Below the pieces are notes generated by a model, which was given only the letters and a program-made list of their open reading frames with translations, searched no databases and had not been told where the DNA came from. Position numbers and translations under genes: made by a program. From Kutzneria sp. 744 (GTDB lineage: Bacteria; Actinomycetota; Actinomycetes; Mycobacteriales; Pseudonocardiaceae), in NCBI RefSeq assembly GCF_000568255.1, contig NZ_KK037166.1, positions 11,013,761 through 11,064,894 of the forward strand: a stretch of DNA of 51,134 bases, written 5' to 3'. Positions 1 to 51,134 of this stretch are shown here, in pieces (position 1 is the stretch's first letter; every line of letters begins with the position of its first letter).

Positions 1-416
1 CCGACAACACCGAGTACCTGGTCATCCTGGTCAACGGGCCCAGCCGCGAACTCGGGGCCGAGGCGTTCCCCGACGACGGCGGCAAGGGCGCGCTGGCCGT
101 CGACGTGCAGGGCCTCACCGTCGTCGCCACGCACGTGAGCTGGGGAAACAAGCGGGCTGGCCAGCTTCAGAGGGTGGCTGCGCTGGCGCCCGCGCCGGCC
201 GTCCTGCTCGGCGACTTCAACGCCGACGCCCCGACCGTGCTCGCCACCCTGGGCGAAAGCTTTCGGGCGGCCGAGCTGCCGGCCGGCGTGAAGACCCGCG
301 GCCAGCAGGTCATCGACCACGTCATCGTGCGCGGCGCCACCGCATCGGACGCCGAGGTGCTCGTCGCCGACGGCCTGTCGGACCACAGCCCGGTGCGGGC
401 CTCGATCAGCTACTGA
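1..416 (+). CDS. Endonuclease/exonuclease/phosphatase family protein, C-terminal part
   Basis: The reading frame is open from base 3 to the TGA at 414-416, so the N-terminus lies outside the window; 137 residues are visible. The end of the EEP (DNase I-like) fold can be read: GDFNAD supplies the metal/phosphate-binding Asp and Asn, IDHV follows, and SDHSPV carries the C-terminal catalytic Asp-His pair. Family members are metal-dependent phosphodiesterases acting on nucleic acids, phospholipids or other phosphoesters; the substrate cannot be told from this part. It converges with the HTH gene on the other strand, and the two 3' ends overlap by 11 bp. Confidence 0.85.
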   Translation, partial: DNTEYLVILVNGPSRELGAEAFPDDGGKGALAVDVQGLTVVATHVSWGNKRAGQLQRVAALAPAPAVLLGDFNADAPTVLATLGESFRAAELPAGVKTRGQQVIDHVIVRGATASDAEVLVADGLSDHSPVRASISY

Positions 417-1251
417 CCGGGAAACGTTCGTTGCCGAGCACGCCGAGCAGCTGGAGTTTCTCGAAGGCCTCGGTGCGGGGTGCGGCGGTCAGGACGAGCA
501 GCGCCTGCGACTGGTCCTCCGTGAACAGGACCTGGCAGTCGACCTCGATCGGGCCGAGCTCGGGGTGGATCAGCACCTTGTGGTCGGCGAACCGCTTGGC
601 CACCTCCTGCCGTTCCCACAGCTCGGCGAACTCGGCGCTTTCCTCGCACAGCACGGTGGCCAGCTCGCCGGCCCGGGACTTCGGGCCCATCTGCCCGTAG
701 GCGGCGCGCAGGTTGGCCACCATGGCCCGGCTCTGCCGCTCGTGGTCGTGCTCGGGATAGGACCGGCGCTGCGCGGGATCGGTGAACCAGCGGTAGATCT
801 CGCTGCGGGCGTGTCCGGTGTAGACGGTCAGCTCGCCCATCAACGCCCGGGACATGCGGTTCTGCACCAGCACCTCGCCCAGGTTGGACAGGATCATCGC
901 GGGCGTGTCGTCGAGGCGGTCCAGCACCCGCATCAACGCCGGCGCGACGTGGGCGGCGGTGGTGGTCGGCGACGGCGCGTTGCGGCCCGCGACCTGGAAC
1001 AGGTAGTCCCGTTCCTGCGTGGACAGGCGCAGCGCCCGGGCCATCGCGGCCAGCATCTGCTCGCTCGGCTGCGGGCCCCGCTCCTGCTCCAGCCGCGTGT
1101 AGTAGTCGGTGGACATCGCCGCCAGCGACGCCACCTCCTCGCGGCGCAGTCCCCGGGTGCGCCGGCGGGCACCCGTGGGCAGCCCGATGTCCTCCGGTTG
1201 CAGCGCCTCCCGCCGGGTGCGCAGGAATGCGGCCAGTGCAGCTCGATCCAT
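406..1251 (-). CDS. MmyB-type helix-turn-helix transcriptional regulator
   Basis: 281 residues. An N-terminal XRE-like HTH (about residues 8-75, with the hallmark GLRREEVA and YYTRLEQ) is followed by an MmyB-like ligand-binding domain (about 105-275). This architecture is very common in actinomycetes, where the gene usually sits next to the oxidoreductase it controls. The ATG at 1251 is chosen because the HTH begins right after it; an upstream in-frame start would add unrelated residues. It is divergent from the SDR gene at 1353, and a 15-bp palindrome lies between the two genes, suggesting joint control. The ligand is unknown. Confidence 0.88.
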   Translation of the reverse strand: MDRAALAAFLRTRREALQPEDIGLPTGARRRTRGLRREEVASLAAMSTDYYTRLEQERGPQPSEQMLAAMARALRLSTQERDYLFQVAGRNAPSPTTTAAHVAPALMRVLDRLDDTPAMILSNLGEVLVQNRMSRALMGELTVYTGHARSEIYRWFTDPAQRRSYPEHDHERQSRAMVANLRAAYGQMGPKSRAGELATVLCEESAEFAELWERQEVAKRFADHKVLIHPELGPIEVDCQVLFTEDQSQALLVLTAAPRTEAFEKLQLLGVLGNERFPVSS

Positions 1252-1286
1252 GCCCCCAGTATCGGCCGCCGCCGGATTCCCAGCCA

Positions 1287-1301
1287 GGGATCGCCGATCC
1301 C
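1287..1301. promoter_or_regulatory. Candidate operator palindrome between MmyB regulator and SDR
   Basis: GGGATCG-C-CGATCCC is a perfect 7+1+7 inverted repeat in the 101-bp divergent intergenic region. By position it is the best candidate site for the MmyB-type regulator to control itself and the SDR. No consensus is known for this regulator, so the link is inference. Confidence 0.4.
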
Positions 1302-1352
1302 CCGATATGCGCTCTCTGCACACGGTTCGCGGATCCGGCCAGGCTCAGTGCC

Positions 1353-2117
1353 ATGGACATCACCGGAAACACCGTCTTCATCCCCGGCGCCACCAGCGGC
1401 ATCGGCCTCGCCCTGGCGCTGGCGCTCAACGAGCGGGGCAACAAGGTCATCATCGGCGGCCGGCGGGTCGCGCTGCTGGAACAGCTGGCCGTCGAGCACC
1501 CGGAGATCTCCACCGTGCAGATCGACACCGCCGACGCCGCCAGCATCGAGGCCGCGGCCAAGGAGGTGCTGGCCGCGCACCCGTCGCTCAACGTGCTGAT
1601 CGCGATGGCCGGCATCATGCAGGTCGAGGACTGGCACAAGCCGGAGGGCTTCCTGGCCTCGGCCGAACGGGTCGTCACCACCAACGTGCTCGGTCCGATC
1701 CGCCTGGTCGCCGCGTTCGTCGAGCACCTCCAGACCCGCCCCGACGCCACCATCGTCACCGTCTCCTCAGGCCTGGCCTTCACTCCGCTCAAGGTCACGC
1801 CCAGCTACAACGCCTCCAAGGCCGCCATCCACATGCTCAGCGAGTCGCTGCGCATGCAGCTGTCCGACACCACCGTCAAGGTGCTGGAGCTGGAGCCGCC
1901 GTCGGTGCGGACTGCTTTGATGCCCGGCCAGGAGGACAACGAGCACGCCATGCCGCTCGACGAGTTCATCGCCGAGGTCATGACGTTGGTGGAGACCCAG
2001 CCCGACGCCCGGGAGATCCAGGTCGAGCGGGTGAAGTTCCTCCGCTACGGCGAGGCCCGCGGCGACTACGACCAGGTCGTCGCCGCCGTCAACGGGACCG
2101 ACCCGCACGGCAAGTAG
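1353..2117 (+). CDS. Short-chain dehydrogenase/reductase (DltE-like SDR)
   Basis: 254 residues. Classical SDR: nucleotide-binding GATSGIG at residues 12-18, the conserved Asn at 111, Ser 138/139, and the catalytic Tyr152-x3-Lys156 (YNASK). It should be an NAD(P)-dependent cytoplasmic oxidoreductase. The sequence style resembles DltE-type SDRs, but the substrate is not predictable. The ATG at 1353 sits directly before the Rossmann strand; in-frame upstream codons lie in the divergent promoter. Its partner is the MmyB-type regulator at 406-1251, a pairing common in actinomycetes. Confidence 0.9.
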   Translation: MDITGNTVFIPGATSGIGLALALALNERGNKVIIGGRRVALLEQLAVEHPEISTVQIDTADAASIEAAAKEVLAAHPSLNVLIAMAGIMQVEDWHKPEGFLASAERVVTTNVLGPIRLVAAFVEHLQTRPDATIVTVSSGLAFTPLKVTPSYNASKAAIHMLSESLRMQLSDTTVKVLELEPPSVRTALMPGQEDNEHAMPLDEFIAEVMTLVETQPDAREIQVERVKFLRYGEARGDYDQVVAAVNGTDPHGK

Positions 2118-2187
2118 GCCCGGCGTCCACCGGCGACGCCGGGATTTCCGTCGCGTCGCCGGTAACCGCCGTGCCAGAATCCGCCGA

Positions 2188-2943
2188 GTGCCCACCATAG
2201 CCAGCTTCGACCGCACCCGGATCGCCTACCAGGAGCTGGGGGAGGGCCGTCCCGTCGTGCTGCTGCACGGCTTCATGGGCCTCGGCTCCCAGTGGATCAC
2301 CTCGGGCCACGCCGACTTGCTGGCCTCGCACGGCTTTCGCGTGATCCTCCCGGACCTTCGTGGACACGGCGCCAGCGATCGTCCGCACCACCCGGACCTC
2401 TACCCGCCGGACGCCCTGGCCGACGACATCCTGGCCCTCGTCGCCGAGCTCGGGCTCGACGACTACGACCTCGGCGGGTACTCCCTCGGCGGCCGGGTGA
2501 CCCTGCGGATGCTCGTTCGCGGCGCCCGGCCTCGCCGGGCCGTCATCGCCGGTCAGGGCCTGGATGCCCTCGACGGCACCACTTCTCGCACCGGCTCCCT
2601 GCGCCGGAATCTGACCGCCATCGTCCAGCTGGAGGAGCTGGATCCCGGTGCCCAGCAACTGGCCTCGTGGCTCACCCAGCTCGACGCCGATCCGTACGCG
2701 TTGTTGCACGTCCTGGACACGCACGTCGCGACGCCGCGCTCGGCCGTGGGCCAGATCGACGTGCCGACAATGGTTGTTGTCGGAGACGGCGACGATAGCC
2801 ACTCCTCGGCCGTCGACCTCGCCGCCGCCCTGCCGTCCTCCCACTATGTGCGCGTGCCCGGCGATCATTGGACGACGTTCACCGGCCCCGACTTCGGCGC
2901 TGTGGTCCTGGAGTGGCTCTCGAAACCTTTCGACGCCCGGTAG
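2188..2943 (+). CDS. Alpha/beta hydrolase
   Basis: 251 residues from a GTG. The alpha/beta-hydrolase fold is clear: oxyanion-hole HGFMG (27-31), PDLRGHGASD, the nucleophile elbow GYSLGG with Ser99, a late GDGDD providing the acid, and GDHWT near the C-terminus providing the catalytic His. It is likely a cytoplasmic esterase or C-C/epoxide-type hydrolase of unknown substrate. It ends 10 bp before the LacI gene on the same strand, so the two may be co-transcribed. Confidence 0.88.
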   Translation: MPTIASFDRTRIAYQELGEGRPVVLLHGFMGLGSQWITSGHADLLASHGFRVILPDLRGHGASDRPHHPDLYPPDALADDILALVAELGLDDYDLGGYSLGGRVTLRMLVRGARPRRAVIAGQGLDALDGTTSRTGSLRRNLTAIVQLEELDPGAQQLASWLTQLDADPYALLHVLDTHVATPRSAVGQIDVPTMVVVGDGDDSHSSAVDLAAALPSSHYVRVPGDHWTTFTGPDFGAVVLEWLSKPFDAR

Positions 2944-3198
2944 CATCCTCGCCATGCGTGGTGACACGCCGACGCTGGCGGAGATCGCTCGGGAGGCGGG
3001 CGTGTCGACGCCGACCGTGTCCAAGGTGCTCAACGGGCGTTCCGACGTCGCGCCCGGCACGCGGGCCCGGGTCGAGGAGCTGCTCCAGCGGCACGGCTAC
3101 CGCCGCCGGGCCGGCGGCCCGCCCGCGCGGCTGTTCGACCTCGTCTTCCACGAGCTGGAGAGCGCCTGGGCCATGGAGGTCATCCGTGGCGTGGAGAA

Positions 3199-3790
3199 CG
3201 TTGCGCGCCAGGAGAAGCTGAACGTCGTGCTGTCCGAGTCGGCCGGCCGGCTCTCGCCCGGTCAGTCCTGGGTGGACGGTGTGCTCGCGCGGCGGCCATG
3301 CGGTGTGGTGCTCGTGCTCAGCGACCTCGACGCGGCGCAACGGGCCCAGCTGGCCAGCCGCGACATCCCTTTCGTGGTCCTCGATCCCGCTGGCGACCCG
3401 GCCGAAGGCGTGCCCGCCGTCGGCACCAACAACTGGCGCGGCGGCGTCGCCGCCACCCGCCACCTCATCGACCTGGGGCACCGCCGCATCGGCCTGATCG
3501 GCGGCCCGTCCCGCATGCTGTGCAGCCGCGCTCGTCTCGACGGCTATCGCGCCGCCCTCGAAACCGCCGGCCTCCCTTACGACCCCCGACTCGTGCGCGA
3601 GGGCGACTTCCACTTCGAAGCCGGCTATTCCGCCGGCCGCGACCTGCTTTCCCTGACGCAGCCGCCTTCTGCCGTCTTCGCCGGCAACGACCTCCAAGCC
3701 CTCGGGGCTCTACGAGGCCGCCCGGGAGCTCGGTCTGCGCATCCCCGACGACCTCAGCGGCGTCGGCTTCGACGACCTCCCGATGGCCCG
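3199..3790 (+). repeat. Copy 1 of a ~595-bp tandem duplication inside the LacI gene
   Basis: Nearly identical to 3812-4409. This copy has one extra G (3704-3707) and one base difference near 3758 relative to copy 2. It ends abruptly after the codons for DLPMA, where 21 bp of unrelated sequence begins. Confidence 0.9.
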
Positions 3791-3811
3791 GTTCTATCAC
3801 CGAGCGCTACG

Positions 3812-4409
3812 CGTTGCGCGCCAGGAGAAGCTGAACGTCGTGCTGTCCGAGTCGGCCGGCCGGCTCTCGCCCGGTCAGTCCTGGGTGGACGGTGTGCTCG
3901 CGCGGCGGCCATGCGGTGTGGTGCTCGTGCTCAGCGACCTCGACGCGGCGCAACGGGCCCAGCTGGCCAGCCGCGACATCCCTTTCGTGGTCCTCGATCC
4001 CGCTGGCGACCCGGCCGAAGGCGTGCCCGCCGTCGGCACCAACAACTGGCGCGGCGGCGTCGCCGCCACCCGCCACCTCATCGACCTGGGGCACCGCCCG
4101 CATCGGCCTGATCGGCGGCCCGTCCCGCATGCTGTGCAGCCGCCGCTCGTCTCGACGGGCTAATCGCGCCGCCCCTCGAAACCGCCCGGCCTCCCTTACG
4201 ACCCCCGACTCGTGCGCGAGGGGCGACTTCCACTTCGAAGCCGGCTATTCCGCCGGCCGCGACCTGCTTTCCCTGACGCAGCCGCCTTCTGCCGTCTTCG
4301 CCGGCAACGACCTCCAAGCCCTCGGGCTCTACGAGGCCGCCCGGGAGCTCGGTCTGCGCATCCCCGACGACCTCAGCGTCGTCGGCTTCGACGACCTCCC
4401 GATGGCCCG
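3812..4409 (+). repeat. Copy 2 of the LacI duplication, carrying several one-base insertions
   Basis: Matches 3199-3790 but with single added bases, mostly in C or G runs, between about 4095 and 4230. Drift by one-base run-length changes rather than substitutions is what unpolished reads give, not what old paralogous copies give. Confidence 0.88.
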
Positions 4410-4597
4410 CTGGGTCGGCCCGCCGCTGACCACCATTCGCCAGCCCCTGGTCGCCATGGCCGAGACCGCCGCCCGCCTCGCCCTCTCGCTGGGCCGAGGC
4501 GAGCGCCCCGACACCACCCGGGTCGACCTCGCCACCTCGCTGGTGATCCGCCACAGCACCGCCCCTTTCGGCGGCTGACCCCAAACATTCGGACCGG

Positions 4598-4927
4598 TTG
4601 ACGGTGCGCTGGTTCCAGTACGGGGTTTTCTGCCCGCTGTTCCGCCTGCACGGCCACCGCGAGCCGCGGATCGGCTTCGGTGCGGGACATTCCGGCGGCC
4701 CCAACGAGGTCTGGTCGTACGGCGAGGAGGCGTACGAGATCATCGCCGACCAGCTGCGTCTCCGGGAAACCCTGCGCGACTACATCCACCAGCACCTTCG
4801 GGCCGGAAGTCCTTTGCAACGCCCCCTGTTCGTGGACTTCCCCGATGACGCTCCCGTGTGGACGGTCGAAGAACACTTCCTGTTCGGCCCCGATCTCCTT
4901 GTCGCGCCGGTCACCGAGCTCGGCGCC
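4598..4927 (+). pseudogene. Fragment of a GH31 alpha-glycosidase
   Basis: About 110 residues matching the late part of a GH31 barrel: RWFQYG, CPLFRLHGHREP, a GGPNEVWSYG stretch, and GPDLLVAPVTE near the barrel end. There is no 5' part: the frame simply begins 20 bp after the LacI stop. It runs in frame into an unrelated glycosidase at 4928. The parent enzyme would have been an alpha-xylosidase/alpha-glucosidase type hydrolase, consistent with the LacI regulator upstream. The fragment lacks enough of the barrel to be functional. Confidence 0.72.
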
Positions 4928-5537
4928 GCGCTGGGCGTCCCGACCGGCGTCGGCTCGGGCTTCCTCTACGGCCTGAGCCAGGACGGCAGCGCACCGGCCG
5001 ACAACCTCCTGCGGCCGCTCAGCGTCAAGTCCGGGCGCGGCGGCGGGGCCCGGATCGACGGCCACGGCTGGATCGGCGACGGCATGACCGCCGGCGCCGG
5101 CTACCGCGTCCGCATCAACTCCGCCCCTCGACCAGGCCCGCCGGCTCGGCGCCTATGGGGCGAGCTACGACCTGCTGGTCAGCGACTTGTTCGGGGCCGA
5201 CACCACGCAGCCGTCCTCGACGGTCTACCCCTGCACCAACGGCGACGGTGCCAATTGGACGACGTTCGTCGACCAGGTGGCGGCGCAGCGCATACCCGAC
5301 CAGAATCCACTGGCCCAGCCAGTCACCGTCGGCACCACCGCCATCACGGGCAATGCCGGCGTGCCGATCTCCTGGACTTCCGGCGCCGACGCCTACTTCG
5401 TCACCCTCTCGCCGGCCGACGGCCCGGTCACCCAGATCGTCGACGGCCCCCACACCCTGACGATCACCGTTGGCAGCGGCCAGAGCCCGGCCAGCACCGG
5501 CCGGAACATCGCCATCGACCGGGCCGACATCAGCTGA
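4928..5537 (+). pseudogene. Internally deleted GH39-like glycosidase remnant
   Basis: N-terminal sequence typical of actinobacterial beta-xylosidase (GH39-like) proteins: GVGSGFLYGLSQDGSAPADN, then RGGGARIDGHGW. An extra C in the run 5124-5127 shifts the frame; correcting it continues into LLVSDLFGADTTQPSSTVYPC and FVDQVAA. The sequence then jumps directly to QRIPDQNPLAQPV and a beta-sandwich C-terminus ending at 5537. Nearly the whole catalytic barrel, including both Glu residues, is missing. The family assignment is from remembered sequence style and should be checked by search. Confidence 0.6.
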
Positions 5538-5565
5538 GCATCCGCGCGGGGTGGCCCTTGCCGCC

Positions 5566-6336
5566 TCACCCCGTCGGCGCGAAGAGGGTGAGGCGGACGG
5601 CATCGTCGTCATTGGTCTGAAAGTTGGCGAAGTCGTAGGTCACGACGCCGCGGGACGGGTGGTGCAGCGTCTTCTGGCCGGAGCCGCGGCCGACGGAGAT
5701 GTCGTGGTCCTCCCACCAGGCGGTGAACTCGGGGGAGTGGGCGGCGAGGCGGGCGGCCAGGCCGGTGAAGGCGGGATCGCCGGCGAAGACGTCGTGGGCG
5801 GCACGGAACTGGGCGACGGTGCGGCGGGCCATGACCGCCCAGCCCCGGCCGAACAGGCGGCGCGTGGCCGGATCGAGCAGCAGGTAGACGAGGATGTTGC
5901 GGTCCTCGGCGGCGCACGCGCCGAAGTCGGTGAACAGCTCGCACGCGGCGTCGTTCCAGGCCAGGACGTCCCAGCGGCGGCCCGTGGCATATGCGGGCCG
6001 GTCGAGGCCTTCGATGAGCCGTTTCACCGCCGGCGGCACGGTTTCGCGGACGAACGGCGGCCGCGCGGTCTGGTGGGCCAGCACGGCGAGGTGCGTCCGC
6101 TCGGCGTCGTCCAGGCGCAGCGCGGCGGCCAGGGCGTCGATCGTGGCGACGGAGGGGCGGACGGCCCGGCCCTGCTCCAGGCGGATGTACCAGTCCACCC
6201 CGATGCCGGCGAGCTCGGCGATCTCCTCCCGACGCAGCCCGGGCGTGCGTCGGCGGCGGCCCAGAGGCAGGCCGACGGCCTCGGGCGTCAGGCGTTCGCG
6301 GCGGGAGCGCAGGAACTCGCCGAGTCCGGTCGACAT
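5566..6336 (-). CDS. MmyB-type helix-turn-helix transcriptional regulator
   Basis: 256 residues. HTH near the N-terminus (GLRREEIAELAGI, then YIRLEQGR) and an MmyB-like ligand-binding domain behind it, as in the regulator at 406-1251. The ATG at 6336 is preceded by a strong GAGGAGGT ribosome-binding site, which decides against the in-frame ATG 15 bp upstream. It is divergent from the MDR oxidoreductase at 6439, again the usual regulator-next-to-oxidoreductase arrangement, so it probably controls that gene. Confidence 0.9.
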   Translation of the reverse strand: MSTGLGEFLRSRRERLTPEAVGLPLGRRRRTPGLRREEIAELAGIGVDWYIRLEQGRAVRPSVATIDALAAALRLDDAERTHLAVLAHQTARPPFVRETVPPAVKRLIEGLDRPAYATGRRWDVLAWNDAACELFTDFGACAAEDRNILVYLLLDPATRRLFGRGWAVMARRTVAQFRAAHDVFAGDPAFTGLAARLAAHSPEFTAWWEDHDISVGRGSGQKTLHHPSRGVVTYDFANFQTNDDDAVRLTLFAPTG

Positions 6337-6438
6337 GGGGGACCTCCTCAATCCTAGGATAATACCAGGTCTGGATGCGCCGACCGGATCGTCGCACGAT
6401 GGGTCGTGCCAGGACGAACTACCCGGAGGACATCACCG

Positions 6439-7491
6439 ATGAAGGCCGCAGTGCTCACCCAGTTCGGCGCCCCGCTCACCGTGCGAACCGTGCCCGATCC
6501 CATGCCCGGCGAAGGGGAAGTGCTGGTGGACGTCAAAGCCGCGCCGGTGCTGCCGTACACCGACGAGGTGATCGCCGGCGACCGCGGGCAGCTGCTCACG
6601 CTGCCGATCACGCTCGGCATCGGCGCGGTCGGCCAGGTTCGGGCCGTCGGCCCCGACGCCACGCGGCTCAAGCCGGGGGACTGGGTCCTGTGCGACCCGA
6701 CGCTCCGCTCCCGCGACGACGCTTTGACGCCGGACATCATGCTGCAGGGTTGGAGCGCCCGTGGCGACGGCGGCCTGCGCCTTCAGGACCACTGCGGCAA
6801 CGGGTCCTTTGCGGAGCAACTCCTTGTCCCCACCGAGAATGCGACCCCACTGGGCCCGATCGACCCGGCCGACGCGGGCCGGTGGGTCGCGGCCACGACC
6901 GTTGGCCTGGTGCCCTACGGGGGACTGCTGGCGGCGGAGTTGGCGGCGGGGGAGACGGTGCTGATCAGCGGCGCCACCGGCAACTTCGGCAGCGCCGCCG
7001 TCGCCGTGGCGCTGGCCATGGGCGCGGGCTGCGTGGTGGCGCCCGGCCGTGACGAGAAGATGTTGGCAGAGCTGGAGAATCGCTTCGGTAACCGCGTGAG
7101 GACGATCCGCCACGGCAGCACGGAGGAGATGCTTGCCGCCGCCCCGGGGCCGATCGACGTCGTGCTCGATCTGCTGCCGCCGACGGCCGGAAACGAGCCC
7201 GTGCGAGCGGCGGCGATGACCGTGCGGGAGTACGGCCGCGTGGTGCTGATGGGTGGCGTGCAGGACGACCTGTCGCTGCCGTACCGATGGCTGATGCGCA
7301 ACGGGATCACCGTGCGCGGGCAGTGGATGTTCCCGCGCTGGGCCAACCGGCGCTTCGTCGAGCTGGTCAGGTCCGGTCTGTTCGACCTCAATCAGTTCGA
7401 CGTCACGGAGTTCGCGCTCGACGACATCGCCGACGCTGTGAAGCACGCCGCCACCAGCGGCCGGTTCACGGCGACCGTGATCACGCCCTGA
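6439..7491 (+). CDS. Zinc-independent MDR-family oxidoreductase (quinone reductase-like)
   Basis: 350 residues. Medium-chain dehydrogenase/reductase: N-terminal GroES-like domain, then a Rossmann domain with SGATGNFGSAAV as the dinucleotide-binding loop. The Cys expected for the catalytic zinc after the first strands is absent (VLPYTDEV instead), so this is a zinc-less NADPH:quinone reductase/enoyl reductase-like enzyme. A GGAGGA ribosome-binding site at 6425-6430 supports the ATG at 6439. It is divergent from the MmyB regulator and overlaps the convergent methyltransferase by 11 bp. Confidence 0.87.
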   Translation: MKAAVLTQFGAPLTVRTVPDPMPGEGEVLVDVKAAPVLPYTDEVIAGDRGQLLTLPITLGIGAVGQVRAVGPDATRLKPGDWVLCDPTLRSRDDALTPDIMLQGWSARGDGGLRLQDHCGNGSFAEQLLVPTENATPLGPIDPADAGRWVAATTVGLVPYGGLLAAELAAGETVLISGATGNFGSAAVAVALAMGAGCVVAPGRDEKMLAELENRFGNRVRTIRHGSTEEMLAAAPGPIDVVLDLLPPTAGNEPVRAAAMTVREYGRVVLMGGVQDDLSLPYRWLMRNGITVRGQWMFPRWANRRFVELVRSGLFDLNQFDVTEFALDDIADAVKHAATSGRFTATVITP

Positions 7492-8074
7492 AGGCGATCA
7501 GCTCCACCGCCGGGCTGTTGCCGCGCCGCTCCCTCAGCGTCAGCTGGACGTCCACGAACCCGGCCGCCTCGGCCTCGTCCCGCAGCGTCGCCGGCTCGAC
7601 GCCCAGCACGTGCCGGTGAACGGTGACGACCAGCCGCCCGCCGGGCTGCAACACCCGGTGCAGCTCGGCGAACCCGGCGCATCGGTTCCACAGCATCACG
7701 TTGTTGACGGAGATCGCCGCGTCCACGGACCCGTCGGCGCAGCCGGTGTTCTCCGCGGAACCGGCCCGCAGCTCGACATCCCCGGTCTGGATCGCGCCGG
7801 CGCAGCGCTCGGCGGCCATCGTCCGCATGACCGCGGACGGATCCACCCCGATCACGTGGCCGCCGGGCGACACCGCCGTCACCGCCAACGCCACACCCAC
7901 CCCCGGCCCGTGGCCGACGACCAGGGCAATCTCGCCGGAGCTCAGCTCCGCGTCGGCGATGGCCGCGCGTTCCTGCTCGCGGTTGCCCAGGGCCATGATC
8001 GAGCCACCCAGCCGGCCGGCGACGCCGCGCGGGTGACCGAACGCGGCGTCCAGGGCACGCATGAGCAACGTCAT
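7481..8074 (-). CDS. Class I SAM-dependent methyltransferase
   Basis: 197 residues. A degenerate motif I (IALVVGHGPGVGVALAV) is followed by GVDPSAVM, the acidic strand end, and a central NNVMLWNRCAGFAELHRVLQPGG block typical of UbiE/type 11 methyltransferases. Motif I reads VGHGPG rather than DxGxG, which is seen in some members. The acceptor is unknown. The 3' end overlaps the MDR gene by 11 bp on the opposite strand. Confidence 0.75.
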   Translation of the reverse strand: MTLLMRALDAAFGHPRGVAGRLGGSIMALGNREQERAAIADAELSSGEIALVVGHGPGVGVALAVTAVSPGGHVIGVDPSAVMRTMAAERCAGAIQTGDVELRAGSAENTGCADGSVDAAISVNNVMLWNRCAGFAELHRVLQPGGRLVVTVHRHVLGVEPATLRDEAEAAGFVDVQLTLRERRGNSPAVELIAFRA

Positions 8075-8111
8075 GCCTCAAGGGCACCACGGACGCCGCC
8101 TCGGCGCACCT

Positions 8112-8238
8112 CTAGGCCAGCGTGTCGGCCGCGAAATAGTCGCGCAGGCGGGCGATCTTCCCGTCACGTAAGCGCACGATCTGCACCAGCGACATCGCCA
8201 CGCCGTCGACCGTCCGGCACCAGCGGTAGGGGCCCCGA
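8112..8238 (-). pseudogene. C-terminal remnant of a SnoaL-like (NTF2-fold) protein
   Basis: About 41 codons ending in a stop at 8112-8114 resemble the C-terminal strands of SnoaL-like/NTF2-fold proteins: a MSLVQIVRLRDGKIARLRDYF ending. No plausible start or N-terminal domain is present upstream, where the frame runs antisense into the kup gene. I read it as a decayed gene end. It could also be a chance resemblance. Confidence 0.42.
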
Positions 8239-8326
8239 ACCCGAGCGACGCCCGTAAATCCGCTGGTTGCTGCCCGGACGTGTGTCGTTGGGGGCGTGAT
8301 CCACTTGGGCCGGGCAGACTGGGCCC

Positions 8327-10231
8327 GTGAGCAACGAAGGACACCAGCGCGCCGGTATGGCGGCGCTCGCGGTCGGCGCACTCGGCGTCGTGTTCGGCGA
8401 CATCGGCACCAGCCCGCTCTATTCACTCCAGACCGTGTTCGCCATCGACGGCGGCGCGATCCGCCCGGTGGCGCTGGACGTGTACGGCGTCATCTCCCTG
8501 GTCTTCTGGGCCGTGCTGCTGATCGTGTCGATCAAGTACGTCGTGTTCGTGATGCGCGCCGGCAACGACGGCGAGGGCGGCATCATGGCGCTGGCCGCAC
8601 TGATCCGCCGCAGCGTGCCCGGCCGGACCAAGATGGTGTCGACGGCGGTGCTGTTCGGCGTGATCGGCGCGGCGTTGTTCTTCGGCGACAGCGTGATCAC
8701 GCCGGCCATCTCCGTGCTGTCGGCGATCGAGGGCATCGAGGTCGTGTCGCCGGAGATCAAGGAGATCATCCTGCCGGTCGGCGTGACCATCCTGGTGCTG
8801 CTGTTCCTGGCGCAGCGCCTGGGCACGCACCGGGTGGGGCGGTTCTTCGGGCCGATCATGCTGCTGTGGTTCGTGGTGATCGGCCTGCTCGGGCTGCCGT
8901 GGGTGGTGGCCAAGCCCGGTATTCTGCTGGCCCTCTCGCCGACGTCGGCCATCGCCTTTTTCCTCGACCGCCCGGTGTTGGCCTTCGTCGCGATGGGCGC
9001 GGTCGTGCTGGCCATCACCGGCGCCGAGGCGCTCTACGCCGACATGGGCCATTTCGGCCGTCCGGCGATCAGCCGGGCCTGGTTCTTCGTGGTGTTTCCC
9101 GCTCTCACGCTGAATTACCTCGGCCAGGGCGCGTTGATTCTCAGCCGGCCCGAGGCCGTGTCGAACCCGTTCTTCATCCTCGCGCCGGGGTGGGCGCAGA
9201 TCCCGTTGGTGGTGCTGGCCACCGTGGCCACGGTCATCGCTTCGCAGTCGGTGATCTCCGGGGCCTTCTCCATGGCCCGGCAGGCCGTTCAGCTCGGGTT
9301 GCTGCCGATTCTGACCGTGCGGCACACGTCGAAGGAGGAAAGCGGCCAGATCTACGTGCCCGGCATCAACTGGATCCTGTTGGCCGGCGTCATCATCCTG
9401 ACCGTGACCTTCGGTTCCTCCCAGTCGCTAGCCACGGCCTACGGCCTTGCCGTCACCGGCACGCTGCTGCTAACGACCTCCCTGTTCCTCGTGCTGGCCG
9501 GCGCCGCCTGGCACTGGAAGTGGTGGCAGCTCACGCTCGTCGGCGTCGTCTTCGGCGGCCTGGAGTTGGTGTTCCTCGCCGGCAACCTGACCAAGATCGT
9601 GCACGGCGGTTGGCTCCCGCTGCTGCTCGGCGCCCTGGTCGTCGCCGTGATGCTGACCTGGCAGCGTGGTCGCCGTGTCGTCACCGCCCGGCGGGCCGAG
9701 ATCGAGGGCTCGATGGCCGAATTCGTCGACGAGATCCGCGCCGGCGAGGGCGTCCGTGTTCCCGGCATCGCCGTATTCCCGCATCCGTCCAAGGAGACCG
9801 TGCCGCTGGCGCTGCGGGCCAACTTCGAGTTCAACGGCGTCGTCCACGAGCACGTCGTCATCGTCACGGTGATCCCGGAAAACGTCCCTCACGTGCCGCG
9901 GAACGAGCGCCTGAACGTCGATTCCCTGCACCGCACCGATGACGGCATCGTCCATCTGACCGTTCGCTTCGGCTTCCAGGACGACCAGGACATTCCTTCG
10001 GCCCTTCGCGACGCCTTCATGCTCACCTCGGAGCTGGAGATCGATCCCGATGCCGCCTTCTACTACCTGTCCCGCGTGAGCATCGAGGTCGGCCACGAGA
10101 AGGAAAAGGGCCTGCCTCGCTGGCAGAAGCTGCTTTTTGTCGGTCTCGCGCACAATGCCGCCAGCCCGGCGGTGTATTTCCGGTTGCCGGTCGAGCGCAC
10201 CGTCATCATGGGCACCCGCGTCGATCTCTAG
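8327..10231 (+). CDS. kup: Kup-type low-affinity potassium uptake transporter
   Basis: 634 residues, close to the length of E. coli Kup. The N-terminal signature GALGVVFGDIGTSPLYS (18-33) is diagnostic, followed by about twelve hydrophobic segments and a soluble C-terminal domain of about 180 residues. It should be a K+/H+ symporter in the cytoplasmic membrane. The start is a GTG at 8327 with little visible ribosome-binding site; a later start such as the ATG encoding Met11 is possible. The stop overlaps the end of the convergent ArsR gene by 4 bp. Confidence 0.93.
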   Translation: MSNEGHQRAGMAALAVGALGVVFGDIGTSPLYSLQTVFAIDGGAIRPVALDVYGVISLVFWAVLLIVSIKYVVFVMRAGNDGEGGIMALAALIRRSVPGRTKMVSTAVLFGVIGAALFFGDSVITPAISVLSAIEGIEVVSPEIKEIILPVGVTILVLLFLAQRLGTHRVGRFFGPIMLLWFVVIGLLGLPWVVAKPGILLALSPTSAIAFFLDRPVLAFVAMGAVVLAITGAEALYADMGHFGRPAISRAWFFVVFPALTLNYLGQGALILSRPEAVSNPFFILAPGWAQIPLVVLATVATVIASQSVISGAFSMARQAVQLGLLPILTVRHTSKEESGQIYVPGINWILLAGVIILTVTFGSSQSLATAYGLAVTGTLLLTTSLFLVLAGAAWHWKWWQLTLVGVVFGGLELVFLAGNLTKIVHGGWLPLLLGALVVAVMLTWQRGRRVVTARRAEIEGSMAEFVDEIRAGEGVRVPGIAVFPHPSKETVPLALRANFEFNGVVHEHVVIVTVIPENVPHVPRNERLNVDSLHRTDDGIVHLTVRFGFQDDQDIPSALRDAFMLTSELEIDPDAAFYYLSRVSIEVGHEKEKGLPRWQKLLFVGLAHNAASPAVYFRLPVERTVIMGTRVDL

Positions 10232-10587
10232 CCGTGATGGTGGGGGATGCCCCGCACCGAGTGGTCGGCGAAGCCCAAGGCTTCGTCGACCAGGGCCGCC
10301 AGGTGGTCGCTGGTGATGCGGTAGAGCATCCGGCGGCCGTCGCGGCGTGCTTGGACGAGGCCGGCCAGGCGGAGCCGGCCCAGGTGTTGGGAGACCGATG
10401 ACCTGGAGGCCGCGACCTGGGTCGTGAGGGTGGACACGTCCTGCTCGTCGTCGCGGATCAGGTGCAGCAGGTGCAGGCGGGTGGGATCGGCGAGGTGGCG
10501 CAGCACATCGGCGGCGATGGCGAGCCGTTCGCCGTCCACCTGCTGGTGCGAACCACTGGCAATTGCCATGTTCTTGTGCGCGCACAT
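10228..10587 (-). CDS. ArsR/SmtB-family metal-sensing repressor
   Basis: 119 residues. Winged-helix HTH: LRHLADPTRLHLLHLI, then STLTTQVAASRSSVSQHLGRLRLAGLVQARRDGRRMLYRI. A His-rich tail (IPHHHG) and His at the N-terminal SGSHQQ may contribute to metal sensing, as in CzrA/NmtR-type sensors. It is divergent from a CDF metal exporter with only 37 bp between the starts, so it most likely represses that exporter and itself, with derepression by excess metal. A weak inverted repeat (GCGCA...TGCGC, about 10581-10603) covers the start. Confidence 0.9.
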   Translation of the reverse strand: MCAHKNMAIASGSHQQVDGERLAIAADVLRHLADPTRLHLLHLIRDDEQDVSTLTTQVAASRSSVSQHLGRLRLAGLVQARRDGRRMLYRITSDHLAALVDEALGFADHSVRGIPHHHG

Positions 10588-10624
10588 GGTTGCATAATGC
10601 GCTTGAGCAGGTCATTCTGGCAAC

Positions 10625-11635
10625 GTGACGCCTCACCACGGACATGGGCACGGCCACCGGCACTCTCGCTGGGGCCGGCTTCGGCACGTGCTCAAGCCGC
10701 ACAGCCATGACAGCGCCGACCGGGTGGACACGGCGCTGGAGACCAGCCGGCAGGGGATGCGGACCTTGGGCTGGTCGTTCGCCGTTCTGTTCGTGACGGC
10801 GGTCGCGCAGTTGGCGGTGGTGTTGGTCAGCGGTTCCGTCGCGCTGCTCGGCGACACCGTCCACAACTTCGCCGACGCGTTGACCGCGGCGCCGCTCGGG
10901 GTCGCTTTCCTGTTGGGGCGCCGCGCGGCCACCCGCCGCTACACCTATGGTCTCGGCCGCGCCGAGGACTTGGCCGGTGTGGCCGTGGTGCTGATCATCG
11001 CCGGTTCCGCCGTGATCGCCGGTTGGGAGGCCGTCGACCGCCTTCTCCATCCGCAGCCCGTGAGTCACCTGTGGGTTGTCGCGGCCGCGGGCGTGATTGG
11101 CTTCCTGGGCAACGAGATCGTTGCCCGCTACCGCATCGTCGTCGGCCGTCGCATCGGCTCCGCGGCTCTGGTCGCCGATGGCCTGCATGCCCGTACCGAC
11201 GGCTTCACCTCACTGGCCGTCGTGCTCGGCGCCGGCGGCGTGGCCCTCGGTTTTCCTTTGGCCGACCCGGTTATCGGCCTCGGCATCACCGTCGCGATCT
11301 TGTTCGTGCTCCGTGACGCCGCCCGCGAGGTGTTCCGCCGCCTCATGGACGCCGTCGACCCCGTTGTGGTCGACCTGGTGGAACGCACCGCCTCCGCCGT
11401 CCCCGATGTCCAGCTCGTCGGCCAGGTTCGCATGCGTTGGATCGGCCACACCCTCCGCGCCGAGCTCGCCGTCACCGTCGACGCCGCGCTCACCGTCGAG
11501 CAGGCTCACCGCATCGCCCATGACGTCGAGCACCGCTTGGTGCATGCCGTGCCCCGGCTCGCCGCCGCCACCGTGCACACCGAGCCCGCCAGCAGCGCCG
11601 CCGATGCCCACCAGGCTTTGGCCCATCACCGGTAG
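10625..11635 (+). CDS. Cation diffusion facilitator (CDF) metal exporter
   Basis: 336 residues from a GTG. A His-rich N-terminus (HHGHGHGHRH) precedes six transmembrane segments carrying the CDF metal sites DTVHNFAD and DGLHARTDG (each HxxxD), then a cytoplasmic ferredoxin-like C-terminal domain. Members export Zn2+, Co2+, Ni2+ or Fe2+ in exchange for protons. With the divergent ArsR regulator this forms a metal-efflux pair; which metal is not decidable from sequence alone. The 3' end overlaps the convergent alpha/beta hydrolase by 10 bp. Confidence 0.9.
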   Translation: MTPHHGHGHGHRHSRWGRLRHVLKPHSHDSADRVDTALETSRQGMRTLGWSFAVLFVTAVAQLAVVLVSGSVALLGDTVHNFADALTAAPLGVAFLLGRRAATRRYTYGLGRAEDLAGVAVVLIIAGSAVIAGWEAVDRLLHPQPVSHLWVVAAAGVIGFLGNEIVARYRIVVGRRIGSAALVADGLHARTDGFTSLAVVLGAGGVALGFPLADPVIGLGITVAILFVLRDAAREVFRRLMDAVDPVVVDLVERTASAVPDVQLVGQVRMRWIGHTLRAELAVTVDAALTVEQAHRIAHDVEHRLVHAVPRLAAATVHTEPASSAADAHQALAHHR

Positions 11636-12408
11636 TCCAGGAACCCTCGAATCGTCGGCGACACCCGCCCGTTGAACATCGTCGTCAGGTGATCCCCGCC
11701 TTCGATCAGCAGCAGCCTCGCGTTCGGGATCCGTTCCGCCGTCGCCCGGGCATACTCGACCGGCACCAGCGCATCCCGTGTTCCCGCGATCACCAGCGTC
11801 GGCGCCTGGACTTCGCCCAGCCTCTCCGTGACGTCCCATCCCTGCGCCGCTTCCACCATTTCCGCTTCGCCCGGCGCCCTCTTGTTGTTCGTCAGCGATG
11901 CCACCGTGTACACCACTGTGGTCAGGAGTCGTAGGGGTCCCCGGGTGATCAGCCCACTCGCCGCCCAGGGGTCGTGCTTCCCTCGCCGCTCCTCCCTCAT
12001 CAGCCTCAGCAGCGCCCTTTTGCCTTCTTCACTCGGCCTACTCGCCGCTGTGCACAGAACCAGCCTTCGCACCACGTCCGGGTGATCCATCGCCAGTTGC
12101 AGCGCCGTGATCCCTCCCGCCGACGTCCCCATCACGTCGACGGGGCCGTCAAACCTCTCCCTCAGCGCCTCCGCGTGCCACCCCGCCAGCTCCTCGATCG
12201 TCGTCCCTCGGGGCATCTCCGTCGGCCTCTGGATGTGATGCACCCGCCTGCGAAACCCTCTCGCCAGCGTCTTCGCCGACAGCGCCACCATCCTCGGCAC
12301 CTTCACCGCCAGATCCGCCCCGTTGCCCAGCCCGGGCAGCGTGACCAGTGCCGCCCCGTCCCCCACGGCAATCGCCGTCAGTCCGTTGTTGAGTCGCTCT
12401 CCGTGCAT
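11626..12408 (-). CDS. Alpha/beta hydrolase
   Basis: 260 residues from the ATG at 12408, which has an AGGGGG ribosome-binding site; the frame stays open further upstream but without homology-like sequence. Nucleophile elbow MGTSAGG, VIAGTRDALVP (acid) and EGGDHLTTMF (His) complete the triad. The N-terminus (LVTLPGLGNGADL) replaces the usual HG oxyanion loop, as in some esterases. Cytoplasmic, substrate unknown. Confidence 0.85.
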   Translation of the reverse strand: MHGERLNNGLTAIAVGDGAALVTLPGLGNGADLAVKVPRMVALSAKTLARGFRRRVHHIQRPTEMPRGTTIEELAGWHAEALRERFDGPVDVMGTSAGGITALQLAMDHPDVVRRLVLCTAASRPSEEGKRALLRLMREERRGKHDPWAASGLITRGPLRLLTTVVYTVASLTNNKRAPGEAEMVEAAQGWDVTERLGEVQAPTLVIAGTRDALVPVEYARATAERIPNARLLLIEGGDHLTTMFNGRVSPTIRGFLDYR

Positions 12409-12917
12409 GCCGGCCCCCTGGCTGTGATGTCCGTGGTTGTGGAACGGGAGTGGGCGCGGTGGGGTTCCGGGGCTTGAGCAGGTCTTGAGGCAAGGGGCGG
12501 GATTTTCCGGCATGCGAGGTGCGGCTGGCGGGGCCACGGGTTCGGGTGGCAAGGCCGCGACGGCACAGACATCCGTCAACGCCAGGTGGGGAGCGCAGAA
12601 GGTCTGATGTGGCAACGATCTGGGGGATGTCGAGGTGGCCTCGGAGATGAGCTGCTGACGCTCGGAGCGGCGGTCCGTCTCGGTGTGGGAGCGGGAGACG
12701 TGGCCGGGCCGGCTTCGAAGGTGTGGCGAGAACGAGAACCACCCGCGAGGCGGCGGAGGCGATCGGCTTCGCGGCGGACTGGCTGTTGCGGGCGCTGGCC
12801 GGGGAAGTGGCAGGCGACGCCCGGCACTACATGCGCGCCGACGGGCATGTCGACGACGGCAATGCGCAGCTGTCCAGATGGCGGCCGGCTAGGTTTCAAA
12901 ATGGTACCGTGCTGGCC
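12409..12917. other. 509-bp region with no convincing gene
   Basis: Between the divergent hydrolase and crotonase starts. Both strands have open frames because of the base composition. One plus-strand frame (12723 onward) runs into the crotonase and could encode 65 extra N-terminal residues, but these do not resemble crotonase sequence and the ATG at 12918 is at the normal family start. It holds promoters for both neighbours and possibly a decayed gene; I recognise nothing specific. Confidence 0.5.
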
Positions 12918-13637
12918 ATGGACGAGATCACCACGGCGGTGGACGGGCAGACGCTGACGGTCGCGATCAACCGTCCGGCCAAGCGCAACGCGCTGACCAC
13001 GGCGATGTACCGCGAGCTGGGGACGGTGCTGCGGCAGGCCGAAGAGGCCAGGGTGGTGGTGCTCGCCGGCGCGGGCGGCGCGTTCAGCGCGGGCAACGAC
13101 CTGGGCGATTTCCTCGACGACTTCAAGGCGAACGACGCCGTGCGGGAGTTCCAGGAGGCGGTCCTGGACACGAAGGCGGTCCTGGTCGCGGCGGTCGACG
13201 GCCCGGCGGTCGGCATCGGGGCGACGGTCCTGCTGCACTGCGACCTCGTCTACGCGACGGAGCGCAGCTACCTCCAGTTCCCCTTCGTCAACATCGGCCT
13301 GGTGCCGGAGTTCGGCAGCAGCCTCCTGCTGACGCAGCGCATCGGCCGCCACCGGGCCGCCGAACTGCTGCTGTTCGGCGACCGTGTGCCGGCCAGGAAG
13401 GCGCAAGAACTGGGGCTGGTGAACGAAGTCCTCGACGACGCCGAAGCCCTCGAAGCCCGGCTCAAGGACCGGGTGGCGGCGCTGCTGGCCAAGCCGGAGA
13501 GGTCGCTGGAACAGACCCGCAAGCTGGTGCACGACACGATCCACGCGCACGACCAGATGGTGCGGGAGTCGCAGGTGTTCGGCGAGCTGCTCGACGACCC
13601 GGACACCAAGGCCCGGATCCAGGCGATGCGCCGCTGA
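12918..13637 (+). CDS. Enoyl-CoA hydratase/isomerase family (crotonase) protein
   Basis: 239 residues. Crotonase fold: NRPAKRNALT near the N-terminus, AGAGGAFSAGNDLGDF (oxyanion-hole loop with the AGND variant), then DGPAVGIGATVLLHCDLVYA and GLVPEFGSSLLL. The first catalytic Glu of true hydratases is not obvious while VPE is retained, so an isomerase-like role is as likely as hydration. Acts on acyl-CoA thioesters in the cytoplasm. It faces the trypsin-like gene, with a hairpin between them. Confidence 0.87.
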   Translation: MDEITTAVDGQTLTVAINRPAKRNALTTAMYRELGTVLRQAEEARVVVLAGAGGAFSAGNDLGDFLDDFKANDAVREFQEAVLDTKAVLVAAVDGPAVGIGATVLLHCDLVYATERSYLQFPFVNIGLVPEFGSSLLLTQRIGRHRAAELLLFGDRVPARKAQELGLVNEVLDDAEALEARLKDRVAALLAKPERSLEQTRKLVHDTIHAHDQMVRESQVFGELLDDPDTKARIQAMRR

Positions 13638-13667
13638 CCGACGGCACGAAGAGGGCCGCCGGTCAGC
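13633..13667. terminator. Bidirectional hairpin between convergent genes
   Basis: Arms GCTGACCGACGGC (13633-13645) and GCCGCCGGTCAGC (13655-13667) pair at 12 of 13 positions around a 9-base loop. It covers the crotonase stop codon and lies before the end of the opposite gene. There is no T-tract, as is usual for actinomycete terminators. Confidence 0.55.
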
Positions 13668-13673
13668 GAAACA

Positions 13674-15224
13674 TCAGTTCGACGGAGCGCAGGCCGAAGG
13701 ATCGGCGGCCACGTGCAGCTGCGTGTTCCAGCCGGAGCCGACGACCTTGCCGGTGGCCTCGATCCACGTGTCGGTCCGGTCGTCACGCCGGAACCACAGC
13801 AGCTTGGCGTTGGACGTGGTCGGGAAGAACCGGCCGTACAGCACGTCCCCGCCCGGCGAGAAGATCTCGCTGAACTTCTGCCAGCCGCTGCCGACCAGCT
13901 CGGCCCGCTGGAGCCAGGTCCTGGTGGCGACCGAGTACTGGTACCGGTAGAGGTTGCCGGCGGGGTTGCGGGCGTACAGCACGCCGTCGCCGGCGGCGGT
14001 GATCGAGTTGTACTGGGCCCAGCCGGTGCCGAGCACCTCGCCGCCGGGGTTGTCGAAGGTGCCGGTGGTGTTGTTCCAGGCGTACATGCGCAGCGCGCCG
14101 GTGGTGTCGATGGCGAAGATCCGGCCCTGCGAGTCGACGGTGATGCGGTTGACGTACTCGGGCGTGAAGTAGCGCTGCCAGCTGCTGCCGACCTTGCCGC
14201 CGCCGGTCCACTTGGTGCCGGTCCACACCCAGCGCTTGAGGGTGCCGTCCGGGTTGGGGTCGGCGGTGCCGGTGTTCTTGTGGATGTCGTACACCACGCC
14301 GTCGGGGCCGGCGAGCAGGTGCCCGAGCCAGCCGCTGCCGACGGAGGCGGTCGGCGTGACCCAGCTGATCGAGCCGTCGCCGGGGCCGTTGTGCACGTAC
14401 TTCCACAGCAGTCCGTCATCGCGCTGCGACCACACCGTGGCCGGCGTGCACGAGATCTGCTGCGGCGCGGTCTGCTGCCCGATCCACGCCGCGAGCGTGT
14501 CGGCGCGAACCTCGGTGGTGCCCTGCTGCGGCTGCTCGACGCCCACGCATCCGTGCTGCAACGAGGAAGTCGTCACGCCGACGAGCACGGACTTGCCGTC
14601 GACCTCCTGGAAGGCCGGCGCGCCGGCGTCGCCCTTGCACGCGTCGGAGTCGGGGCTCTGCAACACCAACTGCGCGGCGTCGACCGTGCCGACGGTGAAC
14701 GTGTTGGTGTGCAACAGGTTTGGCAGCCACTCGGTGGCGGTGCGGCCGAAGCCGGCGAGCCGAACCGTGGTGCCGGCGACGGGCGCGGCGCTGGTCAGCG
14801 TCACCGGGGCGATGTCGGTGGCGGCCTTGTCCAGCTTGGCCAGCATCACGGTGTGGCCGGCGTCGGGCACCAGCGTCGACACGTGGGCGACGACACCGTT
14901 CGTTGTGGACAGATCCGACCGCCCGACCACGACAGTGGTGTCCTTGGCCGGCGAACCGCCGTCGGCGTTCTCGGGGAAGCAGCTGGCCGCGGTGATCACC
15001 CAGGCCGGGGCGACGAGCGCGCCGCTGCACGCACGGCCGTCGGCGGTGAGCTTGGCTGCGAAGCCATAGCTGCCGGTGCCGCCGGAGACGGCGAGCGCGG
15101 GCGCGATGGTCACGGTCACCATGGCCGCGGCGACCGCGGCGACGACGGATAATCTTCTCGGCACGGGCGAAGTATCTGTCGGTATCACACCATATGTCCC
15201 GGATATGAGTGTGACCTGGCTCAC
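13674..15224 (-). CDS. Secreted trypsin-fold pseudoprotease with tachylectin-like propeller domain
   Basis: 516 residues from the GTG at 15224. GTG codons at 15188 and 15164 are alternatives; the last would place the signal peptide (RRLSVVAAVAAAMVTVTIAP) at the very N-terminus. Residues about 48-255 have the S1 (trypsin) fold, but all three catalytic positions are changed: TAASC instead of TAAHC (Ser81), HTVMLAKL instead of DxALLKL (Thr125), and CKGDAGAP instead of CxGDSGGP (Ala200). Residues about 260-510 form repeated blocks (VGSGW, LLAGPDGVVYDI, LYARNPAGNLYRY) like tachylectin-2 beta-propellers, which bind sugars. Probably an exported binding protein rather than a protease. The GTG at 15224 directly abuts the TAG of the upstream membrane-protein gene. 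Confidence 0.82.
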   Translation of the reverse strand: MSQVTLISGTYGVIPTDTSPVPRRLSVVAAVAAAMVTVTIAPALAVSGGTGSYGFAAKLTADGRACSGALVAPAWVITAASCFPENADGGSPAKDTTVVVGRSDLSTTNGVVAHVSTLVPDAGHTVMLAKLDKAATDIAPVTLTSAAPVAGTTVRLAGFGRTATEWLPNLLHTNTFTVGTVDAAQLVLQSPDSDACKGDAGAPAFQEVDGKSVLVGVTTSSLQHGCVGVEQPQQGTTEVRADTLAAWIGQQTAPQQISCTPATVWSQRDDGLLWKYVHNGPGDGSISWVTPTASVGSGWLGHLLAGPDGVVYDIHKNTGTADPNPDGTLKRWVWTGTKWTGGGKVGSSWQRYFTPEYVNRITVDSQGRIFAIDTTGALRMYAWNNTTGTFDNPGGEVLGTGWAQYNSITAAGDGVLYARNPAGNLYRYQYSVATRTWLQRAELVGSGWQKFSEIFSPGGDVLYGRFFPTTSNAKLLWFRRDDRTDTWIEATGKVVGSGWNTQLHVAADPSACAPSN

Positions 15225-16220
15225 CTAGAAGGCGGGCTCAAGGCGGGCAGTGCGCAGCCGCGGCATGACCGCATAGACGACCCAACCCGCCACGGCCAAA
15301 CCCAGCCACGTGATGGCCCGGTAGAACAGGACGATCACGCCGGCCGGGGCGGCGGCGATGCCGGCGCCGAGCAGCACGCCCAGCAGGCCGGTCTCGGCTA
15401 GACCGGCGCCGCCGGGGAGGATCTGCAACGCGATGCTGCCCTGCACGACGAGGAAGCCGACGACCAGCGCGGCCCACGGCACCTCGACGTCGACGCTGAG
15501 CACGCTGGCCACCAGCGTCACGAAGTCGAGGACCCAGCTCAGCATGGCCACGCCGACCAGCGCCAACCAGCGGCGGCCGCTGGGGCGCAGCGACGCCACG
15601 TTGTCCGACAAGGCGTCGGCCTTGGCGGCCCAACGGCCAGGAACGAGGCGTCGCAGCAGTGCGGGGTGGGAGAGCAGCTGCCACGCGCCGAAGGTGCCGA
15701 AGCCGATGGCCAAAGCGATGGGCACGGCCACGAGCGCCGGCAGTTGACCCGTGACGGCCAGCGCCAGGGCCCCGATGACGATCAGCGTCACGGTGGCGAT
15801 CAAGCCGGCCATCAGTACCGACCAGGCGGCCACGGGCCCGGCCACGCCCCGCTTGCGCAGCTGCGTGATGCCGTAGCCCAACGACCCGGCCCCGCCGACC
15901 ACCGGCACGGTCGTCGAGACGGCGTTCTGCGCGAAGTTGATGCCCTGGACGGTGCCGGCCGGCAGCTCGGCACCGCCCACGACCAACAGCTGCCGGTGCA
16001 GTTCGCCGTACACCGCGAGCGCGCCCGCGCCGCTCAGCACCGCCACCAGCAGCCAACCCCAGTGCACGGTGTCCAGGTGCACACCCGTGGCCGTGAACTG
16101 GGAAACCATGTCCGGGATGCGCCACACGACCCAGCCGAGGGCGGCTCCCACGACCGCCCAGTGCAGGATCGTGCGCCATGGGAACGGCTTGTGTTCCTCG
16201 GCCCACCCGATAGCCGCCAT
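15225..16220 (-). CDS. UPF0104/LPG-synthase-like integral membrane protein
   Basis: 331 residues. About eight hydrophobic segments and the family hallmark near the C-terminus (LQILPGGAGLAETGLLGVLL) identify the YbhN/UPF0104 family, related to the flippase domain of lysylphosphatidylglycerol synthase MprF. The ATG at 16220 is chosen over one 15 bp upstream because GGGAGG lies 5 bp before it. The function is uncertain: some homologues are linked to lipid transfer or flipping. The stop is immediately followed by the candidate GTG of the tachylectin gene, so the two may be translated together. Confidence 0.85.
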   Translation of the reverse strand: MAAIGWAEEHKPFPWRTILHWAVVGAALGWVVWRIPDMVSQFTATGVHLDTVHWGWLLVAVLSGAGALAVYGELHRQLLVVGGAELPAGTVQGINFAQNAVSTTVPVVGGAGSLGYGITQLRKRGVAGPVAAWSVLMAGLIATVTLIVIGALALAVTGQLPALVAVPIALAIGFGTFGAWQLLSHPALLRRLVPGRWAAKADALSDNVASLRPSGRRWLALVGVAMLSWVLDFVTLVASVLSVDVEVPWAALVVGFLVVQGSIALQILPGGAGLAETGLLGVLLGAGIAAAPAGVIVLFYRAITWLGLAVAGWVVYAVMPRLRTARLEPAF

Positions 16221-16301
16221 CGCCGCCTCCCTCATCCATCAAGGTCAACCGCCTCGTCTGGGAACGAATTTCCGACACGGCGGCGATGTGGTCGGCATCT
16301 C

Positions 16302-17210
16302 TCAGGCCAGGCCGCCGATCTGGGCTTTCAGTGCGTTCAGGGCCTGGGCGATGTCGGTCACCGAAGAGGGGATCGCCTTGCGCAGCAGGCCGAGCGCGTG
16401 GATGTTGCCGACCGCCTCGAAGTACGAGGTCGGCACGCCGGCGGTGATCAACGCGGCGGCGTAGGCGCGGCCCTCGTCACGCAGCGGGTCGAGGCCGGCG
16501 GTCAGCACCACGGCAGGCGGCAGGTCGGTGAAGACGCCCTGCATCGGCGACGCCCGGACGTCGGTGATCACCGGCCGGTAGGCGTCCTGGTAGAAGGCCC
16601 GGCTCTCGTCGGTGAGCAGGTAGCCGTTGGCGAACTCCCGCTGCGACGGGTACTTGCCCACCAGATCCGTGGCCGGCCACATCAGCATCTGCGCCACCAC
16701 CGGCACCTCCGCCGGCCGGTCCCGCAGCGCCATCGCCGTGACGATGGTCAGGGTGCCGCCGGCGCTGTCGCCGCCGAGGACCAGGCCGGTGACCTCGCGG
16801 TCCAGCTCGGACGGGCTGGTGGCCAGCCAGCGGGCGACGTCCTCAGCGTCGTCGACGGCCGCCGGGTACGGCGCCTCCGGCGCGAGGCGGTAGTCGACGA
16901 GCAGCACCGGCAGGTCCAGGCGCTGGGCCATGTCCGCCGCGAGCGACCGGTGCGTGTCGATGCCGCCGAAGACGAAGCCCCCGCCGTGGAACCACAGCAG
17001 CACCGGGCCGGCGCCGCGGTGCTCGCGGCGGTCCAGCAACAGCGTCGGCAGCGGGGCCGTCTCCAGCATGCGGGCCGTGGCCAGCGGCGGCTCCGGCAGG
17101 TCGACCACCGTGGCCAGCATGCGCATGGACTCGCGGACGGCCTCCGCCGTCGGCGTGCCGCTCTCCGGCGGGATCTGCTCCAGCAACGCCTGCACGTCGG
17201 GCCTGATCAT
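16302..17210 (-). CDS. HSL-family (alpha/beta hydrolase fold 3) esterase
   Basis: 302 residues. Hormone-sensitive-lipase family: oxyanion HGGGF (75-79), DYRLAPE, nucleophile GGDSAGG with Ser149, acid in GLDPLRDEG and His in GNIHALG. It should hydrolyse short acyl esters in the cytoplasm. ATG 17210 is preceded by GGGAGGT; an ATG at 17240 lies inside an operator and has no ribosome-binding site. It is divergent from a TetR gene, with two copies of a 21-bp palindrome in between, so it is very likely repressed by that TetR. Confidence 0.9.
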   Translation of the reverse strand: MIRPDVQALLEQIPPESGTPTAEAVRESMRMLATVVDLPEPPLATARMLETAPLPTLLLDRREHRGAGPVLLWFHGGGFVFGGIDTHRSLAADMAQRLDLPVLLVDYRLAPEAPYPAAVDDAEDVARWLATSPSELDREVTGLVLGGDSAGGTLTIVTAMALRDRPAEVPVVAQMLMWPATDLVGKYPSQREFANGYLLTDESRAFYQDAYRPVITDVRASPMQGVFTDLPPAVVLTAGLDPLRDEGRAYAAALITAGVPTSYFEAVGNIHALGLLRKAIPSSVTDIAQALNALKAQIGGLA

Positions 17211-17221
17211 GGCTACCTCCC

Positions 17222-17242
17222 TGATGTCAGCGACTGTCATCA
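17222..17242. promoter_or_regulatory. TetR operator copy 1
   Basis: TGATGTCAG-CGA-CTGTCATCA: 9-bp arms with one mismatched pair. It lies 11 bp upstream of the esterase start. Confidence 0.72.
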
Positions 17243-17252
17243 GAGTAGGTCG

Positions 17253-17273
17253 TGATGTCAGGCGCTGTCATCA
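17253..17273. promoter_or_regulatory. TetR operator copy 2
   Basis: TGATGTCAG-GCG-CTGTCATCA: the same arms as copy 1 with a different 3-base centre. Centres are 31 bp apart, three helical turns, so two dimers would bind on the same face. It lies 17 bp upstream of the TetR start. Confidence 0.72.
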
Positions 17274-17290
17274 CAGGTAGGGTGTGATCC

Positions 17291-17845
17291 ATGGCTCGTT
17301 GGCAGCCGGACGGACGCCGCCGGCTTCAGGACGCGGCGCTGGAGCTCTACGGCGAGCGGGGCTTCGCCGAGGTGACGGCGGCCGAGGTGGCCGCGCGCGC
17401 CGGGCTCACCGAGCGGACCTTCTTCCGGCACTTCGCCGACAAGAAGGAGGTCCTGTTCGGCGACGAGACCCGGCTGGCCGAGACCATCGCCGACGGGGTC
17501 CGCGCCGCGCCGCCGGAGGCCTCGCCCATGGAGGCCGTGCTGGTGGGCTTCGCGGCGCTGTCGGAGTCGGCCCACGCCCGCCGGGACCGGCTGCTCCGCC
17601 GCGAGCGGATCATCGAGCAGAACGCCGAGCTGCGGGAACGGGAGCTGGCCAAGTTCGCCGCCTGGACCGCGGCCCTGGCCTCGGCGCTACGGGAACGAGG
17701 CGTCGCCGAGGCCTCCCTGGTGGCCGAGGTGGCCATCGCGACCGGCCGGATGGCCTTCCACCGGTGGATCGAGGCCGACCGGCCGGTGCCGCTGGCCGAG
17801 GCGATGCGCGAGGGCTTCGCGGCGGTGCGGGCCTTCGTCAGCTGA
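17291..17845 (+). CDS. TetR-family transcriptional regulator
   Basis: 184 residues. N-terminal HTH: RLQDAALELYGERGFAEVT, then AARAGLTERTFFRHFADKKE; the C-terminal all-helical domain is of unknown ligand. It is divergent from the HSL-type esterase and flanked by duplicated palindromes, so it probably represses both. The 3' end overlaps the convergent TIGR03086-type gene by 8 bp. Confidence 0.9.
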   Translation: MARWQPDGRRRLQDAALELYGERGFAEVTAAEVAARAGLTERTFFRHFADKKEVLFGDETRLAETIADGVRAAPPEASPMEAVLVGFAALSESAHARRDRLLRRERIIEQNAELRERELAKFAAWTAALASALRERGVAEASLVAEVAIATGRMAFHRWIEADRPVPLAEAMREGFAAVRAFVS

Positions 17846-18407
17846 CCGTCCACTGTGGATCGCGGCCGGTCAGGCCGAGGATCCGGTGCATCGCCGGGGC
17901 GTTGTCCGGCACCGCGACCTCCGGCCCGAAAATCCCCATCTGCCGGCCCAGCTCGGCGTTCTGGGCCAGCCCGGACTCCACCTCCGCCTCGATGTCCGGG
18001 TCCACGTCCAGATCCCGGCCGGCGGCCCGGGCGAGGTCCCAGCCATGCACCACGAACTCGCCGGCGATCATGGAGCCCACCAGCTCCGCCGGCAGCTCCA
18101 TCGGACTGCCCATGTGCGTCACACCCTGCCAGGCCGCCGGGTCGCTCCAGGCCTTCACCACCGCGGTGACCGCAGCCGTCAGGCTGGCCAGGCAGTCGCC
18201 GCCGGTGAGGTCGAGGTCCGCCTCCGACGCGGCCGGCGGCGCGATGGCCTCCTTGGTCGCGCCGCCGGCGAGCGACGGCGCCCAGAACAACAGGTGATTG
18301 ATCAGCCCGCGGACGGTGTATTCGGTGCAGGGCGTCTGGGCGTCCAGGTGTGGCTCCAGCGCGGGGATGAGGGCGAGCAGTGGCGCGGCGGCCCGTTCGA
18401 TCAGCAT
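17838..18407 (-). CDS. TIGR03086-type (DinB/MDMPI-fold) metal-binding protein
   Basis: 189 residues. The early CTEYTVRGLINHLLFW (usually CxxWxVxxLxxHL) and the later EFVVHGWDLARA with a conserved His are typical of TIGR03086/mycothiol-dependent maleylpyruvate isomerase N-domain proteins, a four-helix bundle that binds a divalent metal. Many act in mycothiol-dependent reactions. The function here is unassigned. Confidence 0.85.
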   Translation of the reverse strand: MLIERAAAPLLALIPALEPHLDAQTPCTEYTVRGLINHLLFWAPSLAGGATKEAIAPPAASEADLDLTGGDCLASLTAAVTAVVKAWSDPAAWQGVTHMGSPMELPAELVGSMIAGEFVVHGWDLARAAGRDLDVDPDIEAEVESGLAQNAELGRQMGIFGPEVAVPDNAPAMHRILGLTGRDPQWTVS

Positions 18408-18640
18408 GGACGGCAGTCAAGCCAAAACCGGCGGCCCTGTATTGAACAAACGCGACACTAGAATCGGGTCGGTGAGGGACGAACGGGAGCTGGGCGGCGC
18501 GTGGCGCCGGTTCCAGCGGCACGACTTCCCGCAGCCGTCGCCCGATCTGGCCGCCTTCGTCGACCACTACTGGCTCGTCAGCTGGTCGTACGCGCAGCCG
18601 TACCGCCAGAAGATCGTGCCCTATCCCCGCGTCAACCTGA

Positions 18641-18860
18641 CCGTCGCCGACGACGGCACTGCGGTGGTCACCGGGGTCGGCAGCAAGCACGGAATCCGTG
18701 TGCTGGAGGGAGATCGCACCGTTGTCGGCGTGGCCTTCCGGCCCGGCGGCTTCCGCCCGTTCCTGGGACGGCCGGTCGCCACGATCACCGACCGCCAGCT
18801 GCCGGCGGCGGAGATCTTCGACGACATTCCCACCGAGCCGACGGTCGAGGCCGTCGAGGC
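18641..18860 (+). repeat. Copy 1 of a 220-bp exact duplication in the AraC gene
   Basis: Identical by eye to 18897-19116, offset 256 bp. Similarity extends 16 bp further upstream (18625-18640 against 18882-18896) with one missing A in copy 2. Confidence 0.9.
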
Positions 18861-18896
18861 ACCCACCAACAATCCTCTCCTCCCCGCGTCACCTGA

Positions 18897-19116
18897 CCGT
18901 CGCCGACGACGGCACTGCGGTGGTCACCGGGGTCGGCAGCAAGCACGGAATCCGTGTGCTGGAGGGAGATCGCACCGTTGTCGGCGTGGCCTTCCGGCCC
19001 GGCGGCTTCCGCCCGTTCCTGGGACGGCCGGTCGCCACGATCACCGACCGCCAGCTGCCGGCGGCGGAGATCTTCGACGACATTCCCACCGAGCCGACGG
19101 TCGAGGCCGTCGAGGC
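18897..19116 (+). repeat. Copy 2 of the AraC duplication
   Basis: Follows 21 bp of unrelated filler (18861-18881) and a 15-bp partial match. The LacI duplication also has about 21 bp of filler between its copies. Confidence 0.9.
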
Positions 19117-19452
19117 GATGCTGCGCCGGCGCCGGCCGGAGCCCGATCCGCGGGCGGAAGAGGCGGCGGACCTCGTCGCCACGATCGCCGCCAAGCCGGA
19201 GATCACCCGCGTCGACGAGCTCGGCCGGCCCGTCCGGCAGTTGCAGCGGCTGTTCGCCGACTACGTGGGCATCAACCCGAAGTGGGTGATCCGGCGCTAC
19301 CGCCTGCACGAGGTGACCGAGCGGCTGGCCAAGGGCGCGACGATCGACTGGGCCGGGCTGGCGGCCGAGCTCGGCTACGCCGACCAGGCCCACTTCGTCC
19401 GGGACTTCACCAAGATGTTCGGGGAGTCCCCGACGCACTACGCGCAGCGGTA

Positions 19453-20043
19453 CTAGACCGCCAGCCCGCTCAGGTAGGCCTGGCAGGTGGCGCGCATGCG
19501 GTCCACGGTCATGTTGTGCGACCCGAGCAGCACCTGGATGGCCAGCCCGTCGATCATCCCGACCACGGTGTTGGCCATCAGCACGGGATCCCCGTCGCCG
19601 ATCAGCCTCTGGTCCTGGGCGTCGCGCAGCAGGCCGACCACGGTGCGCCGCCAGTCGCCGTAGATGTTCTCGTTGAGTTCCTGCAACTCCGGCTCGCGCA
19701 GCCCGTGCACCCACAGCTCGGCCCACACCCGCCACGCCGAGACGCTCTCCGCGTCCAGCGGCGCGTACGACTCGACGAGCCGGGTCAGCAGCTCCAGCGG
19801 ATCGCCGCCGGCGGCCAGCACGGCCGCCCGGCGCTCCAGCGAGTGCCGGTAGTTGTGCTCGAAGGCGGCGTGCAGCAGGGCCTGCTTGCTGTCGAAGTAG
19901 TAGTGGATCGTGCCGGAACTGACGCCCGCTCGCGTCGCCACGTCGGTCAGCCGCAGCTCCTGTATGCCGGACTCGGCGATGACCTCGCAGGTGGCGTCCA
20001 GGATCTGCGCCCTGCGCTCGGCCTCGACGCTCGGACGCGGCAC
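19453..20043 (-). CDS. TetR-family regulator (BetI-like) of the acyl-CoA module
   Basis: 196 residues from the GTG at 20043, which is 5 bp after AAGGAG; the GTG at 20049 would overlap that ribosome-binding site. HTH: RAQILDATCEVIAESG, then ATRAGVSSGTIHYYFDSKQALL; the C-terminal domain is of BetI/TetR_C_6 type. A site matching the one in front of the acyl-CoA synthetase gene lies 36 bp upstream of the start, so this protein probably represses both itself and the synthetase/dehydrogenase operon, likely with an acyl-CoA as inducer. It is the third gene on this strand after those two. Confidence 0.88.
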   Translation of the reverse strand: MPRPSVEAERRAQILDATCEVIAESGIQELRLTDVATRAGVSSGTIHYYFDSKQALLHAAFEHNYRHSLERRAAVLAAGGDPLELLTRLVESYAPLDAESVSAWRVWAELWVHGLREPELQELNENIYGDWRRTVVGLLRDAQDQRLIGDGDPVLMANTVVGMIDGLAIQVLLGSHNMTVDRMRATCQAYLSGLAV

Positions 20044-20078
20044 GGTCACTCCTTCCGATGGGTGTGACCGTGAGTATA

Positions 20079-20099
20079 GATAACTGGCCCGCCGGTCAG
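20079..20099. promoter_or_regulatory. TetR operator upstream of the BetI-like TetR gene
   Basis: GATAACTGGC-CC-GCCGGTCAG, nearly identical to the site at 23279-23299. It overlaps the stop codon of the acyl-CoA dehydrogenase gene, so the TetR gene appears to have its own promoter. Confidence 0.7.
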
Positions 20100-21250
20100 A
20101 GATGGCGGGAGATCACCAGGCGCATGATGTCCGAGGTGCCCTCCTCGATCTCCTCCAGCTTCACATCCCGCATCCACTGCTCCACCGGGAACTCCCGCGA
20201 GTAGCCCCAGCCGCCCAGCGTCTGCACGGCGGCCCAGGTGACGAACATGGCCGTCTCCGATGCGGTCAGCTTGGCCATCGCGGCCAGGCCGGTGACCCGC
20301 TGGCCGGCGTCGATCTGCCGGGCCGCGTGGTGCACCAGCAGCCGGGCCGACTCGATCCGGGTGGCCATGTCGGCCAGCCGGAAGGCCACGGCCTGGTGTT
20401 CGATGATCGGCACCCCGAACTGCTTGCGGTTACGGGCATAGTCCAGCGCGAACTCGTAGGCCGCGCGGGCGGCCCCGACCGCGGCGGAGCCGAGTATCAC
20501 CCGCGAGATGTCGAAAGTGCCCATCAGGCCGTGAAAGCCGAGACCCTCGTCGCCGAGGCGGTCGTGCGCCGGCACGAAGACGTTGTCGAAGAAGACTTCC
20601 CGGCACACGATGGCCCGTTGGCCCATCTTGCGCATCGGCTCGCCGAACCGCAGCCCCGGCGCGTCCCGTTCGAGCAGGAACGCCGTCACGCCGGAGGATC
20701 GCTTGCTGCGGTCGGTCTTGGCGAACACCACGTAGTAGCGGGCCGCGCCGGCGTTGGAGATCCACGCCTTCTGGCCGGTCAGCTCGTAGCCGCCCTCGAC
20801 CCGCCGGGCCGTGGTGATCATCGCCGCCGCGTCGGAGCCGGCGTTGGGCTCGGTGGTGGCCAGTGCCGTCATCGGGGAGTCCGGGCCGGTCAGCGGCCGC
20901 AGCCACGTCTCCTTCTGCTCCTCGGTGCCCAGCACGAGGATCGGGTCGGCGAAAAAACCGTTGGAGCACAGCAGGTTGCCGATGCCGGGGTCGCCCCAGC
21001 ACAGCTCCTCCTGGACCAGGCACTGGGTGAACACGTCGGTGAAGCCGCCGCCCCCGTACTGATCGGGCAGCATGAAGTTGGTGATGCCGACCTCGGCCGC
21101 CCGGGCGAACAGGTCGACCGGGGTCACCACGTCCGCCTCGTCCACCTCACGCGCCCGCGGCCGGATCTCCTTGGCCGCGAAGTCGTGGCACAGCTGGACG
21201 ATCTGCCGCTGCTCGTCGGTGAGCGGCCAGGCCGGGAAGTGGATGGTCAT
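20096..21250 (-). CDS. Acyl-CoA dehydrogenase
   Basis: 384 residues. Three-domain flavoenzyme: an N-terminal helical domain; the middle beta domain with ALATTEPNAGSDAAAM and TGQKAWISNAG (FAD/substrate contacts); and a C-terminal helical domain with RKQFGVPIIEHQAVAFRLADM, QTLGGWGYSREFPVEQWMRD and IEEGTSDIMR. The Glu in the IEEGTSDI block is at the usual catalytic-base position of short-chain members. It oxidises an acyl-CoA to the 2-enoyl-CoA, passing electrons to ETF. The ATG overlaps the stop of the upstream acyl-CoA synthetase by 4 bp (ATGA), so the two are coupled. Confidence 0.93.
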   Translation of the reverse strand: MTIHFPAWPLTDEQRQIVQLCHDFAAKEIRPRAREVDEADVVTPVDLFARAAEVGITNFMLPDQYGGGGFTDVFTQCLVQEELCWGDPGIGNLLCSNGFFADPILVLGTEEQKETWLRPLTGPDSPMTALATTEPNAGSDAAAMITTARRVEGGYELTGQKAWISNAGAARYYVVFAKTDRSKRSSGVTAFLLERDAPGLRFGEPMRKMGQRAIVCREVFFDNVFVPAHDRLGDEGLGFHGLMGTFDISRVILGSAAVGAARAAYEFALDYARNRKQFGVPIIEHQAVAFRLADMATRIESARLLVHHAARQIDAGQRVTGLAAMAKLTASETAMFVTWAAVQTLGGWGYSREFPVEQWMRDVKLEEIEEGTSDIMRLVISRHL

Positions 21251-23262
21251 GCGCGGCGTGCCTCCTTGTGCGGTCTGGTCCCGATGATCAGCGCGTCCAC
21301 GGCGACCGGCCCGTCCGGCCCGACCCGGACGGGGTTCAGCTCCAGCTCTCCGACCAGCGGCGAGGCCGCGACCAGCAGCGACACCCGATGCACCAGGGCG
21401 GCGAGCCCGTCGAGGTCGACCGGCGGTCGGCCGCGCCAGCCGTGCAGTAGCTTCGCACAGCGCAGCCGGCCCAGCATTTCCCGTGCCGTCGCCGGGGAAA
21501 CCGGGGCCAGCTCGGTGGCGATGTCGTGGTGCAGCTCGGTCTCCGTGCCGCCGGCGCCGACCACGACCAGCGGGCCGAAGTCGGGGTCGCGGCGGGCCCC
21601 GACCAGGATCTCCACGGTGTCCGGGCGGGTGTCCTGCTCCTCGACGACGTACTCGCCGGGGCCGAGCCGGGCGGCCATCTCGTCGAAGGCCTCGGCCAGC
21701 CGCTCCAGGGTGGACAGCCCCGTGCGGACGCCGCCGGCTTCGCTCTTGTGCTCCAACCACCCCGCCTTGAGCACGTACGGCGAGGTCAGCCAGCTGGCGT
21801 GGTCGAGGTCCTCACGGCGGCGAACGACCAGGCCGCGCGGAAAGCCGACGTCGACCAGGACTTGGCGTGTCTCCCAGTAGCCGTCGGGCAGGACGCCGAT
21901 CGGCCGGGTCTGGTAGGGGAGCGGTAGCTCGGCGGGGCGGCCGAGGGCGGCCAGGCCGGTCAGCGCGGTGATGGCCGGCTCGATGCGGTCGTACGTCGGC
22001 ACGCCGGCGGCCCACAGGGCGTGGGCGGTGGCGCTGTTCGGGCCCATGGAGTGCACCAGCACCGGCTTGCCGGTGGTCGCCGCGATCTCGCCGATCCGTT
22101 GCGCCACGGCGATCTCCCGGTCGGCGATGACCGGGATGTCCAGCCCGTACCGTCCGAAGTAGCCGGTGAGCACGGCCGCGTCCACGTCATCGGACCGCAG
22201 CACCGCCTCGGTGACGAGGGCGTAGTTGGCCAGATCCTGTTCGCCCGCCCCGGCCAGGTCCACGGGATTGTGCTGCGCGGCCTGGGCCGGCAGGTCGACG
22301 CCGATGTCCTGGGAGAACTGGGGAACGTGCAGGTCGTGGGCGTGCGCCACATCCGCCGCGATCCCGCACTGGCCGCCGCTGTCGCCGATGATCGCCACCC
22401 GGTCGCCGCGCAGCGGTCTTGTGGCCAGCACGGCGCGGGCGACGTCGATCAGCTCGGCCGGCGTGCGCACCCGCGCGACTCCGGCGGCCCGGCAGGCGGC
22501 GTCCACGACGTCCAGCGGCGAGGTCAGGGACCCGGTGTGGGAGCGGGCCAGGCGGGTGCTCGCCGCGCTGCCGCCGACGGTCAGCAGCAGCTTCGGCTTG
22601 TCGATCGCGCGCAGCGCCTCGACCAGCGCCATGCCGTTGGAGAAGTTCTCCAGATAGACCGCCACGACCCGCGTCGACTCGTGGTCGGCGAGGTCGGCCA
22701 GCAGCTCCGTCGCCGTGACGTCGCTGGCGTTGCCGAGCGAGACGAACCGGGAGATCCCCAGCCCTTGCCGCGCGCCGAGCAGCGCCAGCTCCGAGCCGAC
22801 CTGCCCACTCTGCGACACGATGGCCAGCGGGCCCGGGGTGAAGCTGCCCCACGCCAGGCGCAGATCCGTTGCCGTGTCGACGATGCCCAGGCTGTTCGCG
22901 CCCACCAGCCGCGCCCCGCCGGCCCGGATCCGTTGCGCCAGCTGCGGTTCGTCGGCAACGCCGGCCGTGATGCCGAGGAACCCCTTGACCCCCAGGGAAA
23001 GCCCTTCGGTCACGACATCCGGCACGTGTTCCGCAGGCACGCACAGCACCACCAGCTCCGGCACGGCGTCGAGCTCGGTGAGGCTGGTGGCACACGGCCG
23101 ACCGCAAACCACGCCGCCGCGCCGGTTGACCAGGTCCACCCGGCGACGATGAGCGCCGGTCAGCGCCCCGGAGGCCAGCCAGTAGCCCCATTTGGACCGG
23201 TTGTCCGAGGCGCCGACCACCGCCACCGACGCAGGATCACGGAACACGCCCAGTCGCCGCAT
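21247..23262 (-). CDS. ADP-forming acyl-CoA synthetase (acetate-CoA ligase family)
   Basis: 671 residues. Fused alpha and beta parts of the NDP-forming acyl-CoA synthetase superfamily: an N-terminal CoA-binding domain (VAVVGASDNRSKWGYWLASG), succinyl-CoA-synthetase-like middle domains (IVSQSGQVGSELALLG, then SHTGSL with the probable phospho-His, IIGDSGGQCGIAAD), and a C-terminal ATP-grasp domain (VLKAGWLEHKSEAGGV, ELELNPVRV). It activates a carboxylic acid to its CoA ester, or works in reverse. It forms an operon with the acyl-CoA dehydrogenase, suggesting catabolism of an acyl chain, under control of the TetR at 19453. Confidence 0.9.
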   Translation of the reverse strand: MRRLGVFRDPASVAVVGASDNRSKWGYWLASGALTGAHRRRVDLVNRRGGVVCGRPCATSLTELDAVPELVVLCVPAEHVPDVVTEGLSLGVKGFLGITAGVADEPQLAQRIRAGGARLVGANSLGIVDTATDLRLAWGSFTPGPLAIVSQSGQVGSELALLGARQGLGISRFVSLGNASDVTATELLADLADHESTRVVAVYLENFSNGMALVEALRAIDKPKLLLTVGGSAASTRLARSHTGSLTSPLDVVDAACRAAGVARVRTPAELIDVARAVLATRPLRGDRVAIIGDSGGQCGIAADVAHAHDLHVPQFSQDIGVDLPAQAAQHNPVDLAGAGEQDLANYALVTEAVLRSDDVDAAVLTGYFGRYGLDIPVIADREIAVAQRIGEIAATTGKPVLVHSMGPNSATAHALWAAGVPTYDRIEPAITALTGLAALGRPAELPLPYQTRPIGVLPDGYWETRQVLVDVGFPRGLVVRRREDLDHASWLTSPYVLKAGWLEHKSEAGGVRTGLSTLERLAEAFDEMAARLGPGEYVVEEQDTRPDTVEILVGARRDPDFGPLVVVGAGGTETELHHDIATELAPVSPATAREMLGRLRCAKLLHGWRGRPPVDLDGLAALVHRVSLLVAASPLVGELELNPVRVGPDGPVAVDALIIGTRPHKEARRA

Positions 23263-23278
23263 CGTCGCCCCAGAGTGA

Positions 23279-23304
23279 GATAACTGGCTCGCCAGTCAGT
23301 TATC
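23279..23304. promoter_or_regulatory. TetR operator upstream of the acyl-CoA synthetase
   Basis: Outer arms GATAACTG/CAGTTATC are a perfect inverted repeat over 26 bp, with ACTGGC-TC-GCCAGT nested inside. The first 21 bp match the site at 20079-20099 except at two positions. It sits 17 bp from the start codon, so binding would block initiation. Confidence 0.75.
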
Positions 23305-23326
23305 GTGAGTGGGGCGCCAGGGGTTG

Positions 23327-23635
23327 TCAACCGCGGTCGATGTGCTGCGTCACCTTCGTCAGGCGCCACTGCACCGAGCGGTGGTCGATGGTGTCGTGCA
23401 CGGGGGAGCCGGCCATCTCCCCGGTGATGCCGGCCGCGCCGGCCTCGGCCTGCGCCATGCTGTCGTAGGCCACGATGTCGACCACCGTCCCGTCTTCGGC
23501 GACCGCGATCCGCCGCCACCGAAAGCCCGGCCGCTGGCGTAGGTAGTCGTTGATGTCGTCGTTCGCCGCGACGAAGTCGTCCGCCGTCAGACCGGCCGCC
23601 GGCCGGAGCACCGTCACCTCGAGAATCTCTGTCAC
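23327..23635 (-). CDS. Small hypothetical protein, possible dimeric alpha/beta-barrel
   Basis: 102 residues from the GTG at 23635. The pattern (TEILEVTVLRPAAGLTADDF, then YLRQRPGFRWRRIAVAEDG, IVAYDSMAQAEAG) resembles a dimeric alpha/beta-barrel (ABM-like) protein: an N-terminal strand, a helix ending in a 'RPGF' turn, a second strand and a helix of 'W-D/Y-S-x-A-x-A' type. Members include heme-degrading and quinone-forming monooxygenases and stress proteins, but no catalytic residue can be assigned. It may belong to the minus-strand run downstream of the diketopiperazine genes. Confidence 0.7.
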   Translation of the reverse strand: MTEILEVTVLRPAAGLTADDFVAANDDINDYLRQRPGFRWRRIAVAEDGTVVDIVAYDSMAQAEAGAAGITGEMAGSPVHDTIDHRSVQWRLTKVTQHIDRG

Positions 23636-23711
23636 GAGAACAGCGTTCACCGGGCGACGGCGTCCAGGAAGGCCGCCGCTTCCTAGGTGTGCGGCACCTG
23701 GTGTCGCGGCT

Positions 23712-24011
23712 TCAGTCGCCGACGAATACCAGGTAGTGGTGCGTTCCACGCAGCACGAGGTCGCACAGATCGCGCGCCTCGTCCATCCAGGCGCCGCCAC
23801 GGTCCGCGGGCAGTCGGTCCAACTCCCGCAGCAGCTCCGGAACCTGCAGCTCGTTGAACACCGCGTCCCCATAGGGAATCAGCGCGCCGATCAGGGGAAA
23901 GGCCGTCCGGTCGAGGTCGACGAGCGTCGTCTCCCACGCAACGCCACTCTTTGCACGAGCCACGACTGCACCGCACAACTCCCGACGCACCTCCATGTTG
24001 ATCACCGGCAC
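23712..24011 (-). CDS. Hypothetical protein
   Basis: 99 residues from a GTG (or 94 from the ATG at 23996). I do not recognise a family. The sequence is soluble and mostly helical: YGDAVFNELQVPELLRELD, then WMDEARDLCDLVLRGTHHYL. Neither start has a clear ribosome-binding site. Codon usage looks coding (G/C in third positions), and it fits without overlap between its neighbours, which supports a real gene. Confidence 0.65.
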   Translation of the reverse strand: MPVINMEVRRELCGAVVARAKSGVAWETTLVDLDRTAFPLIGALIPYGDAVFNELQVPELLRELDRLPADRGGAWMDEARDLCDLVLRGTHHYLVFVGD

Positions 24012-24043
24012 ATACTAACCGCGCGACCTTACGCAATCCGATG

Positions 24044-24868
24044 TCAGTGCGAGGCACTCGCCAGCGCCGCCAGCTGGTCGATGGCGTCCTGGGCGGCCAG
24101 GCTCTCCGCCGTGCCGACCAGCAGCTGCTGCCCGGGTGCGTCCTTCACGTCGAAGGTCTGGTACGTGAGTTCCACTCGCCCCACCCGAGGATGCACAAAG
24201 ACCTTGTACGCCCGCATGAGCCCGGCAACGGTGTGGTCGGCCCACAGCTCACGGAACTCGGCCGACTCGGCCGACAGCTCGGCCACCAGCGCGGAGATCC
24301 CCGGATCGGACGGGAAGAGCCCGGCGTTGAGCCGCAAGGCGTGCACGGTGGCCCCGGCCACCAGCGGCCACTCGACGAACACGGCCCGGGCCGCCGAGTG
24401 TGTGAACAGGATCCGCGGCATGTTCCGCTCGCCGCCGAAGGGCGACAGCAGCGCCTCGGCGACCCGGTTGGCGGCCAGGACGTCGAAGGCCGGCCCCAGC
24501 ACGTAGGCGGCCGCCCGCGGGAAGGCGTCCAACAGCTGCACCAACGACGGATCCACCCGCGTCGGCGGCACACCCGGCACGCCCGGGTGAAGCCCGGCCA
24601 GCCGGTGCAGGTGATCACGGGCGTCCGGGCCCAGTTGCAGGGCCCGGGCCAACGCCGTCACGACCTGGGCGGAAGGATTCCGTTCGCGCCCTTGCTCCAA
24701 CCGTGTGTAGTAGTCGGCACTGACCCCGGACAGCACCGCCACCTCCTCGCGGCGCAAACCCGCGACCCGACGCGTGGTCGTGTCGCCGGGCAGACCCGCC
24801 TCCGAGGGCTCCAGCCGGGCGCGGCCGGCCCGCAGGAACTCACCCAGTTGGTTGTCGCGGCTCACCAT
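24044..24868 (-). CDS. MmyB-type helix-turn-helix transcriptional regulator
   Basis: 274 residues. Same architecture as the regulators at 406 and 5566: HTH with GLRREEVAVLSGVSADYYTR, then an MmyB-like sensor domain ending in a FDVKDAPGQQLLVGTAE block. The ATG at 24868 is preferred over one 6 bp upstream. It starts 13 bp after the DUF574 methyltransferase stop on the same strand, so it is probably transcribed with it, and possibly with the cyclodipeptide synthase genes further upstream; it is the nearest candidate regulator of that cluster. Confidence 0.9.
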   Translation of the reverse strand: MVSRDNQLGEFLRAGRARLEPSEAGLPGDTTTRRVAGLRREEVAVLSGVSADYYTRLEQGRERNPSAQVVTALARALQLGPDARDHLHRLAGLHPGVPGVPPTRVDPSLVQLLDAFPRAAAYVLGPAFDVLAANRVAEALLSPFGGERNMPRILFTHSAARAVFVEWPLVAGATVHALRLNAGLFPSDPGISALVAELSAESAEFRELWADHTVAGLMRAYKVFVHPRVGRVELTYQTFDVKDAPGQQLLVGTAESLAAQDAIDQLAALASASH

Positions 24869-24881
24869 GGGCAAATGCTAC

Positions 24882-25700
24882 TCAGTACAGCGGCTTGCGC
24901 CCGATCGCGCCGTAGGCGCAGCTGCGTTCGGGGTGCTCGTCCACGTCCTCCGGCGTCTCCGGCCGCCACTGCGGCACGTAGACCACCCCGGGCTCGATCA
25001 GCTCCAGCCCCTTGAACAGCCGCGTGAACTGGTCGCGGTCGCGGGCCGTGAAGGGGCTGTCGGTCTCGTCGTACAGGCGGATCACCTGCTCGCCCTGCTC
25101 CCCGGCTGAGTCCTGGGTGCCCTGGGAGATCACCACGTAGCTGTCGGCGGCCAGGGCGTTGCGATAGGCCGCCACGATGGCCTGCGCCTCGGCGTCGTCC
25201 TCGACGAAGTGCAGCACCGCCGACATCAGCACCGCCACCGGCTGGGACAGGTCCAGCATGTTCAGCACGACCTCGCTGCGCAGCACGTCCCGCGGCACCC
25301 GCAGGTCGGCCCGCAGCGCGGCGGCGTTCGCGTTCTTCTCCAGCATCAGCGCCGAGTGCGCGATGGCCACGGAGTCCCGGTCCACGTACACGACCCGCGC
25401 GTGCGGGGCGACCTCCTGCGCGATCTCGTGCACGTTGCCGGCGGTGGGAATGCCGGAGCCCAGGTCGAGGAACTGGGTGATGCCCTGGTCGAGCAGGTAG
25501 TGCACGGCCCGCCGCAGGAACCGGCGCGAGGTGCGCAGGATCACCGGCAGGTCCGGCATCGTCTCCTGGGCCCGGTGCGCGAACTCCCGGTCGATGGCCA
25601 GGTTGTGGTAGCCGCCGAGGAAATAGTCGTACACCCGGGCGGCGCTGGGCACTTCCGGATCCAGCCCCGTCGGCATCCACGCGGATTCGTGCACGAGCAT
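24882..25700 (-). CDS. DUF574 SAM-dependent methyltransferase
   Basis: 272 residues. Actinomycete-specific DUF574 (PF04672) family: PSAARVYDYFLGGYHNLAID, then FLDLGSGIPTAGNVHEIAQ as motif I, YVDRDSVAIAH as motif II, and LMSAVLHFVEDD. The fold is that of a class I methyltransferase; acceptors are mostly unknown, and members often occur near regulators or in specialised-metabolite regions. It starts 66 bp after the methyltransferase of the CDPS cluster on the same strand, so it might act in that pathway, but the gap and the ubiquity of the family make that uncertain. Confidence 0.9.
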   Translation of the reverse strand: MLVHESAWMPTGLDPEVPSAARVYDYFLGGYHNLAIDREFAHRAQETMPDLPVILRTSRRFLRRAVHYLLDQGITQFLDLGSGIPTAGNVHEIAQEVAPHARVVYVDRDSVAIAHSALMLEKNANAAALRADLRVPRDVLRSEVVLNMLDLSQPVAVLMSAVLHFVEDDAEAQAIVAAYRNALAADSYVVISQGTQDSAGEQGEQVIRLYDETDSPFTARDRDQFTRLFKGLELIEPGVVYVPQWRPETPEDVDEHPERSCAYGAIGRKPLY

Positions 25701-25766
25701 GACCTCCCGCTTTCACTTCTACGTTCGGCGGACGCCCTTGATTCGCCGCGGAACACTAGTACAGCC

Positions 25767-26498
25767 TCATGCGGTCGCGGTGACAACGAGGGTCGGCGGT
25801 CGGCGCAGATAATCACCGAAGTGGACCACATCGGCGGTAGGGGAGCAGACCGGATCCCACCACGTGACCTGCCGGAAGCCGGCCCCGAGCAGGGCCTGTT
25901 CCTGGCTCGCCCGTGACCAGTTGTGCGGGGTGACGTCGATCGTGCCGCCCAGGAACTCGCTGCGCAGCCGAATCGGATCACCGTCGGAAAGTTCAGCCGA
26001 AGGGGCTATCAAGTCGAATCCGTACCGCAGGTAGTAACCCGGCTCGCGGGCGAAACCGGGATTGATGGTCACCGTCACGAATCGCTTTCCCGGGCCGGCC
26101 AGCGCCGATCGGGCCGAGGCGCACATCGCGGCCAGGGCGTCGTAGGTGTCCGCGTACGGCAGCAGGTGCACGGCGAGCACCACGTCGAAGGCGCCGGCGA
26201 TCGGCTCCGACGCGTCCTGGAGCACGAAGCTCGCCCCGGTCGGGTCCTCGGCCTCGCGCCGCCAGGCGTGCTCGATCATGCCGGCGGCGCCGTCGATGCC
26301 GACCACCGGCCGCGCCCCGCGTTCGGCCAGCAGCCGGGTGTACGAGCCGGCGCCGCAGCCGAGATCCAGCGCCGCCAACCCGGTCACGTCGCCCAGCGCC
26401 GTCAGCACCGAATGCTGCTCCACGTCCCGCCGGTACGGCCACACGTCGAAGCTGCGCTCGTACAGGTAGGCCAACTCGTCGAACTGGCTTGTGGTCAC
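25767..26498 (-). CDS. Class I SAM methyltransferase of the cyclodipeptide cluster
   Basis: 243 residues from the GTG at 26498 (AGGAG 4 bp upstream). Motif I is ALDLGCGAGSYTRLLAE, motif II GIDGAAGMIEHA, motif IV FDVVLAVHLLPYA. The sequence style is of small-molecule N/O-methyltransferases. It starts 8 bp after the P450 stop and so is the third gene of the CDPS-P450-MT operon. Methyltransferases in known CDPS clusters methylate the diketopiperazine ring nitrogens, a side-chain oxygen, or an attached purine; which applies here cannot be read from sequence. Confidence 0.9.
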   Translation of the reverse strand: MTTSQFDELAYLYERSFDVWPYRRDVEQHSVLTALGDVTGLAALDLGCGAGSYTRLLAERGARPVVGIDGAAGMIEHAWRREAEDPTGASFVLQDASEPIAGAFDVVLAVHLLPYADTYDALAAMCASARSALAGPGKRFVTVTINPGFAREPGYYLRYGFDLIAPSAELSDGDPIRLRSEFLGGTIDVTPHNWSRASQEQALLGAGFRQVTWWDPVCSPTADVVHFGDYLRRPPTLVVTATA

Positions 26499-26506
26499 GG
26501 CACTCC

Positions 26507-27712
26507 TCACCAGGTCACCGGCAGCTGCATCGGGCGGGTGAACATGCGGTTCGGGTCCCACGGCAGCTCCCGCTCGCTGACCGCCAGGTCCAACGTCGGA
26601 AACCGTTGGAACAGCGCGGAAAACGCCTCCTGGAGCACGACACGGGCGAGCTGCGAGCCGAGGCAGTAGTGCGGCCCGGCGCCGAACGTGGCGGAGCCGT
26701 CGGTGGCCCGGTGGATGTTGAACCGCTCGGGGTTGCGGTAGTGCCGCGGGTCCCACGTGACCGCCTGCATCGGCACCACCACGGCGTCGCCCTGCCGGAT
26801 CATGGTGCCGTTCAGCTCCACGTCCTCGCGGGCGATGCGCGGGAAACCCAGGCCGCCGTTGTGGAAGTAGCGCAGCACCTCCTCGACCGCCTTGGGCCAC
26901 AACGAGGGGTCGGCCACGCACTCGACGAGTTGCCTGCGGTGCAACATGAGGATCATGGGGCCGGTGGTCAGCGGGGCCACCAGCGGGTCGAACGAGGTGA
27001 CGAAGATCAGGAACAGCGTGCCGAACATCTCCGACTCGCTGATCACGCCCTCGCGGCGGGCTTCGAGCAGCGTGTGCACGGGCGTGTCGGGCGCCGGATC
27101 CGCGCGGCGGGCGGCGATCAGCCGGGCGATGAACTGCTTGGCGGCGTCGGTCTCCTTCTCCACGGCCTCCGGCGTCGAGGACAGGTCCAGGCTCATCGGG
27201 TAGACCTGCCGGCACTCCGCCGCCAGCTCCGGCGGCACGCCCATCAGCTCGCCCATGGCGTCCAGCGGCAGCGGCGCCGAGTAGGCCTCCACCAGGTCGG
27301 CCGGGTTGGGGCCGGCCGACAGCTGATCCAGCAGCCGGTGGGCGTGGCGGGCGAACAGCGGCCGGTGGCGCTGCACCGCGCGGCGGGTGAACCAGCCGCT
27401 GAGCACCTGCCGCACCCGACCGTGCGCCGGCGGGTCGAGGTTGAAGATCGCGTCGTGCACCGAGGTGAGGTCCTCGCCGACCATGCGGGGCGAGCCGGGC
27501 TCGGCCAGGTTCCGGCTGAACCGGTTGTCGGCCAGCATCTGGGCCACGTCGTCCTTGCGCGTCAGCATCCAGGCCGTGACGCCGCTGGGCAGCCGGACCG
27601 GGCACACCGGTTTGGCGCGTTGGGCCCAGGCGGTCAGCGGGGGGAGCGCGCCGGTGTCACCGAGCGGAAACGGGTATTGCAGCGGGAGTTCCGGTTCGAT
27701 CGTGTCCGTCAC
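26507..27712 (-). CDS. Cytochrome P450 of the cyclodipeptide cluster
   Basis: 401 residues from the GTG at 27712, preceded by a near-ideal GGAGGAGG site, which decides the start. Bacterial class I P450: K-helix Glu278-x2-Arg281, heme loop FGAGPHYCLG with the proximal ligand Cys350. The I-helix (LFLIFVTSFDPLVAPLTT, 233-250) is unusual: the canonical AGx(D/E)T reads TSFDP, keeping Asp242 but with Pro243 in place of the Thr that normally protonates the iron-oxygen intermediate. It needs external ferredoxin and reductase, not present here. The start lies inside the CDPS gene (56-bp overlap), so translation is coupled. It likely tailors the cyclodipeptide: in known clusters, P450s hydroxylate, dimerise, or couple nucleobases to diketopiperazines. 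Confidence 0.93.
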   Translation of the reverse strand: MTDTIEPELPLQYPFPLGDTGALPPLTAWAQRAKPVCPVRLPSGVTAWMLTRKDDVAQMLADNRFSRNLAEPGSPRMVGEDLTSVHDAIFNLDPPAHGRVRQVLSGWFTRRAVQRHRPLFARHAHRLLDQLSAGPNPADLVEAYSAPLPLDAMGELMGVPPELAAECRQVYPMSLDLSSTPEAVEKETDAAKQFIARLIAARRADPAPDTPVHTLLEARREGVISESEMFGTLFLIFVTSFDPLVAPLTTGPMILMLHRRQLVECVADPSLWPKAVEEVLRYFHNGGLGFPRIAREDVELNGTMIRQGDAVVVPMQAVTWDPRHYRNPERFNIHRATDGSATFGAGPHYCLGSQLARVVLQEAFSALFQRFPTLDLAVSERELPWDPNRMFTRPMQLPVTW

Positions 27713-28373
27713 GATTTTCCTCCTCCTGGCTGACGATCGCCCACGTCTGGCCGGGCGCCGCGGTGAGAATGGAGCCGCTGTCCGCGATCGCCGCCACCAG
27801 TGGAGTGGCACGGTGGTACACGAAAACGCTCCTGTCGGCGCCGAAGACGTCCGGGCCGTCCGTGAGCAGCGGAATTTCAGCAATGACGTAGCGAACCGCG
27901 ATGTCGATATCGCACTGTGTGACCGGTTGGCCGTCCGCCGCGTTGCCGACCACCTCGGCCGTCATCTCGCGGCAGGCCCGTCGAATGCGCGGATCGGTCA
28001 GATATGCCTTGCGTGAGCGGATCAGCGAAGCCCGGTACGCGGCGTCGGCGTGCAGCCGGGTCCAGCTCGTCACGTGCCGCGACGGATCGGGGACGCCCAG
28101 GTCGGCCAGGGCTCGCACGGCCGGATTGCGCAGCTGGCGGTAGGCCCGGCGGGCCCGGTGCACCGCCTGTGCCGGCGGGTGGCCGGCCGCCACCAGCGTG
28201 TACGCCGCCTCGAATCCGGGAATGACCACGTCGATGGATCTGAATCGGGGCTGCAGCCAGAAAATCAGGTTCCGGATGTATTCCGGCTTGTATCGTCCGT
28301 TCTGCGGACTCAGCCCGACCAGAACGTGGTCGCGATGCCTGGCTGTCTCTGCTAACCAGTCGAGAGTGAACAC
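27657..28373 (-). CDS. Cyclodipeptide synthase (NYH subfamily)
   Basis: 238 residues from the GTG at 28373, 7 bp after GGGAGGGG; an upstream ATG (28403) has no ribosome-binding site, and the GTG gives nearly the length of AlbC (239). CDPSs make diketopiperazines from two aminoacyl-tRNAs by a ping-pong mechanism. The catalytic set is complete: nucleophile Ser22 in GLSPQN with Asn25 three residues later, Tyr162-x3-Glu166 in RYVIAEIP, and Tyr186-His187 in FVYHR. These spacings match AlbC (Ser37, Asn40, Tyr178, Glu182, Tyr202, His203). Asn25/Tyr186/His187 place it in the NYH subfamily. The Arg-rich helix (VHRARRAYRQLR) fits tRNA binding. The amino acids used cannot be predicted by eye. Confidence 0.93.
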   Translation of the reverse strand: MFTLDWLAETARHRDHVLVGLSPQNGRYKPEYIRNLIFWLQPRFRSIDVVIPGFEAAYTLVAAGHPPAQAVHRARRAYRQLRNPAVRALADLGVPDPSRHVTSWTRLHADAAYRASLIRSRKAYLTDPRIRRACREMTAEVVGNAADGQPVTQCDIDIAVRYVIAEIPLLTDGPDVFGADRSVFVYHRATPLVAAIADSGSILTAAPGQTWAIVSQEEENRDGHDRTGTPAAIPVSAR

Positions 28374-28711
28374 GATGGAGCCCCTCCCTCGCCCGTGCGA
28401 CATGGTGTCTACGGATCGTTCGAGACGGACAACTGCGCATTTGCATAGCTACATCTGCAAATTTCGGCACAAGTCTAGGTCGGGTTCACCGGTGGCGGAC
28501 AGAGCTAGTTCGTGTGAAAGAGCAATCACGCGCCGCACTTGACCATCACTCGCCCGAGTTAACCATCCCTCGGGTGGGTGACCCCCCGTCCCGGCCCCGC
28601 TGAGACGCCCGGTGTGCCTGCGGCCCTCCCGTGCGGGCCTGCCACCTGGTCATACACCGGATTCTCGCCACTATCGGGTGACTTTCGCGCCGTGCACAGA
28701 CGATCAACAGC
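28374..28711. other. Promoter region of the cyclodipeptide operon, no gene seen
   Basis: About 340 bp without a credible gene. The part at 28430-28480 is clearly poorer in G+C than the surroundings and holds ATTTGCA (28439-28445) and TGCAAAT (28456-28462), an inverted repeat with a 10-base spacer, a candidate operator or promoter element. Further upstream, CCCGAG and CTCGGG (about 28553-28575) form a second small inverted repeat. No riboswitch family was recognised. Confidence 0.5.
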
Positions 28712-28740
28712 AAAAAGGCGCGGGTCGGAAGACCCGCGCC
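28712..28740 (-). terminator. Rho-independent terminator of msrA
   Basis: On the minus strand: a perfect 10-bp stem GGCGCGGGTC/GACCCGCGCC with a TTCC loop, followed by five T. It insulates the cyclodipeptide operon from msrA read-through. A second hairpin, GCCGCCCC/GGGGCGGC (28752-28772), lies between it and the msrA stop. Confidence 0.88.
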
Positions 28741-28785
28741 GCGACGCGGCTGCCGCCCCACACCGGGGCGGCAACCGTCAGGTGA

Positions 28786-29307
28786 TCAACTCTGCGTGGA
28801 CTCGGCCCGCCGGGGCAGCTTCCAGCCCGGGCGCACGAAGTGGCAGGTGTAGCCGTTCGGGTAGCGCAGCAGGTAGTCCTGGTGCTCCGGCTCGGCCTCC
28901 CAGAAGTCGCCCGCCGGCTCGACCTCGGTGACGACCTTGCCCGGCCACAGGCCCGAGGCGTCGACGTCGGCGATGGTGTCCTCGGCGACGCGCTTCTGCT
29001 CGTCGCTGGTGTAGTAGATCGCCGACCGGTAGCTCAGCCCGATGTCGTTGCCCTGCCGGTTCTTCGTGCTCGGGTCGTGCACCTGGAAGAAGAACTCCAG
29101 CAGGTCCCGATAGCTGGTCGCGCTCGGGTCGAAGACGATCTCCACGGCCTCGGCGTGGGTGCCGTGGTTGCGGTAGGTGGCGTTGGGCGTGTCGCCGCCG
29201 GAGTAGCCGACCCGGGTGGACAGCACGCCGGGCTGCCGCCGGATCAGGTCCTGCATGCCCCAGAAGCAGCCACCGGCCAGCACCGCGGTCTCGGTCGTGT
29301 TGCTCAT
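28786..29307 (-). CDS. msrA: Peptide-methionine (S)-S-oxide reductase MsrA
   Basis: 173 residues. The active-site GGCFWG with nucleophilic Cys14 is diagnostic, followed by [27 protein letters not shown] and YYTSDEQ. It reduces methionine-S-sulfoxide in proteins, recycled by thioredoxin. The ATG at 29307 is preceded by AGAGGGAG; in-frame codons upstream are not family-like. A strong terminator follows the gene. Confidence 0.95.
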
Positions 29308-29504
29308 CGCTCCCTCTCTGCTCTTTCCCCCCGGCCCGTACAACGCGGGCCCGGCCGGTTTTGGTCCCGGCTGTGACATGCGTCCGGTCCAGCGTAAGCA
29401 GTGCGTAAGAGGTCTCAGGCGCCCTTGTCGAAGAAGTCGGCCAGAAGAGCCGCTCGGGCTTGGCTCCCAGGTGTTGCCTCACCCGCCGGGTGACCCCGGC
29501 CACG

Positions 29505-29536
29505 ACGAACTTGTTCGTAACGAACATGTTCGTTAG
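29505..29536. promoter_or_regulatory. Double TetR operator upstream of the alpha/beta hydrolase
   Basis: ACGAACTTGTTCGT (29505-29518) and ACGAACATGTTCGT (29520-29533), the second a perfect 14-bp palindrome, with centres 15 bp apart and TTAG following. The arrangement is repeated at 30181-30212. Confidence 0.8.
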
Positions 29537-29545
29537 TATCGGTTC

Positions 29546-30181
29546 ATGACCAAGACACTGCTCGCTCTGCACGGTGGCCCGGGGCGGCGCTCGGTCCAGC
29601 CGATCGTGGACCGCTTCGGCGACACGGTGCTCGCGCCGACCCACGCCGGCTGGGACGGCACACCCCGGCCGGACTGGTACGAGGGCGTGGACGACCTCGC
29701 CATCGAGTACCTCGACCTGTTGGACGACGGCGGCCACGACGACGTGGGGGTGATCGCCAGCTCGTTCGGCGGGTGGATCGCCGCCGAGATGGCGGTCCGC
29801 GACCGTGGGCGGCGCATCTCCGGGCTGGTGCTGATCGACGTGATCGGCCCGCAGATCCCGGGCCACCCCGTAGGCATGCCGTCGGTGGACGACGCGCGGC
29901 TGCCGGAGGAGATGCGCGCCAACTTCGCCAACGTGTTCCACTACACCGCGCGCCACCCGCAGGGCGATCCGCGGCTGCCGCATCGCGTGCAGCGGATCGC
30001 CGTGCCGACGCTGTTCATCTGGGGCGGGGACGACCGCATCGTCAGCCTGGACTACGGCCGCGCCTACGCCGCCCGGTTTCCGAAGGCGGAGTTCGTTGTG
30101 CTGCCCGGGATCGGCCACGCCCCGCTGATGGAGGCGCCGGAGCGCACACTGGACCTCGTCGCCGATTTTCTGCGGGTCTGA
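29546..30181 (+). CDS. Alpha/beta hydrolase
   Basis: 211 residues. LLALHGGPG near the N-terminus (oxyanion hole), nucleophile ASSFGGW, WGGDDRIV for the acid and PGIGHAPLME for the catalytic His. The family includes esterases and haloperoxidase-like hydrolases. It lies just downstream of a double operator that also precedes the TetR gene, so it is probably induced with the TetX-like monooxygenase; a joint role in degrading or detoxifying a small molecule is plausible but inferred. Confidence 0.88.
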   Translation: MTKTLLALHGGPGRRSVQPIVDRFGDTVLAPTHAGWDGTPRPDWYEGVDDLAIEYLDLLDDGGHDDVGVIASSFGGWIAAEMAVRDRGRRISGLVLIDVIGPQIPGHPVGMPSVDDARLPEEMRANFANVFHYTARHPQGDPRLPHRVQRIAVPTLFIWGGDDRIVSLDYGRAYAARFPKAEFVVLPGIGHAPLMEAPERTLDLVADFLRV

Positions 30182-30212
30182 CGAACATGTTCGCCACGAA
30201 CACGTCCGTTAG
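30181..30212. promoter_or_regulatory. Double TetR operator upstream of the TetR/monooxygenase operon
   Basis: ACGAACATGTTCGC (30181-30194) and ACGAACACGTCCGT (30196-30209): the same half-sites and the same 15-bp spacing as at 29505-29533, overlapping the last base of the hydrolase stop. Presumably bound by the TetR encoded 11 bp downstream. Confidence 0.78.
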
Positions 30213-30222
30213 GGTCGGCCGT

Positions 30223-30909
30223 ATGGCAGACACCTACAACCGGCGGGAGCGTCCGGCCAAGCCGGCGCTGAGCCGGGACGGCATCGTGGCGACAGCACTG
30301 GCCGTGATGCGGTCCGAGGGCATGGAAAAGGTGACCATGCGGCGGCTGGCCAAGGAGCTCGACACCGGCCCGGCCTCGCTCTACGTGTACGTGAAGGACA
30401 CCGAGGAACTGCACGCGGCGATGCTCGACGAGCTGCTCGGCGGGGTGGAGCTCGACCCCGGCCCGGACGGCGACTGGCGGGCCCGGCTGTGGCGGGTGAT
30501 GACGTCCTACCGGCGGGTCCTCTTCGACCACCCCGGTCTGGCCCGGGTCGCCCTGGTCGCCCGGCTCAGCGGCCCGAACTACCTGGCCGTGATCGAGGCG
30601 GTGCTGGCCCGGCTGGCCGAGGGCGGCATGCCGCGGGCGCAGGCCGGATGGACGGTCGACCTGCTGATGCTGGTGGCCACGGCCAGCGCCGTGGAACAGG
30701 GCACCCGCAGGGCCAGCGGCGCGGCGGCCGACCACGACCTGATGATCAGCGCCCTGCTCGGCGCCTCGGCGCAGACCTACCCCAACATCGCCGCCCACGC
30801 GGTGGAGCTGACCGGCGGCCCCGCCGCCTCGCGGTCCCGCTGGATGTTCGACGTGTTGCTGTCCGGTGCTTTCGGCACACCCACACCCGGAGAAGGAGAT
30901 CTACCATGA
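30223..30909 (+). CDS. TetR-family regulator of the TetX-like monooxygenase
   Basis: 228 residues. HTH: GIVATALAVMRSEGMEKVTM, then AKELDTGPASLYVYVKDTEELHAAM, the TetR-class (TetR_C_1-like) arrangement with the HTH after a charged N-terminal arm. It stops in an ATGA overlap with the monooxygenase gene, forming an operon. Matching double operators precede this gene and the upstream hydrolase, so it probably autoregulates and controls all three. Confidence 0.9.
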   Translation: MADTYNRRERPAKPALSRDGIVATALAVMRSEGMEKVTMRRLAKELDTGPASLYVYVKDTEELHAAMLDELLGGVELDPGPDGDWRARLWRVMTSYRRVLFDHPGLARVALVARLSGPNYLAVIEAVLARLAEGGMPRAQAGWTVDLLMLVATASAVEQGTRRASGAAADHDLMISALLGASAQTYPNIAAHAVELTGGPAASRSRWMFDVLLSGAFGTPTPGEGDLP

Positions 30910-32021
30910 AGATCGTCATTGTCGGCGGCGGCCTCGGCGGCCTGACCCTCGCCCGCGTCCTGCACGTCAACGGCATCGAGTCCACTGTGTACGAACTCGA
31001 CGAAACGCCGACCTCCCGTGATCAGGGCGGAACTCTTGACCTGCGTGAGGACACCGCGCAGCGCGCCCTGCGCGAGGCCGGCCTGTTCGACGAATTCCGT
31101 GCGCTGGCCCGTGATGAGGGCGAGGCGATGCGGTTGGTCGACGCCAACGGGGTGGTGTACATCGACGAGATCCCGGACGAGCCGGGCGGCCGCCCGGAGA
31201 TCGACCGCAGCGCGCTCAAGCGCATCCTCGTCGAGTCGCTGCCGGCCGGGACCGTGCGGTGGGGAGCCAAGGTCACGGCGGTCACCCTGTCGTCGATCAC
31301 CTTGAGCGACGGCGAAACCGTCGCGGCCGACCTGGTCGTCGGCGCGGACGGGGCGTGGTCGAAGGTGCGGCCGCTGCTGTCGGACGCCATGCCCGTCTAC
31401 TCCGGGCTGTCCTTCGTGGAGACACATCTGTCCGATGTGGACGCACAGCACCCCGCACTGGCGGCGTTCGTCGGCCACGGCTCGCTGTACGGCCTCGGCG
31501 ACGGCAAGGGCATCATCGCCCAGCGCAACGGCGACGGCCGGATCCGCGTCTACGTCGCCATCCGCAACGAGAACGAGAACTGGGTCGGCGCCGATGTCGT
31601 CGACGCCGACCCGGCGCAGACCCGATTGCGGCTGCTGGAGATCTTCGACGAGTTCGCCGAGCCGCTGCGCGGACTGATCGCCGACGGCGACGACGTCTTC
31701 GTGCCGCGGCCGATCCACGCCCTGCCCGTCGGCCACAGCTGGGAACGGGTGCCCGGCGTCACGCTGCTCGGTGACGCCGCGCACCTGATGTCGCCCTTCG
31801 CCGGCGAGGGCGCGAATCTGGCCATGCTCGACGCCGCCGAGCTGGCGTTGGCGCTCGCTTCGCACTCCGACCTGGAATCGGCGCTGAAGACCTACGAGAC
31901 CGCGATGTTCCCGCGCGCCGAGGCGGCCGCCGCGAAGTCGGCGTCCAACCTCGTCGCGTTCTTCGAGCCCGACGGCGCCGAGCGGATCGGCCGGATGTTC
32001 GCCGAGTACTCAGGTCAGTAG
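30906..32021 (+). CDS. FAD-dependent monooxygenase (TetX-like)
   Basis: 371 residues. Group A flavoprotein hydroxylase: IVIVGGGLGGLTLARVL (GxGxxG), the DG motif VVGADGAWSKVRP, and the GD motif LLGDAAHLMSPFAGEGANLAM. The combination and the residues around SPFAGEGAN resemble TetX-type tetracycline-modifying and related monooxygenases. It uses NADPH and O2. The operon with a TetR-class regulator suggests inducible modification of an antibiotic or other aromatic polyketide-like compound, though tetracycline itself is not established. The 3' end overlaps the convergent SDR by 12 bp. Confidence 0.88.
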   Translation: MKIVIVGGGLGGLTLARVLHVNGIESTVYELDETPTSRDQGGTLDLREDTAQRALREAGLFDEFRALARDEGEAMRLVDANGVVYIDEIPDEPGGRPEIDRSALKRILVESLPAGTVRWGAKVTAVTLSSITLSDGETVAADLVVGADGAWSKVRPLLSDAMPVYSGLSFVETHLSDVDAQHPALAAFVGHGSLYGLGDGKGIIAQRNGDGRIRVYVAIRNENENWVGADVVDADPAQTRLRLLEIFDEFAEPLRGLIADGDDVFVPRPIHALPVGHSWERVPGVTLLGDAAHLMSPFAGEGANLAMLDAAELALALASHSDLESALKTYETAMFPRAEAAAAKSASNLVAFFEPDGAERIGRMFAEYSGQ

Positions 32022-32699
32022 CCAGCCGCCGTCGATGTTCAGGTCGTGGCCGTTCATGCCGCCGTTGCGCAGCAGGAACTCCGTGGCGTCGGCCACCTCG
32101 TCCATCGTCACCAGCCGGCCCAGTGGCGTGCGGGCCACGGCCGGGTGCGTGTCCTTGACGGCGCTCCACTTAGGACTGTCTCCGACCACGCCCGAGTGCA
32201 GCGCGTTGAACCGCACCGGCGCCAGCTCCTTGGCCAGCGTGCGGGTCAGGCCGGTGACGCCGGCGTTGATCGTGGTCACCATCGTCGAGCCCGGATAGGG
32301 GCGTTCCTTGGCCAGGCCGCCGAACAGCACCACCGACGCCCCCGGCCGGAACCTCGCGGTCAGCACCCGGACCGTCTCGGCGTAGCCCACCAGCTTGATC
32401 GTCACCGAGTTGATCGCGTCGGCCACGTCGAACGTGCCGATGCTCTGCACCGTCTGCTCGATCGCCGTGATCACCAGGTGGTCGACCTCGCCGACCTCGG
32501 CCAGCGCCGCCTCGATCGTCGTCGGTGCGGCCAGATCCAGGGCGATTCCCTTGGCGTCGCCGCCGATCTCCGTCGCCACCGTCTCGGCGCGGCCCTTGTC
32601 CCGGCTGGTGATCACCACGATGTCCCCGCGCCCGGCCGCCCGCTCCGCCACCAGTCGGCCGATGCCGTGGCTACCCCCGACCACCACTGTTGTTCCCAT
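32010..32699 (-). CDS. SDR-fold protein lacking the YxxxK catalytic pair
   Basis: 229 residues. The N-terminal VVVGGSHGIGRLVAERAA is a good SDR cofactor-binding loop, and the C-terminus (DGGWLLT) is typical. At the catalytic position the sequence reads TTINAGVTGLTR where SDRs have YxxxK, so both the Tyr and Lys are missing. It may bind NAD(P) without reducing ketones, or use another mechanism. Similar atypical SDRs exist among actinomycete proteins. The ATG at 32699 immediately precedes the first strand. Confidence 0.82.
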   Translation of the reverse strand: MGTTVVVGGSHGIGRLVAERAAGRGDIVVITSRDKGRAETVATEIGGDAKGIALDLAAPTTIEAALAEVGEVDHLVITAIEQTVQSIGTFDVADAINSVTIKLVGYAETVRVLTARFRPGASVVLFGGLAKERPYPGSTMVTTINAGVTGLTRTLAKELAPVRFNALHSGVVGDSPKWSAVKDTHPAVARTPLGRLVTMDEVADATEFLLRNGGMNGHDLNIDGGWLLT

Positions 32700-32811
32700 T
32701 TGAACATCCTGGCACGGGGTTTCTTCGGTACTGGCCGGAACTGACCGAAAGGGCAGCGACTCAGTCCTCGGCTTCCGCCGCCTCGTCCACCGCGTCGGTG
32801 TCCCTCCTGGT

Positions 32812-33742
32812 TCAGGGCCTGGCCCAGCTGAAGTCGTGCCTGGTGGCGAATTCCACGTAGCCGCAACGGGCGAAGGCCGCCCGCATGCGGCGATTGGCCT
32901 GGTCGGTGTCGGTGGTGATCTGAGTGAGGCCGTCGTCGAGCACGGTGGCCGTGCCGTAGGCCAGCAGCTGCCCCGCGTAACCACGGCCGCGCTGCGTCTG
33001 GACCACGCCGAGCTCCGCCATGATGGCCCGGTCCCCGTGCACGCGAGCGGCCTGGAACATAGCCGACGGCATCGCCGGCCGGGTCCACGCCGACGACGAA
33101 CCAGTGCTCAGGATGGTCGCGGTGCCGAGCCTGCCGGAGCCGCCCGGCCGCCTCGGCCTCGCGACCTTCCGTCGCGCGATTGGACCGCTGGCCGTTGTCA
33201 ACGGAGCCGTCGCCGACCGCGGCGAAGATCCGCAACAGATCGTCGTCGGAGAACTCGGCGGCAGGTCGGAAGGCCAGTACACCACTGGGGCGGCGAGTGG
33301 GGGCGCCGTCGGGCCACAGGAGTCGCACGCGGTCGACGTCCAGCCGGAATCCGGCGGCCGTCAGGATCGAGGGCTGCTGCTCCCGCTGGGCCCGCAGCTC
33401 GGGGGAGGCGTCGGTGTCGATGACCACCCGCGCCTCGACGGCCGAGGCTCCGAAGGCCGCCAGGTCATGCGTGAGCAGGGCAGTGGCGGCGGTGGCATCG
33501 ACATGGCCGAGCAGCTGCACGAAGGTCGGCACGTCGCCGGGATCGCCCTGGCCGGACCAGGAATCGAAGACGTGCGCGGCCAGCAGCTCACCCTCGTCCG
33601 ACCAGGCCATGCGGCACCACTCCGGCCGCGACTCGCCGTTGGCCAGCGCCGTCGTCACCCAATACGAGAGGGGTTCGCGCTTGACGCCGAGCGAAACCAG
33701 CGTCTCGACCTCGGACTTGTCGGTGATGCTGCGAAAACGCAT
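32812..33742 (-). pseudogene. GNAT-family N-acetyltransferase with one frameshift
   Basis: From the ATG at 33742 the N-terminal half (MRFRSITDKSEVETLVSLGV) reads through to VGVDPAGDAVGYV, then the frame must shift by one base at about 33054-33055 to continue as QAARVHGDRAIMAELGVVQ, the acetyl-CoA-binding motif QRGRGYAGQLLAYG, and the C-terminal RCGYVEFATRHDF. The minus strand reads TTCCAGG there; removing one C restores the frame and an intact protein of about 309 residues. This may be a sequencing error rather than a true pseudogene. The substrate is unknown. Confidence 0.78.
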
Positions 33743-33885
33743 GTGCCGGAAACCTACATTCGGTGGGTCGGAGGGCGTGACTCGCGGGGGTTGGGGTCCG
33801 GGTGACGCTATTCGAGGCTCACCGGGATTTCGACCGAGATTTCCGCGGCGACTCACCGCACCCACACTTGCCACGCATACGGCCC

Positions 33886-34731
33886 CTACGCCGACATTGC
33901 CTTGAACCCGTCGCGCCAGGACGGCCACGCCGGCTGCCAGCCCAAACTGTTGCGGGCAAAGCCGTTGTCGGCCCCACGGGCGAAGCCGGTGCGCTGATCC
34001 GACGGCGTCGGCGGCTCCCCCCCGACTGCGGCGCAGAACTCCGGCACCCAGTCGACGCCGGCCGCGGGTTCGTCGTCGCAGATGTTGACGGCGCCGTTCC
34101 CCCAGTCCAGGGACTGCAACGCGGCGGTTGCGGCGTCGTCGATGTGCACGAAGCTCGTGACGTCACGGTTGGCGGGCGGCGGGGTCGTGGCCATCAGACC
34201 GCCGGGGGAGTACCAGGTCCCGGGGCCGTAGAAGGTGCCGTAGCGCAGAATCACGTGGGCGGCGACGCGGGCGGCCTGGCCTTCCAGCTCGGCGACGGCG
34301 CGCACGGTCGTCTGCCGGGGCTCGTCGGCGTTGAGGTCGAGAGGAGTGTCTTCGCGGGCCGGGGTGTCGCCCGGCTCGTAGGCGAAAGCGATGCTCTGCA
34401 CGACAAATCGCCGCACGTCGGCGACCAGCGCGGCGTCGACGAGATTGCGGGTGCCGATCACGCGGACGGTCGAGTTGGCGGCGCGGTCGCCGGCCGCGAG
34501 ATCGGTGAGCTGGTGCATGACGACGTCCGGCCGGGCGGCCAGCACCGCCGCCCGAACGCTGTCCGCGTCGAGGGCGTCACCGTCGATGGACTCGGCGCCG
34601 AGCCGGCGGGTCCGCTCGGCGCTGGCCGCCGATCGGGCCAGGCCGGTGACGTGGTGACCGTGGTTGAGCAGCAGCGGGACGAGTCGGCGGCCGAGCGCCC
34701 CGGTCGCGCCGGCGAGGAAAACACGTGCCAT
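33886..34731 (-). CDS. NAD(P)-dependent epimerase/dehydratase family protein
   Basis: 281 residues. Extended-SDR Rossmann start VFLAGATGALGRRLVPLLL, then DVVMHQLTDLA and NLVDAALVADVRRFVVQSI. The catalytic YxxxK region reads AELEGQAARV, so the Tyr is not conserved, while LRYGTFYGPGTWY follows as in NmrA/epimerase relatives. Probably an NAD(P)-binding reductase or sensor-like protein. The ATG at 34731 is used; an in-frame ATG lies two codons upstream. Confidence 0.82.
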   Translation of the reverse strand: MARVFLAGATGALGRRLVPLLLNHGHHVTGLARSAASAERTRRLGAESIDGDALDADSVRAAVLAARPDVVMHQLTDLAAGDRAANSTVRVIGTRNLVDAALVADVRRFVVQSIAFAYEPGDTPAREDTPLDLNADEPRQTTVRAVAELEGQAARVAAHVILRYGTFYGPGTWYSPGGLMATTPPPANRDVTSFVHIDDAATAALQSLDWGNGAVNICDDEPAAGVDWVPEFCAAVGGEPPTPSDQRTGFARGADNGFARNSLGWQPAWPSWRDGFKAMSA

Positions 34732-34796
34732 GGACACACGCTATCCGGGGTGGCCGCTGCCGGTGTGGACCAGCTCGCGGCCGGATTCCGGTACCA

Positions 34797-34828
34797 GCGC
34801 CGAGGGGCGGGCCACGACCCCTCGGCGC
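34797..34828 (-). terminator. Hairpin downstream of the secreted crystallin-like gene
   Basis: Perfect 11-bp stem GCGCCGAGGGG (34797-34807)/CCCCTCGGCGC (34818-34828) with a 10-base loop, 10 bp after the gene's stop on the minus strand. No T-tract. Confidence 0.6.
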
Positions 34829-34837
34829 CGGTGTTGA

Positions 34838-35152
34838 TCAGTCCCGGGTCAGGGCGAAGCTCCGCACGTCGTGGTTGACGAGGCTGTGCAGGTCGGTCGC
34901 CGGGATGGTGATGGCGTAGCCGCTGCAGTCCGGCGTGGTGTAGAGCAGGAAGGCGCTCGAACTGGCGTTCAGCTCCGAGTGCACGGCGAACGGCAGCGCG
35001 ACGCAGGCGTCGGTGGTCGGGGTGTAGTTCACGCTCTGACCGCTGAAGTCGGCCTGCCAGAACGTGATCCCGGTCGGCTCGTCGGCGGACGCGGTGCCGG
35101 CGACCGCGACGACCAGGCCCAGTGCGGCGGCGAAAGTGGCGACTATGCGCAC
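34838..35152 (-). CDS. Small secreted protein, crystallin/peptidase-inhibitor-I36-like
   Basis: 104 residues from the GTG at 35152 (GGAG 6 bp upstream). A Sec signal peptide (VRIVATFAAALGLVVAVAG, cleavage after TASA) leaves about 75 mature residues with two Cys. ITFWQADFSGQSVNYTP and SAFLLYTTPDCSGYAITIP resemble the Greek-key 'F/Y-x-x-x-x-F/Y-x-G' turns of beta/gamma-crystallins and of the actinomycete peptidase inhibitor family I36. Probably an exported stabilising or inhibitory protein; no target is known. Confidence 0.72.
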   Translation of the reverse strand: MRIVATFAAALGLVVAVAGTASADEPTGITFWQADFSGQSVNYTPTTDACVALPFAVHSELNASSSAFLLYTTPDCSGYAITIPATDLHSLVNHDVRSFALTRD

Positions 35153-35270
35153 GGTTTCTCCTCGGTGCGGGGCGGCGGTCCTCCGATGATCGTCAGTGTT
35201 TGCCCTACCGGTCAAAGGTTTGTGACCGTCGGCGCACAGTGACCGTTGACTCCGTCCACACCGGATTGTT

Positions 35271-37052
35271 CTAGACAATGCTGTCCGGAAGCGTGCGAGC
35301 CCGGATCATAGTGCCCACGCCGAGTTCCACACGGATCCGCCCGGGCAGGCGCTCGGTGTCGATCTGTGGGTGATCTTCGCTGGACACCGTGAGCCGCAGC
35401 GTGTGGCCGGCGACAATTCGGTGGTGCGTGGGCCAGATCGGGATCGTGATGTCGTAGAGCGCATCCGGCTCGACCGCTGCGATCCGGTCGTGGCCGTCGC
35501 GGTGGCTCATCTTGAGCCAGCCCTGGCTGACCCTCACGGCCGCGCCGTCCTCGTCGACATCGTCCAGCACGACTGCGATGTTGCCGTCGGCGCCGGTGAC
35601 GCCGGCGCGCAACGCGGCCTCCAGACCGCCGGTGATCACCACGCCCTCGGTCGCCACGGTGCTGAACACGAGCTTGCCGCCGTCCTGCTCGAACTCGGCG
35701 ATCCCGGCCTGACCGGCCCCACTGCCCAGGTTGCCGTCGGCGGCGGGAAACCATTGCGTGATCCCGGATTCGGCCGGCGGCCAGGTGTCGAACTGTCGCC
35801 AGCCGTGGCCGGGCATCTCGTACGAGGTGACCTTGGACCCGGGCAGCGGGGACGGGCGGTCGGCCAGCCAGAGGTCCCACCACGCTAGATAGCCGGCGAA
35901 GCCGATGTCCTCCGTCTGCCCCGGCACCATGCCGTGCTCCCACGGCCCGGCGACCATCCACGTGTTCGCCTCACACGCCTGGAAGTTCTCGACCATGGCC
36001 TGCCGGTACTGGTCCAGCCAGCCGCCGATGTCCAGCATCGGCAAGGTGAGCCGGTCGTAGCGGTGCTTGACGCTGCGCTCGCGCCAGAAGTCGTCGTGGA
36101 GCGGGTGCCGCGCATAGCTTTCGAGCGTGTCGGGCGCGGTGGCCTGCTGCCAGTCACGGATCCGGGCGTTGTAGATGCCGCCGTGGTAGATGGTGTTCTC
36201 GTACCAGTCGCTGAGCGCCTGCACGGGAATGATTGCCACGAGGTGCGGCGGCCGGTTCACGGCGGTGAGGATGGTGTTGTGGCCGCCGTAGCTGATGCCC
36301 TGCATGCCGACACGGCCGGTGCAGAACGGTTGCGCGGCCAGCCATTCCACCAGGTCGTAGCCGTCCTCCTGCTCCTGGACGCCGAACGGTTCGACGTGGC
36401 CGGGGGAATCGCCGGCGCCGCGAACCGAGGGGACGAGCGCCACGTAGCCGCGTTCGACATAAGGCGCGGCCCCACCGGCGAAGACCATTCGGGCGCTGTA
36501 GGCGTTGAAGTCGTAGACGAGGCCGGGGAAAGCGCCTTCCACCGGCTCGTTCGCACCGGCCGGGCGTAGCAGATCGCACAGGAGATAGCTGCCGTCGCGC
36601 ATGGGGACCCGGATCGTCTCGCTGTGCACGCCGAACTCGGCCGGGCGGTCGTAGCGGAAGAACGGGTCGTCGACGGTCATGGTCGGCCCGGTGGGTCGGA
36701 TGCCGCCGGCGTCCGCGAACTGCTGCATCATCGCGGCCATCTGCTGCGAGGTTTCGGACACGTCCAGCTCCAACAGTGAGGAGGAAAGGCTTTTGCCGTG
36801 GATGTCGAGGTCGAGCGAGCGGGTCACCCCGTCGAGAGTGTTGTGCAGCACGAACTTCAGGGCATGCAGCCGCGGTAGCTCGAACCGTTGCACCTCGCCG
36901 CGCACGATGTCGGCGAAGTGCTCCCGGACGCGCTCGGCCGTGACCTCGCGGCGCAGCAGCTCGAAGTCCTCGGCGCGGTAGGCGATGACCGTGATGTCCG
37001 AGGTCGTGTCCTTGTCGCCGGCCCGGGCGTGCGCGATCTCGTGCAGTCGCAT
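35271..37052 (-). CDS. CocE/NonD-type hydrolase with an N-terminal AtuA C-terminal domain (fusion)
   Basis: 593 residues from the ATG at 37052. Residues 1-98 are the ferredoxin-like domain usually found at, or beside, the C-terminus of AtuA proteins: IAHARAGDKDTTSDITVIAY, then LPRLHALKFVLHNTLDGVTR and IHGKSLSSSLLELDV. After a linker (99-130) comes a CocE/X-Pro-dipeptidyl-peptidase-type alpha/beta hydrolase: MRDGSYLLCDLLRP, PSVRGAGDSPG, the nucleophile elbow QGISYGG (Ser254), AGPWEHG with the probable catalytic His, and a jelly-roll C-terminal domain to the end. The joint is in frame with no sign of a shift. It begins one base after the AtuA stop (TGA-G-ATG). Probably acts with AtuA on the same substrate. 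Confidence 0.87.
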   Translation of the reverse strand: MRLHEIAHARAGDKDTTSDITVIAYRAEDFELLRREVTAERVREHFADIVRGEVQRFELPRLHALKFVLHNTLDGVTRSLDLDIHGKSLSSSLLELDVSETSQQMAAMMQQFADAGGIRPTGPTMTVDDPFFRYDRPAEFGVHSETIRVPMRDGSYLLCDLLRPAGANEPVEGAFPGLVYDFNAYSARMVFAGGAAPYVERGYVALVPSVRGAGDSPGHVEPFGVQEQEDGYDLVEWLAAQPFCTGRVGMQGISYGGHNTILTAVNRPPHLVAIIPVQALSDWYENTIYHGGIYNARIRDWQQATAPDTLESYARHPLHDDFWRERSVKHRYDRLTLPMLDIGGWLDQYRQAMVENFQACEANTWMVAGPWEHGMVPGQTEDIGFAGYLAWWDLWLADRPSPLPGSKVTSYEMPGHGWRQFDTWPPAESGITQWFPAADGNLGSGAGQAGIAEFEQDGGKLVFSTVATEGVVITGGLEAALRAGVTGADGNIAVVLDDVDEDGAAVRVSQGWLKMSHRDGHDRIAAVEPDALYDITIPIWPTHHRIVAGHTLRLTVSSEDHPQIDTERLPGRIRVELGVGTMIRARTLPDSIV

Positions 37053-37053
37053 C

Positions 37054-38340
37054 TCAGGCCTCCACAAAGGTCAGTTCGGCACGGATGTCGTTGCGGTCAA
37101 GGAAGAGTGAGTCGACGGCCACGACCTGCTCGGCCCTGCGCGTCGCGCCGCCACCGCCGGCCGGTCCGTTGAGCCACAACGAGGTGACCTCGTGGCCGAT
37201 CCTGCGGGCGGCGTCCAGCGTCGGGGCACGTCCGGCGACGCGGACCCGGACCTCGTGCGCATCCTCGGCTTGTGTTGCCGGCCCGCGGTGAACGGCGTCG
37301 ATGCCGATCAGGTCGAACCGGAGCTCGGTCGCCTCGGAGGTCGCCAGCCGTTCGCGGACGATGTCCAGCGCGAGTCGGCCCCGGGCCACGGCATTGGGGC
37401 CGGCATAGGAGATCTGGCCCTCGCCGAGGTAGCCGTCGAGGTAGCCGACCAACACCTTGAGCCGGTCCGGCCGTGGACGTCCTGTCGCCCCGGTGACCAG
37501 GACGCGATCGGGGCCGATCGGGGTGAGGTCTACTTCGGAGAAGTCGCCCGTGACGTCGGCCGAGACGTACGCGGACGGGTCGTGCACCTCGTACAACAGC
37601 TGTTCGGTGCAGGTCCGGACGGTGACCGCGCCGCCGGTGCCGGCCGCCTTCGTCACCACGAACGTGCCGTCCTCCGACGCCTCGGCCAGCGGGAACCCGA
37701 GTCGCGCCAGGTCGGGGACGTCCTTGAAGCCGGGATCGGCGAAGTACCCGCCGGTGACCTGGCCGGCGCACTCCAGCAGGTGCCCGAGGCAGAGGCCCTG
37801 GCCGAGCCGGGGCCAGTCGTCCAGGGCCCAGCCGAACTCGTGCACCAGCGGGGCAAGAAACAGCGACGGGTCGGCGATCCGTCCCGTCACGACAACGTCG
37901 GCGCCCCGGGCCAGCGCCTCGACCACCGGCTCGCAGCCGAGATAGGCGTTGGCGGACACCGTGTTCTCGTCCTTGTCCACCAGCCCGAGGACGTCGTCCC
38001 CCGTCACCGCGGCGATCTTCAGCCCGGTCAGCCCGGCCTCGCGGGCCACCTCAGCGACCACCTGCGCCGCGGCGAGCGGGTTGGCGGCGCCCATGTTCGT
38101 GACGATCTTCGTGCCGTTTCGTACACAGGCCGGCAGCGCCGCCGCCATCCGCTCCGGCAGCCACTCGGTGAAGCCCCGTGTCGGATCCCGTAGCCGTTCC
38201 AGCTGGGCCAGGGCGATCGTGCGCTCCGCGAGGCACTCGAACACCAGATAGTCGAGGTCGCCCCGCTCGGCCAGTTCGGCCGCCGGCTCCACCCGGTCGT
38301 CCGCGAAGCCGGCGCCCGCGCCGATCCTGATCGTTCGCAC
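37054..38340 (-). CDS. AtuA-family (DUF1446) protein, core domain only
   Basis: 428 residues from a GTG at 38340; a GTG at 38388 would add 16 residues. The AtuA core: IRIGAGAGFADDRVEPAAEL, DYLVFECLAERTIALAQL, TKIVTNMGAANPLAA, then VVVTGRIADPSLFLAPL and GQGLCLGHLLECAGQVTGGYFADPG. AtuA is needed for citronellol/geraniol catabolism in Pseudomonas, but its reaction is not established. The usual C-terminal domain is absent here and is found on the next gene instead. The gene is divergent from a LysR regulator, its probable activator. Confidence 0.88.
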   Translation of the reverse strand: MRTIRIGAGAGFADDRVEPAAELAERGDLDYLVFECLAERTIALAQLERLRDPTRGFTEWLPERMAAALPACVRNGTKIVTNMGAANPLAAAQVVAEVAREAGLTGLKIAAVTGDDVLGLVDKDENTVSANAYLGCEPVVEALARGADVVVTGRIADPSLFLAPLVHEFGWALDDWPRLGQGLCLGHLLECAGQVTGGYFADPGFKDVPDLARLGFPLAEASEDGTFVVTKAAGTGGAVTVRTCTEQLLYEVHDPSAYVSADVTGDFSEVDLTPIGPDRVLVTGATGRPRPDRLKVLVGYLDGYLGEGQISYAGPNAVARGRLALDIVRERLATSEATELRFDLIGIDAVHRGPATQAEDAHEVRVRVAGRAPTLDAARRIGHEVTSLWLNGPAGGGGATRRAEQVVAVDSLFLDRNDIRAELTFVEA

Positions 38341-38409
38341 ACCTCCATCCTGGACAGTCCCCGAACGGCCCGCCACTTCCGCTTTCACATGCGGTTATGC
38401 TCTGAGGCT

Positions 38410-39300
38410 ATGGATCTCACGCTGCACCAGATGGAGATCTTCGCGGCGGTCGCCCGCACCCGCTCGTTCACCCGGGCCGCCGCCGAGCTGGTGCTCAGTC
38501 AGCCTGTGGTCAGCCGGACCATCGGCGAGCTGGAGCGGAAGCTGCGGGCGCCGCTGTTCGTGCGGACCACCCGCTCGGTCGACCTCACCGAATCCGGTGT
38601 CGAGTTCCTCGGCGTGGTCACCCATGTGTTGGAGAGCTACCGGCGCGGGCTCGACCGGTTCGCCGACTACCAGGCCGGGGAGCGGCGGCTGATCACCGTC
38701 GGCGTGCTGCCCTCGATCGCCGCCGTCGTGCTGCCGTCCGTGCTGAGCGGGTATCTCGCCGCGCATCCCGGCGTGCAGGTGCGACTGGCCGACGGCACCA
38801 ACGCCGAGATCCTCGCCCTGCTCCGCGACGGCTCCGCCGACCTCGCCCTCACCGAGGTCGGGCCCGCCTCCGCCGACCTCGTCGTCGAGCCCTTCCTCGA
38901 CGACCCTTTCGTCGCCGTCCTGCCGCCCGGGCACGCGTTGGCCGATCGACCTTCCCTGACGTGGACCGACCTTGCCGCCGAGTCCTTCATCGCCTTCAGC
39001 GCCGACAGCAGCGTCCGCCGCCTCGCCGACCTCGGCCTCGCTCAGGCCGGCGTGCAGCCTTTGCGGCACCTGGAAACCCGCTCCGTCGCCACCGCCGGCG
39101 GCATGATCGCCGCCGGCCTCGGCGTGAGCGCCATGCCCGAGCTCGTGCTCCCCCTGCTGGCCGCCACGCCCGTCATCACGCGGCCTCTTCTGGAGCCGTC
39201 CATCACGCGCAAGATCGCCGTGCACCGCCACCCCGACGACCCCTGCCCCCTCGCCGTCCTCCGCCTCGTCGACCGGATCCTATCCAGCCGCCCCCACTAA
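38410..39300 (+). CDS. LysR-family transcriptional regulator
   Basis: 296 residues. N-terminal winged HTH LHQMEIFAAVARTRSFTRAA, then QPVVSRTIGELERKL, followed by the periplasmic-binding-protein-like effector domain (TVGVLPSIAAVVLPSVL). It starts 69 bp from the divergent AtuA gene, the standard LysR layout, so it most likely controls the AtuA-CocE pair. The ATG at 38410 gives the standard HTH position. Confidence 0.92.
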   Translation: MDLTLHQMEIFAAVARTRSFTRAAAELVLSQPVVSRTIGELERKLRAPLFVRTTRSVDLTESGVEFLGVVTHVLESYRRGLDRFADYQAGERRLITVGVLPSIAAVVLPSVLSGYLAAHPGVQVRLADGTNAEILALLRDGSADLALTEVGPASADLVVEPFLDDPFVAVLPPGHALADRPSLTWTDLAAESFIAFSADSSVRRLADLGLAQAGVQPLRHLETRSVATAGGMIAAGLGVSAMPELVLPLLAATPVITRPLLEPSITRKIAVHRHPDDPCPLAVLRLVDRILSSRPH

Positions 39301-39309
39301 CCCCGCCTC

Positions 39310-39370
39310 TTTTGCCACATGCGCTTCCTATGTGGCGCCAGAACGCAAGTGGGAAGCGCATGTAGCAAAA
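39310..39370. repeat. Long inverted repeat between LysR and AraC genes
   Basis: Arms 39310-39328 (TTTTGCCACATGCGCTTCC) and 39352-39370 (GGAAGCGCATGTAGCAAAA) pair at 18 of 19 positions. Inside the left part, GCCACAT (39314-39320) also pairs with ATGTGGC (39330-39336). It could terminate lysR or be an operator for the AraC gene starting 27 bp downstream; the shared GCCACAT element favours the second. Confidence 0.7.
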
Positions 39371-39397
39371 CGGGGGCGGCGGTAAGGTAGCCCGACT

Positions 39398-40291
39398 ATG
39401 GTGGAAAGCGGACAGCGGTCGTCGGTGGTGGAGTTCGGGTTCAGCAACCCGGACCGGCCACGGCTGGGCCTGGAGGTCGTCGACCTGGCCCGGCTTACCT
39501 CGCGGCTGACGGCATCGACGTTGTCCACTGTGCACCGCACCGACTTCCACCAACTGTTCCTGATCACCGGCGGCCTTGGCTCGCTGATGGTCGATTTCGT
39601 CGACCACGCATGCGAGCCGGGCACGCTGGTGTCAGTGTGTCCGGGGCGGGTGCTGCGACTGCCCCGCGCCACCGATGGTCCGTTGGAAGCGCTGATGGTG
39701 CTGTTCACCGACACGTTCCCGCAGCGCCTGGCGGCCGTCCGACCACTGCTCAGCCCGTTCAGCCAGGTGGCCTGGACGGTCCCGTCCGAGGAACGGCCCG
39801 CGCTCACCGGGGCGGTCAGGGAGCTGATGGCCGAGTACCACCGGGCCGTCGACGAGCCGGTGACCATCGCTCTGCTGCGCCAACTCCTCGGCGCGCTGCT
39901 CCTCCGCATCGCACGCCTGCCGTCCGACGGCCCACCCGCCGCGCACGAGGACACCTACGCGAAGTTCCAGCACGACCTGGAGCGGGACTTCGCCACGACC
40001 CGCAACGCCAACGACTACGCCGCCCGGGTCGGTTACTCCCTGCGCAGCCTCAACCGTGCCTGCCAGGCCGCCACCGGCCGCTCCGCCAAGGCGTTGATCG
40101 ACGCCCGCGTCGCCCTGGAGGCCAAGCGCCTCCTGGTGCACACCGACCTCCCCGCGTCGGCCATCGCCAGCCGCCTCGGTTTCACCGAGCCCACCAACTT
40201 CGGCAAGTTCTTCCAGCGCGAGACGGGTGACACCCCAGGCGCCTTCCGCGACCGTGAACGGATCAGCGCAGACGACGCGCCGGCCGAGTGA
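39398..40291 (+). CDS. AraC-family transcriptional regulator
   Basis: 297 residues. The N-terminal half is a cupin-like sensor domain (HQLFLITGGLGSLMVDFVDH, CEPGTLVSVCPGRVLRL). The C-terminal AraC HTH pair is clear: RNANDYAARVGYSLRSLNRACQ and ASAIASRLGFTEPTNFGKFFQ. Inverted repeats containing GCCACAT lie just upstream and again in the promoter region at 40833-40885, suggesting autoregulation and control of the neighbouring divergent pair. Confidence 0.92.
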   Translation: MVESGQRSSVVEFGFSNPDRPRLGLEVVDLARLTSRLTASTLSTVHRTDFHQLFLITGGLGSLMVDFVDHACEPGTLVSVCPGRVLRLPRATDGPLEALMVLFTDTFPQRLAAVRPLLSPFSQVAWTVPSEERPALTGAVRELMAEYHRAVDEPVTIALLRQLLGALLLRIARLPSDGPPAAHEDTYAKFQHDLERDFATTRNANDYAARVGYSLRSLNRACQAATGRSAKALIDARVALEAKRLLVHTDLPASAIASRLGFTEPTNFGKFFQRETGDTPGAFRDRERISADDAPAE

Positions 40292-40296
40292 GGCTG

Positions 40297-40337
40297 GCGA
40301 GTGGCTGCCGCGTCGACGACAGACGACAGCCACTCGC
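40297..40337. terminator. Bidirectional hairpin between AraC and DUF6069 genes
   Basis: Perfect 11-bp arms GCGAGTGGCTG (40297-40307) and CAGCCACTCGC (40327-40337), lying exactly between the ends of two convergent genes. Confidence 0.7.
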
Positions 40338-40341
40338 AGGG

Positions 40342-40755
40342 TCAGCTCAGCCGGCGGCCGACGGCCGGAATCACGATGGCGGCGGCGATGAGGTGGGCGA
40401 CGGCCAGCGCGACGCGCGTGGACAGGGGGCCGACGCCGGCCAGGGGAGCGATCAGGGAGACGGCAACCAGGACTGATGTGGTGACGACATAAGTGCGTGC
40501 GGGCTTGCGGGCGAAGCGGGCGATGAGGACGGCCAGGATGGTGCCCCAGAAGCCGCTGACGGCGCAGCCCATGGCGAACATGCCGACGGTGATCGCGCTG
40601 GGGACGGTGTCGAAGACGCTGCCGACGATCATGGGGATGCCGACGACGGGTAGCAATAGGCCGTAGATCTCGGTGACGACGGCGGCGACGAGCAGGGCCA
40701 ACACGCTGACGGCCCACACCGGCAGGGTGCGCCGGGCGGTGACGGTAGTGTCCAT
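40342..40755 (-). CDS. DUF6069-type small integral membrane protein
   Basis: 137 residues with four hydrophobic segments: PVWAVSVLALLVAAVVTEIY, VGMFAMGCAVSGFWGTILAV, TYVVTTSVLVAVSLIAPLAG and VALAVAHLIAAAIVIPAVG. The layout and the RTLPVWAVSVLAL start fit the actinobacterial DUF6069 family, of unknown role. ATG 40755 follows GGGAAGGA. It is divergent from the YCII gene, with two GCCACATGTGG palindromes between them. Confidence 0.82.
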   Translation of the reverse strand: MDTTVTARRTLPVWAVSVLALLVAAVVTEIYGLLLPVVGIPMIVGSVFDTVPSAITVGMFAMGCAVSGFWGTILAVLIARFARKPARTYVVTTSVLVAVSLIAPLAGVGPLSTRVALAVAHLIAAAIVIPAVGRRLS

Positions 40756-40832
40756 TTCGGTTCCTTCCCTCGGGTTGCACCGAGGGGTCGGAGCCTCGCC
40801 GGACATCTCTACACGAAGGCCCCGCACTTTTC

Positions 40833-40843
40833 GCCACATGTGG
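40833..40843. promoter_or_regulatory. GCCACATGTGG palindrome, copy 1
   Basis: CCACATGTGG is a perfect 10-bp palindrome, 41 bp centre-to-centre (about four helical turns) from copy 2, in the divergent promoter region of the DUF6069 and YCII genes. Confidence 0.6.
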
Positions 40844-40873
40844 TCCGCAGGCGGCGCTGGGAGCGGAGTGTGG

Positions 40874-40885
40874 GCCACATGTGGC
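40874..40885. promoter_or_regulatory. GCCACATGTGGC palindrome, copy 2
   Basis: A perfect 12-bp palindrome. The half-site GCCACAT recurs upstream of the AraC gene at 39314-39336. Confidence 0.62.
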
Positions 40886-41006
40886 ATTTGCTGGTGCGAA
40901 TATGAGAAGTGGCGTCGGCGAAATGTAGAGGGTGGCGGCGGAGGCTCCGACTAGGCAGCGATACAGGCCCACGGAGACCGGGCCCCACGAACGAGGGAGC
41001 AGCACG

Positions 41007-41366
41007 ATGAAGTACCTGCTGATGATCTACGGCAACAAGGAGAAGTGGTCGTCGCTGCCGCCGGAGCAGTTGCAGGAGGTGATCGCCAAGCAGGACGCGT
41101 TCAACACGCGCTACCGCGAGAGCGGCGAGCTGCTCGGCGCCTACGGCCTCGGCGACGCCGACGAGGCGAAGCTGGTCCGCCGGGTCAACGGCCAGGCGGC
41201 GGTGACCGATGGCCCGTACCTGGAGACCAAGGAGTACATGGCCAGCTTCTACCTGCTGGACGTGCCCGACGAGGCGAGGGCCCTGGAGATCGCGGCGGAC
41301 ATGCCCAGCGCCGACCAGGACCCGGTGGAGCTGTGGCCGGTGCCGCACGAGGCGCCCCAGAGTTGA
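41007..41366 (+). CDS. YCII-related (DGPF-domain) protein
   Basis: 119 residues. KYLLMIYGNKE at the start and VTDGPYLETKEYMASFYLLDV in the middle are the DGPF/YCII signature; a ferredoxin-like fold, small and cytoplasmic. Such genes usually precede an ECF sigma factor, but none is here. GAGGGAG precedes the ATG at 41007. The stop overlaps the candidate TTG start of the carboxypeptidase (TTGA). Confidence 0.92.
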   Translation: MKYLLMIYGNKEKWSSLPPEQLQEVIAKQDAFNTRYRESGELLGAYGLGDADEAKLVRRVNGQAAVTDGPYLETKEYMASFYLLDVPDEARALEIAADMPSADQDPVELWPVPHEAPQS

Positions 41367-42682
41367 CCCGAGCCACGAGAGCGGTGGCGGTGGCGGTGGC
41401 GGTTGTCGTCACCGCCGCGCTCGCGGCGTGCACAACGCCCGCCGCGACACCACCGACCACCACAACCCCGAAGACGTACGACGGCAAGGTGCTGGCGGAC
41501 GTACGCCACCCGGCCGGGGCGTCGACGCTGCCCAGCGGCCGCAACGACTACCGGGAGCCGGCCGATGTGCGGGCCGACCTGGAACAGGCGGCGAAGGCGC
41601 GGCCGGACGTCGTACGGGTGGTGGACCTGCCGCACAAGTCGGTGCAGGGCAAGGCGGTGCCGGCGCTGGAGATCGCCCACCACGTCCAGACCGACGACGG
41701 CCGACCGGTGTTCCTGCTGATGGGCGGCATCCACGCCAATGAGTGGCCGGGAGTGGAGGTGGCCACCGAGTTCGCCATGGATCTTGCCGAACAGGACGGC
41801 CGCGACCCGCGGATCACGGCCCTGCTCGACCACGTCAGGGTGATCGTCGTGCCGGTGGTGAACCCGGACGGCTTCGAGGCCTCCCGCACCGGCCGGATTC
41901 CCGACAAACGCAAGAACTGCGACCCCACCTGCGGCACGAAGGTGGACCCGGACACCGGCGCCGACGACGCGGGCGTCGACCTGAACCGCAACTTCGGCGT
42001 GAACTGGGGCGGCCCGGGCTCCAGCGGCGACAGGACCGGCGGTGACTATCGCGGCCCGAAGGCGTTCTCCGAGCCGGAAACGCAGAACATCCGCGACCTC
42101 GTCACCGGACACCAGGTCACGGTCCTGGTCGGCCTGCACACCTACGGCGACATGAACCTGCGCCCGCCCGGCCAGAACGCCAGCCCGCTCACGCCGGACG
42201 AAGCCGTCTACGCGGAACTGGGCAACGAGATGGCCGAGGCCAACGGCTACCCGAGCCACCTGAGCCGCGAGCTGTACGAGACCAGCGGCACCGCCGAGGA
42301 ATGGTCGTACTTCACCACCGGCGGCCTCGGTTTCGAGACGGAACTCAACGGCGACAGCAATCACGGGCCGTTCGCGAGCAGCGTCCTGAGCCAGTACGCC
42401 GGCGAACGGGAGGCGTTGCTCCGCGACGCCGAAGCGGCGGCGAACCCCAAGTACCACAGCAGGATCGCCGGCAACGTCCCCGCCGGCACGAAGCTGGAGC
42501 TGTCCAAACCCGGCCTGCGCACCACGATGACCGCCGACGGCCCGTTCACCTGGGACGTCAACCCGTCGATCCGGCCCGGCCCGGACGGTCGGAACATCGA
42601 GGAGAGCTGGACCCTCCAATGCCCCGGTCGAACCGTTCAGGTCACGCTGGCCCGCGGTGAGACGAAGCAGGTCAGCTGTTAG
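41363..42682 (+). CDS. M14 zinc carboxypeptidase lipoprotein
   Basis: 439 residues from a TTG at 41363; a GTG a few codons later (41384) is also possible. The N-terminus is a lipoprotein signal (hydrophobic AVAVAVVVTAALAAC with the lipobox Cys), so the enzyme should be anchored outside the membrane. M14 motifs: HxxE zinc site in GGIHANEWPG, substrate-binding NRNFGVNW, the third zinc ligand in GLHTYGDMN and the catalytic Glu in FETELNG. It trims C-terminal residues of peptides or peptidoglycan stems. A C-terminal domain of about 70 residues follows. It overlaps the convergent formyltransferase by 11 bp. Confidence 0.9.
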   Translation: MTRATRAVAVAVAVVVTAALAACTTPAATPPTTTTPKTYDGKVLADVRHPAGASTLPSGRNDYREPADVRADLEQAAKARPDVVRVVDLPHKSVQGKAVPALEIAHHVQTDDGRPVFLLMGGIHANEWPGVEVATEFAMDLAEQDGRDPRITALLDHVRVIVVPVVNPDGFEASRTGRIPDKRKNCDPTCGTKVDPDTGADDAGVDLNRNFGVNWGGPGSSGDRTGGDYRGPKAFSEPETQNIRDLVTGHQVTVLVGLHTYGDMNLRPPGQNASPLTPDEAVYAELGNEMAEANGYPSHLSRELYETSGTAEEWSYFTTGGLGFETELNGDSNHGPFASSVLSQYAGEREALLRDAEAAANPKYHSRIAGNVPAGTKLELSKPGLRTTMTADGPFTWDVNPSIRPGPDGRNIEESWTLQCPGRTVQVTLARGETKQVSC

Positions 42683-43613
42683 TGAGGTAGCCGCCCATGG
42701 TCGTGAAGTAGTCGGTGGCGGCGTGCTCGGCGCCGTCGGCCGTACGCACGCGCTCGACCACCAGGCCCGGGAAGGTGCCACGCCGGGCGTCCGGGCCGGC
42801 GACGATGACCACGCCGTCGCCTTCGCGGTAGAAGATGCGGCCAGGGGTGCCGCCGTAGTGGCCGGTCGACACGGACGCCTTGACGATGCGCAGCTCCTGG
42901 CTGCGGTGATACGTGAAGGCGTTGGGGTAAGGGTCGGACTGGGCCCGTACCATGCGCTCGATGTACTCGGGCGTCCAGTTCCAGTCGATCAGGCTGTCCC
43001 GCTTGGCCCGCTTGTGGAAGAAGCTGGCCTTGGACCGGTCCTGCGGCTGAGGCCTGAAGCCCTGCTCGATCAGCTTGATCGCCTCGGCGGTGATCGGCGC
43101 GATCAGGTCGACGGTGCGGTGGAACAGGTCGGTGGCGGTGTCCTTCGGACCCACCTCGACCGACTGCTGGAGCACGATGCCACCGGCGTCGAGCTCGCCG
43201 TCCATCATGTGCGCGGTGACGCCGACCTCGGGCTCGTCGTTGAGCAGAGCCCAGATGATGGGGGAGAAGCCCGCGTAGGCCGGCAGCAGCGAGTCGTGGA
43301 TGTTGAGCGTGCCGTGCCGGGGCAGGGTGAACACCTCCGGCGGCAGCCAGGTCCGCCAGTTGTTGGCCACGATCAGGTCCAGGGCGGCGGCGCGCAGCTC
43401 GGCCAGCAGCTCGGCGTCGTCGGGGCGTTCCCGCAGCAGTACCCGGATGCCGTGCTCCGCCGCCAGGTCGGCCACAGAGTCGGCCCAGATCCGCTCGTAC
43501 GCGTGGTCGCTGACCGGGTGGGTGACCACCAGGGCGACCTCGTGGCCGGCGTCGATCAGGGCGCGCAGGGTGCGGTGACCCCAGGTCTGGTAGCCGAACA
43601 TCGCGACGCGCAT
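42672..43613 (-). CDS. Methionyl-tRNA formyltransferase-like hydroxyornithine formyltransferase
   Basis: 313 residues. The formyltransferase catalytic site is present: N-I-H and D in TLNIHDSLLPAYAG, the SPIIWALLNDE stretch and TAHMMDGELDAGGIVLQQ, plus a C-terminal Fmt-like domain. The start MRVAMFGYQTWGHRTLRALI resembles formyltransferases of hydroxamate siderophore clusters (CchA type, N5-hydroxyornithine formylation) rather than housekeeping Fmt. A very strong iron box precedes it, so expression is probably iron-repressed. No siderophore synthetase is in the window. Confidence 0.85.
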   Translation of the reverse strand: MRVAMFGYQTWGHRTLRALIDAGHEVALVVTHPVSDHAYERIWADSVADLAAEHGIRVLLRERPDDAELLAELRAAALDLIVANNWRTWLPPEVFTLPRHGTLNIHDSLLPAYAGFSPIIWALLNDEPEVGVTAHMMDGELDAGGIVLQQSVEVGPKDTATDLFHRTVDLIAPITAEAIKLIEQGFRPQPQDRSKASFFHKRAKRDSLIDWNWTPEYIERMVRAQSDPYPNAFTYHRSQELRIVKASVSTGHYGGTPGRIFYREGDGVVIVAGPDARRGTFPGLVVERVRTADGAEHAATDYFTTMGGYLTNS

Positions 43614-43638
43614 GTGCAGGTGCCTTCCGTGATCGAGT

Positions 43639-43673
43639 AGGTCAGCCTAGCCTAACTTAGGCTAGGCTGACCT
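43639..43673. promoter_or_regulatory. Iron box (DtxR/IdeR-type operator), 35-bp perfect palindrome
   Basis: Half-site GTCAGCCTAGCCTAA, a central C (43656), then its exact complement; pairing extends two bases further on each side. It contains TTAGGCTAGGCT, matching the actinobacterial DtxR/IdeR/DmdR iron box (TTAGGTTAGGCTAACCTAA), apparently two overlapping sites. It lies 26 bp before the formyltransferase start and 12 bp after the stop of the next gene. Confidence 0.85.
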
Positions 43674-43684
43674 CTGTCACTCGG

Positions 43685-44500
43685 CTAGGCCTTCGACGCC
43701 GTGTAGTTCTTGAACAGCAGGTAGGTGTCGACGATGTCGGACTTGGCGCTCTGCACCGACCGGTAGATGCCCCACTTGGGCCGCACGTAGTCGCCCTCGT
43801 CGGGAATGTTCACATTGGACAGTTGACCCTGCGCGGCGATCGGTGCGCTCGTGCCGGCGCCGCTGCGGATGATCGCCGCGGCCTTGCCCTTGGAACCGGG
43901 CGTCAGCGTCAGCGTGATGTTGATCCACTTGTCCCGCAGCGGCGCCAGGTTCGTCTTGGCGATCGCCGGCGAGCCCGAGTTGGCGTACGCGCGGGCCTGG
44001 ATGATCTCCGTGCTGCCGTCGCGGCTGAGGTCGATCGTCACCCACGGGCCGCCGTTGGTCGACGGAGTCTTGGTCTGGAAGATGTGGGTGAACTTGCTGG
44101 TGCCATGCAGGGATGACGGCATGTACATGTCGTAGTTGATGGTCCAGGTCTCGCCGTTGTGCATCTTGAGCGCCGTGCCGTTCTGCACCATGCCCTTCGA
44201 CTCGGTGCGCTGGCGGTCGCCGCCGCCGGTGGTGTCCCGGTCGTCGGCCCAGATGTTGAAGCGGTAGTGGTCGTCCTCGACGACGACGTACTTGCGGCCC
44301 GGGTGCTTGTTGCCCCGGTCGGCCTCGATGCCCTCGAACGCCTTGAGTCCGTCGGTGGCGGGATTGGGATGCCAGAGCGTGGTCGCCGCGGGCGCGGCGA
44401 GGGCGGTCAGCGGTCGCAGCGCGAGAGGCGCGGCGAGCGCGGTCACGGCCAGCGTGCGCAGCACGGTCCGACGGGACGGTTGCGGCAGGGATTCCGACAT
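43685..44500 (-). CDS. Tat-exported protein, possible polysaccharide-lyase fold
   Basis: 271 residues. Twin-arginine signal SRRTVLRTLAVTALAAPLA with cleavage near ALA-AP. The mature part (WHPNPATDGLKAFEGIEADR, NYDMYMPSSLHGTSKFTHIFQTK, WVTIDLSRDGSTEIIQARAY, WGIYRSVQS) has the pattern of a concanavalin-like jelly roll as in heparin lyase I and related polysaccharide lyases: a repeated W/Y strand set with K and R on the concave face. A polysaccharide lyase or binding role is inferred from style only. The ATG at 44500 is chosen because the Tat motif follows directly. Confidence 0.7.
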   Translation of the reverse strand: MSESLPQPSRRTVLRTLAVTALAAPLALRPLTALAAPAATTLWHPNPATDGLKAFEGIEADRGNKHPGRKYVVVEDDHYRFNIWADDRDTTGGGDRQRTESKGMVQNGTALKMHNGETWTINYDMYMPSSLHGTSKFTHIFQTKTPSTNGGPWVTIDLSRDGSTEIIQARAYANSGSPAIAKTNLAPLRDKWINITLTLTPGSKGKAAAIIRSGAGTSAPIAAQGQLSNVNIPDEGDYVRPKWGIYRSVQSAKSDIVDTYLLFKNYTASKA

Positions 44501-44705
44501 TGTTTCCGTGTGTCCTTCCTGGCGGCGAACGACAGGGGTACACATCGGGCGGCGGGAGAACGGCCCTGCGGTGGGCCAGAACATCCGATGGCTTACGTCA
44601 GCGACCATAGGACTCCCGGAACCAGGCTGTCAATGGAAAGCTTTTCATCCGAGCACTGCTAACTCTGTGGGCAGCGGAAAGTCCCCGGGGGATACCGTGC
44701 CGCGC

Positions 44706-45539
44706 ATGCAGTTGGGGATCGCGGTGTTCGCGGGGGTCGAGGGTCAGGCGCCGGCCGAGCTCGGCCGTGCGGTCGAGGAACGCGGCTTCGAGTCGCTCTT
44801 CTACGCCGAGCACACGCACATCCCGGTGGCCAGCCGGCGCGACGACGATCGCCCGCCCCGTGACTACGCCTCCAGTTACGACCCTTTCCTCGCGCTCGCC
44901 GCCGCGGCGGCCGTGACGACGACGCTGCGGCTGGGCACGGCGGTGTGCCTGGTGCCGCAGCGGGATCCCATCATCACGGCCAAGGAGGTCGCCAGCCTGG
45001 ACCGCATGTCCGGCGGCCGCTTCGAGTTCGGCGTCGGCGCCGGCTGGAACCGTGCAGAACTCGCGAATCACGGCACGGACCCGCGGCGGCGCATGGCCGT
45101 GCTGGCCGATCGCGTCCAGGCGATGCGGGCGATCTGGACGTCCGAGGAGGCCGAGCACCACGGTCCGCACGCCGACTTCGAGCCGCTCTGGTCCTGGTCG
45201 AAGCCGGTCCAGCGCCCCCATCCGCCGGTCCTGGTCGGCGGGAACGGTCCCGGTGTCGAGGACCGCGTGCTGGCCTTCGGCGACGGCTGGCTGCCGCAGT
45301 GCGGACACCTCGCGTCCGTGCGGGAGCTGACCGACCGGATCGCGAGCCTTCGTCACCGTGCCGGAAAGCGTGTTCCGGTCACGCTGTTCGGCGCGATCCC
45401 GTCGATGCTGGGCGCCTTCGCCGAGGCCGGCGTCGACCGCTGCCTGTTCACGCTCCAGTCCGGCCCGGGTGACCTCGACGAACTCGACCGGTGGGCGGAG
45501 TTGATCGGCCCGCGGTCGGCCGGCCGGTCATTCGACTGA
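44706..45539 (+). CDS. LLM-class F420-dependent oxidoreductase
   Basis: 277 residues from the ATG at 44706 (a GTG 9 bp upstream is possible). Luciferase-like TIM barrel: LFYAEHTHIP, LGTAVCLVPQRDPIITAKEVASLD, then GGRFEFGVGAGWN, and RPHPPVLVGGNGPG near the C-terminus. Actinobacterial members use F420 to oxidise or reduce small molecules. The partner and substrate are unknown. Confidence 0.9.
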   Translation: MQLGIAVFAGVEGQAPAELGRAVEERGFESLFYAEHTHIPVASRRDDDRPPRDYASSYDPFLALAAAAAVTTTLRLGTAVCLVPQRDPIITAKEVASLDRMSGGRFEFGVGAGWNRAELANHGTDPRRRMAVLADRVQAMRAIWTSEEAEHHGPHADFEPLWSWSKPVQRPHPPVLVGGNGPGVEDRVLAFGDGWLPQCGHLASVRELTDRIASLRHRAGKRVPVTLFGAIPSMLGAFAEAGVDRCLFTLQSGPGDLDELDRWAELIGPRSAGRSFD

Positions 45540-45627
45540 AGCCCCCAGCGGGCACGCACGTGACGACCGAGCCGGCGACATCGCCGAGCTCATCGCGTTC
45601 CCGGACCTGTTTCTCCAAGCACTGCGT

Positions 45628-45760
45628 CATGCCTTTTCGGGCCACCGCGGCTGGGTCAGTTCCCTGAGCCGCTGGATTTCCGCGGCGGTCTCCTTCGTGT
45701 CGGCCGGCCGACCGTCCACAATGGTCAGAACCCGCGGGTCCGTCTCGTCGGTCCGGACTG
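45628..45760 (-). other. Possible gene remnant
   Basis: An open frame without a credible start ends in a stop at 45628-45630 and reads VLTIVDGRPADTKETAAEIQ, then LRELTQPRWPEKA; third-position G/C is high. It may be the 3' end of a decayed gene or a very short protein from the GTG encoding the V of VDGRP. No homology recognised. Confidence 0.3.
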
Positions 45761-45816
45761 GGGGAGAGAGACCGGACCGGCCGTGGCTGCGGTGATCCTG
45801 GGGCGGCGTGGGAAGG

Positions 45817-48269
45817 CTACTGCTCGGTCATGGCGGCGGCGAGGGACTGCCGGGCGGCGCGGCGGGCGGGGACTAGGGCGGCGAGGGGAGCGGCTAGGAC
45901 GGCGGCGGCCAGGAGGATGGCTAGGCGGGACCAAGGGAGGGAGAACAGGACGGGTTCGGCGTCGGTGGAGGCGACGCGGGCGAGGAGCCAGGCGGAGACG
46001 ATGCCGACGGAGAGGCCGCAGACGGCGCCGAGCAGGGCGACGAAGACGGACTCGGTCATGACGGTGGCACGGAGGCCGCCACGGGTGAGACCGAGGGCGC
46101 GGAGGAGGGCGGATTCGCGGGTGCGTTCCAAGACGGAAAGGGACAGGGTGTTGGCGATGCCGGCGAAAGCGATGAGCACGGCAAGGGCGGTGAGAGCCCA
46201 CAAGAGGTTGAGGGTGCCCTGCAAAGGCTTGGTGAGCTGGGCCTTGATGTCGGAGTGGCTGTTGACCTCGAACAGGGGGTCGGCGGCAAGAGCCTGCTCC
46301 AGCCGAGAAGAGTCCACAGTGGACTGAGTCTTCACCAGAAGGCTCTCGTCGTAGGTGGTGCCGCCCCCGGGGGTGATGGCGGGCTGCTGGGCGAAGTCGA
46401 CGAGCGCGAGCTCCAGGTCGGCGCCGGGGGCGCGCTGGCTGTCGTAGACGGCGACGACGCGGAGGGGAACCTTGGCCTGAACTGTGTCGCCGACCTTGAG
46501 ACCGGTCTCCGTGGCAAGCTGCTTGCTGATGGCCAGCTCGCCGGGGCCGAGACGGTCGAGCGAGCCGGAGAGGACGACGGGACGCAGCACGAGGCCGAGG
46601 GCGTCGCCCTGGATGGCGGTCATGCCGAAGCCGCCGTACGAACCGAGCTCGCCGGTGAACGACGCCCGCCGCGCGGTCACCTCGACGCCGGGGATGTGCC
46701 CGAGCGTGGCGGCGAGATTGTCGGGCAGGCGCTTGCCGATGGCGTTGGTGATGGTGAAGTCGGCCAACACCTGCTGGTCGACGCCACGGCTCTGACCGGC
46801 CTCGAGACCGGCGGTCACGGTGGTCACGAGCGACACCACGGCCAGCCCGATGGTCAGCGCTGCGGCGGTGGCGGCGGTGCGCTTGGGGTTGCGGTCGGCG
46901 TTCAGGGCGGCGAGCTTCGCGGGCTGTCCCAAGGCAGGCGCGAAGACGGCGCTCAACACCCGCACCACGGGACCCACCAGCAGCGGACCGACGGCCAGGG
47001 CGGCCACGAGCAACGCCACCATCGCCACGACGACCAACGCCGCCCCGGTGTCCTGGTCGACGCCGAGCGACACGGCACCGGCCCCGACACCTACCACCAG
47101 CGCCAGCACGGCGCCGACGGTGCGCAGCTTGCCGGCGCGGGCGGCTTTGCCTTCGAGCGGCGTCCGCAGGGCCTCCACGGGCGCGACGCGGGTGGCCGCG
47201 CGGGCCGGCAGGGCGGCGGCGAGCGCGGTCACCAGCACACCGATGGCCAGCGACTCGACGGCAGTGCGCGCACTGAGCGGCACATGTACGCCGGCGGGGT
47301 TGCCGAGCTGCAACAGGGCGGCGATGCCCAGCCCGCCGAACAGGCCAACCACCGACGCCACCGCGCCCACGACCACGGCCTCGATCAGCACGCTGGCGAA
47401 CACCTGCGCCCGACCGGCGCCGACACAGCGCAGCAGGGCCAGCTCACGCGCCCGCTGCGTGACGAGGATGGTGAACGAGTTGACGATCACCAGCGCCGCC
47501 ACCACCATCGCCAACACCGCGAAGGCCGTGAAGAACTTGGTCAGGCTGGCCGAGTCCGGGGCGGCGTTGCCGAGCAGCTTCGCCGCCGCCTGCTCGCCCG
47601 TGACGACATCGAAGCCGGGCACGGCCCGCGCGACACGGTCCACGAGCTCCGTGTCGCTGACCCCGGGCGCGGCGCGCACGGCGATCTCGTGGTGGCCGCC
47701 GCCGACGGTCAACGGACGCGCGCCCTCCACAGTGAGCACCATCTGCGGCGCGCCGATGCCGGCGTCGGTCGGGCGACTGAACGTGCCGACCACCGTGTAC
47801 TGGTGCTGCTGGGCGTTCGGGTCGAACACCGTCACGTGCTGCCCCGGCGAATACCCGGTCTCCGTGGCGGTCGCGAAAAAAAAAAACCTCGGCCGGAAGT
47901 CGTTTGTTTGTTTGAGGTCGAACGGCCGCCTCCGCTCGTCGGCCGGCAGCACAATCGCGCCGGCGTCCTTGGTGGGCCGTCGACGAGCATGGGCGCGCCG
48001 ACGGTGGTTCGTCCCTCCGCCGCGGCGACGCCCGGCACCTGGCGCAGCTTGTTCAGGGCGGCGTCGTCCAGATCGCCGCCACGCTTCACCGTGACATCGA
48101 CGTCCACCCCACGCAGCTGATACGCGACGGCGGCGCGCACCCCCGCGTGCAGGGAGTCGGCCAGGATCAACGAGCCGGACAGGAACGCCACGCCGAGCGC
48201 GATGGCGACCGCCGACAGCAGCAGCCGCTTGGGCCGGGCCTTGAGCCCGGCGATGACCGTACGCAGCAT
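45817..48269 (-). pseudogene. FtsX/MacB-type ABC transporter permease with damaged N-terminal third
   Basis: A large permease of about 815 codons with two FtsX domains, as in MacB-like and LolC-like exporters: first domain in VLAMVVAALVIVNSFTILVTQ, LLRCVGAGRAQVFASVLIEA; second in the C-terminal third, LLRALGLTRGGLRATVMTES. The start is ATG 48269, one base overlapping the ATPase stop (TGATG). At about 47983-47985 one base is missing (a C run on the coding strand), so the N-terminal part is in another frame. At 47876-47914 an A11 run and (TTTG)3 replace part of the periplasmic domain. Correcting one base gives a continuous frame. Probably a real transporter gene with sequence damage. Confidence 0.82.
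47876..47914. repeat. Low-complexity patch: 11-A run and (TTTG)x3
   Basis: Eleven consecutive A (47876-47886) and TTTGTTTGTTTG (47903-47914) flank CCTCGGCCGGAAGTCG in otherwise ~70% G+C coding DNA. Such sequence is foreign to this genome style and interrupts the FtsX gene. Confidence 0.88.
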
Positions 48270-49000
48270 CACGCCCCCAGATTCGCCAGCGCGGACACCA
48301 CGGTGTCGGTGGTCGGCCGCTGGAGGTGCGCGGCGATGCGCCCGTCGGCCAGCAGCACGCCGTGGTCGGTGTAGGAGGCGGCGACCGGATCATGCGTCAC
48401 CATGACGACGGTCTGCCCCATCTCGTGCACGGACGCGCGCAGGAAACCCAGCACCTCCGCGCCGGAACGAGAGTCGAGGTTGCCCGTGGGCTCGTCGGCG
48501 AACACCACGTCCGGCCGGCCCGCCAACGCCCGCGCGCAGGCCACGCGCTGCTGCTGGCCGCCGGAGAGCTCGCCCGGCTTGTGCCCGAGCCTCGCCCGCA
48601 GGCCCAACACGTCGATCACGGTGTCGAACCACCGCCGGTCCACCGGACGGCCCGACAGCCGCGATCCCAGCAGGATGTTGTCCTCGGCGGTCAGCGTGGG
48701 CAGCAGATTGAAGGACTGGAACACGAAGCCGACATGGTCCCGACGCAGCCGGGTCAGCGCGGCGTCGGACAGGCCGGTCACCTCGTGCTGCCCGATCCGG
48801 ACCCGCCCCGAGTCCACCGTGTCCAGCCCGGCCAGGCAGTGCATCAGCGTCGACTTGCCGGAGCCGGACGGCCCCATGATCGCGGTGAACCGGCGGGCCG
48901 GGAAGTTCACGGACACGTGGTCGAGCGCCCGCACCGCCGTGTCCCCGAGGCCGTACACCTTCACCACGTCGACCACTTCGGCCGCTGTCGGACTGTCCAC
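48269..49000 (-). CDS. ABC transporter ATP-binding protein (MacB/LolD type)
   Basis: 243 residues from the GTG at 49000, 6 bp after GGGAG. Walker A GPSGSGKST, Q-loop VFQSFNLLPTLTAEDN, signature LSGGQQQRVACARAL, Walker B VVFADEPTGNLDSRSG, H-loop VMVTHD. It drives the FtsX-type permease encoded next. The pair probably exports or extracts a hydrophobic or peptide-like substrate and answers to the divergent two-component system. Confidence 0.93.
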   Translation of the reverse strand: MDSPTAAEVVDVVKVYGLGDTAVRALDHVSVNFPARRFTAIMGPSGSGKSTLMHCLAGLDTVDSGRVRIGQHEVTGLSDAALTRLRRDHVGFVFQSFNLLPTLTAEDNILLGSRLSGRPVDRRWFDTVIDVLGLRARLGHKPGELSGGQQQRVACARALAGRPDVVFADEPTGNLDSRSGAEVLGFLRASVHEMGQTVVMVTHDPVAASYTDHGVLLADGRIAAHLQRPTTDTVVSALANLGA

Positions 49001-49053
49001 TGTGCTCTCCCGCGTTCGCTCCACGACTGACCCGGCGATGATGGCGGGCCGCA

Positions 49054-49092
49054 CCTGAACGCCTCCTGAAGCGACCTGAAGTTCCCTTCAGG
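49054..49092. promoter_or_regulatory. Phased CCTGAA repeats in the divergent promoter region
   Basis: CCTGAA at 49054, 49065 and 49075 (10-11 bp spacing, one helical turn) followed by inverted TTCAGG at 49087-49092. This is the pattern bound by OmpR/PhoB-type response regulators, and one is encoded 32 bp downstream. Confidence 0.68.
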
Positions 49093-49123
49093 ATCTGTCG
49101 GCGGGATCTGGGAGGATCGAGGC

Positions 49124-49798
49124 ATGCGAGTGCTCGTCGTCGAGGATGAGAAGCGGTTGGCCGAGTCGCTCCAGTGGGGACTGGAGTCGGAGGGCTACGC
49201 CGTCGACCTCGCGTACGACGGGATCGAGGGCCTGCATCGCGCGCAGGAGCACCCCTATCAGGTGATCGTGCTGGACATCATGCTGCCCGGGCTGAACGGG
49301 TACAAGGTGTGCGAGCGGCTGCGGGCGCTCGGCAACACGACCCCGATCCTCATGCTCACGGCCAAGAACGGCGAGTACGACGAGGCCGAGGCGCTGGACA
49401 CCGGCGCCGACGACTTCCTCAGCAAGCCCTTCTCCTACGTCGTTCTGACGGCCCGGCTGCGCGCCCTGACCCGTCGCGGGCGGGTGGCCGCCGTGACCAT
49501 GCTGGAGTTCGGCGACCTCGTGCTGGATCCGGCCAAGCACAAGGTTCGCCGGGCCGGGCAGGCGGTGACGTTGACGTCCAAGGAGTTCGCGGTGCTGGAA
49601 TGCCTGATGCGGCACAACGGCGCGGTGGTGACCAAGCAGGACATCCTCGACGAGGTGTGGGACATGGCCTACCAGGGCGACCCGAACATCGTGGAGGTGT
49701 ACGTGAGCGCGTTGCGCCGCAAGCTGGACACCCCGTTCGGGCGGCACACCATCGCCACTGTGCGCGGCACGGGCTACCGGTTGGCCGACGATGACTAG
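49124..49798 (+). CDS. OmpR/PhoB-family response regulator
   Basis: 224 residues. Receiver domain with acidic pocket VVEDEKRLAES, phosphorylated Asp in VLDIMLPGLNGY, LMLTAKNGEYDEAEAL and Lys in SKPFSYV; then an OmpR-type winged helix (TLTSKEFAVLECLMRHNGAV, ALRRKLDTPFG, TVRGTGYRLA). It overlaps the histidine kinase start by 8 bp. Divergent from the ABC transporter, whose promoter holds the CCTGAA repeats, so it probably controls the transporter and itself. Confidence 0.94.
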   Translation: MRVLVVEDEKRLAESLQWGLESEGYAVDLAYDGIEGLHRAQEHPYQVIVLDIMLPGLNGYKVCERLRALGNTTPILMLTAKNGEYDEAEALDTGADDFLSKPFSYVVLTARLRALTRRGRVAAVTMLEFGDLVLDPAKHKVRRAGQAVTLTSKEFAVLECLMRHNGAVVTKQDILDEVWDMAYQGDPNIVEVYVSALRRKLDTPFGRHTIATVRGTGYRLADDD

Positions 49799-51134
49799 AT
49801 GGTGGCCGGCCTCGATCCGGACCGGCATGGTGATGGCGACCTTCCTGGTCTGCGGCAGCCTGTTCACGCTGGGCTGGATCGGTATCCGAGCGTTCGTCGA
49901 CACCCGGCTGTCCATTCAGGCCGAGGGGCTGGCCGGCAGCAAGCTGACCCGGCTGGTCGACGCCGTCACCAGCGACCGGGACCCGCAGCTGAGTGGCGAC
50001 GAGATGTACGTCCTGCTGGACCGGTCCGGCCGGGTCGTCAAGGTCAGCGACGAGATCACCCGGCTGAGTCCACAGTGGACTCCGCCGGGCCCGGCGCCGG
50101 CCGGCGCGCCGGCCGACTGGAACACCGAGGTGGATGTGACGCTACGGTCGGTGGAGCATCCGCAGTGGCGGGAGTTCCGCACCTACACCGCGTTGGGGCG
50201 GGTCGCCGGCCCGTACACCGCGTATCTGTTCGTGCTGCCCTGGGGACACGCAGGGGCACGCTGAAGCTGTTCGACGACACCATGGCCTTCTTCGTGCCGC
50301 TGGCGACGGTGATCGCCGCATTGGCGGCGTGGTTCGCGCTGAGACGGGCGCTGCGGTCGGTGGAGGCGATCCGCGAGGAGCTGTCAGTGGTCAGCGGCAG
50401 CCGGCTGGACCGCCGGGTGCCGGTGCCGCGGTCCCGCGACGAGATCGCCAAGCTGGCCTCGACCACCAACGAGACGCTGGACCGGTTGGAGCGGTCCCAT
50501 GAGCAGCAGGAGCGGTTCGTCGCCGACGCCAGCCACGAATTGCGCAGCCCGCTGGCCAGCCTGCGCACCGGGCTGGAGGTGGCGCTGGCCCACCCCGGCC
50601 GGGCCGACTGGCAGTCGGTGGCCCGACGGTCGCTGCTGGACGTGGACCGGCTCCAGCGGATCACCAGCGACCTGCTCCAGCTGACCGGGGACAGGCCGCT
50701 GTCGACGGAGCTGGTGGACCTCTCCGACGTGGTGGCGGAGGAGGCCGCCGTGCACTCCTCGCTGGGCGTCGGGCCGAGGGTGCTGGCCAGTGTGGAGATT
50801 CCGGCGATGGTGCGCGGCGAGCTCGGGCAGTTGGAGCGGCTGCTGCGCAATCTGATCGACAACGCCGTCCGGCACGCCGACTCGATCGTCCGGGTGCGGA
50901 TGGACGCCCGCGACCCGGACGTGGTCAAGGTCGAGGTGCTCGACGACGGCCCCGGCATCCCCGTGCACGAGCGTGAACGCGTGTTCGACCGGTTCGTGCG
51001 GCTGGACGACGCACGGGCCCGCGACGGGGGCGGCTCCGGCCTGGGACTGGCCCTGGCCCGGGACATAGCGGTTCGGCACGGCGGCACGCTCACCATCGAG
51101 GACAGCGCCGCCGGCGCCCGGTTCGTGCTGCGCT
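49791..51134 (+). pseudogene. Sensor histidine kinase, frameshifted and truncated by the window end
   Basis: Starts ATG 49791 with a transmembrane segment (MVMATFLVCGSLFTLGWIGI) and an extracytoplasmic sensor. At 50242-50245 and 50253-50256 two G runs of four would be three in an intact gene; with both corrected the frame runs WDTQGTLKLFDDTMAFFVPL into a second membrane helix, HAMP domain, HisKA box DASHELRSPLA, N-box RNLIDNAVRHA, DDGPGIP and GGGSGLGLALAR. As written, a stop follows at 50262-50264. Two run-length errors are the simplest explanation, so the kinase is probably intact in the organism. The end of the ATPase domain lies beyond the window. Confidence 0.85.

What the first reader, a model, noticed from the sequence alone, without database searches (positions are those of the whole stretch)
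25767..28373. Compact cyclodipeptide synthase - P450 - methyltransferase operon
An NYH-type CDPS with all six catalytic residues at AlbC spacing is followed by a P450 whose start lies inside the CDPS gene and a methyltransferase 8 bp further on. There is no cyclodipeptide oxidase. CDPS-P450 pairs are known to make dimeric, nucleobase-linked or oxidised diketopiperazines, so a new member in this layout is a direct lead to an unknown product. Same-strand genes continue to a DUF574 methyltransferase and an MmyB regulator, which may be part of the cluster.
Basis: partly seen in the sequence, partly recalled or inferred. Interest (0 to 1): 0.82.

Follow-up and report, generated by a model that had tools for sequence, protein, structure and literature searches.

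The report
Uncharacterised cyclic-dipeptide pathway in Kutzneria
Three overlapping genes in a soil bacterium probably build a small ring from two amino acids, then oxidise and methylate it; the same gene trio sits in distant bacteria and on plasmids, and its oxidising enzyme forms a branch for which no product was found, so it is a good but not extraordinary lead to a new natural product.

Summary
In detail: an intact NYH-type cyclodipeptide synthase (CDPS), a P450 starting 56 bp inside it and a methyltransferase 8 bp further on, in a Kutzneria genome. Five of seven genus genomes have these genes, under purifying selection, with a DUF574 methyltransferase 45-66 bp downstream in all five; the MmyB regulator is found in three.

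The expectation of a dimer or nucleobase adduct is not supported. The P450 belongs to its own CDPS-linked clade (support 100/100), at most about 30% identical to P450s beside Tyr/Trp-type CDPSs and 25% to the CypX side. The CDPS P1 pocket (LGVPWLLF) is of the prolyl/leucyl type; its clade holds pocket matches to CDPSs shown to make cyclo(Pro-Arg) and cyclo(Pro-Leu). The methyltransferase resembles ring-nitrogen N-methyltransferases.

The trio recurs in Streptomyces, on plasmids and in Lysobacter. Unusually, the P450 I-helix mostly has acid-Pro instead of acid-Thr, as the CypX side does. Best reading: an uncharacterised pathway family making N-methylated, ring-oxidised aliphatic or prolyl diketopiperazines. 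The chemistry is inferred only.

The parts
27657..28373 (-). cyclodipeptide synthase, NYH type (GTG start; the longer ORF starts at ATG 28403)
   Evidence: PF16715, TIGR04539; catalytic residues and pockets; start conservation
26507..27712 (-). cytochrome P450 of a separate CDPS-associated lineage; I-helix SFDP, haem loop FGAGPHYCLG
   Evidence: PF00067; trees; I-helix table
25767..26498 (-). class I SAM methyltransferase, ToxA/XrdM-like fold, relative of the methyltransferase beside the A. pretiosum CDPS
   Evidence: PF13649/PF08241
24882..25700 (-). DUF574 / Methyltransf_19 SAM methyltransferase, likely fourth gene of the operon in Kutzneria
   Evidence: PF04672 293 bits; 45-66 bp behind the methyltransferase in 5 of 5 genomes (starts by gene caller or comparison); no match in the Streptomyces and Lysobacter trio loci tested
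24044..24874 (-). MmyB-like regulator, optional neighbour
   Evidence: PF17765 + HTH; in 3 of 5 genomes
28440..28530 (-). conserved upstream block with the element CGAAATTTGCAGATGTAGCTATGCA (28442-28466); likely promoter/operator
   Evidence: aligned in 5 Kutzneria genomes; one match in the window, 0 expected; one match of a related pattern in the genome
28717..28740 (-). terminator-like hairpin between msrA (28786-29379) and the operon
   Evidence: 1 found against 1.6 expected in shuffles, so its position rather than the count is the argument

Best explanation
A small biosynthetic operon. The CDPS joins two aminoacyl-tRNAs into a cyclic dipeptide with leucine or proline as the first residue; the P450 then oxidises the diketopiperazine itself (N-oxidation, ring dehydrogenation or hydroxylation beside the ring) rather than coupling aromatic side chains; the methyltransferase methylates a ring nitrogen. 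It is one member of a CDPS-P450-methyltransferase family found in Streptomyces, Kutzneria and Lysobacter, partly on plasmids. Shown by computation: the genes, intact active-site motifs, conservation, the P450 lineage and the recurring trio. Inferred: first amino acid, type of oxidation, site of methylation, order of steps. Unknown: the second amino acid and the role of DUF574.
For: P1 pocket LGVPWLLF in 4 of 5 Kutzneria genomes and LGIPWLFF in the fifth, P2 MEVNRTP in 5 of 5. The sister CDPS in the tree (L127) has P1 LGFPWLVF, the table row that I assign to CDPS 77 (leucyl products); the clade holds the exact P1+P2 motifs of the rows that I assign to CDPS 83 (cyclo(Pro-Arg)) and CDPS 82 (cyclo(Pro-Leu)). 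P450 lineage: 17 rows plus 2 haemless, 100/100; in the 392-genome search 12 of 13 P450 hits at E<=1e-85 sit beside a CDPS and 11 of 13 beside this methyltransferase. I-helix acid 17/17, Thr replaced by Pro 14, Ala 2, Ser 1; the CypX side is Glu-Pro 12/12; the Tyr/Trp side has no acid there and Ser in 26/27; 0 of 29 other P450s examined in this genome have Pro. Methyltransferase: best folds ToxA and XrdM; 39% identical to the methyltransferase beside the A. pretiosum CDPS.
Against: No product of any P450 in this lineage was found. Acid-Pro in the I-helix does not prove CypX-like chemistry, 3 of 17 members lack it, and the lineage is not clearly related to CypX (the free tree separates them; AU p 0.109 does not reject one clade). 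P1 cannot separate Leu from Pro (6 of 8 positions agree with each of two table rows), and P2 matches no published row. A prolyl residue has no free N-H, so pyrazine formation as in pulcherriminic acid would be impossible on that side. The best structural matches of the P450 include bond-forming enzymes besides hydroxylases (TleB, HinD, and SgvP, titled a putative thioether synthase), and the model is poor (pLDDT 71). ToxA's Tyr7 is Phe in 17 of 17 methyltransferases of this family but Tyr in ToxA and in 3 of 3 Amir_4628-type rows, so the acceptor may differ. BcmD, the bicyclomycin P450 of another aliphatic CDPS pathway, was not in any tree here.
Confidence: 0.6

Rival explanations
1. One reading: the P450 couples the cyclodipeptide to itself or to a nucleobase, and the methyltransferase methylates the nucleobase, as GutE does in guanitrypmycin pathways.
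For: CDPS-linked P450s do this (PMC7954767, parts 1-2 of 4 read); the methyltransferase is closest in fold to ToxA, whose ligand in the structures is toxoflavin, a purine-like bicycle (the likeness is recalled); some of the closest P450 structures are bond-forming enzymes.
Against: The P450 is at most 30.5% identical to that lineage over its length and in another clade; its I-helix acid is kept, which that side lacks; the CDPS pocket is not a Trp/Tyr type.
Confidence: 0.12
2. The P450 simply hydroxylates an aliphatic side chain or alpha carbon, as BcmD does, and the methyltransferase N- or O-methylates; nothing like CypX.
For: The closest solved P450s include macrolide-type enzymes such as OleP, PikC and P450revI; aliphatic substrate expected.
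Against: Loss of the I-helix Thr in 17 of 17 members, against Thr in 24 of 29 other P450s examined in this genome; some hydroxylases also lack it (P450eryF, recalled), so this is weak.
Confidence: 0.25
3. The operon is a decaying or inactive remnant.
For: CDPS 80 of S. natalensis, the species of L047, was inactive in E. coli (Table 1 of PMC5816076); two relatives have a haemless P450, one has split frames (L144).
Against: All motifs looked for are intact; pN/pS 0.24-0.48 in three genes across five genomes; conserved upstream element.
Confidence: 0.03

Closest known systems
Lysobacter antibioticus CDPS 83 locus (CDPS makes cyclo(Pro-Arg) in E. coli, Gondry et al. 2018, PMC5816076)
   Same: Same three genes in the same order in L. 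antibioticus 13-6 (L059): CDPS 36-38%, P450 50%, methyltransferase 42-45%; P1 VGLPWFFF and P2 ATAGRIS exactly as in the table row for Pro/Arg.
   Different: Different P1 and P2 letters (LGVPWLLF, MEVNRTP here); residue 203 is Pro in L059, His here; no characterisation of its P450 or methyltransferase was found. That L059 is the gene of CDPS 83 rests on species and motifs.
Streptomyces tsukubensis plasmid pST1 trio (WP_077974352, WP_077974355, WP_077974357)
   Same: CDPS, P450 and a class I methyltransferase annotated in the same order; P450 59%.
   Different: P1 LGFPWLVF, P2 TEAGRMA, CDPS 49%; on an 18.8-kb linear plasmid with transposition genes.
YvmC-CypX, pulcherriminic acid
   Same: CDPS + P450; acid-Pro I-helix (12 of 12 on that side); P0001's best solved match is YvmC.
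   Different: P450 about 23-25% identical to the Bacillus rows, other clade, far below the TIGR04538 cut-off (82.6 against 500); P1 LGLAFFFL.
CYP121 / GutD / NasB-type CDPS-P450 pathways
   Same: CDPS with P450.
   Different: P450s beside Tyr/Trp-pocket CDPSs are at most 30.5% identical over their length; Ser and no acid in the I-helix.
Amir_4628-type diketopiperazine N-methyltransferases (Actinosynnema)
   Same: 39% identical to the methyltransferase beside the A. pretiosum CDPS (L108).
   Different: Separate group in the tree (100/100), Phe instead of Tyr at the ToxA Tyr7 position. That L108 is the Amir_4628 orthologue is inferred from genus and layout.

Membership tests
Cyclodipeptide synthases, NYH subfamily | PF16715/TIGR04539 above cut-off; Ser37, Tyr178, Glu182, Tyr202; Asn40-Tyr202-His203 | tested here: met
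Cyclodipeptide synthases, NYH subfamily | makes cyclodipeptides from aminoacyl-tRNAs | not testable with these tools
   needs expression
TIGR04538 CypX-type P450 | NCBIfam score above the cut-off of 500 | tested here: not met
   82.6 bits; separate clade, though one clade of both is not rejected (AU p 0.109)
CYP121/GutD/NasB-side P450s | clusters with P450s beside cYY/cWX-type CDPSs | tested here: not met
   no sequence with a published name was in the set, the side is labelled by the CDPS pocket motifs
BcmD (bicyclomycin P450) | sequence lineage of BcmD; five 2-oxoglutarate oxygenase genes beside it | not tested
   no BcmD sequence was in the set; no oxygenase family among the ten neighbours scanned
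Guanitrypmycin-type cluster with methyltransferase | CDPS + two cyclodipeptide oxidase genes + P450 + methyltransferase | tested here: not met
   no oxidase among the neighbours scanned
Diketopiperazine ring N-methyltransferases | groups with Amir_4628-type enzymes; methylates ring N | tested here: inconclusive
   39% identity, separate group, Tyr7 position changed; activity not testable
Predictable CDPS specificity groups of Gondry 2018 | P1 and P2 motif of a defined group | tested here: inconclusive
   P1 xGxPWxxF like prolyl/leucyl CDPSs, P2 matches no row of Table 2

The most novel reading that the evidence does not exclude
Acid-Pro P450s were recruited to CDPS pathways twice (CypX and this lineage) to oxidise the nitrogen or ring of aliphatic diketopiperazines, and this trio makes a mobile class of N-methylated, N-oxidised or unsaturated diketopiperazines shared by actinobacteria and Lysobacter. 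In two Streptomyces the lineage-A P450 has lost its haem ligand beside a further P450 (CypX-type in one), as if one had taken over the other's reaction.
Probability: 0.3. Interest if true: 0.72.

Novelty: new variant of a known kind. Interest (0 to 1): 0.5.

Why it matters
CDPS-linked P450s are valued for unusual chemistry, and those in the review parts read act on aromatic cyclodipeptides, on cyclo(Leu-Leu) or on the bicyclomycin core. This lineage is nearly always tied to one kind of methyltransferase and to CDPSs with aliphatic or prolyl pockets, has an unusual oxygen-activation site, and crosses phyla and replicons. Three short genes, and a plasmid copy in S. tsukubensis, make the test easy.

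Tried and rejected
Rejected: product class by analogy with Trp/Tyr CDPS-P450 pairs (another lineage). Rejected: CypX orthology. Rejected: L050 as the guanitrypmycin cluster of S. varsoviensis; it is another CDPS (P1 and P2 of the Pro/Leu row) without a P450 match to the query. No empty site could be shown: in G006 the downstream gene has only a 36% relative elsewhere, in G005 none. No promoter matching the sigma-70 consensus. Literature: ten searches in an open-licence library listed nothing recognisable on this trio's product; most subscription papers are not held.

The pocket numbering: the paper's text calls the fourth P1 residue position 119; I adopted the order 33, 35, 65, 67, 119, 185, 186, 200 (P2: 152, 155, 156, 159, 204, 206, 207) because it returns published P1+P2 rows letter for letter for L059 and L050 (the P2 of L050 was read off the residues printed) and for L174, L177, L194 and L165. 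The rows of Table 2 carry no CDPS numbers in the held text; rows were assigned to CDPS 77, 82, 83 and 98 by the amino acids named.

Rows dropped or chosen: in the P450 tree L046 (same locus as L146), L043 and L044 (Kutzneria near-copies, so 3 of 5 Kutzneria rows kept) and L176 (127-residue match) were dropped; the tree used 40 chosen rows and the CDPS tree 43; 60 of the CDPS places listed, itself a cut list, were fetched. The 155 loci are not an even sample: 80 came by CDPS similarity and 13 by P450 similarity. I-helix background: 29 ORFs from 30 loci of 63 P450 matches, a few aligned poorly (L231, L242, L245).
Full report
What is there. The window lies at 11.01-11.06 Mb of an 11.65-Mb single-contig genome. 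Its genus is Kutzneria: places in two sister genomes (G004, G001) have the contig lengths of Kutzneria sp. CA-103260 and K. buriramensis. On the minus strand lie a CDPS (27657-28373), a P450 (26507-27712), a class I methyltransferase (25767-26498), a DUF574 methyltransferase (24882-25700) and an MmyB-like regulator (24044-24874). Ribosome sites precede the first three genes.

Conservation and extent. A search of the seven genus genomes found orthologues of the CDPS in five (74-100% identity; a sixth has only a 33% relative). In all five, P450, methyltransferase and DUF574 follow in the same order, with msrA upstream and an ATP-grasp acyl-CoA synthetase downstream; in G001 four other ORFs lie between msrA and the CDPS. 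DUF574 follows the methyltransferase by 45-66 bp in all five (start codons by gene caller or comparison). MmyB is present in three. pN/pS of the window against the other four is 0.24-0.48 for the three genes. A block upstream of the CDPS is strongly conserved in the five genomes; its core element occurs once in the window and a related pattern once in the genome. In the family search (390 genomes, E<=1e-20) every listed CDPS outside this group was at most 37% identical.

The CDPS. The P1/P2 positions used here reproduce published motifs exactly for two loci whose species are in the table: S. varsoviensis (Pro/Leu row, CDPS 82, cyclo(Pro-Leu)) and L. antibioticus (Pro/Arg row, CDPS 83, cyclo(Pro-Arg)) (Gondry et al. 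2018, PMC5816076; sections 10 and 11 and passages read). The held text prints no CDPS numbers in the motif table, so the row assignments are mine. CDPS 83 is listed there as NYH, while L059 has Pro at 203; this mismatch is unexplained. The Kutzneria P1 is LGVPWLLF (LGIPWLFF in K. buriramensis) and P2 MEVNRTP. Six of eight P1 letters agree with LGFPWLVF (leucyl, CDPS 77) and six with LGLPWLFF (Pro/Met, CDPS 98), so Leu or Pro is expected first; P2 predicts nothing. In the CDPS tree the trio CDPSs, a Burkholderia one and two of the S. varsoviensis type stand apart from the other rows (100/97), and L127 is sister to Kutzneria (97/93).

The P450. Of 59 CDPS-P450 pairs in 155 loci (some loci are duplicates), the P450s fall into a lineage with the window (40.7-88% identity; two haemless ones, added apart, 34-36%), a CypX side (20-25%) and a side whose CDPSs bear Tyr or Trp pockets of the published kind (27-30.5%; one 127-residue match at 38%). 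The window lineage, haemless rows included, is one clade at 100/100 (again 100/100 for ten rows). With own-genome P450s added, CypX falls among these and not with the window lineage, but one clade of both is not rejected (AU p 0.109). The I-helix acid is kept in 17 of 17; the following Thr is Pro in 14, Ala in 2, Ser in 1. CypX-side rows are Glu-Pro in 12 of 12; the Tyr/Trp side has no acid and Ser in 26 of 27. Among 29 other P450s examined in this genome none has Pro and 24 have Thr. These rows include near-copies (five near-identical Streptomyces rows, three Kutzneria, eight Bacillus/Paenibacillus), so the counts are not independent events. The best structural matches of a poor model are macrolide-type P450s such as OleP, but also TleB, HinD and SgvP, which are not plain hydroxylases (TleB and HinD chemistry recalled). 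BcmD, the P450 of the aliphatic bicyclomycin pathway, was not compared.

The recurring trio. A search with the P450 alone at E<=1e-85 hit 12 of 392 genomes of a genus that holds named Streptomyces (13 places); 12 of 13 lie beside a CDPS and 11 of 13 beside this methyltransferase, in the orders CDPS-P450-MT or MT-CDPS-P450. A class-wide sample at E<=1e-80 gave 3 of 394, own genome included. Two of 198 genomes of the Lysobacter family have the P450 at E<=1e-80, both with CDPS and methyltransferase. Of nine plasmid records with a match at E<=1e-50 I opened six: S. tsukubensis, S. microflavus, S. anulatus and NBC_00342 carry CDPS, P450 and an annotated SAM methyltransferase side by side (the methyltransferases were judged by annotation and place only); S. 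subrutilus has a methyltransferase, an IS3 element and the P450 but no CDPS annotated; a Kitasatospora record at 35% has no CDPS. The two Burkholderia glumae records (33%) were not opened.

The methyltransferase. In a search of the same 155 loci (E<=1e-12) this family matches only trio loci and three loci of the Amir_4628 type. Amir_4628 methylates the ring nitrogens of cyclo(Trp-Trp) (review PMC4159871, passages). The predicted fold (pLDDT 88) is closest to ToxA and XrdM; that XrdM methylates a ring amide is recalled. So a ring-nitrogen acceptor is the best guess, with the caveat that ToxA's Tyr7 (placed by the printed Y7F mutant against the wild type) is Phe in all 17 trio methyltransferases aligned.

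How it most likely works. CDPS: two aminoacyl-tRNAs to cyclo(Leu/Pro-X). P450: oxidation of the diketopiperazine ring or beside it. Methyltransferase: N-methylation. Order unknown; no redox partner was seen among the neighbours scanned. The CypX analogy rests on the I-helix and on two Streptomyces (L045, L049) in which a lineage-A P450 without haem Cys stands beside a further P450 (CypX-type in L049; in L045 a 320-residue P450 ORF).

What is known. Harken and Li 2021 (PMC7954767, parts 1-2 of 4) list hydroxylation, aromatisation, C-C and C-N coupling and nucleobase transfer; the P450 clusters with a methyltransferase in those parts also have cyclodipeptide oxidases. Mann and Li 2026 (PMC13122648, part 1 of 3) treats a guanitrypmycin CDPS-P450 pair. 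Skinnider 2018 (PMC5767969, passages) counts Amir_4628 in 17 clusters. The passages seen of PMC2922099, PMC11610984, PMC9686873, PMC13062777, PMC10232511 and PMC4210621 held nothing on this trio; the K. chonburiensis paper lists a CDPS cluster type without detail.

Noticed in passing
L045:6651-7793 and L049:6717-7859: Lineage-A P450 homologues beside CDPSs in two Streptomyces have lost the haem-ligand loop (no Cys) yet stay open, with pN/pS 0.31 between the two (one pair), followed by a second P450 gene (CypX-type in L049).
   Followed up: partly
G000:C1:1009447-1010103 (L001, L015): Second CDPS in the same genome, beside a thioredoxin gene and an ORF that reads as a cytosine/purine permease joined to an M1-peptidase-like part; the same neighbours in another Kutzneria (L017).
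   Followed up: partly
L111:6001-7946 and L116:6001-7934: CDPS plus a CypX-side P450 in Bartonella raoultii and Marinomonas ostreistagni, besides the Bacillus and Paenibacillus ones.
   Followed up: no
L059:8904-10100 and L047:9040-10359: An Acyl_transf_3 gene lies near the CDPS-P450 genes in both Lysobacter antibioticus and Streptomyces natalensis.
   Followed up: no
28442-28466: Element CGAAATTTGCAGATGTAGCTATGCA with TTTGCA / TGCAAA half-sites (the second complete only in the window's own sequence), conserved upstream of the CDPS in five Kutzneria genomes and found once in this genome; regulator unknown.
   Followed up: partly
L144: A Streptomyces-genus trio in which the CDPS end and the methyltransferase are split over frames; decay or sequencing error.
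   Followed up: no
L220:577-4730: S. subrutilus plasmid: an IS3 transposase gene stands between a methyltransferase and the P450, and no CDPS is annotated.
   Followed up: no
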